41,523 bases of DNA from Alphaproteobacteria bacterium (GTDB lineage: Bacteria > Pseudomonadota > Alphaproteobacteria > UBA9219), in NCBI GenBank assembly GCA_028866275.1, contig JAGWIK010000016.1, positions 1 through 41,523 on the forward strand. Direction: 5' to 3'. The notes under the pieces are model-generated. The model was not told the origin of the DNA. It ran no database searches and saw only the letters and a list, made by a program, of their open reading frames with translations. Positions 1 to 41,523 of this stretch are shown here, in pieces. Numbering within the stretch: position 1 is the first letter of the stretch; each line of letters opens with the position of its first letter. Both the position numbers and the translations under genes were made by a program.

Positions 1-102
1 GTCCATTTCCTGACCCGCGACCAGCAAGGCATTGCGAACCAGATGAACCATCTGTTCTTCCTGCTGCTCGGTCAATTTGCCGGTCGTCGCGTTGGTCGTC
101 AT
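1..102 (-). CDS. N-terminal fragment of an unknown protein (runs off left edge)
   Basis: The reverse strand opens with ATG at 102 and stays open for 34 codons to the window edge. The visible N-terminus (MTTNATTGKLTEQQEEQ and on) is polar and Gln/Glu-rich, with no signal peptide. An AAAGGAA ribosome-binding sequence lies about 6 bases before the ATG, which supports a real start. Too little is visible to name a family. The gene points away from the phage-like ORF on its right and is separated from it by about 300 non-coding bases. Confidence 0.6.
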   Translation of the reverse strand, partial: MTTNATTGKLTEQQEEQMVHLVRNALLVAGQEMD

Positions 103-416
103 GGCCGTTCCTTTCACCCTTGTATCCTAGCATCGATTCCCGAAACTAATTGCCGGAAAATACTGGGGCACAAGGGTTTTTGTAGCCTTTCTATGCTTAA
201 AGACTGCTTAAAAATTCCGGCAATTTTATGCAATTTCCGCCGCGCACCGCGGATTCACAGGAATCTTGCGCGCAAGTATTTCCCCGATGCCGAAAGCAAT
301 AGCGCAAGCTTAACGGAAGATTAATTTTCCCAAGGAAAACGCCGGATGATTTTTCTGCAAAAAACATTTCCCCAAAAATCGTCATTCCGGCGCAAGCCGG
401 AATCCAGAAACCACAC
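103..416. other. Intergenic region without a convincing gene
   Basis: This roughly 310-base stretch is more AT-rich than its surroundings and separates the left-edge gene (minus) from the phage-like ORF (plus). Open frames cross it on both strands, but none has a ribosome-binding site or protein-like composition. It must hold the promoter of the left-edge gene; no strong -35/-10 pair stands out. The only recognisable element is the 28-bp palindromic repeat at 380-407. Confidence 0.6.
380..407 (+). repeat. Dispersed 28-bp palindromic repeat, copy 1
   Basis: This 28-mer reads CGTCATTCCGGCGCAAGCCG followed by GAATCCAG. Its core ATTCCGGC-GCAA-GCCGGAAT is a perfect hairpin. Exact copies occur at 34771-34798 and, inverted, at 34869-34896; a variant with CCC/GGG arms is at 38039-38066. 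All copies are intergenic. This copy ends only 9 bases before the putative start of the phage-like ORF at 417. Confidence 0.85.
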
Positions 417-761
417 GTGCATAATGGCGTTGTCGTCAATGTCATTGTTGCCGAAGCTGACTTTTTTAAGACATTTGTCGATGGTAGCCCCGGCACATGG
501 ATTCAGACATCTTACAACACACGCGGTGGCACTCACTATGGTGCGAGCAGCAACACGCCTGATGGCGGCGTCGCGCTACGCGGGAATTATGCTGGCATCG
601 GCTACATCTATGATGAAAAGCATGATGTTTTCTATCCGCCACAACCGTTCCCAAGCTGGACTATTGCCGCGCCGACATGGACGTGGACGCCGCCAGTATC
701 AAAGCCCACGACAGGCGGCCCTTATTCTTGGAATGAAGCAACCTTGGCTTGGGTGACGTGA
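417..761 (+). CDS. Small phage tail-fibre-like protein, probably 5'-truncated
   Basis: This 114-residue ORF starts with GTG. Its central and C-terminal part (GNYAGIGYIYDEKHDVFYPP, then PFPSWT, a WTWTPP segment and YSWNEATLAWV) matches, from memory, a small module common in tail or structural proteins of marine phages and their satellites, where a short acidic N-terminal strand leads into a PYPSW...W..P...Y.W.E...W pattern. Those relatives usually begin with an ATG and a few more residues; here the frame upstream of 417 runs straight into the 28-bp repeat with no ATG, so the 5' end may have been replaced. No good ribosome-binding site is seen. It could be a remnant rather than an expressed gene. 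The next gene is an FkbM methyltransferase on the same strand. Confidence 0.5.
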   Translation: MHNGVVVNVIVAEADFFKTFVDGSPGTWIQTSYNTRGGTHYGASSNTPDGGVALRGNYAGIGYIYDEKHDVFYPPQPFPSWTIAAPTWTWTPPVSKPTTGGPYSWNEATLAWVT

Positions 762-844
762 GGTGATAGAACTGCCATGCGCATGTTAACTGGCGACTCA
801 AGCTAGCTTAATTACGAACTTTTTTGTTCCACCAGAGTTGCCCC

Positions 845-1534
845 ATGATTCCATTCGACGGAAATTTTTCTCCTGAAGACCTCGATGCAACATTGAAGGG
901 CTTGGGCAAAGACATCTTTTTCGTCCAAATCGGGGCGATGGACGGGGTCACCTATGACCCCATCCATAAATTCGTCGTGAATCTGGGATGGCGCGGACTC
1001 TTGGTCGAACCGATCCCCTATCTCCATAAAAAACTGCAAGATAACTATAAAAACTGCGAAGGGCTTATTTTTTCCGAAACGGCGATTGCCGATTTCGAAG
1101 GCAGCATAGAAATGGCCAGCCTGAACCCTGCGACAATTCCTGAAGGCGTTTTTGCGCCCGGCGCCTTTGGCACCTCCACGCTGATGCCGGATCGCGGAAA
1201 AATGGCGGGCATAGGAATGCCGGCAGATATCGCGCAAATCGTCAAACACAATACGATGACGACCGAAGTCCCCTGCTGTCGGCTCAACACACTCCTCGCC
1301 AGACATCAAATAACTAAAATTGATCTTATGGTCGTCGATGTCGAAGGGGCGGACTGGATGGTTATGCGCCAGCTTTCTTTGGATGATTATCGCCCGCGCC
1401 TTGTTTATCTGGAATATACCCATCTAAGCGGTTACGAACAAATAGCCTGTGCAGCCCATTTTCGTAACCACGGCTATCGTATTTACATAGATCAAAATGA
1501 GGCTGAGAATTTTTTGGCGGTACGGCCGGAATAG
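845..1534 (+). CDS. FkbM-family SAM-dependent methyltransferase
   Basis: This 229-residue protein has the FkbM/Methyltransf_21 pattern. An N-terminal FVQIGAMDGVTYDPIHKFV segment corresponds to the SAM-binding 'D/QIGANDG' motif and is followed by WRGLLVEPIP. A later LMVVDVEGADWMVMRQL segment is the conserved 'DVEG.E...L' motif. The family O-methylates sugars or other small substrates, often in glycan or secondary-metabolite loci; the substrate here cannot be read. ATG at 845 is preferred. A TTG at 824 would add seven residues, and neither has a strong ribosome-binding site. It lies alone on the plus strand between a phage-like ORF and yejF, which suggests an accessory gene. Confidence 0.8.
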   Translation: MIPFDGNFSPEDLDATLKGLGKDIFFVQIGAMDGVTYDPIHKFVVNLGWRGLLVEPIPYLHKKLQDNYKNCEGLIFSETAIADFEGSIEMASLNPATIPEGVFAPGAFGTSTLMPDRGKMAGIGMPADIAQIVKHNTMTTEVPCCRLNTLLARHQITKIDLMVVDVEGADWMVMRQLSLDDYRPRLVYLEYTHLSGYEQIACAAHFRNHGYRIYIDQNEAENFLAVRPE

Positions 1535-1695
1535 CTGCGCCCCTATAAATTAGACGGTTATCCGTATCAATGGCGATATGATCAAGCTGAAAGGAGAAAA
1601 CAGGGTTTTGGCCTGCCTGATCGCCGCCGACGGGAAATTAGATCAGCAAAATCAGGCACTCGAATTCATACTTGATTGGTGTGCCAATTCCGCCC
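1535..1695 (+). other. Spacer with a possible gene remnant
   Basis: Between the FkbM stop and the end of yejF there are about 160 bases. A plus-strand frame beginning at ATG 1578 reads MIKLKGENRVLACLIAADGK and continues to about [12 protein letters not shown] near 1700. This stretch has protein-like composition before it runs into arginine-rich shadow sequence of yejF. It has no proper stop of its own before overlapping the convergent gene, so if it was ever coding it is a truncated remnant. No terminator hairpin was recognised for either converging gene. Confidence 0.25.
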
Positions 1696-3351
1696 TTATG
1701 CCGTTTCGACGGCGTCCAGATTCAACGCCGCGGCCAGCAACGCCTTGGTATAAGACTGCTGCGGATGCGCGAACAACGTCGCGGCATCGCCTTGCTCCAC
1801 CATCTTGCCGGCCTTCATCACCACGACATGATGCGCCAACGCGCGCACCACGCGCAGATCGTGGCTGATAAAAATAAACCCCAAACCGTGGCGGCGTTGC
1901 AAATCGCGCAGCAATTCGACAATCTGCGCCTGCACCGACACGTCCAGCGCGGATGTCGGCTCGTCCAGCACGATCAATTTGGGCTGCAAAATAACGGCGC
2001 GGGCGATCGAAATGCGTTGCCGTTGCCCGCCCGAAAATTCGTGCGGATAGCGGTGGCGTGTTTCAGGATCAAGCCCGACTTCCTTCAATGCCGCAATGAC
2101 GCGGGCCTCGCGGCTGTCGGAACCAGCCGCGGTTGCGGCCGCGCCTTCCGACGCGGGCGCGGAGCAGTCGCGACCCATTTTATGAATATCCAGACCTTCG
2201 GCGATAATATCGCCCGCCGACATGCGCGGACTTAAACTGCCGAACGGGTCCTGAAACACAATCTGCATCGACTTGCGCAGGGCGCGCAGCTCGTGCCGGG
2301 GCAGGGCGGCGATATCCCGCCCCATAAACACAACGCGTCCCTGCGCCGACAAAAGGCGCAAAATGCCCAGCCCCAGCGTCGTCTTGCCCGACCCGGACTC
2401 GCCGACAATCCCGACGGTTTCGCCCGCCCGCACGCGCAACGACACGCCGTCGACCGCGCGCACATAATCGGATACGCGGCGCAGCAATCCTTTTTTAATG
2501 GGAAAATAAACCTTCAGATCATCGACATTCAGAATTTCCGGCGCGCCGGCGGGCAAGGGCTGCGCCGCGCCTTTGGGTTCCGCCGCCAACAGCATCCTGG
2601 TATAAGGATGCTGCGGATGCGTGAACAGTTGCGCGACGGGGGCCTGTTCGACAATCTCGCCGTGCTGCATCACGCACACGCGGTCGGCCACCTTGCGCAC
2701 GATGCCCAGATCATGGGTAATCAGCAATAACGCCATGCCCAGCCGCTGCTGCAAATCCTTCAACAGCTGCAAAATCTGCGCCTGAATGGTGACGTCCAGC
2801 GCGGTGGTCGGTTCGTCGGCGATCAACAAAACAGGATCATTGGCCAACGCCATCGCAATCATCACGCGTTGCCGCTGCCCGCCCGACAATTCATGCGGAT
2901 AGGCGGTCATGCGTTTTTCCGGATCGGGCAGGGCGACCAAGTGCAGCAGCTCCAGCACCCGCGCCCGCGCCTGCGCCGCATTCATGTTTTTGTGCAGGAA
3001 CAAAACTTCGGCAATCTGCCTCCCGATGGTGTGCAGCGGGTTCAACGATGTCATCGGTTCCTGAAACACCATGCCGATGCGGTTGCCGCGTATGCCTTGC
3101 AAAACGGCCGGCTTCGCGCCGATGATCTGCTTGTCTTCGAATGTGATGCTGCCGGTCGGATGCGACGCGTTGGGATAGGGCAGCAATTGCAACAACGACA
3201 AAGCCGTGACCGATTTGCCCGACCCGGACTCGCCGACCAGAGCCAGCGTCTCCCCGCGCGCGATCTCGAACGACACGCCGCGCACAACACGGGAAATATT
3301 ATCGCCGTGGCCGAAAGTCACCGACAGATTATCGACGGAAAGAAGAGGCAT
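1696..3351 (-). CDS. yejF: Peptide ABC transporter, fused double ATP-binding protein (YejF-like)
   Basis: This 551-residue protein carries two complete ABC ATPase units. Unit one has Walker A GESGSGKS at about 40-47, signature LSGGQRQR at 155-162 and Walker B LLIADEP near 175-181. Unit two has GESGSGKT at 317-324, FSGGQRQR at 439-446 and LIVLDEP near 459-465. Each is followed by the C-terminal oligopeptide-transporter region. Length and layout fit YejF (about 530 residues), the cytoplasmic motor of the YejABEF importer for microcin C-type and other peptides. An Ala/Ser-rich insert at about 397-412 lies before the second signature. The start lies 3 bases after the toxin-gene stop, so it is probably transcribed and translated together with the toxin-antitoxin pair. 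The cognate permease yejE is on the other side of that pair. Confidence 0.9.
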
Positions 3352-3354
3352 GAT

Positions 3355-3624
3355 TTATCCAAACAAATCGGCATGTGTGCCGGTTCTGGCCAGCAAAACG
3401 GCGTCATCCGTAACTTGATAGATTAAAAGCCAGTCCGGTTCTATATGGCAATCCCATTTCGGTTTCCACTCGCCCCTGAGCGGATGGGGCTTGTGCTTCG
3501 GCGTCAATGTTTCGCCTTTGGCCAGATGCTCGACAACTTTATACAATTTGGAAAGATCCTTGCCCCGTTTGGCGGCGCGACGAATATCCCGCATAAACGC
3601 GCCGGACTGGACAATATCCTTCAC
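3355..3624 (-). CDS. Type II toxin, RelE/YafQ-like mRNA interferase
   Basis: This 89-residue protein is the right size for YafQ (92 in E. coli). It has the family pattern: an N-terminal helix (FMRDIRRAAKRGKDLSKL), then HPLRGEWKPKWDCHIEPDWL and LIYQVTDDAVLLARTGTHADLFG. The family cleaves mRNA in the ribosome A site; the conserved histidines (H..HPL, DCH) and the C-terminal THADLF motif are visible. The start codon overlaps the antitoxin stop by 4 bases (ATGA), the usual coupling for such pairs. Downstream, yejF begins 3 bases after its stop. No missing key residue is evident, so it may be functional. Confidence 0.87.
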   Translation of the reverse strand: MKDIVQSGAFMRDIRRAAKRGKDLSKLYKVVEHLAKGETLTPKHKPHPLRGEWKPKWDCHIEPDWLLIYQVTDDAVLLARTGTHADLFG

Positions 3625-3881
3625 GCGCCTTCCTCGTCCAGCTGAGCCTTGAATTTTTTCAGGCTCATTCTTTTGCCCCTGCCTTTATCCAATTCCCGGA
3701 ATGCCGCCAACGTTTCCCTGTTCGGAATTTTGGCGGGAAAGGGCAGGCCCCGCTGCATGGCGACTTGCCGGTAAAACATGCGCACGGCGTCGGTCGCCGA
3801 CAGGCCGAGCAGGTCGAAAACGCCTTCCGCCGCCGCCTTGGTGGCGTGGTCGATGCGAACGCTGATTTGGTCCATGCTCAT
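3621..3881 (-). CDS. Type II antitoxin, RelB/DinJ family
   Basis: This 86-residue protein has the ribbon-helix-helix N-terminus of RelB/DinJ antitoxins (MSMDQISVRIDHATKAAAEG) and the typical LGLSATDAVRMFYRQVAMQRGLPF segment; DinJ of E. coli is also about 86 residues. It should neutralise the YafQ-like toxin encoded next to it and repress their shared promoter as a complex. ATG at 3881 is chosen because a GAGGGGG ribosome-binding sequence precedes it. A frame extension to 3905 lies upstream of that site and next to the promoter, so it is unlikely. The gene begins about 25 bases after a near-consensus promoter. Confidence 0.88.
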   Translation of the reverse strand: MSMDQISVRIDHATKAAAEGVFDLLGLSATDAVRMFYRQVAMQRGLPFPAKIPNRETLAAFRELDKGRGKRMSLKKFKAQLDEEGA

Positions 3882-3910
3882 GTAATGCCCCCTCGTTACA
3901 GACATGTTGC

Positions 3911-3939
3911 ATTATACAGCAAAATACACATATCTTCAA
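3911..3939 (-). promoter_or_regulatory. Strong sigma-70-type promoter of the toxin-antitoxin operon
   Basis: On the minus strand, TTGAAG (3934-3939) is followed by exactly 17 bases and then a perfect TATAAT (3911-3916). This is the best-matching promoter noticed in the window. Transcription should start near 3904, just before the antitoxin ribosome-binding site, and would run through the antitoxin, toxin and yejF. It lies in the 71-base gap after the yejE stop. Antitoxin operators normally overlap such a promoter, but I could not define a clear inverted repeat. Confidence 0.75.
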
Positions 3940-3952
3940 GAGAAAGAAGCGC

Positions 3953-4999
3953 TTAGTTCTTTCCTGCCGCCTTGCGCGGGTCGAAGGCGTCGCGCACCGC
4001 TTCGCCGATAAAAATCAACGTCGTCAGCATGAAGGCCAGAATGCAAAACGCGCTGATGCCCAGCCACGGCGCCTGCAAATTATTCTTGCCCTGATTCAAC
4101 AACTCACCCAAAGACGGCGACCCCGGCGGCAAGCCGAAACCAAGGAAATCCAGCGCGGTCAGCGTGGTAATCGCCGAATTCAGCACGAAAGGCAGAAAGG
4201 TCAGCGTCGCGACCATGGCGTTGGGCAAGACATGCCGCCGCATAATGGCGATATCGGTCGCGCCCAACGCCTTGGCGGCGCGGACATAATCGAAATTACG
4301 GGCGCGCAGAAACTCGGCGCGCACGACATGCACCAATGACATCCACGAAAACAAAAGCATCAGCGCGAGCAGCCACCAGAAATTCGGCTGCACAAGGCTC
4401 GCCATGATGATCAACAGGAACAAAACCGGCATGCCGCCCCAGATTTCGATGAATCGCTGCATCATCAAATCGGTCAATCCGCCGAAATAGCCCTGCACCG
4501 CGCCCGCCGCAATGCCGACGACCGACGATAACGCGGTCAATGTCAGGCCGAACAAAACGGAAATGCGGAAACCATAGATAATGCGCGCCAGCACGTCGCG
4601 GCCTTCATCGTCGGTGCCCAGCCAGTCGGCGCGCGTCGGCGGCGACGGCGCGGGCTGGGGCAGATCGTAATTGATGGTGTCGTATGAATAGGGAATCAAC
4701 GGCCAGACCATCCATCCCCTGGAATCGATCAATTGGCGCACATAAGGGTCGCGGTATCGCGCTTCCGTTTGAAACTCGCCGCCGAACGCGGTTTCGGGAT
4801 AGCTTTTGAACACGGGGAAATAATAATGGCCGTCGAATTTGACCACTAACGGATGGTCGTTGGCGACGAATTCGGCGCCCAGCGTAAAGGCGAACACGGC
4901 CAGAAACAGCCATAATGACCAGAATCCGCGCCGGTTGGCCTTGAAATTGGCCCAACGACGCTGGTTAAGGGGCGACCATCTGCGCGAACTGAAAAACAT
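3953..4999 (-). CDS. yejE: Peptide ABC transporter inner-membrane permease (YejE-like)
   Basis: This 348-residue membrane protein matches YejE (341 in E. coli). It has an N-terminal membrane segment (about 27-47) and a periplasmic region with the family-typical FDGHYYFPVFKSYPE and PYSYDTINYDL. The motif DWLGTDDEGRDVLARIIYG leads into the permease domain, and the EAA loop RAAKALGATDIAIMRRHVLPN contacts the ATPase. The C-terminal DFLGFGLPPGSPSLGELLNQ is also typical. It imports peptides together with YejB, YejA and YejF. In most genomes the order is yejA-yejB-yejE-yejF; here nothing resembling yejA or yejB lies upstream, where a divergent operon begins 78 bases away, and a toxin-antitoxin pair separates it from yejF. 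Confidence 0.92.
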   Translation of the reverse strand: MFFSSRRWSPLNQRRWANFKANRRGFWSLWLFLAVFAFTLGAEFVANDHPLVVKFDGHYYFPVFKSYPETAFGGEFQTEARYRDPYVRQLIDSRGWMVWPLIPYSYDTINYDLPQPAPSPPTRADWLGTDDEGRDVLARIIYGFRISVLFGLTLTALSSVVGIAAGAVQGYFGGLTDLMMQRFIEIWGGMPVLFLLIIMASLVQPNFWWLLALMLLFSWMSLVHVVRAEFLRARNFDYVRAAKALGATDIAIMRRHVLPNAMVATLTFLPFVLNSAITTLTALDFLGFGLPPGSPSLGELLNQGKNNLQAPWLGISAFCILAFMLTTLIFIGEAVRDAFDPRKAAGKN

Positions 5000-5017
5000 C
5001 CGTTTCTTTTACCGCCC

Positions 5018-5046
5018 TTGTGCTTCGGCAAACAAGCCCCTATGTT
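5018..5046 (+). promoter_or_regulatory. Putative promoter of the TPR-bamB-der operon
   Basis: TTGTGC (5018-5023), a 17-base spacer and TATGTT (5041-5046) lie in the 78-base divergent gap before the TPR gene. Transcription would start about 25 bases before the ATG at 5078. The match is moderate (four of six bases in each hexamer) but the spacing and position are right. Confidence 0.4.
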
Positions 5047-5077
5047 TCCATCCTCAACCCGTTTTGCACGAAATGTC

Positions 5078-5722
5078 ATGACCGAACGCAACATTTTCGA
5101 CGAACTTCAGGAAGATTTCGAACGCCAACGGCTCGAAAACCTGTGGAAAAAATACGCGCCCGCGGTGATCGCGGCGGCGCTGGCCATCGTTATCGCCACG
5201 GCGGGCATGTCGGCTTGGCGGACATGGAAAACCGATCGCGACCAGAAATTGACCAATGCCTATATCGACGCCGCGCAGGAAGATCAGGACGCGGCCAAAA
5301 GCGTCGACCTGCTGCAAAAATTCGCCGCCGCCCATCCGGGGACGGATTTAGGCGCTTTCGCGCTGCTGCGCGCGGGCGCGCAACAGGCCGAACAGGGCGA
5401 CGCAGCCAAGGCGGCGGCATCTTTCGACGCCGTTGCCAACGACGCCAAGGCCGACCCCGCCTTTCGCCAGCTCGGCACCTTGCTGTCGGTGCGGGCGCAA
5501 ATGGATACGGGCGATGCCGCGGCCTTGTCGGCGCGGCTCGACCCCCTGACCGCGGACGGCGCGCCGTGGCGTTATTCGGCGCTGGAAGCGCAAGCCTATC
5601 TGGCGCTGCGCGCGGGCGATACGGCCAAGGCGAAAAAAATCTTCACCGACCTGTCGCAGGACGCGCGCGTGCCGCAAGATATCGCGGCCCGCGCGGGCGA
5701 CATCGTGCGCAGTTTTCATTAA
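5078..5722 (+). CDS. YfgM-like TPR membrane protein
   Basis: This 214-residue protein has a short cytoplasmic N-terminus (MTERNIFDELQEDFERQRLE), one membrane segment (about 29-45, AVIAAALAIVIATAGMSAW), and an Ala-rich helical periplasmic part with TPR-like repeats (AFALLRAGAQQAEQGDAAKA; YLALRAGDTAKAKKIFTDLS). This matches the YfgM/DUF2133 type, an ancillary factor of the SecYEG translocon in enterobacteria. The gene lies just before bamB and der, the same neighbourhood as yfgM in E. coli, which supports the call. ATG 5078 is chosen over an upstream frame extension because the chosen start gives the family's N-terminus and leaves room for the promoter at 5018-5046. The bamB start follows the stop by 14 bases. 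Confidence 0.82.
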   Translation: MTERNIFDELQEDFERQRLENLWKKYAPAVIAAALAIVIATAGMSAWRTWKTDRDQKLTNAYIDAAQEDQDAAKSVDLLQKFAAAHPGTDLGAFALLRAGAQQAEQGDAAKAAASFDAVANDAKADPAFRQLGTLLSVRAQMDTGDAAALSARLDPLTADGAPWRYSALEAQAYLALRAGDTAKAKKIFTDLSQDARVPQDIAARAGDIVRSFH

Positions 5723-5736
5723 GGCGGAGTTCGGGC

Positions 5737-7083
5737 ATGCGCGCGGCATTTCGGCATAGGACGGCGGCGGTCGCAATGATGCTGGCGATACCCGCGCTGT
5801 TGGCCGGGTGCGCGACCGGCAGCAAAATCGGCACCACGGTCAAAGGCACGCGCATTGCCGTTTTGGAACCCGCCAAGGCCCTGCAGGCCGACGCGACCCT
5901 GCATAATGAAAAAATCACGCTGCCGCCGCCGGTTTTGAACCTGACCTGGCAACAGGCCGGCTACGACCGCGAACATATCATGCCCGACGCCGCCATGGCG
6001 GCGCACCCGTCGATTGTGTGGACGCAGGGCATCGGCGAAGGATCCGATTCCGACTTCCAGCTTCTGGCCCACCCCGTGGTCAGCCGCGCCGATGTCTATA
6101 CAATGGACGCGCAAGGGCTGGTGACGGCCAGCGACGCCAAAACAGGCGACGAAATCTGGCAATTCGACACCACGCCGCCTGATGCCGCCGACAGCGACGA
6201 AGGCAAGGCGATGGGCGGCGGACTCGCGCTTGACGGCGGCGTTTTATACGCCACGACGGGATATGGCGATGTCTATGCGCTGGACGCGCGCACGGGGGCC
6301 TTGCGCTGGCGCAAGGCTTTGATGAACCCCCTGCGCGCCGCGCCGACCATCGCCGACAACCGCGTCTATGTCGTCAGCCTCGACAATGAACTCAACGCCC
6401 TCGACGCCGCCACGGGCGACGTGCTGTGGCACAATGCCGGGATCAGCGAAAACGCGACATTGATGGGCGCCGCCGGCCCCGCGGTCGAAGGGGATAATGT
6501 CTTCGTCGCCTATAATTCGGGGGAAATATTCAATCTGCGCGCGCAAAACGGCCGCGCCTCGTGGAGCTACTCGTTATCCTCGACGGCGCAGCAGGGCGCC
6601 TTGCCCGCCATCGCCGATATTCGCGGCCAGCCCGTCGTCGACCGTGACCGCGTCTTCGCCATCAGCCACAGCGGCGTCATGGCCGCCATCGACGCCGTCA
6701 CCGGCAATCGCGCATGGGAAATAGATCTGGGCGGCATCGACACGCCCGTGGTGGCGGGAAACGCCATTTTCGTTTATGGCAGCGGCAACCAGCTCGCCGC
6801 CCTCGACCGCGACACCGGCGGCATCATCTGGACGCGGCAACTGGCCAAACGCGCCGACCCGACCGACAAGGATTCCGACCCGGTGATCTGGACGGGCCCG
6901 ATATTGGCGGGCGGACGGCTGTGGATGGTCAATTCCATGGGCCAGCTGGCCAGCTTCATCCCCGCCACCGGCGCGCCCGACGCCGTCATCGATGTCGGCG
7001 GCCCCGTTTATCTTTCTCCCGTCGTCGCCGACCGCATCATGTATGTGATGCGTGACGACGGCACATTGGTGGCTTTAAAATAA
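5737..7083 (+). CDS. bamB: Outer-membrane assembly lipoprotein BamB (PQQ-type beta-propeller)
   Basis: This 448-residue protein has a lipoprotein signal peptide (arginine-rich start, hydrophobic core, lipobox LLAGC at about 22-26). It then has repeated propeller blades with the PQQ-repeat signature, for example YTMDAQGLVTASDAKTGDE, YALDARTGALRWRKAL, NALDAATGDVLWHN, AAIDAVTGNRAWEIDL and AALDRDTGGIIWTRQL. BamB is the scaffold lipoprotein of the BAM complex that inserts beta-barrel proteins into the outer membrane. The length is somewhat above E. coli BamB (392). The ATG at 5737 has a GGAG about 7 bases upstream. The stop overlaps the der start by one base (TAATG), as in the common bamB-der arrangement. 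Confidence 0.9.
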   Translation: MRAAFRHRTAAVAMMLAIPALLAGCATGSKIGTTVKGTRIAVLEPAKALQADATLHNEKITLPPPVLNLTWQQAGYDREHIMPDAAMAAHPSIVWTQGIGEGSDSDFQLLAHPVVSRADVYTMDAQGLVTASDAKTGDEIWQFDTTPPDAADSDEGKAMGGGLALDGGVLYATTGYGDVYALDARTGALRWRKALMNPLRAAPTIADNRVYVVSLDNELNALDAATGDVLWHNAGISENATLMGAAGPAVEGDNVFVAYNSGEIFNLRAQNGRASWSYSLSSTAQQGALPAIADIRGQPVVDRDRVFAISHSGVMAAIDAVTGNRAWEIDLGGIDTPVVAGNAIFVYGSGNQLAALDRDTGGIIWTRQLAKRADPTDKDSDPVIWTGPILAGGRLWMVNSMGQLASFIPATGAPDAVIDVGGPVYLSPVVADRIMYVMRDDGTLVALK

Positions 7084-8435
7084 TGACCTTCACAATCGCC
7101 ATCGCCGGCCGGCCCAATGTCGGCAAATCGACCTTGTTCAACCGTTTCGTCGGCAAACAAATGGCCATCGTCAACGACCAGCCGGGCGTCACCCGCGATT
7201 GGCGCGAAGGCGAAGGACATTTGTTCGACATGCGTTTCCGCGTGCTGGATACGGCGGGGCTGGAAAATGTCCGCGCCAAGGGCAGCATCGCCGCGCGCAC
7301 GGCCGCGCAAACCAAAAAAGCCTTGGAAATGGCCGACGTCATCATGCTGGTCGTCGATGCGCGCGCGGGCGTGACGTCCGAAGACACCGCGGTGGCGCGC
7401 GAACTGCGGAAAACCGGCAAACCCATCATCCTGCTGGCCAATAAATGCGAAGGCAATGTCCTGCCCGCGGCGATGGACGAAACCGTGTCGCTGGGCTTCG
7501 GCGACCCCATCCCCGTTTCGGCCTCGCACGGCGACGGGCTGATGGATGTCTACGAAGCGTTGGGCAAATATATCTCGGACGAACAGGCCGAAGCCGACGC
7601 CGGCGAAGAAGAAAAACGCCTGATCTTCGCCATCGTCGGACGGCCCAATGCGGGCAAATCGACGCTCATCAACCGCTTTGTCGGCGACGACCGCATGCTG
7701 ACGGGGCCGGAACCGGGGCTGACGCGCGATTCCGTGCCGGTGGCGTGGGAATATCGCGGCAAGCCCATCCGTCTGGTCGATACCGCGGGCATGCGCCGCC
7801 GCGCCCGCGTGACGGAAACGCTGGAACGCATGAGCGTGCAGGAAACGCTGCGCCAGATCAGGCTGGCGAATGTCGTCATCCTCGTCCTCGACGCGACCCA
7901 GCCGTTCGACAAACAGGATTTAATCATCGCCCACCATGTCGTCGAAGAAGGCCGCGCGCTGGTCGTGGCGTTGAATAAATGGGATCTGATCAAGGATAAA
8001 AAAGCCGTCCTGAAAACCATTCGCGAAACCGCCGAGGATTCGCTGGCGCAGGTCGCGGGCGTGCCGCTGGTGCCCGTCTGCGCGTTAAAGGGCGACGGCA
8101 TCAAGGATCTGATGCGCGAAACCATGAAAACCTATGACACGTGGAATTTCCGTGTCTCGACCGGCAAGCTCAACCGCTGGCTCGAAGATATGGAAGCCAA
8201 CCACCCGCCGCCCATCACCTCGGGCCGGCGCATCAAATTGCGCTATATGACGCAGGTGAAAAGCCGCCCGCCGACTTTCTCCCTGTGGGTCAATAAACCC
8301 GTCAACCTGCCGGAAAGCTATCTGCGCTTTCTGACCGGCGGCTTGCGCAAAACCTTCGGCCTGACCGGCGTGCCGATCCGCTGGCAGCTCAAGAAAAGCG
8401 AAAACCCCTACGAAAATAAAAAGAAGAAAGACTGA
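7083..8435 (+). CDS. der: Ribosome-associated GTPase Der (EngA)
   Basis: This 450-residue protein has two tandem GTPase domains, the defining feature of Der. Domain one has GRPNVGKST at 9-17, a DTAGL switch near 56-60 and NKCEG at 120-124. Domain two has GRPNAGKST near 187-195, DTAGMRRR near 233-240 and NKWDLI. The C-terminal KH-like domain includes a basic PPTFSLWVNKP...SYLRFL region. Der is essential for late maturation of the 50S ribosomal subunit. Its start overlaps the bamB stop and its stop overlaps the prmA start (TGATG), so the three are translationally coupled. Confidence 0.96.
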   Translation: MTFTIAIAGRPNVGKSTLFNRFVGKQMAIVNDQPGVTRDWREGEGHLFDMRFRVLDTAGLENVRAKGSIAARTAAQTKKALEMADVIMLVVDARAGVTSEDTAVARELRKTGKPIILLANKCEGNVLPAAMDETVSLGFGDPIPVSASHGDGLMDVYEALGKYISDEQAEADAGEEEKRLIFAIVGRPNAGKSTLINRFVGDDRMLTGPEPGLTRDSVPVAWEYRGKPIRLVDTAGMRRRARVTETLERMSVQETLRQIRLANVVILVLDATQPFDKQDLIIAHHVVEEGRALVVALNKWDLIKDKKAVLKTIRETAEDSLAQVAGVPLVPVCALKGDGIKDLMRETMKTYDTWNFRVSTGKLNRWLEDMEANHPPPITSGRRIKLRYMTQVKSRPPTFSLWVNKPVNLPESYLRFLTGGLRKTFGLTGVPIRWQLKKSENPYENKKKKD

Positions 8436-9331
8436 TGCGCGGATTCCCCAATCTGTGGATCGTCACGCTCGACGCGCCCGCCGCGCAGGCCGACGCTATC
8501 GCCGATATTCTGGGCGAAGGCGCGGTGTCGCAGGCCGTGATGGCGGGCGGCGATGTCGCCCTGGCCAGCGTGGCGCGGGTCAAGCTCGAAGCGATTTTCG
8601 ACGGCGAACCCGCGATGGCCGGCATCAAAATGCGGCTGGCTATCTTCGCCGCCGTGGCGGGCATCGCCTTGCCCGAACCGGTTTTGCGCCCCGCGCCGAA
8701 ACTCGACTGGCTGAAAAAAGTCGCCGAAGATTTCCCGCCTTTGCAAATCGGGCGGTGGTGCGTGCATGGCGCCTATCACCGCAAAGCCGTGCCCAACCGC
8801 CTGCTGGCCCTGCAAATCGACGCCACCAGCGCGTTCGGCACGGGCGGGCATCCGTCGACCCAGGGCTGTTTGCTGATGCTGCATAAAATGCTGAAATCCG
8901 GTTTTCGCCCGCGCCGCGTGCTCGATATCGGCTGCGGGTCCGGCATCCTGTCGATGGCCTGCGTCAAATCTGCGCGCGGGCATGCCGTGGCTGTCGATCT
9001 CGACCCCGTCTGCGTCGATATTGCGGCGCGCAATACGCGCGTCAACGGGGTGGGGGGCCGCATTCAGGTGCGGCGCAGCCGCGGTTATGCCGCGCCTGTC
9101 GTGCGTCGCGGCGCGCCTTATGACATGATTTTGACCAACCTGTTCACAAAACCATTGTGCCAGATGGCGCGCGATGTCCGCGCCCATCTGCGCCCCGGCG
9201 GCATCGCCATTCTGGCGGGCATCTTGTCCTATGACGCCAAACGCGTCATCGCCGCGCACCGCATGCAAGGGCTGTCGCTGATCGAACACCGGAAAAACGG
9301 CGATTGGTCCATTCTTGCTTTTCGGCGCTAG
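8435..9331 (+). CDS. prmA: Ribosomal protein L11 methyltransferase PrmA
   Basis: This 298-residue protein matches PrmA in size (293 in E. coli). It has the substrate-binding N-terminal domain, the linker motif SAFGTGGHPSTQGCL (family: 'AFGTGtHpTT..CL') and the SAM site VLDIGCGSGILSMACVK with the acidic VAVDLDPVCVDIA strand. The catalytic loop is DMILTNLFTKPL, and GGIAILAGIL follows. It trimethylates ribosomal protein L11. The start overlaps the der stop. The Gly-Gly in GTGGH differs slightly from the common GTGTH, but the rest is well conserved. Confidence 0.9.
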   Translation: MRGFPNLWIVTLDAPAAQADAIADILGEGAVSQAVMAGGDVALASVARVKLEAIFDGEPAMAGIKMRLAIFAAVAGIALPEPVLRPAPKLDWLKKVAEDFPPLQIGRWCVHGAYHRKAVPNRLLALQIDATSAFGTGGHPSTQGCLLMLHKMLKSGFRPRRVLDIGCGSGILSMACVKSARGHAVAVDLDPVCVDIAARNTRVNGVGGRIQVRRSRGYAAPVVRRGAPYDMILTNLFTKPLCQMARDVRAHLRPGGIAILAGILSYDAKRVIAAHRMQGLSLIEHRKNGDWSILAFRR

Positions 9332-9349
9332 GTCAGGGCATGATGGGTC

Positions 9350-11146
9350 ATGACCAGCCCCATCTTTTCCGCCCGCCTTGCCGATTTACGCCGCGAAATG
9401 ACCGCCGACGGTTATGACGGATTCCTCGTGCCGATGGCCGATGAATATCAAAGCGAATATGTGCCCGATTGCGCGCGCCGCGTTGCGTTTCTGTCGGGCT
9501 TTACCGGTTCGGCCGGGTTCATCATCGTCCTGAAAACCCGCGCCGCCTTTTTCACCGACAGCCGCTATACGCTGCAAGCGGCGCAGCAGGTCGATGCCGC
9601 GATCTTTCAAATTTTCGACAGCGCGGATAAACCGCCGCTGGCATGGCTGGAAGAAAACGCGGAAAAAGACGCCAAAATCGCCTATGACCCGTGGCTGCAT
9701 TCGGCCGATGCCGTCGAACGGCTGAAAAAAGCGCTGGCCAAACCGGGGGCGCAGGCCGTGGCCGCGCCGCGCAATCCGGTTGACGCCATATGGAATGACC
9801 GCCCCGCCGAACCCGCCGAACCTGTCCGCCCGCATGACATGATCTATGCGGGGCAGGCTGCCGCCGATAAACGGCAGCATATCGCCGCCATGCTGAAAAA
9901 GAAAAATGTCGCGGCTTTCATCGTCACCGACCCGTCTTCGGTGGCGTGGCTCTTGAACGTGCGCGGCGGCGACGTGCCCAATACGCCCCTGCCGCTCAGC
10001 CGCGTCATTCTGCATGACGATGCGCGGGCGGACTGGTTTGTCGATGCGCGCAAAATCACCGACGGGCTGGCCGCGCATGTCGGCGACGATGTCGCCCTGC
10101 ATGCGCCCGATCAATTCCCGCCGGCCTTGGCCAGCCTCGCCAAACAGGGCAAAACCATCGCGCTCGACCCCGCCCACGCGTCGGGCGCGATCGTCGATTA
10201 CCTGCGCGCGGCCGGCGGTAAAATCGAACCGATGGATGACCCGTGCGATTTGCCGCGCGCCTGCAAAAACGCGGTCGAAATCGACGGCATGCGCGCGGCG
10301 CACCGGCGCGACGGCGCGGCTCTGGTCAAATTCTTTTCATGGCTCGACCAGAACTGGCAAAGCGGCAACCTGACCGAATTGCTGGTGGAACAAAAACTGG
10401 CGTCTTTCCGCGAAGCCAACAACAATTATCGCGGCCCCAGCTTCGACACGATTGCGGGCGCGGGCGACCACGGCGCCATCGTGCATTACCGCGCCACGCG
10501 CGCGACCGACGCGCGGCTGCAACCGGGCCAGATGTTTTTGCTGGACAGCGGCGGGCAATATCTCGACGGCACCACCGACGTCACGCGCACCGTCATTCTG
10601 GGCGCGCCCACGCCGGAAATGCGCGACCGCTTTACCCGCGTGCTCAAAGGCCATATCGCGCTGGCCTCCATCCGGTTTCCCGAAGGCACGACCGGCGCGG
10701 AACTCGACGTTCTGGCGCGGCAGAATCTATGGGCCGTCGGCCTCGATTACGGCCACGGCACCGGCCACGGCGTCGGCGCCTATCTGGGCGTCCATGAAGG
10801 GCCGCAATCCATCTCGCGGCGCAGCAGGATCGCGTTGCAACCCGGCATGGTGGTGTCGAACGAACCGGGTTTTTACAAAGCGGGCCATTACGGTATCCGC
10901 ATCGAAAATCTGCAAACCGTGGTCGAAAGCGTCGGCATGCCCGACGGCAACCGCAAATTCTACGAATTCGAAACGCTGACGCTCGCGCCCATCGACCGGC
11001 GGCTGATCGACGCGGCGATGCTGACCGACGCCGAACTGGGCTGGCTCAACGCCTATCACGCGCGCGTGCGCGACGTGCTGCGCCCGATGATCGACGATTC
11101 CGCAGCCATATGGCTCGAAGCCGCGACGGTGGCGCTGGCGCGATGA
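9350..11146 (+). CDS. Xaa-Pro aminopeptidase (M24B, AMPP type)
   Basis: This 598-residue protein has two creatinase-like N-terminal domains (start FSARLADLRREMTADGYDGF; later DPSSVAWLLNVRG) and a C-terminal pita-bread domain with all five metal ligands. The two Asp are in DSGGQYLDGTTDVTRT, the His in GHGTGHGVGAYLGVHEGP, and the Glu in VVSNEPGFYKAGHYG and RIENL. It removes N-terminal residues preceding proline. The length of about 600 residues fits the eukaryote-like, three-domain aminopeptidase P common in alphaproteobacteria, not E. coli PepP (441). The ATG follows the prmA stop by 18 bases, and the stop overlaps the thrC start. Confidence 0.92.
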   Translation: MTSPIFSARLADLRREMTADGYDGFLVPMADEYQSEYVPDCARRVAFLSGFTGSAGFIIVLKTRAAFFTDSRYTLQAAQQVDAAIFQIFDSADKPPLAWLEENAEKDAKIAYDPWLHSADAVERLKKALAKPGAQAVAAPRNPVDAIWNDRPAEPAEPVRPHDMIYAGQAAADKRQHIAAMLKKKNVAAFIVTDPSSVAWLLNVRGGDVPNTPLPLSRVILHDDARADWFVDARKITDGLAAHVGDDVALHAPDQFPPALASLAKQGKTIALDPAHASGAIVDYLRAAGGKIEPMDDPCDLPRACKNAVEIDGMRAAHRRDGAALVKFFSWLDQNWQSGNLTELLVEQKLASFREANNNYRGPSFDTIAGAGDHGAIVHYRATRATDARLQPGQMFLLDSGGQYLDGTTDVTRTVILGAPTPEMRDRFTRVLKGHIALASIRFPEGTTGAELDVLARQNLWAVGLDYGHGTGHGVGAYLGVHEGPQSISRRSRIALQPGMVVSNEPGFYKAGHYGIRIENLQTVVESVGMPDGNRKFYEFETLTLAPIDRRLIDAAMLTDAELGWLNAYHARVRDVLRPMIDDSAAIWLEAATVALAR

Positions 11147-12531
11147 TGACGTTCCACAGCACGCGCGGCCTCGCGCCCGAAACGGATATCCGCGGCGTCG
11201 CGCTGGCGGGGCTGGCGCCTGACGGCGGGCTTTATCTGCCCGCGGCGTGGCCGCATTTTTCCCCCGCCGATATCGCCGCGATGCGCGGCAAACCTTATGC
11301 CGACATCGCATTCCGGGTTTTGCGCCCGTTTTTTCAGGGCATCGTGCCCGATGCCGATTTGCGGACGATCATCGACACATCCTACGGCGCGTTCGATGTC
11401 GCCGACGTCACGCCGCTGCGCCAATTCGATGACAGTTTCTACATCCTCGAACTCTTCCACGGCCCGACGCTGGCATTCAAGGATATCGCGCTGCAATTTC
11501 TCGGCCATATGTTCGACTATCTGCTGCGCGGCACGGAAAAGAAACTGACGGTTATCGGCGCGACGTCGGGCGATACCGGTTCGGCGGCAATGGCCGCGCT
11601 GGCCGGCCGCGCCCATATCGACCTGTTCATCCTCTATCCCGACAAGGGGCCCAGCGAGATTCAGCGCCGCCAGATGACGTGCCTCGACGCCGCCAATGTT
11701 CACGCCGTCGCGGTGCGGGGCAGCTTCGATGATTGCCAGACGATTGTGAAAGACATGTTCGCCGACGCGGCCTTGCGCGACGAACTCAATCTCACCACGG
11801 TCAATTCCATCAACCTTCTGCGCATCCTCGCGCAAATCGTTTATTATTTTTTCGCCGCGTCGCGGCTGCCCGAAAACGCCGCGCCCTGTTTTGCCGTGCC
11901 CACCGGCAATTTCGGCGATATCTATGCGGGCTATGCCGCGATGCAATGCGGCCTGCCTGTGGCGAAACTGGCGGTGGCCAGCAACAGCAACGATATCCTG
12001 ACGCGGTTTTTCGCCTCGGGCCGCATGGAAACCGGCCCCGTACAGGGCACGCTCAGCCCCAGCATGGACATTCAGGTCAGCAGCAATTTCGAACGCCTGC
12101 TGTTCGATCTGTGCGGCCGCGACGCGGCCCATCTGCGCGGGCTGATGGACAATCTGAAAACGCGCGGCGCTTTCGCCGTGACGGCGGCGCAGATGGAAAA
12201 AGCGCGCGCGCTTTTTGCCGCCGGTTGCGCCGGCGACGCGCAAACGCTGGCGACGATCGCGGACGTGTACAAGGCGTATGACTATCTTCTCGACCCGCAC
12301 ACGGCGGTGGGCGTCAAGGTCGCGCGCGATCTGGCATCGCAATTGCCGCAACCCGTTATCTGTCTGGCCACGGCGCATCCGGCCAAATTTCCCGAAACCG
12401 TGGCGCGCGCAACGGGGCAGACGCCTTCCATGCCGCCGCGCCTCGCCGGCATCATGGATAAACCTGAACGCACGGCGCTCATGCCCGCGAATAAAGATGT
12501 CATCGTCGATTATATAAAAAGGAATAAATAA
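11143..12531 (+). CDS. thrC: Threonine synthase
   Basis: This 462-residue PLP enzyme converts O-phosphohomoserine to threonine. The N-terminal STRGLAPE...DGGLYLP and the PLP-lysine motif HGPTLAFKDIALQFLGHM (Lys about 113) are typical. Other family motifs follow: ATSGDTGSAAMAAL, YPDKGPSEIQRRQM, TVNSINLLRILAQIVYYF and VPTGNFGDIYAGY. It belongs to the longer, fungal/proteobacterial-type ThrC. The start is ATG 11143 (a second ATG follows directly at 11146) and overlaps the pepP stop by 4 bases. The homoserine dehydrogenase gene is at 29348, so the threonine pathway genes are not clustered. Confidence 0.95.
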   Translation: MMTFHSTRGLAPETDIRGVALAGLAPDGGLYLPAAWPHFSPADIAAMRGKPYADIAFRVLRPFFQGIVPDADLRTIIDTSYGAFDVADVTPLRQFDDSFYILELFHGPTLAFKDIALQFLGHMFDYLLRGTEKKLTVIGATSGDTGSAAMAALAGRAHIDLFILYPDKGPSEIQRRQMTCLDAANVHAVAVRGSFDDCQTIVKDMFADAALRDELNLTTVNSINLLRILAQIVYYFFAASRLPENAAPCFAVPTGNFGDIYAGYAAMQCGLPVAKLAVASNSNDILTRFFASGRMETGPVQGTLSPSMDIQVSSNFERLLFDLCGRDAAHLRGLMDNLKTRGAFAVTAAQMEKARALFAAGCAGDAQTLATIADVYKAYDYLLDPHTAVGVKVARDLASQLPQPVICLATAHPAKFPETVARATGQTPSMPPRLAGIMDKPERTALMPANKDVIVDYIKRNK

Positions 12532-13791
12532 ATGGCCGTTGAAATCACGACGCTGGAAAACGGGTTGCGCATCGCGACCGACACGATGCCCGACGCCGAA
12601 AGCGTGGTGGTCGGCGCGTGGGTCGGGGTGGGCACGCGGCACGAAAAAGCCAAAGCCAACGGCGTCGCCCATCTGGTCGAACATATGATGTTCAAAGGCA
12701 CGAAGAAACGCTCGGCCTATGAATTATCGGCCGCCATCGAAAACAAAGGCGGTTCGGTCAACGCCTATACGACGCGCGAAGAAACCGCCTATTACGCCCG
12801 CGTGCTTCCCGAAGAAACCGCCAATGCCGTCGATATCATCGCCGACATGCTGCGCCATTCGGTGTTCGATGCCGGGGAACTCGACCGCGAAAGACAGGTC
12901 ATCATTCAGGAAATCGGCCGTTCTCTCGACACGCCCGAAGATTACGCCGATGACCTGTTTTATGAATGCGCCTTGCCGGGCCAGAAAATAGGACGGCCCG
13001 TGCTGGGGTCGGCCAAAATCATCGCGTCGCTGCCGCGCGCCGAAATCACCGGCTACGTCGCCAGCCATTACAACGCCGCCAATATGGTGGTGGTCGCGGC
13101 GGGCAAAATCGCGCATGCGGATTTCGTCGCGCTGGCGAAAAAACATTTCGCCACGCTGCCGCGCGGCAAAAAACCGGCGGTGGACAAGGCGCGCGTCTCC
13201 GGCGGCGAGTCGCGGCACGACAAGGACATCGAACAGGTTCACATCTATATGGGCTTCGGCGGCCCGCACGCCCATGCGCAGGCCAGATATCCGGCCCAGA
13301 TTCTGTCCGCCATTCTGGGCGGCGGCGCGGCGTCGCGCCTGTTTCAGGAAGTGCGGGAAAAACGCGGGCTGGTCTACACCATCTACACATCGCATGCCGC
13401 CTTCAGCGACGCCGGCCTGTTTCAGGTCTATGCCGGAACCGATCCCGAACGGTTGCGCGAATTTATCCCCGTGGTGTGCAGGGAATTGCGCGCCGTGACG
13501 CGGAAAATAACGCACGACGAATTGGCCCGCGCCAAATCGCAACTGCGCGCCGATATCCTTATGGGCCGCGAAAGCGTGATGCGCCGCGCCGAAATGCTGG
13601 GACATCAAATGCTGGCTTTCGGCAAGCCGTCGCGAACGGAACGCGTGCTGCAAAAAATCGACGCCGTCACCGGCGACGATGTCCGCGCCCTCGCCGCCAC
13701 GATGTTCGCCCGCCCGCCTGTTCTGGCGGCGCTGGGGCCGCTGGCGCGACTGGAAAGCTATGACAAAATTCGCGCAAGATTGACGCTGTGA
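12532..13791 (+). CDS. M16-family zinc peptidase (mitochondrial processing peptidase-like)
   Basis: This 419-residue protein has the inverted zinc motif HLVEH at 47-51 in AHLVEHMMFKGTKKRSAYEL. The distal Glu region (TAYYARVLPEETANAVDIIAD) and the C-terminal GGGAASRLFQEVREKRGLVY substrate-binding segment also fit. Alphaproteobacterial proteins of this type are the closest relatives of the mitochondrial processing peptidase beta subunit. The M16 gene directly after thrC is a conserved alphaproteobacterial arrangement as far as I recall. The start lies immediately after the thrC stop with zero spacing, and the stop overlaps the next gene (GTGA). Confidence 0.93.
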   Translation: MAVEITTLENGLRIATDTMPDAESVVVGAWVGVGTRHEKAKANGVAHLVEHMMFKGTKKRSAYELSAAIENKGGSVNAYTTREETAYYARVLPEETANAVDIIADMLRHSVFDAGELDRERQVIIQEIGRSLDTPEDYADDLFYECALPGQKIGRPVLGSAKIIASLPRAEITGYVASHYNAANMVVVAAGKIAHADFVALAKKHFATLPRGKKPAVDKARVSGGESRHDKDIEQVHIYMGFGGPHAHAQARYPAQILSAILGGGAASRLFQEVREKRGLVYTIYTSHAAFSDAGLFQVYAGTDPERLREFIPVVCRELRAVTRKITHDELARAKSQLRADILMGRESVMRRAEMLGHQMLAFGKPSRTERVLQKIDAVTGDDVRALAATMFARPPVLAALGPLARLESYDKIRARLTL

Positions 13792-14396
13792 AGGATTTCG
13801 TCGCCTCGCTCTTCACCATGCCGCCGCCGCGCCCGCGGGTGTCGCTTGACACGCGCCTGATGTCGGAACGGCTGCTGCTGCGCGCGGGCGACAGCGCGGA
13901 CTGGAAACAATGGCGCGCCTTGCGCGATCTCAGCCGCGACTATCTCGTGCCGTGGGAACCGTTATGGCCGCCCAACGCGCTGTCTTACGGCTTTTATTGC
14001 GCGCTGCTGCGCAAACAATGGCGCGACTGGCGGGCAGGGCGCGCCTTTGCCTTCACCATTTTCCTCGATACCGGAAATGTGCGCCCCGTGCTGGTCGGCG
14101 GCATCACGCTGGGCGACGTGCACTATGCTTCGGCGCAAAAAGGAACCATTGGTTATTGGGTCGGAAAACCCTATGCGGGACAGGGCATCATGACCGAAGC
14201 GGTGCGCATGGTATGCGACTTCGCCTTCGACAGGTTGCGCCTGCATCGCGTCGAGGCCAGCTGCATGCCCGCCAACGAAGCCAGCAAAACCGTCCTGCGC
14301 CGCGCGGGCTTCGACGAAGAAGGCTTCGCCAAAGCCTATCTGCAAATCAACGGCACGCGCGAAGACCATCTTTTGTGGGGCAAACGCCGAGGGTAG
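13788..14396 (+). CDS. GNAT N-acetyltransferase, RimJ-like
   Basis: This 202-residue protein has the RimJ/RimL-type GNAT fold. An LMSERLLLRAGDSADWKQW opening is followed by YLVPWEPLWP, then the beta strand GGITLGDVHY, and the acetyl-CoA loop YWVGKPYAGQGIMTEAVRM. The LHRVEASCMPANEASKTVL and RAGFDEEGFAKAYL segments follow. RimJ acetylates the N-terminus of ribosomal protein S5; the substrate here is inferred only by family. The GTG start at 13788 overlaps the M16 peptidase stop by 4 bases, so it is probably the last gene of the operon beginning at 5078. The nested-palindrome element begins 10 bases after its stop. Confidence 0.85.
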   Translation: MKDFVASLFTMPPPRPRVSLDTRLMSERLLLRAGDSADWKQWRALRDLSRDYLVPWEPLWPPNALSYGFYCALLRKQWRDWRAGRAFAFTIFLDTGNVRPVLVGGITLGDVHYASAQKGTIGYWVGKPYAGQGIMTEAVRMVCDFAFDRLRLHRVEASCMPANEASKTVLRRAGFDEEGFAKAYLQINGTREDHLLWGKRRG

Positions 14397-14405
14397 GGGG
14401 CAATC

Positions 14406-14439
14406 TAGGGTCAGGACCTATTCATTTTAAGGATTTCTG
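14406..14439. repeat. Left terminal inverted repeat of the nested-palindrome element
   Basis: The 34 bases beginning TAGGGTCAGGACCTATTCAT pair with the reverse complement of 14665-14697 (TAGGGTCAGGACCTGTTCAT and on). There are two substitutions and one single-base length difference. Confidence 0.85.
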
Positions 14440-14558
14440 TTTGCAGGAGAAGGAAAATCGGCCAGGCGACGAGCGCCGCCGTACTTTATGTACGGCAAAC
14501 GAAGTCAACCCCGTGTCGGGGCACGGGGCAGGCTCTGCCGTTTTCCTTCTCCTGCAAA
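14440..14558. repeat. Inner hairpin A of the nested-palindrome element
   Basis: The perfect 18-bp arms TTTGCAGGAGAAGGAAAA (14440-14457) and its reverse complement (14541-14558) enclose about 83 bases. Within the loop are CCGTAC-TTTAT-GTACGG (14479-14495) and CCCCGTG-TCGGGG-CACGGGG (14509-14528), both perfect stems. A transcript through it would fold into a branched stem-loop. Confidence 0.85.
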
Positions 14559-14576
14559 CCCGGAGGGCGCGGCCAC

Positions 14577-14654
14577 AATCTTTGGTGATGCGTTTGAAAA
14601 ACTTGACTGTACGCCCGGTACAGCCTGCGTTTTTCAAACGCATCACCAAAGATT
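14577..14654. repeat. Inner hairpin B of the nested-palindrome element
   Basis: The perfect 26-bp arms start AATCTTTGGTGATGCGTTTG (14577-14602) and pair with 14629-14654. The loop holds a further perfect stem, CTGTAC-GCCCG-GTACAG (14607-14623). Perfect conservation of such a long stem suggests either recent arrival or selection on the structure. Confidence 0.87.
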
Positions 14655-14664
14655 CTGACCAGCG

Positions 14665-14697
14665 CAGAAACCTTGAAATGAACAGGTCCTGACCCTA
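14665..14697. repeat. Right terminal inverted repeat of the nested-palindrome element
   Basis: This is the partner of 14406-14439. Read on the minus strand it begins TAGGGTCAGGACCTG; its first three bases (14695-14697) are the TAG stop codon of the MAPEG-family gene. Confidence 0.85.
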
Positions 14698-15126
14698 AAA
14701 CGACGCCACCACCCCGGCCAGCACGGCTATAAACAAAACCACATTGACCGCCAGCCCGATCAAAAAGCCTTTGGCGCGGCGTTTGGCCTTCTGGTAATAG
14801 CCGCGCGCATAAATGATGCGCGACAAAGCCCAGACAATCCCCATCGCGGCGGCAAAGGCATCGTCCATAGCGAACGCCGCCATCCACAAGAGCGGCAGAT
14901 GATAAACCATCTGCTCGACCGTGTTGGCCTGCACGCGCAACACGCGCTGGAACGCTTCCGGCCCGTCGGTCTGGGGGGCGGGAACCTTGTATTTATGGCG
15001 GGCCATGCTGACCCGGGCGCAGAAAAACAGGTAAATGGCAATGTCGATCAGGGTGGCAAAGCCCGTCCACGGCTTGGGCATTGTGCCGAAATCGGCGGTA
15101 AAGGCGTGCCACGGGTCGATAAGCAT
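14695..15126 (-). CDS. MAPEG-family membrane protein
   Basis: This 143-residue integral membrane protein has four hydrophobic segments and the MAPEG signature region ERxxRxxxNxxE, seen here as FQRVLRVQANTVEQMVYHLP. The family includes membrane glutathione transferases and eicosanoid enzymes; bacterial members are mostly uncharacterised. ATG 15126 is preferred because AAAGGGA precedes it. An upstream ATG at 15159 would add 11 residues without a ribosome-binding site. The stop codon TAG is formed by the first bases of the nested-palindrome element, so the original C-terminus may have been slightly different. It is convergent with the acetyltransferase gene and divergent from the secreted-protein gene on its right. 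Confidence 0.8.
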   Translation of the reverse strand: MLIDPWHAFTADFGTMPKPWTGFATLIDIAIYLFFCARVSMARHKYKVPAPQTDGPEAFQRVLRVQANTVEQMVYHLPLLWMAAFAMDDAFAAAMGIVWALSRIIYARGYYQKAKRRAKGFLIGLAVNVVLFIAVLAGVVASF

Positions 15127-15248
15127 CGGCTGATTCCCTTTGATGTAAAACAGAGACATGCTTGCGCGATTTCGCGCCAGACGGCATATTTACCGTACTC
15201 TTTATAAGGCGATTCGTGCAAGGATGCCCTGCGCGCCGTCGCCGTGCC

Positions 15249-15270
15249 GAAAACGAGCTGAAAACGAGCT
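15249..15270. repeat. Tandem 11-bp direct repeat
   Basis: GAAAACGAGCT occurs twice in direct succession (15249-15259 and 15260-15270) in the 5' region of the secreted-protein gene, ending about 21 bases before its ATG. It may be replication slippage; a regulator-binding role is possible but unsupported. Confidence 0.6.
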
Positions 15271-15291
15271 GAAACTGGGGAAATGCCGAGT

Positions 15292-16521
15292 ATGAAAAAC
15301 GCCGCCCGCCGGATAAAGTTTTTGACCGCGGTTTTGATGGCCCTTCTGGCTGTTCTGTCGATGGGAATGACCGCCGCCGCCCGCGCCGCCGATCTGCCTC
15401 TGGCCGCCGCCTCGCCGCTCACGGGCGTGGCATTCGACGACAAACCCTTGTTGCTGCCGGTACAGCGTAATTTCCAAATGGCGATGCTGACCGCCAGCAG
15501 CGAACTGGGCCGCACCTGCGGCCGCATGGAAGCCTATGGCTGGCGCATGGGCGCCGCCGAACAGGGGCGCGTGAACCAGATTTTCAACAACACCGTCGAC
15601 CGCCTGCGCCTGCTGGGCTATGCCATCGCGCCGCATAAACTGTCATCGGTGGCGGGAGACATCACCTTGTTCACGGCGGATCGCGCCGACAAACATTTCA
15701 TCTTTTTATGGTCGGCGGGCGATCTGGGGCTGGTCATGACGTTGTGCGAAACCACGCCGCCCCCCGGCGGACAGGACCAAACCGCGCAAACCCTCGTCCC
15801 GACGGTTCAGACTTTCCCGATGGCCGGCGACGATGTCGTGTCCTCGACCTTGGGCACGGTTAATAAAAACGCCATGACGGGGCCTTTCTCGCCATTGGGC
15901 GACTGGGTCGGTTCCTACACCTGCGCGCAGGGCTATACCGGCGGCACCCTGAAAATAGACCATGCCAGCGGCCGCAGTTTCAGCGGCGTGTTCGAATTCT
16001 ACCCGACATCGAAAAACCGTACCGTGCCGCCGGGTTCTTATGAAGTTTCCGGCCAATATGATACCGGCAGCAAACGCTTCGTCCTGAATCCCGGCAAATG
16101 GATCAAACATCCGCGTCATTTCTATAACACCGAAATGGTCGGACGGTTCGATCCCATCAACGACGCCCTCAGCCTGACTTTCGAAGGCGTCGACGGCTGC
16201 ACCAGCTTCGAAGCGCATCGCCAAGGTCCGGTAATCGCCGCGCCGGCCCGCGCGCGGCACGAACATCGCCATGTAAAACGCAAGAAAACGCACAAACGCA
16301 AAACACATAAGGAAGCGCCCGCGCCAGCCCCCGTCTCCGACGCCGCGCCCGCGCCGGAACAACCCGCCGCGGAAACGCCTGCACCGGTTGCGGCATCGCC
16401 TGCGGCTGCGCCGCCGCCCGCCGCGTCTGAAACGGCGCCGGCCGAAACGCCGTCCTTGCCGCCCGAAGACAAAGGCGTCCCCGCGCCGGGTATCAACGTG
16501 ACCGGACCTGCGACGAAATAA
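15292..16521 (+). CDS. Secreted protein with Pro/Ala-rich tail, function unknown
   Basis: This 409-residue protein begins MKNAARRIKF, followed by a hydrophobic core and an ARAAD cleavage site, so it is exported. A first domain (about 30-170) contains two Cys and a TLFTADRADKHFIFLWSAGD segment. A second compact domain follows (WVGSYTCAQGYTGGTLKIDH, then GSYEVSGQYDTGSKRFVLNP and KHPRHFYNTEMVGRFDP, ending near GVDGCTSFEAHRQ). From memory the second domain resembles a small beta-rich 'W.G.YTC.QG' module found in other secreted bacterial proteins. Next comes a basic KKTHKRKTHK stretch and about 80 residues of Pro/Ala/Glu-rich disordered tail. ATG 15292 is chosen because GGGG lies 11 bases upstream; an ATG at 15283 is too close to it. 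Confidence 0.78.
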   Translation: MKNAARRIKFLTAVLMALLAVLSMGMTAAARAADLPLAAASPLTGVAFDDKPLLLPVQRNFQMAMLTASSELGRTCGRMEAYGWRMGAAEQGRVNQIFNNTVDRLRLLGYAIAPHKLSSVAGDITLFTADRADKHFIFLWSAGDLGLVMTLCETTPPPGGQDQTAQTLVPTVQTFPMAGDDVVSSTLGTVNKNAMTGPFSPLGDWVGSYTCAQGYTGGTLKIDHASGRSFSGVFEFYPTSKNRTVPPGSYEVSGQYDTGSKRFVLNPGKWIKHPRHFYNTEMVGRFDPINDALSLTFEGVDGCTSFEAHRQGPVIAAPARARHEHRHVKRKKTHKRKTHKEAPAPAPVSDAAPAPEQPAAETPAPVAASPAAAPPPAASETAPAETPSLPPEDKGVPAPGINVTGPATK

Positions 16522-16533
16522 AAACGAAACGGC

Positions 16534-17754
16534 TTACGTCACCAGCATCAGCGGTTTCCGGGCGATGCCGGCGGCCTTGGCCACGCTGGGCGCGATGATG
16601 GCGGCCGCGACGCCATATTCCAGCATGCCGTAATGCGTCCCGCCGGGATGCGTATAGCTAAAATGGCCGGCGGCGTTCGGCGTCAGGTCGAGAAGGGCGT
16701 CGGTTTGCCGCGGCGTGCAGATTTTGTCCCGCGCGCCCATAAAGACGCTGACAAAGCCTTTGTATTGCGCGGGGTCTATAACTTCCCCGCGGTAAACATC
16801 CTTCCCGCGCGCCAGAAGAAATTGTCTGAAAACCCCTTCCAGCGTATCGCCGATAAACTGGTCCGACAACGCCTGAACGGGGAACGCCGTTTTGGGTTCG
16901 TCGGGCGCGTGCTTGAACATCAATTTCATGATCGCGCCGGGCAGAATCATCCGTCCGCGGCCGGGATAGGCCCACCCCGCGGGGATGGCAAGCGGACGGC
17001 CCACGCTATGCGTCGCCATCCAGTTGATCGACGCCAAAGGTTTCCTGCTGGCGTCAATGGGGCTGCTGATAACCGTCAGGCTGGCCGGCGCGGCCTCGCG
17101 CAGTTCCGGCCTTTGCGCCGTATAGAACGCCGCGCGCGCCGCCGTGATGCCCGACTGGCTGTCGCCGACGATATGGCATTTCGGATTCATCGCGACGGCC
17201 TTCACGACGGCGCCGGTGAGGCTGTCCAGCGAGATATCGTGGCCGCATGGAACATAATGCGGGTCGACCCACTGCAACAACGACACATTGCCCCACCAGC
17301 TGAAGGCGTGGACAAATTCCGTCATCGCTTCGGACCCGGACCCGGAATCCGGCGACACGATCAGAAAACGCGGGGTGTGCGCCGTTGAATCATGCCGCGT
17401 AAAATTCCACATGCGGCAATCGGGCGTTATTCTTTGCGTTGTGACGTCAATGTGGGGGATTTTGCCGCTGCGGATGCTGTCATCTATTTTGAAATCGGGC
17501 GTCGGCTCCATTAACGGAACCGACAGGCCCATCACTTCTTGCCACGCGGCTTCGGCATAAGTCGGCCACAGCCGCGCCGTGATATCGGCGAACGAACCCA
17601 GATTATGGTCGGGGGGCAGAAAACCGGATGTGTCGCCGAATGTCTGCGTCGCGGCGTCGCGCCACCACGCCGTTAGCGGAGATTCAGGAAAGAATGAAGA
17701 AACAAGAGAGATCGGAGCCTGTTGGGAATTGAAAGCGGGCGCTATAGCGTTCAT
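16534..17754 (-). CDS. PhaZ-like alpha/beta hydrolase with Ser nucleophile
   Basis: This 406-residue protein resembles intracellular PHB depolymerases, and the canonical PhaZ is encoded just upstream on the same strand. Shared landmarks are LIVSPDSGSGSEAMTEFV, QWVDPHYVPCGHDISLDSL, HIVGDSQSGITAARAAF, SSPIDASRKPLASINWMA and THPGGTHYGMLEYG. A likely triad is Ser199 (GDSQSG), Asp343 (GARDKICTP) and His374 (GTHYGM). The Ser aligns with the Cys of PhaZ's VCQP motif. It is therefore a divergent paralogue; the substrate may be PHB, oligomers or another ester. ATG 17754 follows a GGAG ribosome-binding site; a GTG four codons earlier would overlap that site. Its stop lies 12 bases from the convergent secreted-protein gene. 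Confidence 0.8.
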   Translation of the reverse strand: MNAIAPAFNSQQAPISLVSSFFPESPLTAWWRDAATQTFGDTSGFLPPDHNLGSFADITARLWPTYAEAAWQEVMGLSVPLMEPTPDFKIDDSIRSGKIPHIDVTTQRITPDCRMWNFTRHDSTAHTPRFLIVSPDSGSGSEAMTEFVHAFSWWGNVSLLQWVDPHYVPCGHDISLDSLTGAVVKAVAMNPKCHIVGDSQSGITAARAAFYTAQRPELREAAPASLTVISSPIDASRKPLASINWMATHSVGRPLAIPAGWAYPGRGRMILPGAIMKLMFKHAPDEPKTAFPVQALSDQFIGDTLEGVFRQFLLARGKDVYRGEVIDPAQYKGFVSVFMGARDKICTPRQTDALLDLTPNAAGHFSYTHPGGTHYGMLEYGVAAAIIAPSVAKAAGIARKPLMLVT

Positions 17755-17911
17755 CGATATCTCCACATAAATGGGACAATCCCTGCAATTTCACGCCCCC
17801 AATTATTACCCAATTATTTACAAGCAAAAACAATAAGTTATTCGACAATTTATGTTGCACCGCACACAGGAAAAAATGGCAAAAATATGTCTGTTTTTCA
17901 ATGGCAAACGA

Positions 17912-17944
17912 AAATGCGCCGCAAAATCATTTTGCAGCGCATTT
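17912..17944 (-). terminator. Hairpin terminator after phaZ
   Basis: AAATGCGC-c-GCAAAAT pairs with ATTTTGC-a-GCGCATTT: 15 base pairs with one mismatch and a minimal loop. On the minus strand it lies about 50 bases after the phaZ stop and is followed by TTTTCGTTT, a short broken T-run. It would separate phaZ from the PhaZ-like gene downstream, whose own promoter should lie in the AT-rich bases 17760-17880. Confidence 0.6.
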
Positions 17945-17993
17945 AAGCGTGAAAGTAAAATTTTATGTCGCGATCTTGCCGCGCCGCCCCGAA

Positions 17994-19238
17994 TCAGGCC
18001 GCGTTTTGACGCTGATCGCCGGCGTGATCGCGCATGAATTTGCGCACCACGGGCAGGATATTTTCGCGCCATTTGCGGCCGTTGAAAATGCCGTAATGGC
18101 CGACGCCGATCTGCAGATGCGCTTTCTTCATGTCGTCGGGCAGGCCCGAACATAAATCCAGCGCGGGCCGCGTCTGCCCCGCGCCTGAAATATCGTCCAA
18201 TTCGCCTTCGACGGTCAGAAGCGCGGTTTTGGTAATAGCCTGCGGCCGCACCAAACGTTCATGCCATTTGAATGTGCCGTTGGGCAGATCGCGCGACTGG
18301 AACACGCGCTCGACGGTTTGCAGATAAAACTCGGCGGGCGTATCCATGACCGACAGATACTCGTCATAGAATTTACGATGCGCGGCGACGGAATCATCGT
18401 CGCCCTTGACCAGATTCTGGAACAGCTTCAGATGCTCGCCGAAATGCCGTTCGACATTCATCGACACAAAACCCTGCAGCTGGACAAAACCCGGATACAC
18501 CAAACGATGCGCGCCGGGATAATAGAAAGGCAATGAATGAACAACGGTATTGCGGAACCATTCAATCGGCCGGTCTTCGGCCAGTTTGGTGACAACGGTG
18601 GGGGCCTTGCTGGTATCGATGGGGCCGCCCATCAATGTCATCGACCGCGGTTGCGCCGGATCGTTCATGTCCGCCAGCAACGCCACCGCGCACAACACGG
18701 GCACGGCAGGCTGGCACACGGCGATCAAATGCACGTCCGGCCCCAACAGGCGGGTGAATTCCATGATATATTCGATATTGTCTTCCAGATCGAACTTGCC
18801 CTTGGCCAAAGGCACCAATTTGGCATCGACCCAGTCGGTGATATAGACATCATGATCGGGCAGCATCGCCTCGACCGTGCCGCGCAGCAAGGTGGCGTGG
18901 TGGCCGGAAATCGGCGCGACGATCAAAACCTTGGGGTCTTGGGCGTCTGTGGCGCGCTTGAAATGAACCAGATTGCAAAAAGGCTTGGCCGCCACGGTTT
19001 CTTCGGTCACCGCCACGGTTTCACCGGCGATACGCGTGGTTTTCAGGCCGAAACTCGGTTTTGAAAAATGGCGCGTCGTGCGTTCGAACAATTCCGCGCC
19101 CGCGGCCATCGTGCGGCCCAACGGCGTGTGCGCGGTCGGGAAAAACGGGTTATGCAGGGTCAGCCGCGTCGCTTCGGCGGCGGCGCGAAAAGGGGCAATG
19201 GCGGCGCGCTGCATGTCATGGAAATGGTAAAGCATCAT
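17994..19238 (-). CDS. phaZ: Intracellular polyhydroxybutyrate depolymerase PhaZ
   Basis: This 414-residue protein is a Cys-type intracellular PHB depolymerase, similar in size to the Ralstonia-type enzyme. It starts MMLYHFHDMQRAAIAPFRAA, then has LIVAPISGHHATLLRGTVEA, VYITDWVDAKLVPL, the nucleophile motif AVCQPAVP (Cys175), MTLMGGPIDTSKAPT and PFYYPGAHRLVYPGFVQLQG. Asp348 or Asp349 lies in VEGELDDISGAGQT and His381 in GHYGIFNGRKWR. It mobilises stored PHB granules in the cytoplasm. ATG 19238 has AAAGG about 9 bases upstream; a second ATG follows directly at 19235. The PHB synthase gene is about 8 kb to the right. Confidence 0.93.
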   Translation of the reverse strand: MMLYHFHDMQRAAIAPFRAAAEATRLTLHNPFFPTAHTPLGRTMAAGAELFERTTRHFSKPSFGLKTTRIAGETVAVTEETVAAKPFCNLVHFKRATDAQDPKVLIVAPISGHHATLLRGTVEAMLPDHDVYITDWVDAKLVPLAKGKFDLEDNIEYIMEFTRLLGPDVHLIAVCQPAVPVLCAVALLADMNDPAQPRSMTLMGGPIDTSKAPTVVTKLAEDRPIEWFRNTVVHSLPFYYPGAHRLVYPGFVQLQGFVSMNVERHFGEHLKLFQNLVKGDDDSVAAHRKFYDEYLSVMDTPAEFYLQTVERVFQSRDLPNGTFKWHERLVRPQAITKTALLTVEGELDDISGAGQTRPALDLCSGLPDDMKKAHLQIGVGHYGIFNGRKWRENILPVVRKFMRDHAGDQRQNAA

Positions 19239-19328
19239 GATGATCGACCTTTGGCGAGGAACGGGAAAAACGACGGATAGCATTAAGGTTAAAGCCGAGG
19301 TGTGAATATAGACTTAATAGCGTCTATC

Positions 19329-19742
19329 TTATTGGTTCTTATCGTGTCTTGGGCGTTGCGCCAATAAACCGAACAACAAAACCCACTTCAACAAACCGCC
19401 GCGCGCCGGCTTTTCTTCCGGCTGTTCCATTTTAAGGGACGCGGCGCGGGGGCGCGGCTTATCGTCATTGGCAGCCTGACGCAGTAATTTGTTGCGGCGC
19501 TGTTGCGCGTGGAACTTTTCGACTTCCTCAATATCGTTAAGGATATCTAATTCCTTTTCGCGCTCAATGGCAACTTGATCCAATAACGCCATGAATTTCT
19601 TGTGCAAAACCGTGTTCGCACCCATGCGCATGCCAATGTCTTTCAACCGCAGAAGAAGCGCGGACAAGCCGCCGCGCCGCGCTGCCAATACGGCATTCAG
19701 CCAGCTTAACTGTCCCGGTGCGCGAATTTGAAGTCTGTCCAT
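19329..19742 (-). CDS. Small protein with C-terminal membrane segment, unknown
   Basis: This 137-residue, highly charged protein begins MDRLQIRAPGQLSWLNAVLA. It has a predicted helical/coiled-coil middle (about 50-95, rich in Glu, Lys and Arg) and a C-terminal hydrophobic stretch (GGLLKWVLLFGLLAQR, about 113-128) that could anchor it as a tail-anchored protein. I do not recognise a family. There is no ribosome-binding site, but a TACAAT hexamer lies 7 bases before the ATG, compatible with a leaderless transcript; no matching -35 was found. The gene follows the SYLF lipoprotein gene by 61 bases on the same strand. Confidence 0.55.
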   Translation of the reverse strand: MDRLQIRAPGQLSWLNAVLAARRGGLSALLLRLKDIGMRMGANTVLHKKFMALLDQVAIEREKELDILNDIEEVEKFHAQQRRNKLLRQAANDDKPRPRAASLKMEQPEEKPARGGLLKWVLLFGLLAQRPRHDKNQ

Positions 19743-19803
19743 AGCCGCGATTGTACCGCGGACAGGGTAAATAACCCGTTAGCGGCGGGCCGGGATTGCC
19801 GGA

Positions 19804-20487
19804 TTACGGCATCGCCGCGACAAGGCCCTTGATCGCCGGCGAATCGGACGTCGCCGACCGGTCGACCAGAATGGCCTTGGGGGTCACACCTTCGCCGTAA
19901 AGCTGCTGATCCCATGTTTCGCGCGGCGCGATGATGGAACCGTCCAGCGACACGCCGACGAACAAGCCTTCCGATCGCGCAAAAGCATACATGTCGGATT
20001 TCAGCCCCATGCCGGTGGCGGCATTGACGCCTTTGCCCAATTCGCCGACCGCAACGCCGGCATCGCCGCCCAGCGTGACTTCGCGATCCATCACGGCGTG
20101 CAGCCCCTTATCGGTCATGACGGTGATGATGAGTTCCGACGACTGGCCGCCGAATTGCAAGCCCCAGCTGGCGCCGGCAAGGGTATAAAAAGCCGGATCG
20201 CTCCATTTGCCGTCGGGGCCGCGCACCAGCATGACGCCGTTGCCGCCGCGTCCGCCAAAGAAAAACGCCGCACGGATAAGGTTGGGAACGATGATGATGG
20301 CTTTGGCGCGGGTCGCCAGATCGACAAGGCCAGGATATTGGTTATCCGACATCATCCCCTGAAAGGTGATGCGCGCGCGATCGGCCAGCTGTTCGGGCTC
20401 TGACCCGAACTCGCCGGAACTACGGCAGCTCGTCAGCGCGAAAAACGCGGCAAGGACAAGCAGAAAGCGAAATTTTGTCGGACGCAT
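19804..20487 (-). CDS. SYLF-domain (Ysc84/DUF500) lipoprotein
   Basis: This 227-residue protein has a lipoprotein signal peptide (MRPTKFRFLLVLAAFFALTSC, lipobox LTSC). It then has the SYLF pattern: AKAIIIVPNLIRAAFFFGGRG, GVMLVRGPDGKWSDPAFY, GASWGLQFGGQSSELIITVM, DAGVAVGELGKGV and YAFARSEGLFVGVSLDGSII. In eukaryotes SYLF domains bind phosphoinositides; bacterial lipoprotein members are widespread and of unknown role at the outer membrane. AAAGGGG about 8 bases before the ATG supports the start. It lies downstream of the 813-residue repeat protein on the same strand, with an 82-base gap. Confidence 0.9.
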   Translation of the reverse strand: MRPTKFRFLLVLAAFFALTSCRSSGEFGSEPEQLADRARITFQGMMSDNQYPGLVDLATRAKAIIIVPNLIRAAFFFGGRGGNGVMLVRGPDGKWSDPAFYTLAGASWGLQFGGQSSELIITVMTDKGLHAVMDREVTLGGDAGVAVGELGKGVNAATGMGLKSDMYAFARSEGLFVGVSLDGSIIAPRETWDQQLYGEGVTPKAILVDRSATSDSPAIKGLVAAMP

Positions 20488-20569
20488 ATGGTTAACCCCT
20501 TTGCCTACCGGCTTAGACTATGCCGCGTCTTCATGTCAAATAAAAGGCGACGGACAATGGTTTCAGCCC

Positions 20570-23011
20570 CTATTTCTTGCCGCGCGGCGGCCCCCAATGC
20601 GGCATCGGGGCCGGTTCCGGCGTCGGCAATGTCGCGCGCAACAAGGCCGACATGGCGGTGAAACCTTTAAGGGCCGGCACCGCAGGGCCGCGCGGCGGCG
20701 CGGCGGCGGGGGTAAAGACCGCGTTTTTGTACAGCTTGCCGACGGCGGGCGTGACGTCAATCACGGGCCGCGACCATAAGGCGGCCTGTGGCGTCATTTT
20801 GATGCTTTGATAAAAACGGGGGTGGCGCTGTTCCAGCGCGTCGGCGTGAGGTGCGACGCGCGCCGGCGCAGGTTGTCCTGACGGCCCGACGCGATAAACC
20901 GCGTCGCGGCGAAGATGTGCCGGCTCCCATTCCACCAGCGTGGGCGTGCCCAACGGATGAACACCCGCAAACCGCACCGGTTCAATGGCGGGACGCGCAG
21001 GTACAGGTGCAGGTGCAGGGGTAGGACGCGCAGAGGCGGAACGAACGGTGGCAGGACGAACAGGGCGCGCTTGCGGGCTGGACAAGGCCGTGCGTTGTTC
21101 CGTCTGACGCGCCGTTGGCGGCCTGACATCGTTCGTTTGATTATATCCCGCGGCCGCAGGTTCCTGTCGCGGCGTCGCCGTTTCGGCGCGCGCTTGCCGT
21201 TGCGGCTGCGGCTGTGGCTCTGGCCGTGGCTGTGATCGCTGTACCCGCGCTTCCGCTTGGCGCGATGGCGCGGCCTCGGACGTTCTTGCTGTTTCAGGCC
21301 GCGCCGACGGCGTTTCGGACGGGCGTTGCGTCGCGCCGCGTTGTTCCGCCGGATGCGTCTGTTCTGTTTCGCTTTCGGCAATGTGTGCCTGCAATTCAGG
21401 ATCGGCCTTTGTCGCCGGTTTCGCGGTACGTGCCTCTTGATGCGCCGCGGTTTCGGGAGACGCCTGTCGACGTGAAGGTTGCTGCGCAGGCTGCTGTTGC
21501 GGCGTCGCCGTTTCGGCCCGCGCTTGCCGTTGCGGCTGCGGCTGTGACTGCGGTCGCTGTGCCCGTGCTTCCGCTTGGCGCGATGGCGCGGCCTCGGGCG
21601 TTCTTGCTGTTTCAGGCCGCGCCGACGGCGTTTCGGACGGGCGTTGCGCCGTGCCGCGTTGTTCCGCCGGATGCGCCGCAGGCGACCCGGCTTCGTTTGT
21701 TTGATTATATCTCGCGGCCGCAGGTTCCTGTCGCGGCGTCGCCGTTTCGGCGCGCGCTTGCCGTTGCGGGACTTGTTGCGCGGGTTGCGGCCGCGATTGT
21801 GGCTGTAGTCCCGCCGTTTCGGCGCGGCGCGGCGGCGAAACTTCAGCGGCTTTCGTTTGCGGCGCGTTGAGCGCAGGCGCGAGGCTTGCGGCAGGACGCG
21901 CCGCGGGCGCTGCGGCGTCGCGTGACGGCGGCGTTGCCGCCACTACGACGCTCGGCGGCGTCGATATCGCCGTCGGCGGCGCGAAAACGGGCGGCGGCAC
22001 GGCTCTGGGCGGCAGAGGTGACGGAATAATAACGGGCGCGGCTTGCGGGGCCGGCGATGCCGCGCGCGCCGGACGCGCAACGGCAGACGCAGCTGGATTG
22101 AGGGGCGGCTCGGTTTGACGCCGCGCGGCTTCATCGACGGTCGCCTGCGGCCATGCGGCGCGCAATGTCTGCGCGGCCTGCCGCAAGCCCGCGCGCAGCT
22201 CTTGCGACAGGTTTTTATCAAGCGCATGGGCCATAATCCGGCGTTCCAGCGCGCGCACCGGCGGCGGCAGCGCCGACAGGCTGGTGGTCACGGCGATGAC
22301 AGGGGCCGCGGGACGCATATAGGGCAAAGGTCTGGCAAGCCCGGCGGCGCGGCTGGTTTCGGCGCGCTGCATGGCCTTGGGCATATCGTGAATCTTGGTG
22401 ATCAAGGTCGCGGCGATTTTCTGTTCCGGCGCGATCAAAGGCGGCAATTCATACAGTTCGTTGATCAACCGTTGCGACAGCTCGAAAATGCCGGCATGGG
22501 GATGGCCGCTGCGTTTTCTGTCGTCTTTGATCGTGTGATAGCGATAATTTAACGGCTTGCACATAACCGCGATGCCTTGCGCCGCGCCCAAGGCGCGACC
22601 GTCGGGCGGGGGCTGCCGGGGCGACAGGCTGCATTGACGCATGATGCCGCTTGTGCTGTCGAATACCAGATAGGTCGCCATCGCCGGAATGGCGGCGGGG
22701 GGAATCAGGGGCTGCGCCGAAATGGTAACCGCAATATCGACCGCCTGCGCATACAACGCCGCAGCCAGCGGATAAACCGCTTCGCTGATCCGTTCGCATA
22801 ATTCCAGCGCGTCATCTTCATAACCGGGCAAAACCGGCCAATGCAGCATCAGGTCGCGCAAAATCCGGCCCGCGCCGGTGCGGAAATGAATCTCCCCCGC
22901 GGCCCGACGCGTCAACGCCGTGACATACGCCTCCAACCGCCGTCCCATGGGAAACGCGCGAACAACCTCCCGTTCAACGTCCGGTTCACCGGTCATAGCT
23001 GCTGACGCCAT
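20570..23011 (-). CDS. 813-residue protein with long internal repeats, mostly disordered, unknown
   Basis: No family is recognised. Residues 1 to about 290 look folded: a helical region (AFPMGRRLEAYVTALTRRAA; YEDDALELCERISEAVYPLA) and a Pro-rich part including HTIKDDRKRSGHPHAGIFEL. Residues of about 300-690 are Pro/Ala/Gln/Arg/Glu-rich and surely disordered, built from repeated blocks such as QRQARAETATP (three copies) and QRPSETPSARPETAR (two). The last 120 residues again look ordered (RFAGVHPLGTPTLVEWEPAH; HPRFYQSIKMTPQAALWSRP). There is no signal peptide or membrane segment. ATG 23011 is well supported by GGGGAGGG upstream. It lies just after the CobS-like gene and has a plausible promoter overlapping that gene's end. 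Confidence 0.75.
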   Translation of the reverse strand: MASAAMTGEPDVEREVVRAFPMGRRLEAYVTALTRRAAGEIHFRTGAGRILRDLMLHWPVLPGYEDDALELCERISEAVYPLAAALYAQAVDIAVTISAQPLIPPAAIPAMATYLVFDSTSGIMRQCSLSPRQPPPDGRALGAAQGIAVMCKPLNYRYHTIKDDRKRSGHPHAGIFELSQRLINELYELPPLIAPEQKIAATLITKIHDMPKAMQRAETSRAAGLARPLPYMRPAAPVIAVTTSLSALPPPVRALERRIMAHALDKNLSQELRAGLRQAAQTLRAAWPQATVDEAARRQTEPPLNPAASAVARPARAASPAPQAAPVIIPSPLPPRAVPPPVFAPPTAISTPPSVVVAATPPSRDAAAPAARPAASLAPALNAPQTKAAEVSPPRRAETAGLQPQSRPQPAQQVPQRQARAETATPRQEPAAARYNQTNEAGSPAAHPAEQRGTAQRPSETPSARPETARTPEAAPSRQAEARAQRPQSQPQPQRQARAETATPQQQPAQQPSRRQASPETAAHQEARTAKPATKADPELQAHIAESETEQTHPAEQRGATQRPSETPSARPETARTSEAAPSRQAEARVQRSQPRPEPQPQPQRQARAETATPRQEPAAAGYNQTNDVRPPTARQTEQRTALSSPQARPVRPATVRSASARPTPAPAPVPARPAIEPVRFAGVHPLGTPTLVEWEPAHLRRDAVYRVGPSGQPAPARVAPHADALEQRHPRFYQSIKMTPQAALWSRPVIDVTPAVGKLYKNAVFTPAAAPPRGPAVPALKGFTAMSALLRATLPTPEPAPMPHWGPPRGKK
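21250..21356. repeat. Long direct repeat inside the 813-residue protein gene, copy 2
   Basis: This roughly 107-base block is nearly identical to 21568-21674, offset by 318 bases (106 codons), so it is in frame. It encodes the QRPSETPSARPETAR block with EAAPSRQAEAR. Only a few substitutions separate the copies, which points to recent duplication. Confidence 0.8.
21568..21674. repeat. Long direct repeat inside the 813-residue protein gene, copy 1
   Basis: This is the partner of 21250-21356 and comes first in the protein reading direction. A second repeat type, encoding QRQARAETATP with or without the EPAA-YNQTN continuation, occurs at about 21128-21219, 21497-21546 and 21690-21775. The whole 21120-21780 region is therefore a mosaic of in-frame duplications. 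Confidence 0.8.
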
Positions 23012-23026
23012 GGAATCCCTCCCCTT

Positions 23027-23057
23027 ATAATATGGATAGAGGCCGCGCGCGTTTCAA
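23027..23057 (-). promoter_or_regulatory. Putative promoter of the 813-residue protein gene
   Basis: TTGAAA (23052-23057) is followed by CATATT with a 17-base spacer (23029-23034) or by TATTAT with a 19-base spacer (23027-23032). It lies between the CobS-like stop and the strong ribosome-binding site, so the repeat protein can be transcribed separately from its upstream neighbour. Confidence 0.45.
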
Positions 23058-23071
23058 TGCGTCAATAACGG

Positions 23072-23884
23072 TTATTGCAACGCCAAAACCATGCCGAACA
23101 CGGTGACTTCGACAATCTGCTGCAACGTGCCCAGCAGCGCGCCGTTATAGCCGCGCAGATGATTGGCGCCCAGCAGCGCGACGATCAGCCCCGAAATGCC
23201 GCCCGCGATCATGACGGTGGCGGCGTCGTCGCCCAAAGCCGAATAAGCGATAATGCCGGCGACGGCGACGGCGATGACGACGCGCAACGCCGTTGGTTGC
23301 TGGAAATGGTCGGCGACGGGGTCGCCGTCGATGGGGCGCAGCCACGCCGCCGCGACGACCATCACCGCGCGCGACCAGCTGGCCGCCACGATCATGGTCT
23401 GGAATATCAAGGTGAAATCGTTCAGGCTGGCGATCGCCCCGATTTTCAGAATGATAATCAGAATAATGCCCAGCGTGCCGTAACGCACGCTGCGTTCTTC
23501 TTTCAGCCACTCGACCTTGGCTTCGCGGTCGAGGTTTTTGCCGTAATTGTCGATCAACGTGGCGAATTCTTCTTCATGCAGCGCGCGGGTCAGAAACAAC
23601 ATGGCGACCACGGCTGCGACGGCGGAAATAATGCCGGGCATGCGCATGACGGCGACGATCCATCCCGCGCCGGCCCCGGCAAAACCGATCAGCGCGCCGA
23701 TAATGGGAAACCACACCATCGACCGGCGGATCAGGCTCGATTTGGGTTCGTCGCGGAACGACAGGTTAAAGCGCGTCAGATAATTGATCGCCACCGACAT
23801 TTCCGCCCATAAATTTTCCGGCGACGGCGGCTTGACGGTAACAACCGGCGGTTCGGAAGGGCGCGGAGGGGCGGTTTCGTTCAT
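23072..23884 (-). CDS. CobS-like membrane protein with degenerate catalytic motifs
   Basis: This 270-residue protein has a Pro-rich cytoplasmic start and about six membrane segments. Its outline follows adenosylcobinamide-GDP ribazoletransferase (CobS): NYLTRFNLSF...SMVWFPIIGALIGF, then FLTRALHEEEFATLIDNYG (103-115), a VRYGTLGIILIIILKIGAIA segment, SWSRAVMVVAAAWLRP, and a C-terminal LRGYNGALLGTLQQIVEV. True CobS has an acidic 'LH.DGLAD..DG' motif and 'G.TGD.LGA'. Here most of those acidic residues are replaced (HEEEFATLID; YNGALLGT). It is probably not an active cobalamin synthase. A promoter (23891-23919) places the transcript start at or next to the ATG, so the mRNA may be leaderless. Confidence 0.6.
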   Translation of the reverse strand: MNETAPPRPSEPPVVTVKPPSPENLWAEMSVAINYLTRFNLSFRDEPKSSLIRRSMVWFPIIGALIGFAGAGAGWIVAVMRMPGIISAVAAVVAMLFLTRALHEEEFATLIDNYGKNLDREAKVEWLKEERSVRYGTLGIILIIILKIGAIASLNDFTLIFQTMIVAASWSRAVMVVAAAWLRPIDGDPVADHFQQPTALRVVIAVAVAGIIAYSALGDDAATVMIAGGISGLIVALLGANHLRGYNGALLGTLQQIVEVTVFGMVLALQ

Positions 23885-23890
23885 GACGGG

Positions 23891-23919
23891 GTTATAGACG
23901 GCAGGGAAAAAGGGAGCAA
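23891..23919 (-). promoter_or_regulatory. Promoter of the CobS-like gene (leaderless transcript predicted)
   Basis: TTGCTC (23914-23919), a 17-base spacer and TATAAC (23891-23896) are followed by only six bases before the ATG at 23884. Transcription should begin on the A of the start codon. No ribosome-binding site is present, which fits a leaderless mRNA. Confidence 0.5.
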
Positions 23920-23970
23920 TCCCCTAAAATCTGCGGCGTAATTGCGGCAGGATTGTGTTGCAAAAATGGG

Positions 23971-24804
23971 TTATTCCCCCATTTGCAGCAATCCGCCCAT
24001 TTTCTTGGCGCTGCGAAAGGCGCGCGACAGGACAAACCCGGCCGCAACAAGATAACCCAAATTCAGGCCGAGGCTGATGACGATATAATCGATTCGCGCC
24101 GTACCCGTCGCCAATTGCTGTTTCATGCTTTCAAAGACATAAGTGCCGGGCAAGGCCCACGACACCCATTGGAAAGCCTGCGGCAAAATCGACACGGGAT
24201 AATAGGGGGCCATAAAGGGCATCAAAAGCCACGCCCCCATCCAGCCCAGCCATTCCGCCGCCAAACCGAAACGCATCAACAACGCCATAATCATAAAACC
24301 GTACCACCAGCCGTTCATGCACAACAGCGCGACATAGGCCGGCAAGGCCCACCCCAGATGCAGAATGGAAAAACCGAACATGGCGTAAACCAGAACGAAG
24401 GCCGGAATAACCGACACCAGACATCGCGCGGTGCTCAAACCGATCAGGCTGGCGGCATAATCGCGCAAACGCAAAGGGCTGGCGAACATATGGCCCAGAT
24501 TGCGCGACCATACTTCCTCCATATACATGACCATCACCGCCATCACCGTGCGCATGTTGATCTCGGCCAGCATGACGCCGCACAGATAGGCGTCGCCAAG
24601 GACGGAAACATGGCCCATATGACGCACGATCGACAGGCTGACAAAGCCGAACAAAAGCATGTTCAGCATCGGCCAATACATCATTTCGACCAGCCGCGGC
24701 CACGACCCCAGATAAAGATAAACATGGCGCAACGCCACGCCGCCGATGCGGCGCAGGACAAGACGGGCAGGGCTGATAACCGGTTCAGGCGCGGGCGATA
24801 TCAA
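23971..24804 (-). CDS. ABC-2 type exporter permease
   Basis: This 277-residue membrane protein has about six hydrophobic segments. Typical ABC-2 permease features are an N-terminal amphipathic segment (LVLRRIGGVALRHVYLYLGS), the first membrane helix with MMYWPMLNMLLFGFVSL, the cytoplasmic EEVWSRNLGHMFASPLRLRD loop ('E...GTLE.L..SP' equivalent) and the late SILPQAFQWVSWALPGTYVFE segment before the last helix. It pairs with the ATPase encoded just upstream, whose last 20 bases overlap its start. The exported substrate is unknown; such two-gene units handle polysaccharides, drugs or lipids. Confidence 0.88.
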   Translation of the reverse strand: MISPAPEPVISPARLVLRRIGGVALRHVYLYLGSWPRLVEMMYWPMLNMLLFGFVSLSIVRHMGHVSVLGDAYLCGVMLAEINMRTVMAVMVMYMEEVWSRNLGHMFASPLRLRDYAASLIGLSTARCLVSVIPAFVLVYAMFGFSILHLGWALPAYVALLCMNGWWYGFMIMALLMRFGLAAEWLGWMGAWLLMPFMAPYYPVSILPQAFQWVSWALPGTYVFESMKQQLATGTARIDYIVISLGLNLGYLVAAGFVLSRAFRSAKKMGGLLQMGE

Positions 24805-25519
24805 GAAACACCTCTTCCAGATTGGATCGATCGAAACGGGTCAAAAGTTCGCGCGGCGCGCCGCGCGCCACAATGACGCCGCGCTTCATCACGATGACAT
24901 CGTCGGCCATGCGTTCGACTTCGTACATATTGTGCGACGACATGAAAATGGTCGCGCCGGCGGCGCGGCGGTAATCCATCAAAAGCGTGCGCACCCAATC
25001 CGCCGTATCGGGGTCGAGCGACGCCGTCGGTTCATCCAGCAACAACAGGCGCGGTTTGTTCAACAAGGATTTGGCCAGCGACGCGCGCGTCCGTTGCCCC
25101 GCCGACAACGAACCGTGCCTGCGGTCGAGCAGCTCCGCGATCTGCAATTCCGCCGCCAGTTCGGCCATGCGGGCTTTCAGGTTCGCGACGCCGTACAAAT
25201 GACCGTAAACGGTCAAATTCTGCCGCACCGTCAGCCGGTTGGGCAAATCGACATAAGGGGAAGAAAAATTGACATAGGGAACGATTTTGTCGCGCGCGCG
25301 TTTCAGGTCGTGGCCGAATATCTCGATACGCCCGCGCGAAGGCTCCAAAAGCCCCAGCAACATGCCCATCGTCGTGCTTTTGCCCGCGCCGTTGCCGCCC
25401 AGAAGCGCGGTTATGCTGCCGGCGCGCACCGCCAGATCGATGCCGCCGACGGCGACGGCACCGTCGAAATCCTTGCCGAGGCCGGACGTTTGTATGCAAA
25501 AAGAAGGGGAATGGGTCAT
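24785..25519 (-). CDS. ABC-2 type exporter ATP-binding protein
   Basis: This 244-residue ATPase has Walker A GGNGAGKST, a Q-loop region with NFSSPYVDLPNRLTVRQNL, signature LSAGQRTRASLAKSLLNKP and Walker B LLLLDEPTASLDPD, with switch His in MSSHNMYEVERMAD. The signature is LSAGQ, a common variant of LSGGQ. It energises the permease encoded by the overlapping downstream gene. ATG 25519 is preferred. A GTG at 25579 would add 20 residues, but that stretch contains a near-ideal promoter (25551-25579), so it is more likely untranslated. There is no clear ribosome-binding site at 25519. Confidence 0.9.
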   Translation of the reverse strand: MTHSPSFCIQTSGLGKDFDGAVAVGGIDLAVRAGSITALLGGNGAGKSTTMGMLLGLLEPSRGRIEIFGHDLKRARDKIVPYVNFSSPYVDLPNRLTVRQNLTVYGHLYGVANLKARMAELAAELQIAELLDRRHGSLSAGQRTRASLAKSLLNKPRLLLLDEPTASLDPDTADWVRTLLMDYRRAAGATIFMSSHNMYEVERMADDVIVMKRGVIVARGAPRELLTRFDRSNLEEVFLDIARA

Positions 25520-25550
25520 AGGAACGGTCGGATAATGAAAATACCGGGGC

Positions 25551-25579
25551 TTTATAGCGGGCTTTAACCCTCCGTTCAC
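25551..25579 (-). promoter_or_regulatory. Putative promoter of the ABC-2 exporter operon
   Basis: TATAAA (25551-25556) lies 17 bases after GTGAAC (25574-25579) on the minus strand. The -10 is strong and the -35 weak. Transcription would start near 25544, about 25 bases before the ATG at 25519, which argues against the longer reading frame. Confidence 0.4.
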
Positions 25580-25631
25580 TACTTTTCCTGTAGTTTTTCA
25601 ACCTGAATATAACCGGAAATATCTTGCCCGC

Positions 25632-26870
25632 ATGAGTCCTCTGACACGTTCCGCTACGGGGTCGCGCCCCGCGCTGCCCGTCCTCGTCGCCGGTATTTTT
25701 CTGGCCGGCCTCGGCATTTATGGTTTTTGGCGCTGGGCGCCCTCGTCGCCCGCCGACGCGGCGGGGTTGCTGTTGTGCGGCGTCGTGCCGTTCGCGCTTC
25801 TGGCGGTTCTGGCGGCGCGCGCCGTTTCCGGCAGCGGCAAAGCCATGTTGTCGACCGGCTATATGAACCGCATCGACCAGCTGCAAAAACGCCTGAACGC
25901 GCAAGACGATCTGGTGCACTCGATCACCGACTACGCGCCGTCGGCCATGGCGATCTTCAACGACAAAAACGAATACTGGTTTGTGAACGCCACCGCGGCG
26001 CAGAATCTGGGGCGCGACACCGCCGTTATTCTGGGCAAAACGCCCGTCGCGCTTCTGGGCGGCGAAACGGGACGCAAAATCGAACGTCATATCGACACGG
26101 CGCGGCAAACATCCGCGCCGGTCAACTTCCTGCGTCAGGAAACGGGGCCGGACAACGCATTGCGCTATATTCAGGCCTATTACGCGCCGATGGCGGCGAT
26201 CGGCGACTTTACCGGCGGCGTCATTTCGCGCGAGGAAGACGTCACATCCATTCTCGTCGAACATGAACGCGCCAAAGGCATGCTGCGCCAGATCATCTCG
26301 ACGCTGGTCGCCGTGGTCGATCGCCGCGACCCCTATGCGTCCGGCCACTCGGCCCGCGTCGGCGGGCTGGCGCGCGCCATGGCCGCCGAATTGCAACTGT
26401 CCGAACGCGATATGGACACGGCGGAAATCGCCGGTTCCTTGATGAATTTCGGCAAGGTTCTGGTGTCGCGGTCGATCCTGACCAAAACCGGCGCGCTGAC
26501 CGACGCCGAATTGCAACGCATCCGCGACGGCATCATGACCTCGGCGGACATCCTGTCGATGATCGATTTCGGCATGCCCGTGGTGCCGACCCTGCGTCAG
26601 GTGCTCGAACGTTTCGACGGCACCGGCGTGCCGAACCGTCTGGCGGGCGAATCTATCCTGATGACGGCGCGCATCGTCGCGGTCGCCAACGCCTTTATCG
26701 CGCTGGTCAGCCCGCGCGCCTATCGCGCCGGGCTGGATCCTCTGGCGGCGGCCGACAGGCTGGCGCAGGATGCAGGCGCCTTCGACCCGCACGTGACCGC
26801 GGCGCTGCAATCCTACCTGCACAAGAATATCGGCAAATTGACATGGCTGGTCGCCGTCAAGCAGGGATAG
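25632..26870 (+). CDS. Membrane PAS protein with degenerate HD-GYP domain
   Basis: This 412-residue protein has two N-terminal membrane segments (about 14-31 and 43-62) and a short coiled coil. A PAS domain follows (about 95-210; FNDKNEYWFVNATAAQNLGR ... ALRYIQAYYAPM), then an HD-GYP-like domain (about 215-400). In the latter the first His survives (SGHSARV, His239). The HD dyad is replaced (SLMNFGK for 'LLHDIGK', residues 269-275), the HHE region reads VLERFDGTGVP instead of 'HHER.DGSGYP', and GYP is GVP. An active c-di-GMP phosphodiesterase needs these metal ligands, so a binding or signalling role is more likely. Divergent from the ABC-2 operon; TATAAC at 25608-25613 may be its -10. Confidence 0.8.
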   Translation: MSPLTRSATGSRPALPVLVAGIFLAGLGIYGFWRWAPSSPADAAGLLLCGVVPFALLAVLAARAVSGSGKAMLSTGYMNRIDQLQKRLNAQDDLVHSITDYAPSAMAIFNDKNEYWFVNATAAQNLGRDTAVILGKTPVALLGGETGRKIERHIDTARQTSAPVNFLRQETGPDNALRYIQAYYAPMAAIGDFTGGVISREEDVTSILVEHERAKGMLRQIISTLVAVVDRRDPYASGHSARVGGLARAMAAELQLSERDMDTAEIAGSLMNFGKVLVSRSILTKTGALTDAELQRIRDGIMTSADILSMIDFGMPVVPTLRQVLERFDGTGVPNRLAGESILMTARIVAVANAFIALVSPRAYRAGLDPLAAADRLAQDAGAFDPHVTAALQSYLHKNIGKLTWLVAVKQG

Positions 26871-26878
26871 GGCAGGCC

Positions 26879-28957
26879 CTACACCGCCCGCACTTTGACA
26901 TAACTGCCCGGCGCATCTTCAAGGCCTGAAATCACCGCGCGCGCGGGAACGGTCTCGCCGGCATATTGATCGAGCCACCGCGCCCATGCCGGCCACCACG
27001 ATCCCTTGTGATGCGCCGCCGCCGCCAGCCAGGCCTCGGCATTTTCAGGGCATGCCGTATGCGTCCAGTAATCGTATTTTCCGGCGTCGGGCGGGTTGAC
27101 GACGCCGGCGATATGCCCCGACCCCGACAGCACGAATGTCACCGGCCCTTTATAAATCTGCGTCGCGGCATAAACCGATGTCCATGGCGCGATATGGTCT
27201 TCGCGCGTCGCCAACAGGAAACTCGGCGTTTCGATGATGCCGAGATCAAGCGGCGTATCGAGCATGCGCAACGCGTCGGGCACGACCAGCTTGTTTTCCA
27301 TATACATCTTGCGCAGATAATAACTGTGCATCGCGGCGGGCAAATTGGTCGAATCCGTGTTCCAGTATAAAATGTCGAACGGAAACGGTTCGCGGCCCAG
27401 CATGTAATTATTGATCACGAACGGCCAGATCAGATCGTTGGCGCGCAGCAAATTGAACGTCATCATCAAACTGCCGGCATCCAGAAAACCCTGCCGCGCC
27501 ATGCGGTCTTCCAGCAGGGCGATCTGTTCCTCGTCGATGAAGACGCCCAAATCGCCGGGCTGGGCGAAATCCACCATCGTGGTCAGGTAGGTCGAACTGA
27601 TAATTTTCGGCAGATCGGCGGGATAGCTGTCCTGCGCCGCCAGCCACGCCTGCAAACACGCGGTCAGCGTGCCGCCGATGCAATAGCCCGTGACATTGAC
27701 ATCCGGCTCGCCGGTGATGCGCTTGACCTCGCGCAACGCCGCCAACGCGCCCTTGTCGAGATAATCCTCGAACTGCGTCAGGGCGTGGCGTTTGACAGGA
27801 TTAACCCACGACACGCAAAACACCGTGTGTCCCTGCGCCACCAGCCAGCGGATCAGCGAATTTTTCTCGCGCAGGTCGAGGATATAATATTTGTTGATCC
27901 ACGGCGGCAAAATCAGCAACGGCACGCGCCGGGCATCGGGCGTCGACGGTGCATATTGAATCAATTGCATCAAATCGTTTTGATACACCACCTTGCCGGG
28001 GGTCGACGCGATGTTGCGGCCGATCTCGAACGCGCTGTAATCGCTCATCTTGATGCGCAGCGTGCCGTTGCCGCGTTCAATGTCGTGCAACAGATTTTCC
28101 AGCCCCTTGACCAGATTCTCGCCGCCGCTTTCCTGTATCGCGCGCAACACTTCGGGATTGGTCAGCCAGAAATTGCTGGGCGCCGTGGCGTCGACGAACA
28201 GGCGCGTATAGAAATCGATCTTCTTGGCCATCTTGTCGTTGATATGGCGGCTTTCATGCTGCACCAGCCGCCGCGCCTCGTCCGCCGTCGACAGATATGA
28301 CTGCCTCAGGAAATCGAACATCCAGTTGGTCTGCCAATCCTTGGCCTTGAACCGCTTGTCGGTTTTTTCCGCGGCGGCGGTCGCCGGAATGGACGCGCCC
28401 TGGGCGCGCAGCAACGTCGACCGCGTGATATCGATCATATGCTGCCACATCGCCAATTGCGCCTCGGTATAGGCTTCGGGGTCGCTCAGCAGCCGGTTCG
28501 ACAATTCGGTGAACGAATCCATCATCGGCCCCGGCATGAACGGCATGGTCTCGATAGGCTTGTCGCGCATGCGGTCGAAAAAGCCGCGCAGCAAATCCTG
28601 ACTGCGTTCGGCGACATGCACCATGATCTGGCTCCACGCGATAGGGTCGAAATTCAACGCGGGTTCCGGCGCAGATTCCGGTGCAGATTCCGATGCAGGT
28701 TCTGGCGCAAATTTTGGCGCAGATTTCGGGGCGGACTCCGCCGACGGTTCCGGCGGCGGCGCAACGGGTTTTTCCACTTTTATTTCCGGCTTCGGTTCGG
28801 GGGGCGTCGCGGCAGAGACAGGGGGTGGCGCGGGTGTTTCGGCCTGCACCGCCGCCAGCCGTTGCTCCATCGCATGGCGCAACGCCGCGACGGCGTCGAG
28901 CGATGAAGCCAGTTTTTTCCCCTGTTGGGCGTTGGGCGGTTCGTCTGCTATGGTCAT
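26879..28957 (-). CDS. phaC: Class I polyhydroxyalkanoate synthase PhaC
   Basis: This 692-residue protein polymerises 3-hydroxyacyl-CoA into PHB granules. The lipase-like box GYCIGGT holds the catalytic Cys (about 426). Asp lies in LLATREDHIAPW and His in SGSGHIAGVVNPP. Other class I landmarks are VYQNDLMQLIQY, LLILPPWINKYYILDL, LREKNSLIRWLVAQGH and PFDILYWNTDSTNLP. It is about 100 residues longer than the usual 590 because of an N-terminal Ala/Pro/Glu-rich tract (about 40-105, with repeated SAPE units) that is probably disordered. ATG 28957 is chosen; a GTG at 28969 is possible, and neither has a ribosome-binding site. The divergent lipoprotein gene starts only 34 bases away. Confidence 0.95.
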   Translation of the reverse strand: MTIADEPPNAQQGKKLASSLDAVAALRHAMEQRLAAVQAETPAPPPVSAATPPEPKPEIKVEKPVAPPPEPSAESAPKSAPKFAPEPASESAPESAPEPALNFDPIAWSQIMVHVAERSQDLLRGFFDRMRDKPIETMPFMPGPMMDSFTELSNRLLSDPEAYTEAQLAMWQHMIDITRSTLLRAQGASIPATAAAEKTDKRFKAKDWQTNWMFDFLRQSYLSTADEARRLVQHESRHINDKMAKKIDFYTRLFVDATAPSNFWLTNPEVLRAIQESGGENLVKGLENLLHDIERGNGTLRIKMSDYSAFEIGRNIASTPGKVVYQNDLMQLIQYAPSTPDARRVPLLILPPWINKYYILDLREKNSLIRWLVAQGHTVFCVSWVNPVKRHALTQFEDYLDKGALAALREVKRITGEPDVNVTGYCIGGTLTACLQAWLAAQDSYPADLPKIISSTYLTTMVDFAQPGDLGVFIDEEQIALLEDRMARQGFLDAGSLMMTFNLLRANDLIWPFVINNYMLGREPFPFDILYWNTDSTNLPAAMHSYYLRKMYMENKLVVPDALRMLDTPLDLGIIETPSFLLATREDHIAPWTSVYAATQIYKGPVTFVLSGSGHIAGVVNPPDAGKYDYWTHTACPENAEAWLAAAAHHKGSWWPAWARWLDQYAGETVPARAVISGLEDAPGSYVKVRAV

Positions 28958-28991
28958 GGCGGAACACAAAGATTCGGTGAGGCGAATTTAC

Positions 28992-29345
28992 ATGAAATTT
29001 TTTCCGTCCGCATCATCTATCGCGCTGCTGGCCCTGTGCGGGCTGACGGGCTGCGCCGCGCTGGGCATTCCGGATATTTTCGCTCCCGATCAGGTTCCGC
29101 AATCGGCGCGCGACGAACCGCAAATCGTCGTGGCCAAACCCGTCGCGCCCGACACGCCGTGGCCGCGTCTGGGCGATGTGCCGTCCAAACCCAAGGATTT
29201 TTCGACCAAACCTGTTTACGATAACGAAATGAATCAACTGACCGCCGACCGCGCGCAGGCCGAGGCCGCGAAAAAAGCCGCGGCGCAGCAACCGGTTTTC
29301 TCGCCCATCGACGGCGTCACGCCACCTCAACTGCCACAGGAATAA
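28992..29345 (+). CDS. Small lipoprotein, unknown function
   Basis: This 117-residue protein has a clear lipoprotein signal (MKFFPSASSIALLALCGLTG then C21, lipobox LTGC). The mature chain of about 97 residues is Pro/Ala-rich with PDTPWPRLGDVPSKPKDFST and a short charged helix (NEMNQLTADRAQAEAAKKAA). I do not recognise a named family. It ends two bases before the homoserine dehydrogenase start, so the two are probably co-transcribed. The start is ATG 28992 with a GTGAGGCG ribosome-binding-like sequence. It is divergent from phaC with a 34-base gap, so its promoter must overlap the phaC 5' end. Confidence 0.8.
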   Translation: MKFFPSASSIALLALCGLTGCAALGIPDIFAPDQVPQSARDEPQIVVAKPVAPDTPWPRLGDVPSKPKDFSTKPVYDNEMNQLTADRAQAEAAKKAAAQQPVFSPIDGVTPPQLPQE

Positions 29346-29347
29346 AT

Positions 29348-30364
29348 ATGCGTATCGCCGTCGCCGGATTGGGACATGTCGGCGCCGCCGCCGTGCGGTT
29401 GCTGCAGGAAAACCGCGACATATTGGCGGCGCGCGCGGGATGCGATCTCGATATCGTGGCCGTCGCCGCGCGCGACAAAGCCAAACCGCGCGCCTGCGAC
29501 CTGTCGGGCATCGAATGGATAAATGCCATGTCCGACATGGCGTTACGCGATGATGTTGATCTGGTGGTCGAAGCGGTGGGCGGCGCGTCGGGCGCGGCCT
29601 ATGATCTGGTCGCCGCGGCGTTGCGGCGCGGCAAACATGTCGTAACCGCCAACAAGGCGTTGATCGCGGCGCGCGGCGTCGAACTCGCAACGCTAGCGGA
29701 ACGATCGGGCGCGCAATTGTCGTTCGAAGCGGCGGTATGCGGCGCGGTGCCGGTTCTGAAAATGCTGCGCGAAGGGCTGGCGGCCAACCGCATCACCGCC
29801 GTGCGCGGCATCCTCAACGGCACATGCAATTACATTCTGACGCGCATGGAAAATGAAGGCGCTGATTTCGCGGACGCGTTGGCCGACGCGCAACGTCTGG
29901 GCTATGCCGAATCCGACCCGTCGGACGATATTGACGGAATCGATACCGCCAACAAACTGGCCATTCTGACGGCGGTCGCGTTCGGCCGCGCGCCTGATCT
30001 GGGGTCGATATTCGTCGAAGGCATCCGCGCCGTGACGTTACAGGATTTACGCGACGCCGCGGCCAAAGGCGGGCGCATCAAATTGCTGGGCATCGCCGAA
30101 TGTGTGACGCGTGACGACGGAACGCAGAATGTCATCCAGCGCGTGCAGCCCGTGTTCGTGCCGATATCCGAACCCATCGCGGCGGTGGATGGCGTGTTCA
30201 ACGCGGTCGAAATAACCGGCGATTTTTCCGGCCAGACGCTGATCCAGGGGCGCGGCGCGGGCGAACCGACAGCCAGCGCGCTCGTCGCCGACATCGTCGA
30301 CATCGCGCGCGGCAACCGTTCCTATGCCTTCGGCGTTCCGGCGCAAAGCCTGGACGAAACATAA
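29348..30364 (+). CDS. hom: Homoserine dehydrogenase, short form without ACT domain
   Basis: This 338-residue enzyme reduces aspartate semialdehyde to homoserine. The nucleotide-binding start MRIAVAGLGHVGAAAVRLL is followed by VDLVVEAVGG, GKHVVTANKALIA, FEAAVCGAVPVLKMLREGL and RGILNGTCNYILTRM. The homoserine-binding motif GYAESDPSDDIDGIDTANKL and the late GRGAGEPTASALVADIVDIA complete the catalytic part. Full-length bacterial Hom proteins are about 430 residues and end with an ACT domain that senses threonine. Here the protein stops right after the catalytic region, so that regulatory domain is missing. No frameshifted ACT-like sequence was recognised downstream. Confidence 0.93.
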   Translation: MRIAVAGLGHVGAAAVRLLQENRDILAARAGCDLDIVAVAARDKAKPRACDLSGIEWINAMSDMALRDDVDLVVEAVGGASGAAYDLVAAALRRGKHVVTANKALIAARGVELATLAERSGAQLSFEAAVCGAVPVLKMLREGLAANRITAVRGILNGTCNYILTRMENEGADFADALADAQRLGYAESDPSDDIDGIDTANKLAILTAVAFGRAPDLGSIFVEGIRAVTLQDLRDAAAKGGRIKLLGIAECVTRDDGTQNVIQRVQPVFVPISEPIAAVDGVFNAVEITGDFSGQTLIQGRGAGEPTASALVADIVDIARGNRSYAFGVPAQSLDET

Positions 30365-30718
30365 CCGTCCCCCATATCCCCCTCGTTCGGGCGCGGCGCG
30401 TGGCATAAAAATGTCTTGCATTTATCCCATAATTAATGTATGAAATATCCCACATTGTTTCCTGCGCCTTAAGCGAGGGAAACCTCAGGCAGGGGAAACA
30501 ATGGCGCAGAGCAAGGCGATCCCCGTCATCCCGGGAAACTGGCGGGACAAGGTCGCCTCTTATCGGCGCAAACCGCTGCGGTTGCCCTGTGACAGCAGGT
30601 TACCGGGGGCGTGCACGCTTCTTTTTTTGTTATTGTTGACGAGGACGGACGGAAGGACAGAAAACAGAAAAAAACAAAAATCCACCGCACCCGTTTTCGA
30701 TCGAACCTGTTGTGCGGC
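30365..30718. other. Spacer with a putative promoter and a weak small ORF
   Basis: The 354 bases lie between convergent hom and sdhB. TTGCAT (30416-30421), 17 bases, TATGAA (30439-30444) could be a plus-strand promoter. A start at ATG 30501 with AGGGGA six bases upstream reads MAQSKAIPVIPGNWRDKVAS and continues as an Arg/Lys-rich chain that overlaps the sdhB end in antisense for over 200 bases. The first 35 codons look plausible, the rest like shadow sequence. Small hairpins (GCAAACCGC-TGCGGTTGC) and a GCGTGCACGC palindrome followed by TTCTTTTTTTG (about 30610-30630) could end hom transcripts. Nature undecided: small RNA, small gene or spacer. Confidence 0.35.
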
Positions 30719-31498
30719 TTATCCGTGCCGCACGGCCATCATCTGCTTGATCTCCGCAATCGCTTTGGCGGGGTTCAATCCTTTGGGGCAGGTGTTGGTG
30801 CAATTCATAATGGTGTGGCAGCGATACAGCCGGAACGGATCTTCCAGATTATCCAGCCGTTCGCCCTTGGCTTCGTCGCGGCTGTCATGCAGCCAGCGCG
30901 CCGCCTGCAGCAACACGGCGGGGCCCAGATAGCGGTCGCTGTTCCACCAATAACTGGGGCAGCTGGTCGAACAGCAGAAACACAGAATGCATTCATACAA
31001 ACCGTCCAGCTTGGCGCGGTCTTCGGGCGATTGCAGACGTTCGCGCGTCGGCGGCGGCGTTTCGGTCTTCAGCCACGGCTCGACCGATGCATATTGCGCG
31101 TAAATAGGGTTGAGATTGGGAACCAGATCCTTGACCACTTCCATATGGGGCAGGGGATAGATCTTGACCGGCCCCGCGATGTCGTCGATCGGCTTGGTAC
31201 AGGCCAAAGTGTTGGTGCCGTCGATATTCATCGCGCACGACCCGCAAATGCCTTCGCGGCACGACCGGCGGAAAGTCAGCGTGCTGTCGATATTGTTCTT
31301 GATGTAAATAATGGCGTCCAGAACCATCGGGCCGCAGGAATCAAGATCGATGGTGTATGTGTCGACGCGCGGATTCTTGTCGTCGTCGGGCGACCAGCGG
31401 TAAACCTTGAACGTCTTGGGGCGCTTGCATGCCTTGGGCGCGGGAAATTCGCGGCCCGCTTTGATTTGCGAATTTTTGGGAAGAGCAAGTTCGACCAT
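30719..31498 (-). CDS. sdhB: Succinate dehydrogenase iron-sulfur subunit
   Basis: This 259-residue protein carries the three Fe-S clusters of complex II. The [2Fe-2S] ligands are in [16 protein letters not shown] and NTLAC; the other clusters are in [17 protein letters not shown] and [17 protein letters not shown]. It passes electrons from the SdhA flavin to quinone. Start [10 protein letters not shown] at 31498 is chosen because a promoter (31534-31562) lies in what would otherwise be an N-terminal extension. Unlike the usual sdhCDAB order without gaps, it is separated from sdhA by about 580 bases holding a terminator and a small ORF. Confidence 0.96.
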
Positions 31499-31533
31499 AG
31501 GAACACCGGAAGGAGAAAACGAAAACCGCCGCC

Positions 31534-31562
31534 ATTCTAGCCCGTGATCCGGCCGGTGTCGA
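31534..31562 (-). promoter_or_regulatory. Promoter of sdhB
   Basis: TCGACA (31557-31562), exactly 17 bases, then TAGAAT (31534-31539): each hexamer matches the sigma-70 consensus at five of six positions. Transcription would start near 31527, about 29 bases before the sdhB ATG. Together with the terminator after sdhA this indicates separate transcription of sdhB. Confidence 0.65.
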
Positions 31563-31623
31563 CAGTCTCGTAGCAAAAGTGGCGAACCGGTTCGTAAAGC
31601 CCGGGGTCGACCGGCGGACGCCC

Positions 31624-31881
31624 TTAGGCGGGCATTGCGGTTTGCAGGCCCGTCCCACAGCGTTGTTCAACAACGCCGCGTACGTGGTCGATGACGCGCA
31701 GCGCGCCGACATTGTTGCTATGGGCGCTGACCGCGTTATCGCAGATAATGGTGGCAAGCTGGAACTTCGCTCCGTTGGACAGGCTGCTGTCGTCCACAAT
31801 TGTCCGAACGGTTTCGACAATTTCGGGGATGCTCGCAGCACCCGTTTCCCCGCCTACATAATCACTGATGGTTATAGTCAT
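31624..31881 (-). CDS. Small protein between sdhA and sdhB, unknown
   Basis: This 85-residue, mildly acidic soluble protein begins [20 protein letters not shown] and contains [20 protein letters not shown] and a C-terminal [20 protein letters not shown]. No signal peptide, membrane segment or known motif is seen. The GTGGAG ribosome-binding site lies 5 bases before the ATG at 31881; the adjacent ATG at 31884 would be too close. Protein-like composition and the good ribosome-binding site support a real gene. The 195 bases between it and sdhA hold the sdhA terminator and AT-rich DNA that may contain its promoter. Confidence 0.6.
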
Positions 31882-32016
31882 CATCGCTCCACTGGTTCAA
31901 AAGCATTGATTGAAGATTTTTAAAGTGGGATTCGCGCAAAAGAAAGACAAAAATTACTTTCATATCAACAACTTGTGCTGCGCCGCACATAACTAATTTG
32001 GGTAAGGCGCGGACGC

Positions 32017-32053
32017 AAAAAAAGGGGCGCCCGTTTTGCGGTCGCCCCTTTTT
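32017..32053 (-). terminator. Rho-independent terminator after sdhA
   Basis: On the minus strand GGGGCG pairs with CGCCCC (32043-32048 and 32024-32029) around a 13-base loop, followed by a run of seven T. Flanking A/T runs on both sides extend the stem. It begins about 24 bases after the sdhA stop and should end the sdhCDA transcript. Confidence 0.85.
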
Positions 32054-32076
32054 GTCTTTGCGGACAGGGAGGTTGC

Positions 32077-33867
32077 TTAGTAAACGCGCGCCTTGGGCGG
32101 CACGGGTTCGACATCCTTGGTCAGCGTGTTCATATGAACCGGACGGTCGCCCAGCTTGGTTTCGCCTTTTTCGGTGACATATACAACGGAATGTTTCATC
32201 CATTTTTCGTCGTCGCGATTGGGGAAATCCTCGCGGGCATGGGCGCCGCGCGATTCTTCGCGGCTGGCGGCGCTGTCGACGGTGGCCAGCGCCTGATACA
32301 TCAGATTATCAAGCTCCAGCGTTTCGATCAGATCCGAATTCCACACCAACGAACGGTCTTTGACGCCCAAATTGGGCCGCTTGGCCCAGACATCGCGAAT
32401 CTTCTTCTGCCCTTCGGCCAGCGACGAACCGGTGCGGAACACCGCGACATCGTTCTGCATCGCCTTCTGCATTTCAAGGCGCAGCGACGCGGTCGACACG
32501 TCGCCCTTGGCGTTGCGGAATTTATCCAGCCGCGCCACGGCGAAATCGCCCGCGTCTTTGGGCAAATCCTTGTGCGGCGTGTTGGGCTTGACCAGCTCGG
32601 CGGCCTTGATCGCGGCGGCGCGGCCGAACACGACGAGGTCGAGCAGCGAATTCGACCCCAAACGGTTCGCGCCATGCACGGAAACGCAGGCCGCTTCGCC
32701 GATCGCCATCAAACCGCCGACGGTCTTGTCGGGGTTTTTCGGCGTCGGCTTGATGACTTCGCCGTGAAGGGTGGTGGGAATGCCGCCCATATTGTAATGC
32801 ACGGTCGGCAGAATGGGGATCGGCTGGCGCGTGACGTCGACGCCGGCAAAGATGCGCGCGGTTTCCGAAATGCCCGGCAACCGTTCGTGCAAAACTTTGG
32901 GGTCCAGATGTTCCAGATGCAAATGGATATGGTCTTTCAACGGGCCGCAGCCGCGGCCTTCGCGGATTTCAATGGTCGATGCGCGGCTGACGACATCGCG
33001 GCTGGCCAGATCCTTGGCGTGCGGCGCGTAACGTTCCATGAACCGTTCGCCCTTGCTGTTGGTCAGATACCCGCCTTCGCCGCGCGCGCCTTCGGTGATA
33101 AGGCAACCCGCGCCGTAAATGCCGGTGGGGTGGAACTGTACGAATTCCATATCCTGCATCGGCAATCCGGCGCGCAACGCCATCCCGCCGCCGTCGCCGG
33201 TGCAGGTATGGGCGGACGTGCATGAAAAATAGGCGCGGCCGTAACCGCCGGTGGCCAGCACGGTTTGATGCCCGACGAAACGATGCAAGGTGCCGTCATC
33301 CATGTTCAGCGCGACGACGCCGTAACAATTGCCCTTGGAATCCATCATCAGGTCGATGGCAAAATATTCGACAAAGAATTCGGCGCGGTGTTTCAACGAC
33401 TGTTGGTACAGCGTGTGCAGAATGGCGTGGCCGGTGCGGTCGGCGGCGGCGCAGGTGCGCTGCGCCACGCCTTCGCCGAAATTGGTCGTCATGCCGCCGA
33501 ACGGGCGTTGATAAATCTTGCCGTCCTTGGTGCGGCTGAACGGCACGCCGTAATGTTCCAGCTCGACAATCGCGGGCACGGCCTCGCGGCACATATATTC
33601 GATGGCGTCCTGATCGCCCAGCCAGTCCGACCCCTTGATCGTGTCGTACATGTGCCAACGCCAATCGTCTTCGCCCATATTGCCCAGCGACGCCGAAATG
33701 CCGCCCTGCGCCGCTACGGTGTGGCTGCGGGTGGGGAACACTTTGGTGATGCAGGCGGTTTTCAAACCCTTTTCCGCCATGCCGAACGTGGCGCGCAACC
33801 CCGCGCCGCCTGCGCCGACCACAACGACGTCATAAAAATGATCGGTGAATTCATAGGTGCTGGACAT
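32077..33867 (-). CDS. sdhA: Succinate dehydrogenase flavoprotein subunit
   Basis: This 596-residue protein oxidises succinate to fumarate. The FAD-binding start is [20 protein letters not shown], and the covalent-flavin His is in [17 protein letters not shown]. Substrate-site motifs include [39 protein letters not shown] and [28 protein letters not shown] completes the flavin site. The C-terminus ([20 protein letters not shown]) is also typical. Length matches the family (588 in E. coli). It lies 6 bases after sdhD and is followed by a clear terminator. Confidence 0.97.
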
Positions 33868-33873
33868 GGGGAC

Positions 33874-34269
33874 TTAAACTCCAAAGAAAATTTTGGCGAC
33901 CGACAGCGTGCCGAGGATGGTCAACGCCACGGCGATGAAGTTGACGACGAAAATCGTGCCGATCTTGGCGCATTCCAGATGAACGTAATCTTCGATGACT
34001 TCTTTCAATCCGGCCGCGCCGTGGCGGAAACCGGCCAGCAAGGTCAAAATCACGACGGTCGCCGACACGGGCGATTGCACCCACGCCAGCATGGCGGAAT
34101 AACCGCCCGACAGGCTGTTGGTGAAGCTGATAACGACATAAAGCGTCAAGGGGATCAGCGCGACGGCGACAAGCCGCAGGTCGAGCCATTGCGCCACGCC
34201 GGTTTTGGCCGAACCATAGCCGCGAACCTTGCCCAGCGGCGACTGCAACGAATGTCCGGTTTTTTTCAT
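33874..34269 (-). CDS. sdhD: Succinate dehydrogenase membrane anchor subunit
   Basis: This 131-residue protein has three membrane segments and binds quinone and heme with SdhC. The conserved HGAAGLKEVIEDYVH segment (family 'H...G...V..DY') carries the heme-side His and the Asp-Tyr pair at the quinone site. The N-terminal SPLGKVRGYGSAKTGVAQW is typical of alphaproteobacterial SdhD. Its start overlaps the sdhC stop by 4 bases. A short polylysine-like start (MKKTG) at 34269 is chosen over a nine-residue extension lying within sdhC. Confidence 0.92.
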   Translation of the reverse strand: MKKTGHSLQSPLGKVRGYGSAKTGVAQWLDLRLVAVALIPLTLYVVISFTNSLSGGYSAMLAWVQSPVSATVVILTLLAGFRHGAAGLKEVIEDYVHLECAKIGTIFVVNFIAVALTILGTLSVAKIFFGV

Positions 34270-34670
34270 AAGGCCACCCCGTAAATCTTGAGCCACAGCA
34301 ACGCGGTCATGACAACCGACGCCAGCACCACAATGCGGCCTGTCGTGTAAACCTGTTTCAATTCAAGGAAATATCCGGCGTCCCACAGCAAATGCCGCAC
34401 GCCTGCGCACAAATGGTAAAAGAACGAAAAAGACAGCGCGACAAGAAAGGCGGTTCCAACCCATGTCTGGGCATAGCCGACAAAGGCGGTATAGCAATCG
34501 AACCCGCCGGCCAACGCCGCCAGCCATGCCACCAGAACGACCATACCGGCGGCCAGCATGATGCCGGTGCCGCGATGGAAAATGGACAAAACGGACGTGA
34601 TTTGCGGTTTGTAAATTTGCAAATGCGGCGACAAAGGCCGCGCTTTGGGAACCGGTGTGGCAGAAGTCAT
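34266..34670 (-). CDS. sdhC: Succinate dehydrogenase cytochrome b556 subunit
   Basis: This 134-residue protein has three membrane segments. The signature RPLSPHLQIYKPQITSVLSI with FHRGTGIML holds the quinone-site Ser and Arg. SFFYHLCAGVRHLLWDAGYF carries the heme ligand His. It is the first gene of the sdhCDA transcript. ATG 34670 is chosen because the family N-terminus begins here and a promoter lies at 34702-34730 within the upstream frame extension. Confidence 0.95.
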   Translation of the reverse strand: MTSATPVPKARPLSPHLQIYKPQITSVLSIFHRGTGIMLAAGMVVLVAWLAALAGGFDCYTAFVGYAQTWVGTAFLVALSFSFFYHLCAGVRHLLWDAGYFLELKQVYTTGRIVVLASVVMTALLWLKIYGVAL

Positions 34671-34701
34671 GGAGTTTCCATCTAAAAGTCTGATGGCCGC
34701 A

Positions 34702-34730
34702 ACAATAAGAGGGAAAACCTGTTTAGGCAA
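34702..34730 (-). promoter_or_regulatory. Putative promoter of sdhCDA
   Basis: TTGCCT (34725-34730), 17 bases, TATTGT (34702-34707): each hexamer matches at four of six positions. The predicted start near 34695 leaves a leader of about 25 bases before the sdhC ATG. Confidence 0.45.
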
Positions 34731-34770
34731 TAGAGTTAGCCAAGGCGTCGGGGGATTCAGCAAAAATGGC

Positions 34771-34896
34771 CGTCATTCCGGCGCAAGCCGGAATCCAGTT
34801 TAATTCTTCTTGTTTTCCTGTTTTTTGCGCCAGTCAGTACAAGGGCAACAGGAAGAAAAAGATTTCAGCTGGATTCCGGCTTGCGCCGGAATGACG
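34771..34896. repeat. Inverted pair of the 28-bp palindromic repeat
   Basis: Two identical 28-mers in opposite orientation (34771-34798 and 34869-34896) flank 70 bases. The inner bases also pair imperfectly (CTTGTTTTCCTGTT against AACAGGAAGAAAAAG), so the whole 126 bases can form one long hairpin. It lies between the rsmE stop and the sdhC promoter, where it could end the suc-rsmE transcript. The 28-mer matches copy 1 at 380-407 exactly. Confidence 0.85.
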
Positions 34897-34965
34897 ATTT
34901 TTTCGGTTCTCTACCTCATTCGATTCTCTAATTTTTATGAAATAGCGCCCAACAAAGCGCGTGTC

Positions 34966-35709
34966 TTATTTCCAGTTCCCGCAAACCGCCTGCCAGCAGG
35001 CCAGCGCGGCAATGGCGGCGGTATCGGCGCGCAGAATGCGCGGCCCCAGCCGGACAAAAACGGCGTTGGGGTGCTTGCGCAGTTTTTCCAGTTCTTCCGC
35101 CGCGAAACCGCCCTCGGGGCCGGTGACAATGGCGGCCTTTGTCTGATTGGCATGATTGATCGCGGCCAGCGCGTCATGCACCGGCATGGCGTCGCCCCAT
35201 TCCGCGCAAACCACCATCGCGCGGTCTTTGGGAAACACGTCGATCAAATCGTCCAGCGAAACCGGATTGCCGATGGCGGGCACGTTCAACCGTTCCGATT
35301 GTTCGGCGGCCTCGCGGCAAATGGCGTGGGCGCGGTCGCCATTGACCTCGCGGATCTGCGTGCGTTGAGTCAAAACCGGCTGGATTTCCGCCACGCCCAG
35401 TTCGGTGGCTTTTTCCAGCATGAAATCGAAATGCGCTTTTTTAATCGGCGCGCAGCATAGCCACAAATCGGGTTCGGGCGCGGGCGCGCGCAATTGTTCA
35501 TGCAATGTAACCGTCATGTCGCGCTTGCCGGCCGATGCCACGCTGGCGCGAAATTCGCCGTCGCGCCCGTTGAACAAACGCAAAATGTCGCCGGTTTTCA
35601 ACCGCAGGACATGCAACAGATGATGGGTCTGGTCTTTGTCCGGCGTGACCACAGAACCCTGCGCCAGTCGGGCCGGCGCATGGATTCTGTGGGTATGACG
35701 CAGGGTCAA
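34966..35709 (-). CDS. rsmE: 16S rRNA (uracil-1498-N3)-methyltransferase
   Basis: This 247-residue SPOUT-class enzyme methylates U1498 of 16S rRNA. The N-terminal PUA-like domain contains HHLLHVLRLKTGDILRLFNG. The knotted SAM domain has KKAHFDFMLEKATELGVAEI, REAAEQSERLNVP, IVTGPEGGFAAEELE and LGPRILRADTAAIAALA, all family hallmarks. It begins one base after the sucD stop, so it is probably in the same transcript as sucCD. The inverted 28-bp repeats lie downstream. Confidence 0.95.
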   Translation of the reverse strand: MTLRHTHRIHAPARLAQGSVVTPDKDQTHHLLHVLRLKTGDILRLFNGRDGEFRASVASAGKRDMTVTLHEQLRAPAPEPDLWLCCAPIKKAHFDFMLEKATELGVAEIQPVLTQRTQIREVNGDRAHAICREAAEQSERLNVPAIGNPVSLDDLIDVFPKDRAMVVCAEWGDAMPVHDALAAINHANQTKAAIVTGPEGGFAAEELEKLRKHPNAVFVRLGPRILRADTAAIAALACWQAVCGNWK

Positions 35710-35710
35710 C

Positions 35711-36586
35711 TTACGCCGCCATCGCTTTCAGCATCGTCGTGCCCAACGCCGCGGGGCTGTCGGAAACGAGGAAGCCCGCCGAACGCATGGCGTCGATCTT
35801 CGCCGCGGCTGTATCGCTGCCGCCGGAAATAATCGCGCCGGCATGGCCCATGCGGCGGCCCGGAGGCGCCGTGACGCCCGCGATAAAGCCGATGATGGGT
35901 TTTTTCTTCTTGGCGTCTTTATAGAACTGCGCGGCGTCGGCTTCGGCGCTGCCGCCGATTTCGCCGATCATGATGATGCCCTGCGTTTCGTCGTCGGCCA
36001 GGAACATGTCGAGGCAGTCGATGAAATTGGTGCCGTTGACGGGGTCGCCGCCGATGCCGATGCAGGTGGTCTGGCCCAGACCCGCCGCGGTGGTTTGCGC
36101 CACCGCTTCATAGGTCAATGTGCCCGACCGCGACACGATGGCGATCTTGCCGCGTTTGTGGATATGGCCGGGCATGATGCCGATCTTGCATTCGCCGGGG
36201 GTGATAACGCCGGGGCAGTTGGGCCCGATCAGACGCGTCTTGGTGCCGGCAAGCGCGCGCTTGACCTTGACCATGTCCAGAACCGGAATGCCTTCGGTGA
36301 TGCAGACGACCAGCGGGATTTCCGCCGCGACCGCTTCCAGAATGGCGTCGGCGGCAAAGGGCGGCGGCACATAGATCACGGACGCGTCGCATCCGGTCTT
36401 TTTGCGCGCTTCCAGAACCGTGTCGAACACGGGCAGATCCAGATGTTCCGAACCGCCTTTGCCCGGCGTCACGCCGCCGACCATCTTGGTGCCATAGGCG
36501 ATAGCCTGTTGCGAATGGAACGTGCCCTGCGAGCCGGTGAAGCCCTGACAGATAACCTTGGTGTCTTTATTGATAAGTACGGCCAT
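35711..36586 (-). CDS. sucD: Succinyl-CoA synthetase alpha subunit
   Basis: This 291-residue subunit has CoA-binding [20 protein letters not shown], the [10 protein letters not shown] and [20 protein letters not shown] motifs, and the phosphohistidine His248 in [13 protein letters not shown]. With SucC it converts succinyl-CoA to succinate and makes ATP or GTP in the TCA cycle. Length fits the family (289 in E. coli). It follows sucC by 21 bases and precedes rsmE by one base. Confidence 0.97.
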
Positions 36587-36607
36587 GATGTTTTTCCTTA
36601 TGCGGCT

Positions 36608-37792
36608 TTAGGCTGCTTTTTTGGCGACGGCTTTGACGATCTTCTCGGCCCCGTCGGCGAGGTTATCGCCCGACAGGATCGGCAGACCGCTTTCGGCCAG
36701 AATTTTCTTGCCCAGTTCGACGTTGGTGCCTTCCAGACGCACGACCAGCGGCACGTGCAATTGCACTTCCTTCGCCGCGGCGATGATGCCTTCGGCGATG
36801 ATGTCGCAACGCATGATGCCGCCGAAGATGTTGACGAAAATGCCCTGCACATTAGGGTCGGACAGAATGATCTTGAACGCCGTGGTCACGCGTTCCTTGG
36901 TCGCGCCGCCGCCGACATCGAGAAAGTTCGCCGGTTCGCCGCCATATAATTTGACGATATCCATCGTCGCCATGGCAAGGCCCGCGCCATTGACCATGCA
37001 GCCGATGGTGCCGTCCAGCTTGACGTAATTCAACGCATGCTTGCCCGCCAGAATTTCGGCGGGGTCTTCTTCGGCTTCGTCGCGCATCGCTTCGATGTCG
37101 GCGTGGCGGAACAACGCGTTGTCGTCGAACGCCATCTTGCAGTCCAGCGCGACGATCGTATCCTGACCCGTGACGACCAGCGGGTTGATTTCGACGATCG
37201 AGCAATCCATGTCAATGAACGCCGCATACATCGCCTGTAAAAACTGTACGCATTTGCCGATCTGCTTGTCTTTCAATCCCAGACCGAACGCGATTTCGCG
37301 CGCGTGGTACGGTTGCAGACCCGTGACCGGGTCGATGGCGACGCGCATGATCTTTTCCGGCGATTTCGCCGCGACTTCTTCGATTTCCATGCCGCCTTCG
37401 GTCGACGCCATGACGGTAACGCGGCTGGTCGAACGGTCGATCAACAGGCCCAGATACAGTTCGCGTTTGATATCGCATCCTTCTTCGATATAGACCTTGC
37501 CGACTTTTTGTCCCGCGGGGCCGGTCTGGTGCGTGACCAGATTCATGCCGATCATGCGCTTGGCTTCGGCTTCGACCATTTCCATCGCCTTGACGACCTT
37601 GACGCCGCCGCCTTTGCCGCGGCCGCCGGCGTGAATCTGCGCCTTGACGACCCATACGGGTTCCTTGACATCCATGGCCAAAGCCTTGGCGACATCGACC
37701 GCTTCGGCGGGGGTAAAGGCAACGCCGCCGCGCGGAACCGCGACGCCGTATTTTTTCAAAAGGCTCTTGGCCTGATATTCATGAATATTCAT
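36608..37792 (-). CDS. sucC: Succinyl-CoA synthetase beta subunit
   Basis: This 394-residue ATP-grasp protein starts [20 protein letters not shown], with [20 protein letters not shown] in the nucleotide site. [14 protein letters not shown] and the CoA/subunit region [20 protein letters not shown], then [13 protein letters not shown] and [16 protein letters not shown] follow. It is the usual length (388 in E. coli). It is first in the sucC-sucD-rsmE run. No clear promoter was found in the spacer upstream. Confidence 0.97.
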
Positions 37793-38121
37793 GGGGCAAA
37801 ACCTGACCGGTTGGAATGAACGCGCGACTCATATTGCGGCGCGGAATGGGGAGGGTTTAGCCCGTTTTGCGGGGCAGGGCAAGCGGGGACGGAAAACGCG
37901 CATTTGGCCGAAATGACCGTGAATAATCTTTCAAACTGTCCCAAAGGCCATCCCCGGGGCGCGGCGACAAAAACACCGTCATTCCGGCCCCGCGTCGGGG
38001 TGTGGGGGTGGTTTTGGTAATTTTATTCGCAAAAAGAACGTCATCCCGGCGAAGGCCGGGATCCAGCCAGCCTGTCCGCAAACACCGCGCCGATGTCGAG
38101 CGCGGAATGACAGGCGCGGGA
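37793..38121. repeat. Repeat-rich spacer with variant palindromic repeat
   Basis: The 329-base gap between the giant modular gene and sucC holds a variant of the 28-bp repeat at 38039-38066 (CGTCATCCCGGCGAAGGCCG then GGATCCAG), a half copy beginning CGTCATTCCGGC near 37977, and a reversed GGAATGAC half near 38105. These look like decayed or recombined copies of the same family. The sucC promoter must also lie here. No gene is seen. Confidence 0.65.
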
Positions 38122-41100
38122 TCACTGCGAATAATCGATCAAACTGTTGGCGTTGGCTTGATAAACGGGTTGATACCAGATGCGGTTGACCCAGCCGTCG
38201 AGGTAAGCATTAGCACCGCTGCGGATAGCCCCCACGCGCAACAGGCTGACCGCAGGTAATGAGACAGATGTTCCAGTATTGAACACAGATCCGTCTTGCG
38301 CTCCGGTCACGTTTCCGTTCGCCTGAAATGTTATGACGGCCTTGGTCAAACTTCCTAATACATAAGGACTGCCGCCTGTTCCGCCATAGTTATGGGTGTT
38401 GTTTACAAGAACCTCTGCGTTTTTTGATAGGTATGTCGTATTAATGTAATTTTCTATGGCGTCACCTTGATTGCCGTCATTAAGGGCGGCAAAGCTCGGA
38501 TACACTGACGGGTTCGGCATAATCCCCCCGGACCCCAACGTTCCCTGATTAGCCGAAGAATTATACCACCCACTCCCCCCGCCCGCCGTGGTGGGGACGG
38601 TAAACACATCCGCGTTGCGCGTCAGGGCCGTGCCGTTGGTCGGGATGTAGGAAGTGGGGAAGGCACCGGCCTCGACTTGATTGCCCCAAAAAGCATTCAC
38701 ACCTGTGGTAGAAGAATTATGATAGTCAATAGCAGTCACTTGGGTTGTGCTGGAATTTGTCGTCGCCGTGCACCAAACGCGGTACCAGCCATTGGGTAAG
38801 CTTTGTGACCCATAGGATGTGACGCCAGAGTCCGGCGTGCTCATAATGCCGGTGGCAGCATTGAAATAGCACGCGGCGTTGTAATTGTTGCTGGTAAAAT
38901 AAGGTTGGTCGCAGCCAATCTTTACGTTGCCATCACCACTTACATTTTTCACATAGACACTCCATGTATAAGTCGTGCTTGGGCTAGCAGTGGCGCTGCT
39001 ATAAAATCCCCCTGCGCCACCAGAAACAGCATAAGGCGATGTTCCATCAGGCGCGATTCCGCTCTGAGCGAGGGCTGTTGTGCTCCCCCCCACAGCATAG
39101 GTCGAAAGGTTTGAGGAATATTTCATCAAATTCGTCCGGCTCTCCTCAATCAAAATCCCTTTCGGATAATTGCCGCCGGTGGGGCCGTAATCGAGACGCG
39201 GGGTATTGTCCGCGGCGGTGACCAGCGTGCCGCTGCTGTTGTAATAAGTGCCGACCGGCTGTTCATACACATCCGCCGCGCGCGTCGCCGCCGAACCGCC
39301 GGTCGGTATCGGGTTGGTCGCGTAGCTTTTTTGCTCCAGCTGCGGCATCCCGATGCGAATGATGGCGTTGACCGTGGAGCCGTTGTTGGGAACCTGATAG
39401 GCGAGGTAGCTGTAAATGGCCGTCGTGTTCGCGTTCGACAACGTTACGTTATCGCTGTAGCGGTTCGCATCCAAAGCAGGGGTAAAGTTTATGCTGCCTG
39501 TCGTATAGCATTCTGTCACTGTGCTGCTACTTTTGCCGCAAAGGGTTAAGTGACCATAATTAAGGCCTGAGGTTCCCGACACACCCGTCACATAGGCGCT
39601 TGCCGTCCAGTTTTGCCCCTGCGCCGCGGCGGTCGCGCTGGCGGGGGGCAGATAGAAAATGCCGCTTTCCGAGCTTGTAGTCGCTTGCCCGCGGATTTGG
39701 AAATCGGTGTATGGAATCCCGTTCTGTACGCCTGTCGCGTAAATTGAAACGTAATATCCCGGGTCGTTGGTCGTTAACCCCCAATTGGTTGGCAGCTTCC
39801 CCGCGCTTTGAAACGAAACATTGGTCACGGTTGCCGCCGTTGTCGAGGCGTTATTGATCTGGATATAGGTGGTCGAACTGGACGCCGTGAATTCATAGGT
39901 CGCCGTGGTGCTGGCGGCCAGCGACTTGGTCGCCAGACTATTGACCGCCCCCGCCGACGTTCCCGCCTGCACGGTGACGGCGTTGCCGGAACCGGTGGTG
40001 ACGGACAGCGTGTACATGTATCCGCTGGTCGTCGGTATGGCTTCATAAACGCTGGCGGCATTGGTGCCGTCGCCGGTCAGGGTCATGGAACCGGCCGCGC
40101 CCGCCACCGTTCCCGTGCCGCTGTTGACCGTGCCTTGCCATGCTCCACCATGACCTAAAGAGCATGACAGGGCATTGGTGCTCGATGTTACAGAGCCGGT
40201 GCATGGGGCGTTCATGGAAACGTTGGTGATAACCGCCGATGTTGTGCTGGTGTTGCCGATTTGCACATAGACATTCCCGCCGGTTCCGGTGAATGTATAG
40301 GTCGTTGTCGTGCCTGCCGTCACCGGTTGCGAGGACAGGATGTTGGAGCCTGTCGTTGTGGTGCCCACCTGAACGGTGGCGTTTGCGCCTGTTCCTGCCG
40401 TAATTGACAAGGAATAAATAACCCCGGAAGGGGCGGAGTTTATTTGGTATATGGTGGCCGCATTCGTGCCGTCGCCGGTCAGGGTTGCCGAGCCTGTGGC
40501 AAAAGAAACGCTGGCGGAACCGGATGTAGCAGTCGACCAATTGTTGCAACTTGATCCCGAGCAAGTGTTGGTAAAACCGCCGTTTGAAATTTCCTGATTG
40601 CCGTTTCCGAATGACCCGTTGGCGGTGCGTTCGACGCCATCCGCCGCCACTGCGCCCGACATTATACTGTTTGTGATCTGGTTTGTCGCGGCGGGTTCGA
40701 TATAGGTATAGGGCGACGACGTGCCGCCATTGACCCATGCGCTGCCGTTATAGACATAGTTGGTGCGGGCGGTATTGGCGGCGGCGAAATTCAAATTGCC
40801 GCTGCTGTCGAAATAGCTCGCCGCTTCCTGATTATACACATCGGCGGCACGCGTTACCGCGCTGCCCGATGTGGGGATGTAGCTTGTAACGGCGCTTCCT
40901 GTTTCCAGTTGCATGCCCCAAATATCAAGACCACTGACCCCGTCTCCCGTCCAACTTGCCCCGATACAGCTGGTTATGCTGGAGTTCCACATGCGGACAT
41001 TGTAATAGCCGATTGAGAAACTGCCCGAATTAAAGGTTAGAGAGACGCGGTAAACCCCGTTGCCGATATTTTGTATCGATGTGCTGCCAATCGGAAGGCC

Positions 41101-41523
41101 ATTGGTGCACATCGTGGTTGTTCCCGCGCCCAAATCCACATTCGCGGATATGGTTCCGCTGTTACCCGACGCCAAGAGATTGAATTTCGTGACGCCTGCC
41201 GACTTCACAAACATCGACAAAGTATATGTGGTTGAGGCGGTGAGACTGCTGGGGAAGGGCCAATAACATCCCTGTGCCGCGTTGCCATAGCTTGCGGCGG
41301 CTTCGGTACATTCTAGAAAATCGCTTGTTCCATCGGGTGCCAAGGTGCTGGTTGTTGTGAATGTGGTATATCCGCCGCCGCCATAGCCGGGATGTTCATT
41401 ATTTGTTGTGGCGGAATACAGGATCAAATTCGTCGCCGCCGGTTCGATCAACGTACCGCTGTTCGCGACCCACGAAGAACCGTTATAGCTGTAGGTCGCG
41501 CTGCGCGCCGTGCCGCTGGCCGC
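38122..41523 (-). CDS. Giant modular phage-tail-like protein (N-terminus beyond right edge)
   Basis: The frame is open from the window edge for 1133 residues. It is Ser/Thr/Gly/Asn-rich and built from repeats. Three modules each start with an 'xIEPAATN' motif (LIEPAATNLILYS, YIEPAATNQITNS, LIEESRTNLMKYS) and end with a '..IPT.GSA.TRAADVY' motif. Between these are jelly-roll-like strands (TYTLSMFVKSAG, TYTWSVYVKNVSG; GWYRVWCTATTNSSTTQ). Module two contains two tandem roughly 95-residue subrepeats with TLTGDGTNAA. The C-terminus (ANAYLDGWVNRIWYQPVYQA) resembles LamG-like ends of phage tail proteins. From memory this repeated module occurs in phage head-spike/tail proteins and their relatives in alphaproteobacterial genomes. 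Base composition is AT-richer than neighbouring core genes, suggesting horizontal origin. Confidence 0.75.
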   Translation of the reverse strand, partial: AASGTARSATYSYNGSSWVANSGTLIEPAATNLILYSATTNNEHPGYGGGGYTTFTTTSTLAPDGTSDFLECTEAAASYGNAAQGCYWPFPSSLTASTTYTLSMFVKSAGVTKFNLLASGNSGTISANVDLGAGTTTMCTNGLPIGSTSIQNIGNGVYRVSLTFNSGSFSIGYYNVRMWNSSITSCIGASWTGDGVSGLDIWGMQLETGSAVTSYIPTSGSAVTRAADVYNQEAASYFDSSGNLNFAAANTARTNYVYNGSAWVNGGTSSPYTYIEPAATNQITNSIMSGAVAADGVERTANGSFGNGNQEISNGGFTNTCSGSSCNNWSTATSGSASVSFATGSATLTGDGTNAATIYQINSAPSGVIYSLSITAGTGANATVQVGTTTTGSNILSSQPVTAGTTTTYTFTGTGGNVYVQIGNTSTTSAVITNVSMNAPCTGSVTSSTNALSCSLGHGGAWQGTVNSGTGTVAGAAGSMTLTGDGTNAASVYEAIPTTSGYMYTLSVTTGSGNAVTVQAGTSAGAVNSLATKSLAASTTATYEFTASSSTTYIQINNASTTAATVTNVSFQSAGKLPTNWGLTTNDPGYYVSIYATGVQNGIPYTDFQIRGQATTSSESGIFYLPPASATAAAQGQNWTASAYVTGVSGTSGLNYGHLTLCGKSSSTVTECYTTGSINFTPALDANRYSDNVTLSNANTTAIYSYLAYQVPNNGSTVNAIIRIGMPQLEQKSYATNPIPTGGSAATRAADVYEQPVGTYYNSSGTLVTAADNTPRLDYGPTGGNYPKGILIEESRTNLMKYSSNLSTYAVGGSTTALAQSGIAPDGTSPYAVSGGAGGFYSSATASPSTTYTWSVYVKNVSGDGNVKIGCDQPYFTSNNYNAACYFNAATGIMSTPDSGVTSYGSQSLPNGWYRVWCTATTNSSTTQVTAIDYHNSSTTGVNAFWGNQVEAGAFPTSYIPTNGTALTRNADVFTVPTTAGGGSGWYNSSANQGTLGSGGIMPNPSVYPSFAALNDGNQGDAIENYINTTYLSKNAEVLVNNTHNYGGTGGSPYVLGSLTKAVITFQANGNVTGAQDGSVFNTGTSVSLPAVSLLRVGAIRSGANAYLDGWVNRIWYQPVYQANANSLIDYSQ

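Follow-up and report, generated by a model that had tools for sequence, protein, structure and literature searches.

The nested palindrome at positions 14408-14695 of the window (the whole 41,523-nucleotide stretch of alphaproteobacterial DNA analyzed here, contig JAGWIK010000016.1) is not a product of chance, and it belongs to a real, mobile and class-wide family that is MITE-like in every feature tested save an identified helper. The reading that we consider probable is that of an old alphaproteobacterial MITE-type family of non-autonomous elements, which are moved in trans by IS5-type DDE transposases and whose arms are kept matched by template switching together with selection.

Architecture of the element

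The interval 14406-14697 consists of a 288-bp element with a TA dinucleotide on either side (Table 1). Its folding energy was -112 kcal/mol, as compared with -46.3 +/- 4.2 for shuffled versions (z = -15.6; 0 of 100 shuffles were as good). A preliminary description, made from the letters of the window, had listed terminal inverted repeats with three differences, a perfect 26-bp inner stem and at least three further small stems, and all of these were recovered: the arms of the outer stem P1 (31-32 bp) differ by two mismatches and one unpaired A (14433), the 26-bp stem is S2, and the small hairpins lie at 14478-14496, 14509-14528 (within the S1 core of the window copy) and 14607-14623. The other perfect stem of that description (S1) is real but measures 19 bp rather than 18 bp.

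Two alignments show the S1 core to be conserved both within the order and in Asticcacaulis, and its mean major-base frequency was 0.80, versus 0.68-0.72 for the long arms. A conserved CTTG directly precedes the S2 apex hairpin, and in other copies the linker is closed, according to the alignment, by a short CCC..GGG hairpin. As first described, no likely protein gene was found: the ORFs that cross the element (13910-14692 on the plus strand and 14486-14887 on the minus strand) overlap both flanking genes in other frames. The element sits between convergent ORFs, a plus-strand ORF of 202 aa that ends at 14396 and a minus-strand ORF of 154 aa (14695-15159) whose stop codon (TAG) comes from the element end, i.e., the last C of the element plus the right TA (CTA).

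The 24-bp REP-like palindrome in the S1 core was missing from the element copies of other genomes. This palindrome (24-26 bp, CCCCGTGTCGGGGCACGGGGCAGG[C]) occurs as a single copy in the window; relatives have near-identical palindromes at unrelated places, apparently within coding sequence at two loci (L020 and L022) and in tandem at a third (L030).

Table 1. Parts of the window element and their positions in the window.
Feature	Position	Strand	Pairing or basis
Left TA, target dinucleotide	14406-14407	.	sequence
Outer stem P1, left arm (terminal inverted repeat)	14408-14439	+	pairs with 14665-14695
Single unpaired A in P1 left arm, 6 bp from junction	14433	+	copy comparison
Stem S1, left arm, perfect 19 bp	14439-14457	+	pairs with 14541-14559
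S1 core: CAGG..ACGAGCG, hairpin GCCGTAC..GTACGGC (14478-14496), AAACGAAGTCAAC	14458-14540	+	alignments
24-bp REP-like palindrome CCCCGTGTCGGGGCACGGGGCAGG, inserted in S1 core	14509-14532	+	comparison with other copies
Stem S1, right arm, perfect 19 bp	14541-14559	+	pairs with 14439-14457
Linker with conserved GGGCGCGGC	14560-14576	+	alignment
Stem S2, left arm, perfect 26 bp	14577-14602	+	pairs with 14629-14654
S2 apex: hairpin CTGTAC..GTACAG (14607-14623), then CTGCG	14603-14628	+	alignment and script
Stem S2, right arm, perfect 26 bp	14629-14654	+	pairs with 14577-14602
Conserved junction CAGCGCAGA	14660-14668	+	GCGCAG-type stretch nearly invariant in alignment
Outer stem P1, right arm	14665-14695	+	pairs with 14408-14439
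Right TA	14696-14697	.	sequence

Copies, insertion sites and spread

The window's own genome (2.19 Mb, 78 contigs) contained a second full copy (96% identity), a right end from a truncated copy, and the left end alone at two places (G000 C69:22580 and C28:120866); each of these two stretches, by eye, apparently adjoins the end of an opposite-strand ORF. BLAST searches of relatives retrieved two diverged copies in which the plan was kept and the stem letters were different. A covariance model built on the first hairpin (R1), searched in 33 genomes of the order, had full or partial matches in nine of them, with at most nine matches per genome, and two congeners of one carrier had no R1 match. 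At least 26 full-length copies were found in the bacterial order and its relatives, the carriers including MAGs of groundwater and other Alphaproteobacteria as well as Micavibrio sp. UBA5703 (source of two of the 26 copies), which may or may not be of the same order. Their length was nearly always 263-269 bp; the exceptions were one copy of 281 bp, one of 238 bp and the pair in the window's genome (288-289 bp), which is longer mainly because of the REP-like palindrome inserted in its first hairpin. The search of the genome and its relatives thus yielded multiple copies with compensatory change, neither a lone copy nor one whose homologs had lost their pairing. Viral contigs searched for the core pattern and plasmid records searched with five elements gave no match. 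Pattern matches in a Planctomyces record and in a short uncultured-Rhizobiales record were set aside, the surrounding architecture being absent there by eye.

Insertion was examined by joining eleven flank pairs, searching them in relatives and realigning selected matches locally. For the sister copy C13, the filled site reads CGTTA[element]TAATTTCC and the empty site in G007 is CGTTAATTTCC, with a single TA in place of the two that border the element in the filled site. Junction-spanning empty sites were also found for G030.C7 (in two congeners; the left junction falls in a stop codon), for G032.C148 (in the congener G026; a fliG-like gene lies on the left) and for G002.C4 (in G000). Thus empty sites in relatives show insertion, on the evidence of copies other than that of the window, whose two flanking genes match separate contigs in the relatives checked; the TA duplication was seen for one copy, C13.

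Across the class, a covariance model that includes the Asticcacaulis forms (R2) was searched in a sample of 385 genomes and matched in 15 of them. Several R2 loci show the P1-S1-linker-S2-P1 plan in full, their P1 sequences being altogether different, and most of these are flanked by CTAG or TA; others have the first hairpin (S1) only. Matches to such P1 ends numbered 61 in G340, 44 in G345 and 44 in G281, and comprised full, short and solo forms at the places inspected. Solo 33-bp palindromes of the form CTAGCCCGCAT-N11-ATGCGGGCTAG, i.e., one P1 arm closed by GCTAG, were frequent in G345 (L258-L265).

Pairing and the matching of the arms

The alignment of 25 copies gave 98 predicted pairs, of which 81 had changed on both sides. 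Paired cells made up 94.1%, versus 73.0% in shuffled alignments and 37-43% with slid partners, and the covariation score was 0.587, versus 0.187 (shuffled) and at most 0.137 (slid); the structure was derived from the same alignment and is favored over the slid versions for that reason, while the shuffles are free of this bias on the covariation score.

Such two-sided change and the nearly constant length are also consistent with a structured non-coding RNA or mRNA element (a regulator, terminator or processing site) that is selected on its RNA fold and spread as a by-product. The surroundings of the copies point the same way: among the 15 order-level copies with clear flanks, the right-hand gene was on the element's plus strand in 13, and codirectional cases favored the element's plus orientation by 8 to 2, both being small counts based on gene calls by longest ORF. 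This weak preference for gene-codirectional placement is the chief hint that there may be an effect at the transcript level. Frequently a copy abuts the stop codon of one neighbor and the start of the other, a placement that is also consistent with TA insertions persisting where genes leave little space between them. An RNA fold selected on one strand is expected to show G.U mispairs (G.T in the DNA) in excess of A.C. In the stems, however, G.T (69) and A.C (58) mispairs were about equal, with no strand bias, which makes a one-strand RNA unlikely and disfavors the structured RNA unit that had been offered as an alternative at the outset. In Rfam, moreover, no family reached the gathering score, the only matches being weak ones to microRNA precursors. 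We therefore regard selection on an RNA fold as an improbable explanation of the family.

The outer P1 arms differ between copies within one genome while complementarity is kept; in G032 the outer ~16 bp of P1 vary among its copies, which is awkward for a single transposase that reads sequence. In 23 of the 26 copies the left arm of P1 had one extra, unpaired base, which was A in 21 of them, T in one and C in one; across copies it stood 6-8 bases from the inner P1 end. This combination of arm letters that turn over with pairing kept, even within one genome, an unpaired base near the junction and core motifs conserved across orders would suit DNA that is recognized by structure, i.e., a folded strand or cruciform read by a recombinase or host protein, the arm letters hardly mattering. 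Integron attC sites, the model for such recognition, have little sequence conservation, a conserved fold and extrahelical bases (PMC2727003), and the element resembles them in its poorly conserved letters, conserved fold and extrahelical base; unlike them, it is linked to no integron and has a TA duplication and terminal repeats. The latter two traits fit ordinary DDE transposition, the ends are held in common with IS5-type transposons, and no candidate enzyme was at hand in this analysis, so that recognition by structure appears rather unlikely.

Several lines of evidence bear on how the arms stay matched: i) polymerase template switching has been reported to yield arm homogenization and spacer inversion (PMC8604942); ii) G030.C276 (L057), an S1-only derivative without the second hairpin, has a perfect 49-bp arm pair, and its right arm carries left-arm letters that are missing on the right in the full copies of that genome; iii) G281.C94 (L268:122-285), also without the second hairpin, has a perfect 48-bp arm pair; iv) the S1 apex of G368.C8 is inverted. 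The two derivatives suggest that arms may be matched via template switching. In both of them P1 and S1 are fused into one perfect hairpin of 48-49 bp. Template switching alone cannot explain the arms, since whole-arm copying would erase the conserved unpaired base; we propose that template switching and selection on structure act together, as the unpaired base and the core would need selection to survive.

In the reading that we prefer, a fixed plan (a ~32-bp P1 with one unpaired base, S1 with its conserved core, a GGGCGCG linker, S2 and the second P1 arm) would be propagated as follows: i) the element would insert at TA, leaving TA on each side; ii) IS5-type DDE transposases would recognize the P1 ends, to judge from the ends they share, and would cut and move the element in trans; iii) replication would occasionally copy one arm from the other by template switching, by which letters change and pairing stays; iv) selection, as conservation suggests, would hold the overall length and preserve the unpaired base along with the core motifs.

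Ends, candidate transposases and known repeats

The ends were searched as TAGGGTCNNGACTCAT with up to one mismatch, and ends of this type were found on IS5-type transposon fragments (G015, G005 and G010) and on palindromic MITEs whose interiors are unrelated (G026, G027, G005 and G019). G026 had 54 matches to TAGGGTCTGGACTCAA-type ends, its own element copies included; those inspected (e.g., L188, L189 and L197) were mostly palindromic MITEs of varied length with interiors resembling CGTC-REP dimers. An IS5-type transposon of G031, with DUF4096 and DDE_Tnp_1 domains, has inverted ends TAGGCTCAGGA on both sides, and its left end is ~90% identical over 30 bp to the P1 left arm of the window element. 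The element is thus like IS5-family (IS4/5, DUF4096) insertion sequences in its TAGG(G/C)TC..GGAC-type ends, and unlike them in having no transposase and an unrelated interior.

Terminal inverted repeats and TA duplication fit a DDE transposase, and mobilization in trans by transposases of the IS5 type is what the resemblance of the ends suggests. PF01609 (DDE_Tnp_1) had no match in the window's own genome. The helper is a putative one, because PF13340 (DUF4096) had no match in that genome or in most carriers, and in G017 and G026 only matches with an internal stop; the order-wide search among IS5-type models covered PF13340, in draft assemblies that may miss repeats. The non-autonomous mobile element of the preliminary description is supported by its several copies, TA junctions, empty sites and lack of an internal transposase, and the movement in trans is a presumed part; the nearest to a transposase gene with the same ends were IS5-type transposons of the order with similar ends, and no helper was found in the own genome.

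The link to REP-type (Y1) transposases that had been suggested there was not supported. Movement by a Y1 tyrosine transposase, as in REP/RAYT-type elements, would agree with the palindromic, largely intergenic nature of the element and with its inserted REP-like palindrome, yet PF01797 (the Y1 family) had no match in the window's genome and, among the R1 carriers of the order, matched in G030 only, and it is IS5-type transposons that have similar ends. TA on both sides together with terminal inverted repeats does not fit Y1 transposition, and the nested long stems and TA duplication differ from a single short GTAG-tagged hairpin without target duplication. We consider this explanation highly improbable.

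The resemblance of P1 to local IS ends was seen in the window's order only; at the loci inspected in G345 and G281, IS copies with the P1 ends of those genomes were not found, only 33-bp solo palindromes, S1-only forms and ordinary copies. A bolder idea, of which we are doubtful, is that of a class-wide element recognized by its folded shape (three hairpins, unpaired base and core), in which P1 may be swapped for the ends of a local transposon and fold-back copying may restore the arms.

Prokaryotic MITEs (e.g., Correia/NEMIS, RUP and ERIC) have been reviewed (PMC2229807, PMC10969869). Like them, the element is short (<500 bp) and largely intergenic, holds no gene, a transposase gene included, has terminal inverted repeats and TA termini, occurs in several dispersed copies with ends resembling those of a local IS family, and has a TA duplication with an empty site (sister C13). 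Unlike them, it packs three long hairpins, nested and conserved in architecture, into ~265 bp, its arms co-vary within and between genomes, and its core is common to different orders. No earlier description of the element was found in the literature searched (open-licence papers), and what is new relative to known MITEs is the conserved nested architecture, the co-varying arms and, apparently, the exchangeable ends.

MITEs and palindromic repeats are usually taken as decayed ISs with arms drifting apart. In contrast, this family combines near-complete turnover of its arms, pairing being kept, with a near-constant length, a persistent unpaired base and a core common to orders. It lends itself clearly to telling mutation by template switching apart from selection on DNA structure, and may serve as a model for the way in which a non-autonomous element adapts its ends to different transposases. 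The family also cautions that strong covariation, which is commonly accepted as proving a structured RNA, can be produced at the level of DNA.

CGTC-tagged REPs, common in Alphaproteobacteria, have stems of 8-9 bp and loops of 4-5 nt and form dimers inside longer palindromes (PMC3733652). By eye, several same-ended MITEs of this order are like such dimers, while the core of the element is longer and a module of another kind.

CIR repeats of Caulobacter and Brucella, as summarized from Chen and Shapiro 2003 in PMC2229807, are ~110 bp long and consist of inverted repeats and a linker, with GANTC in one loop. Going by that summary, the element is like them in being alphaproteobacterial and intergenic with inverted-repeat arms, and the first-hairpin-only (S1) forms of Asticcacaulis (~105 nt), several of which carry GAGTC, are CIR-sized. 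By the same description it is set apart from CIR by its two hairpins and outer terminal repeat, its ~265 bp and its lack of a conserved GANTC: the window element measures 288 bp and has a further stem on the outside, CIR size being confined to its relatives in Asticcacaulis, and the loop GANTC is not a trait of its family, as the window copy has one GATTC, the sister copy none, and most copies have no GANTC or have it in P1. GANTC (CcrM-type) sites, for which a link to methylation is conceivable, fall within the P1 ends (GGACTCAT) in several full copies among the 26.
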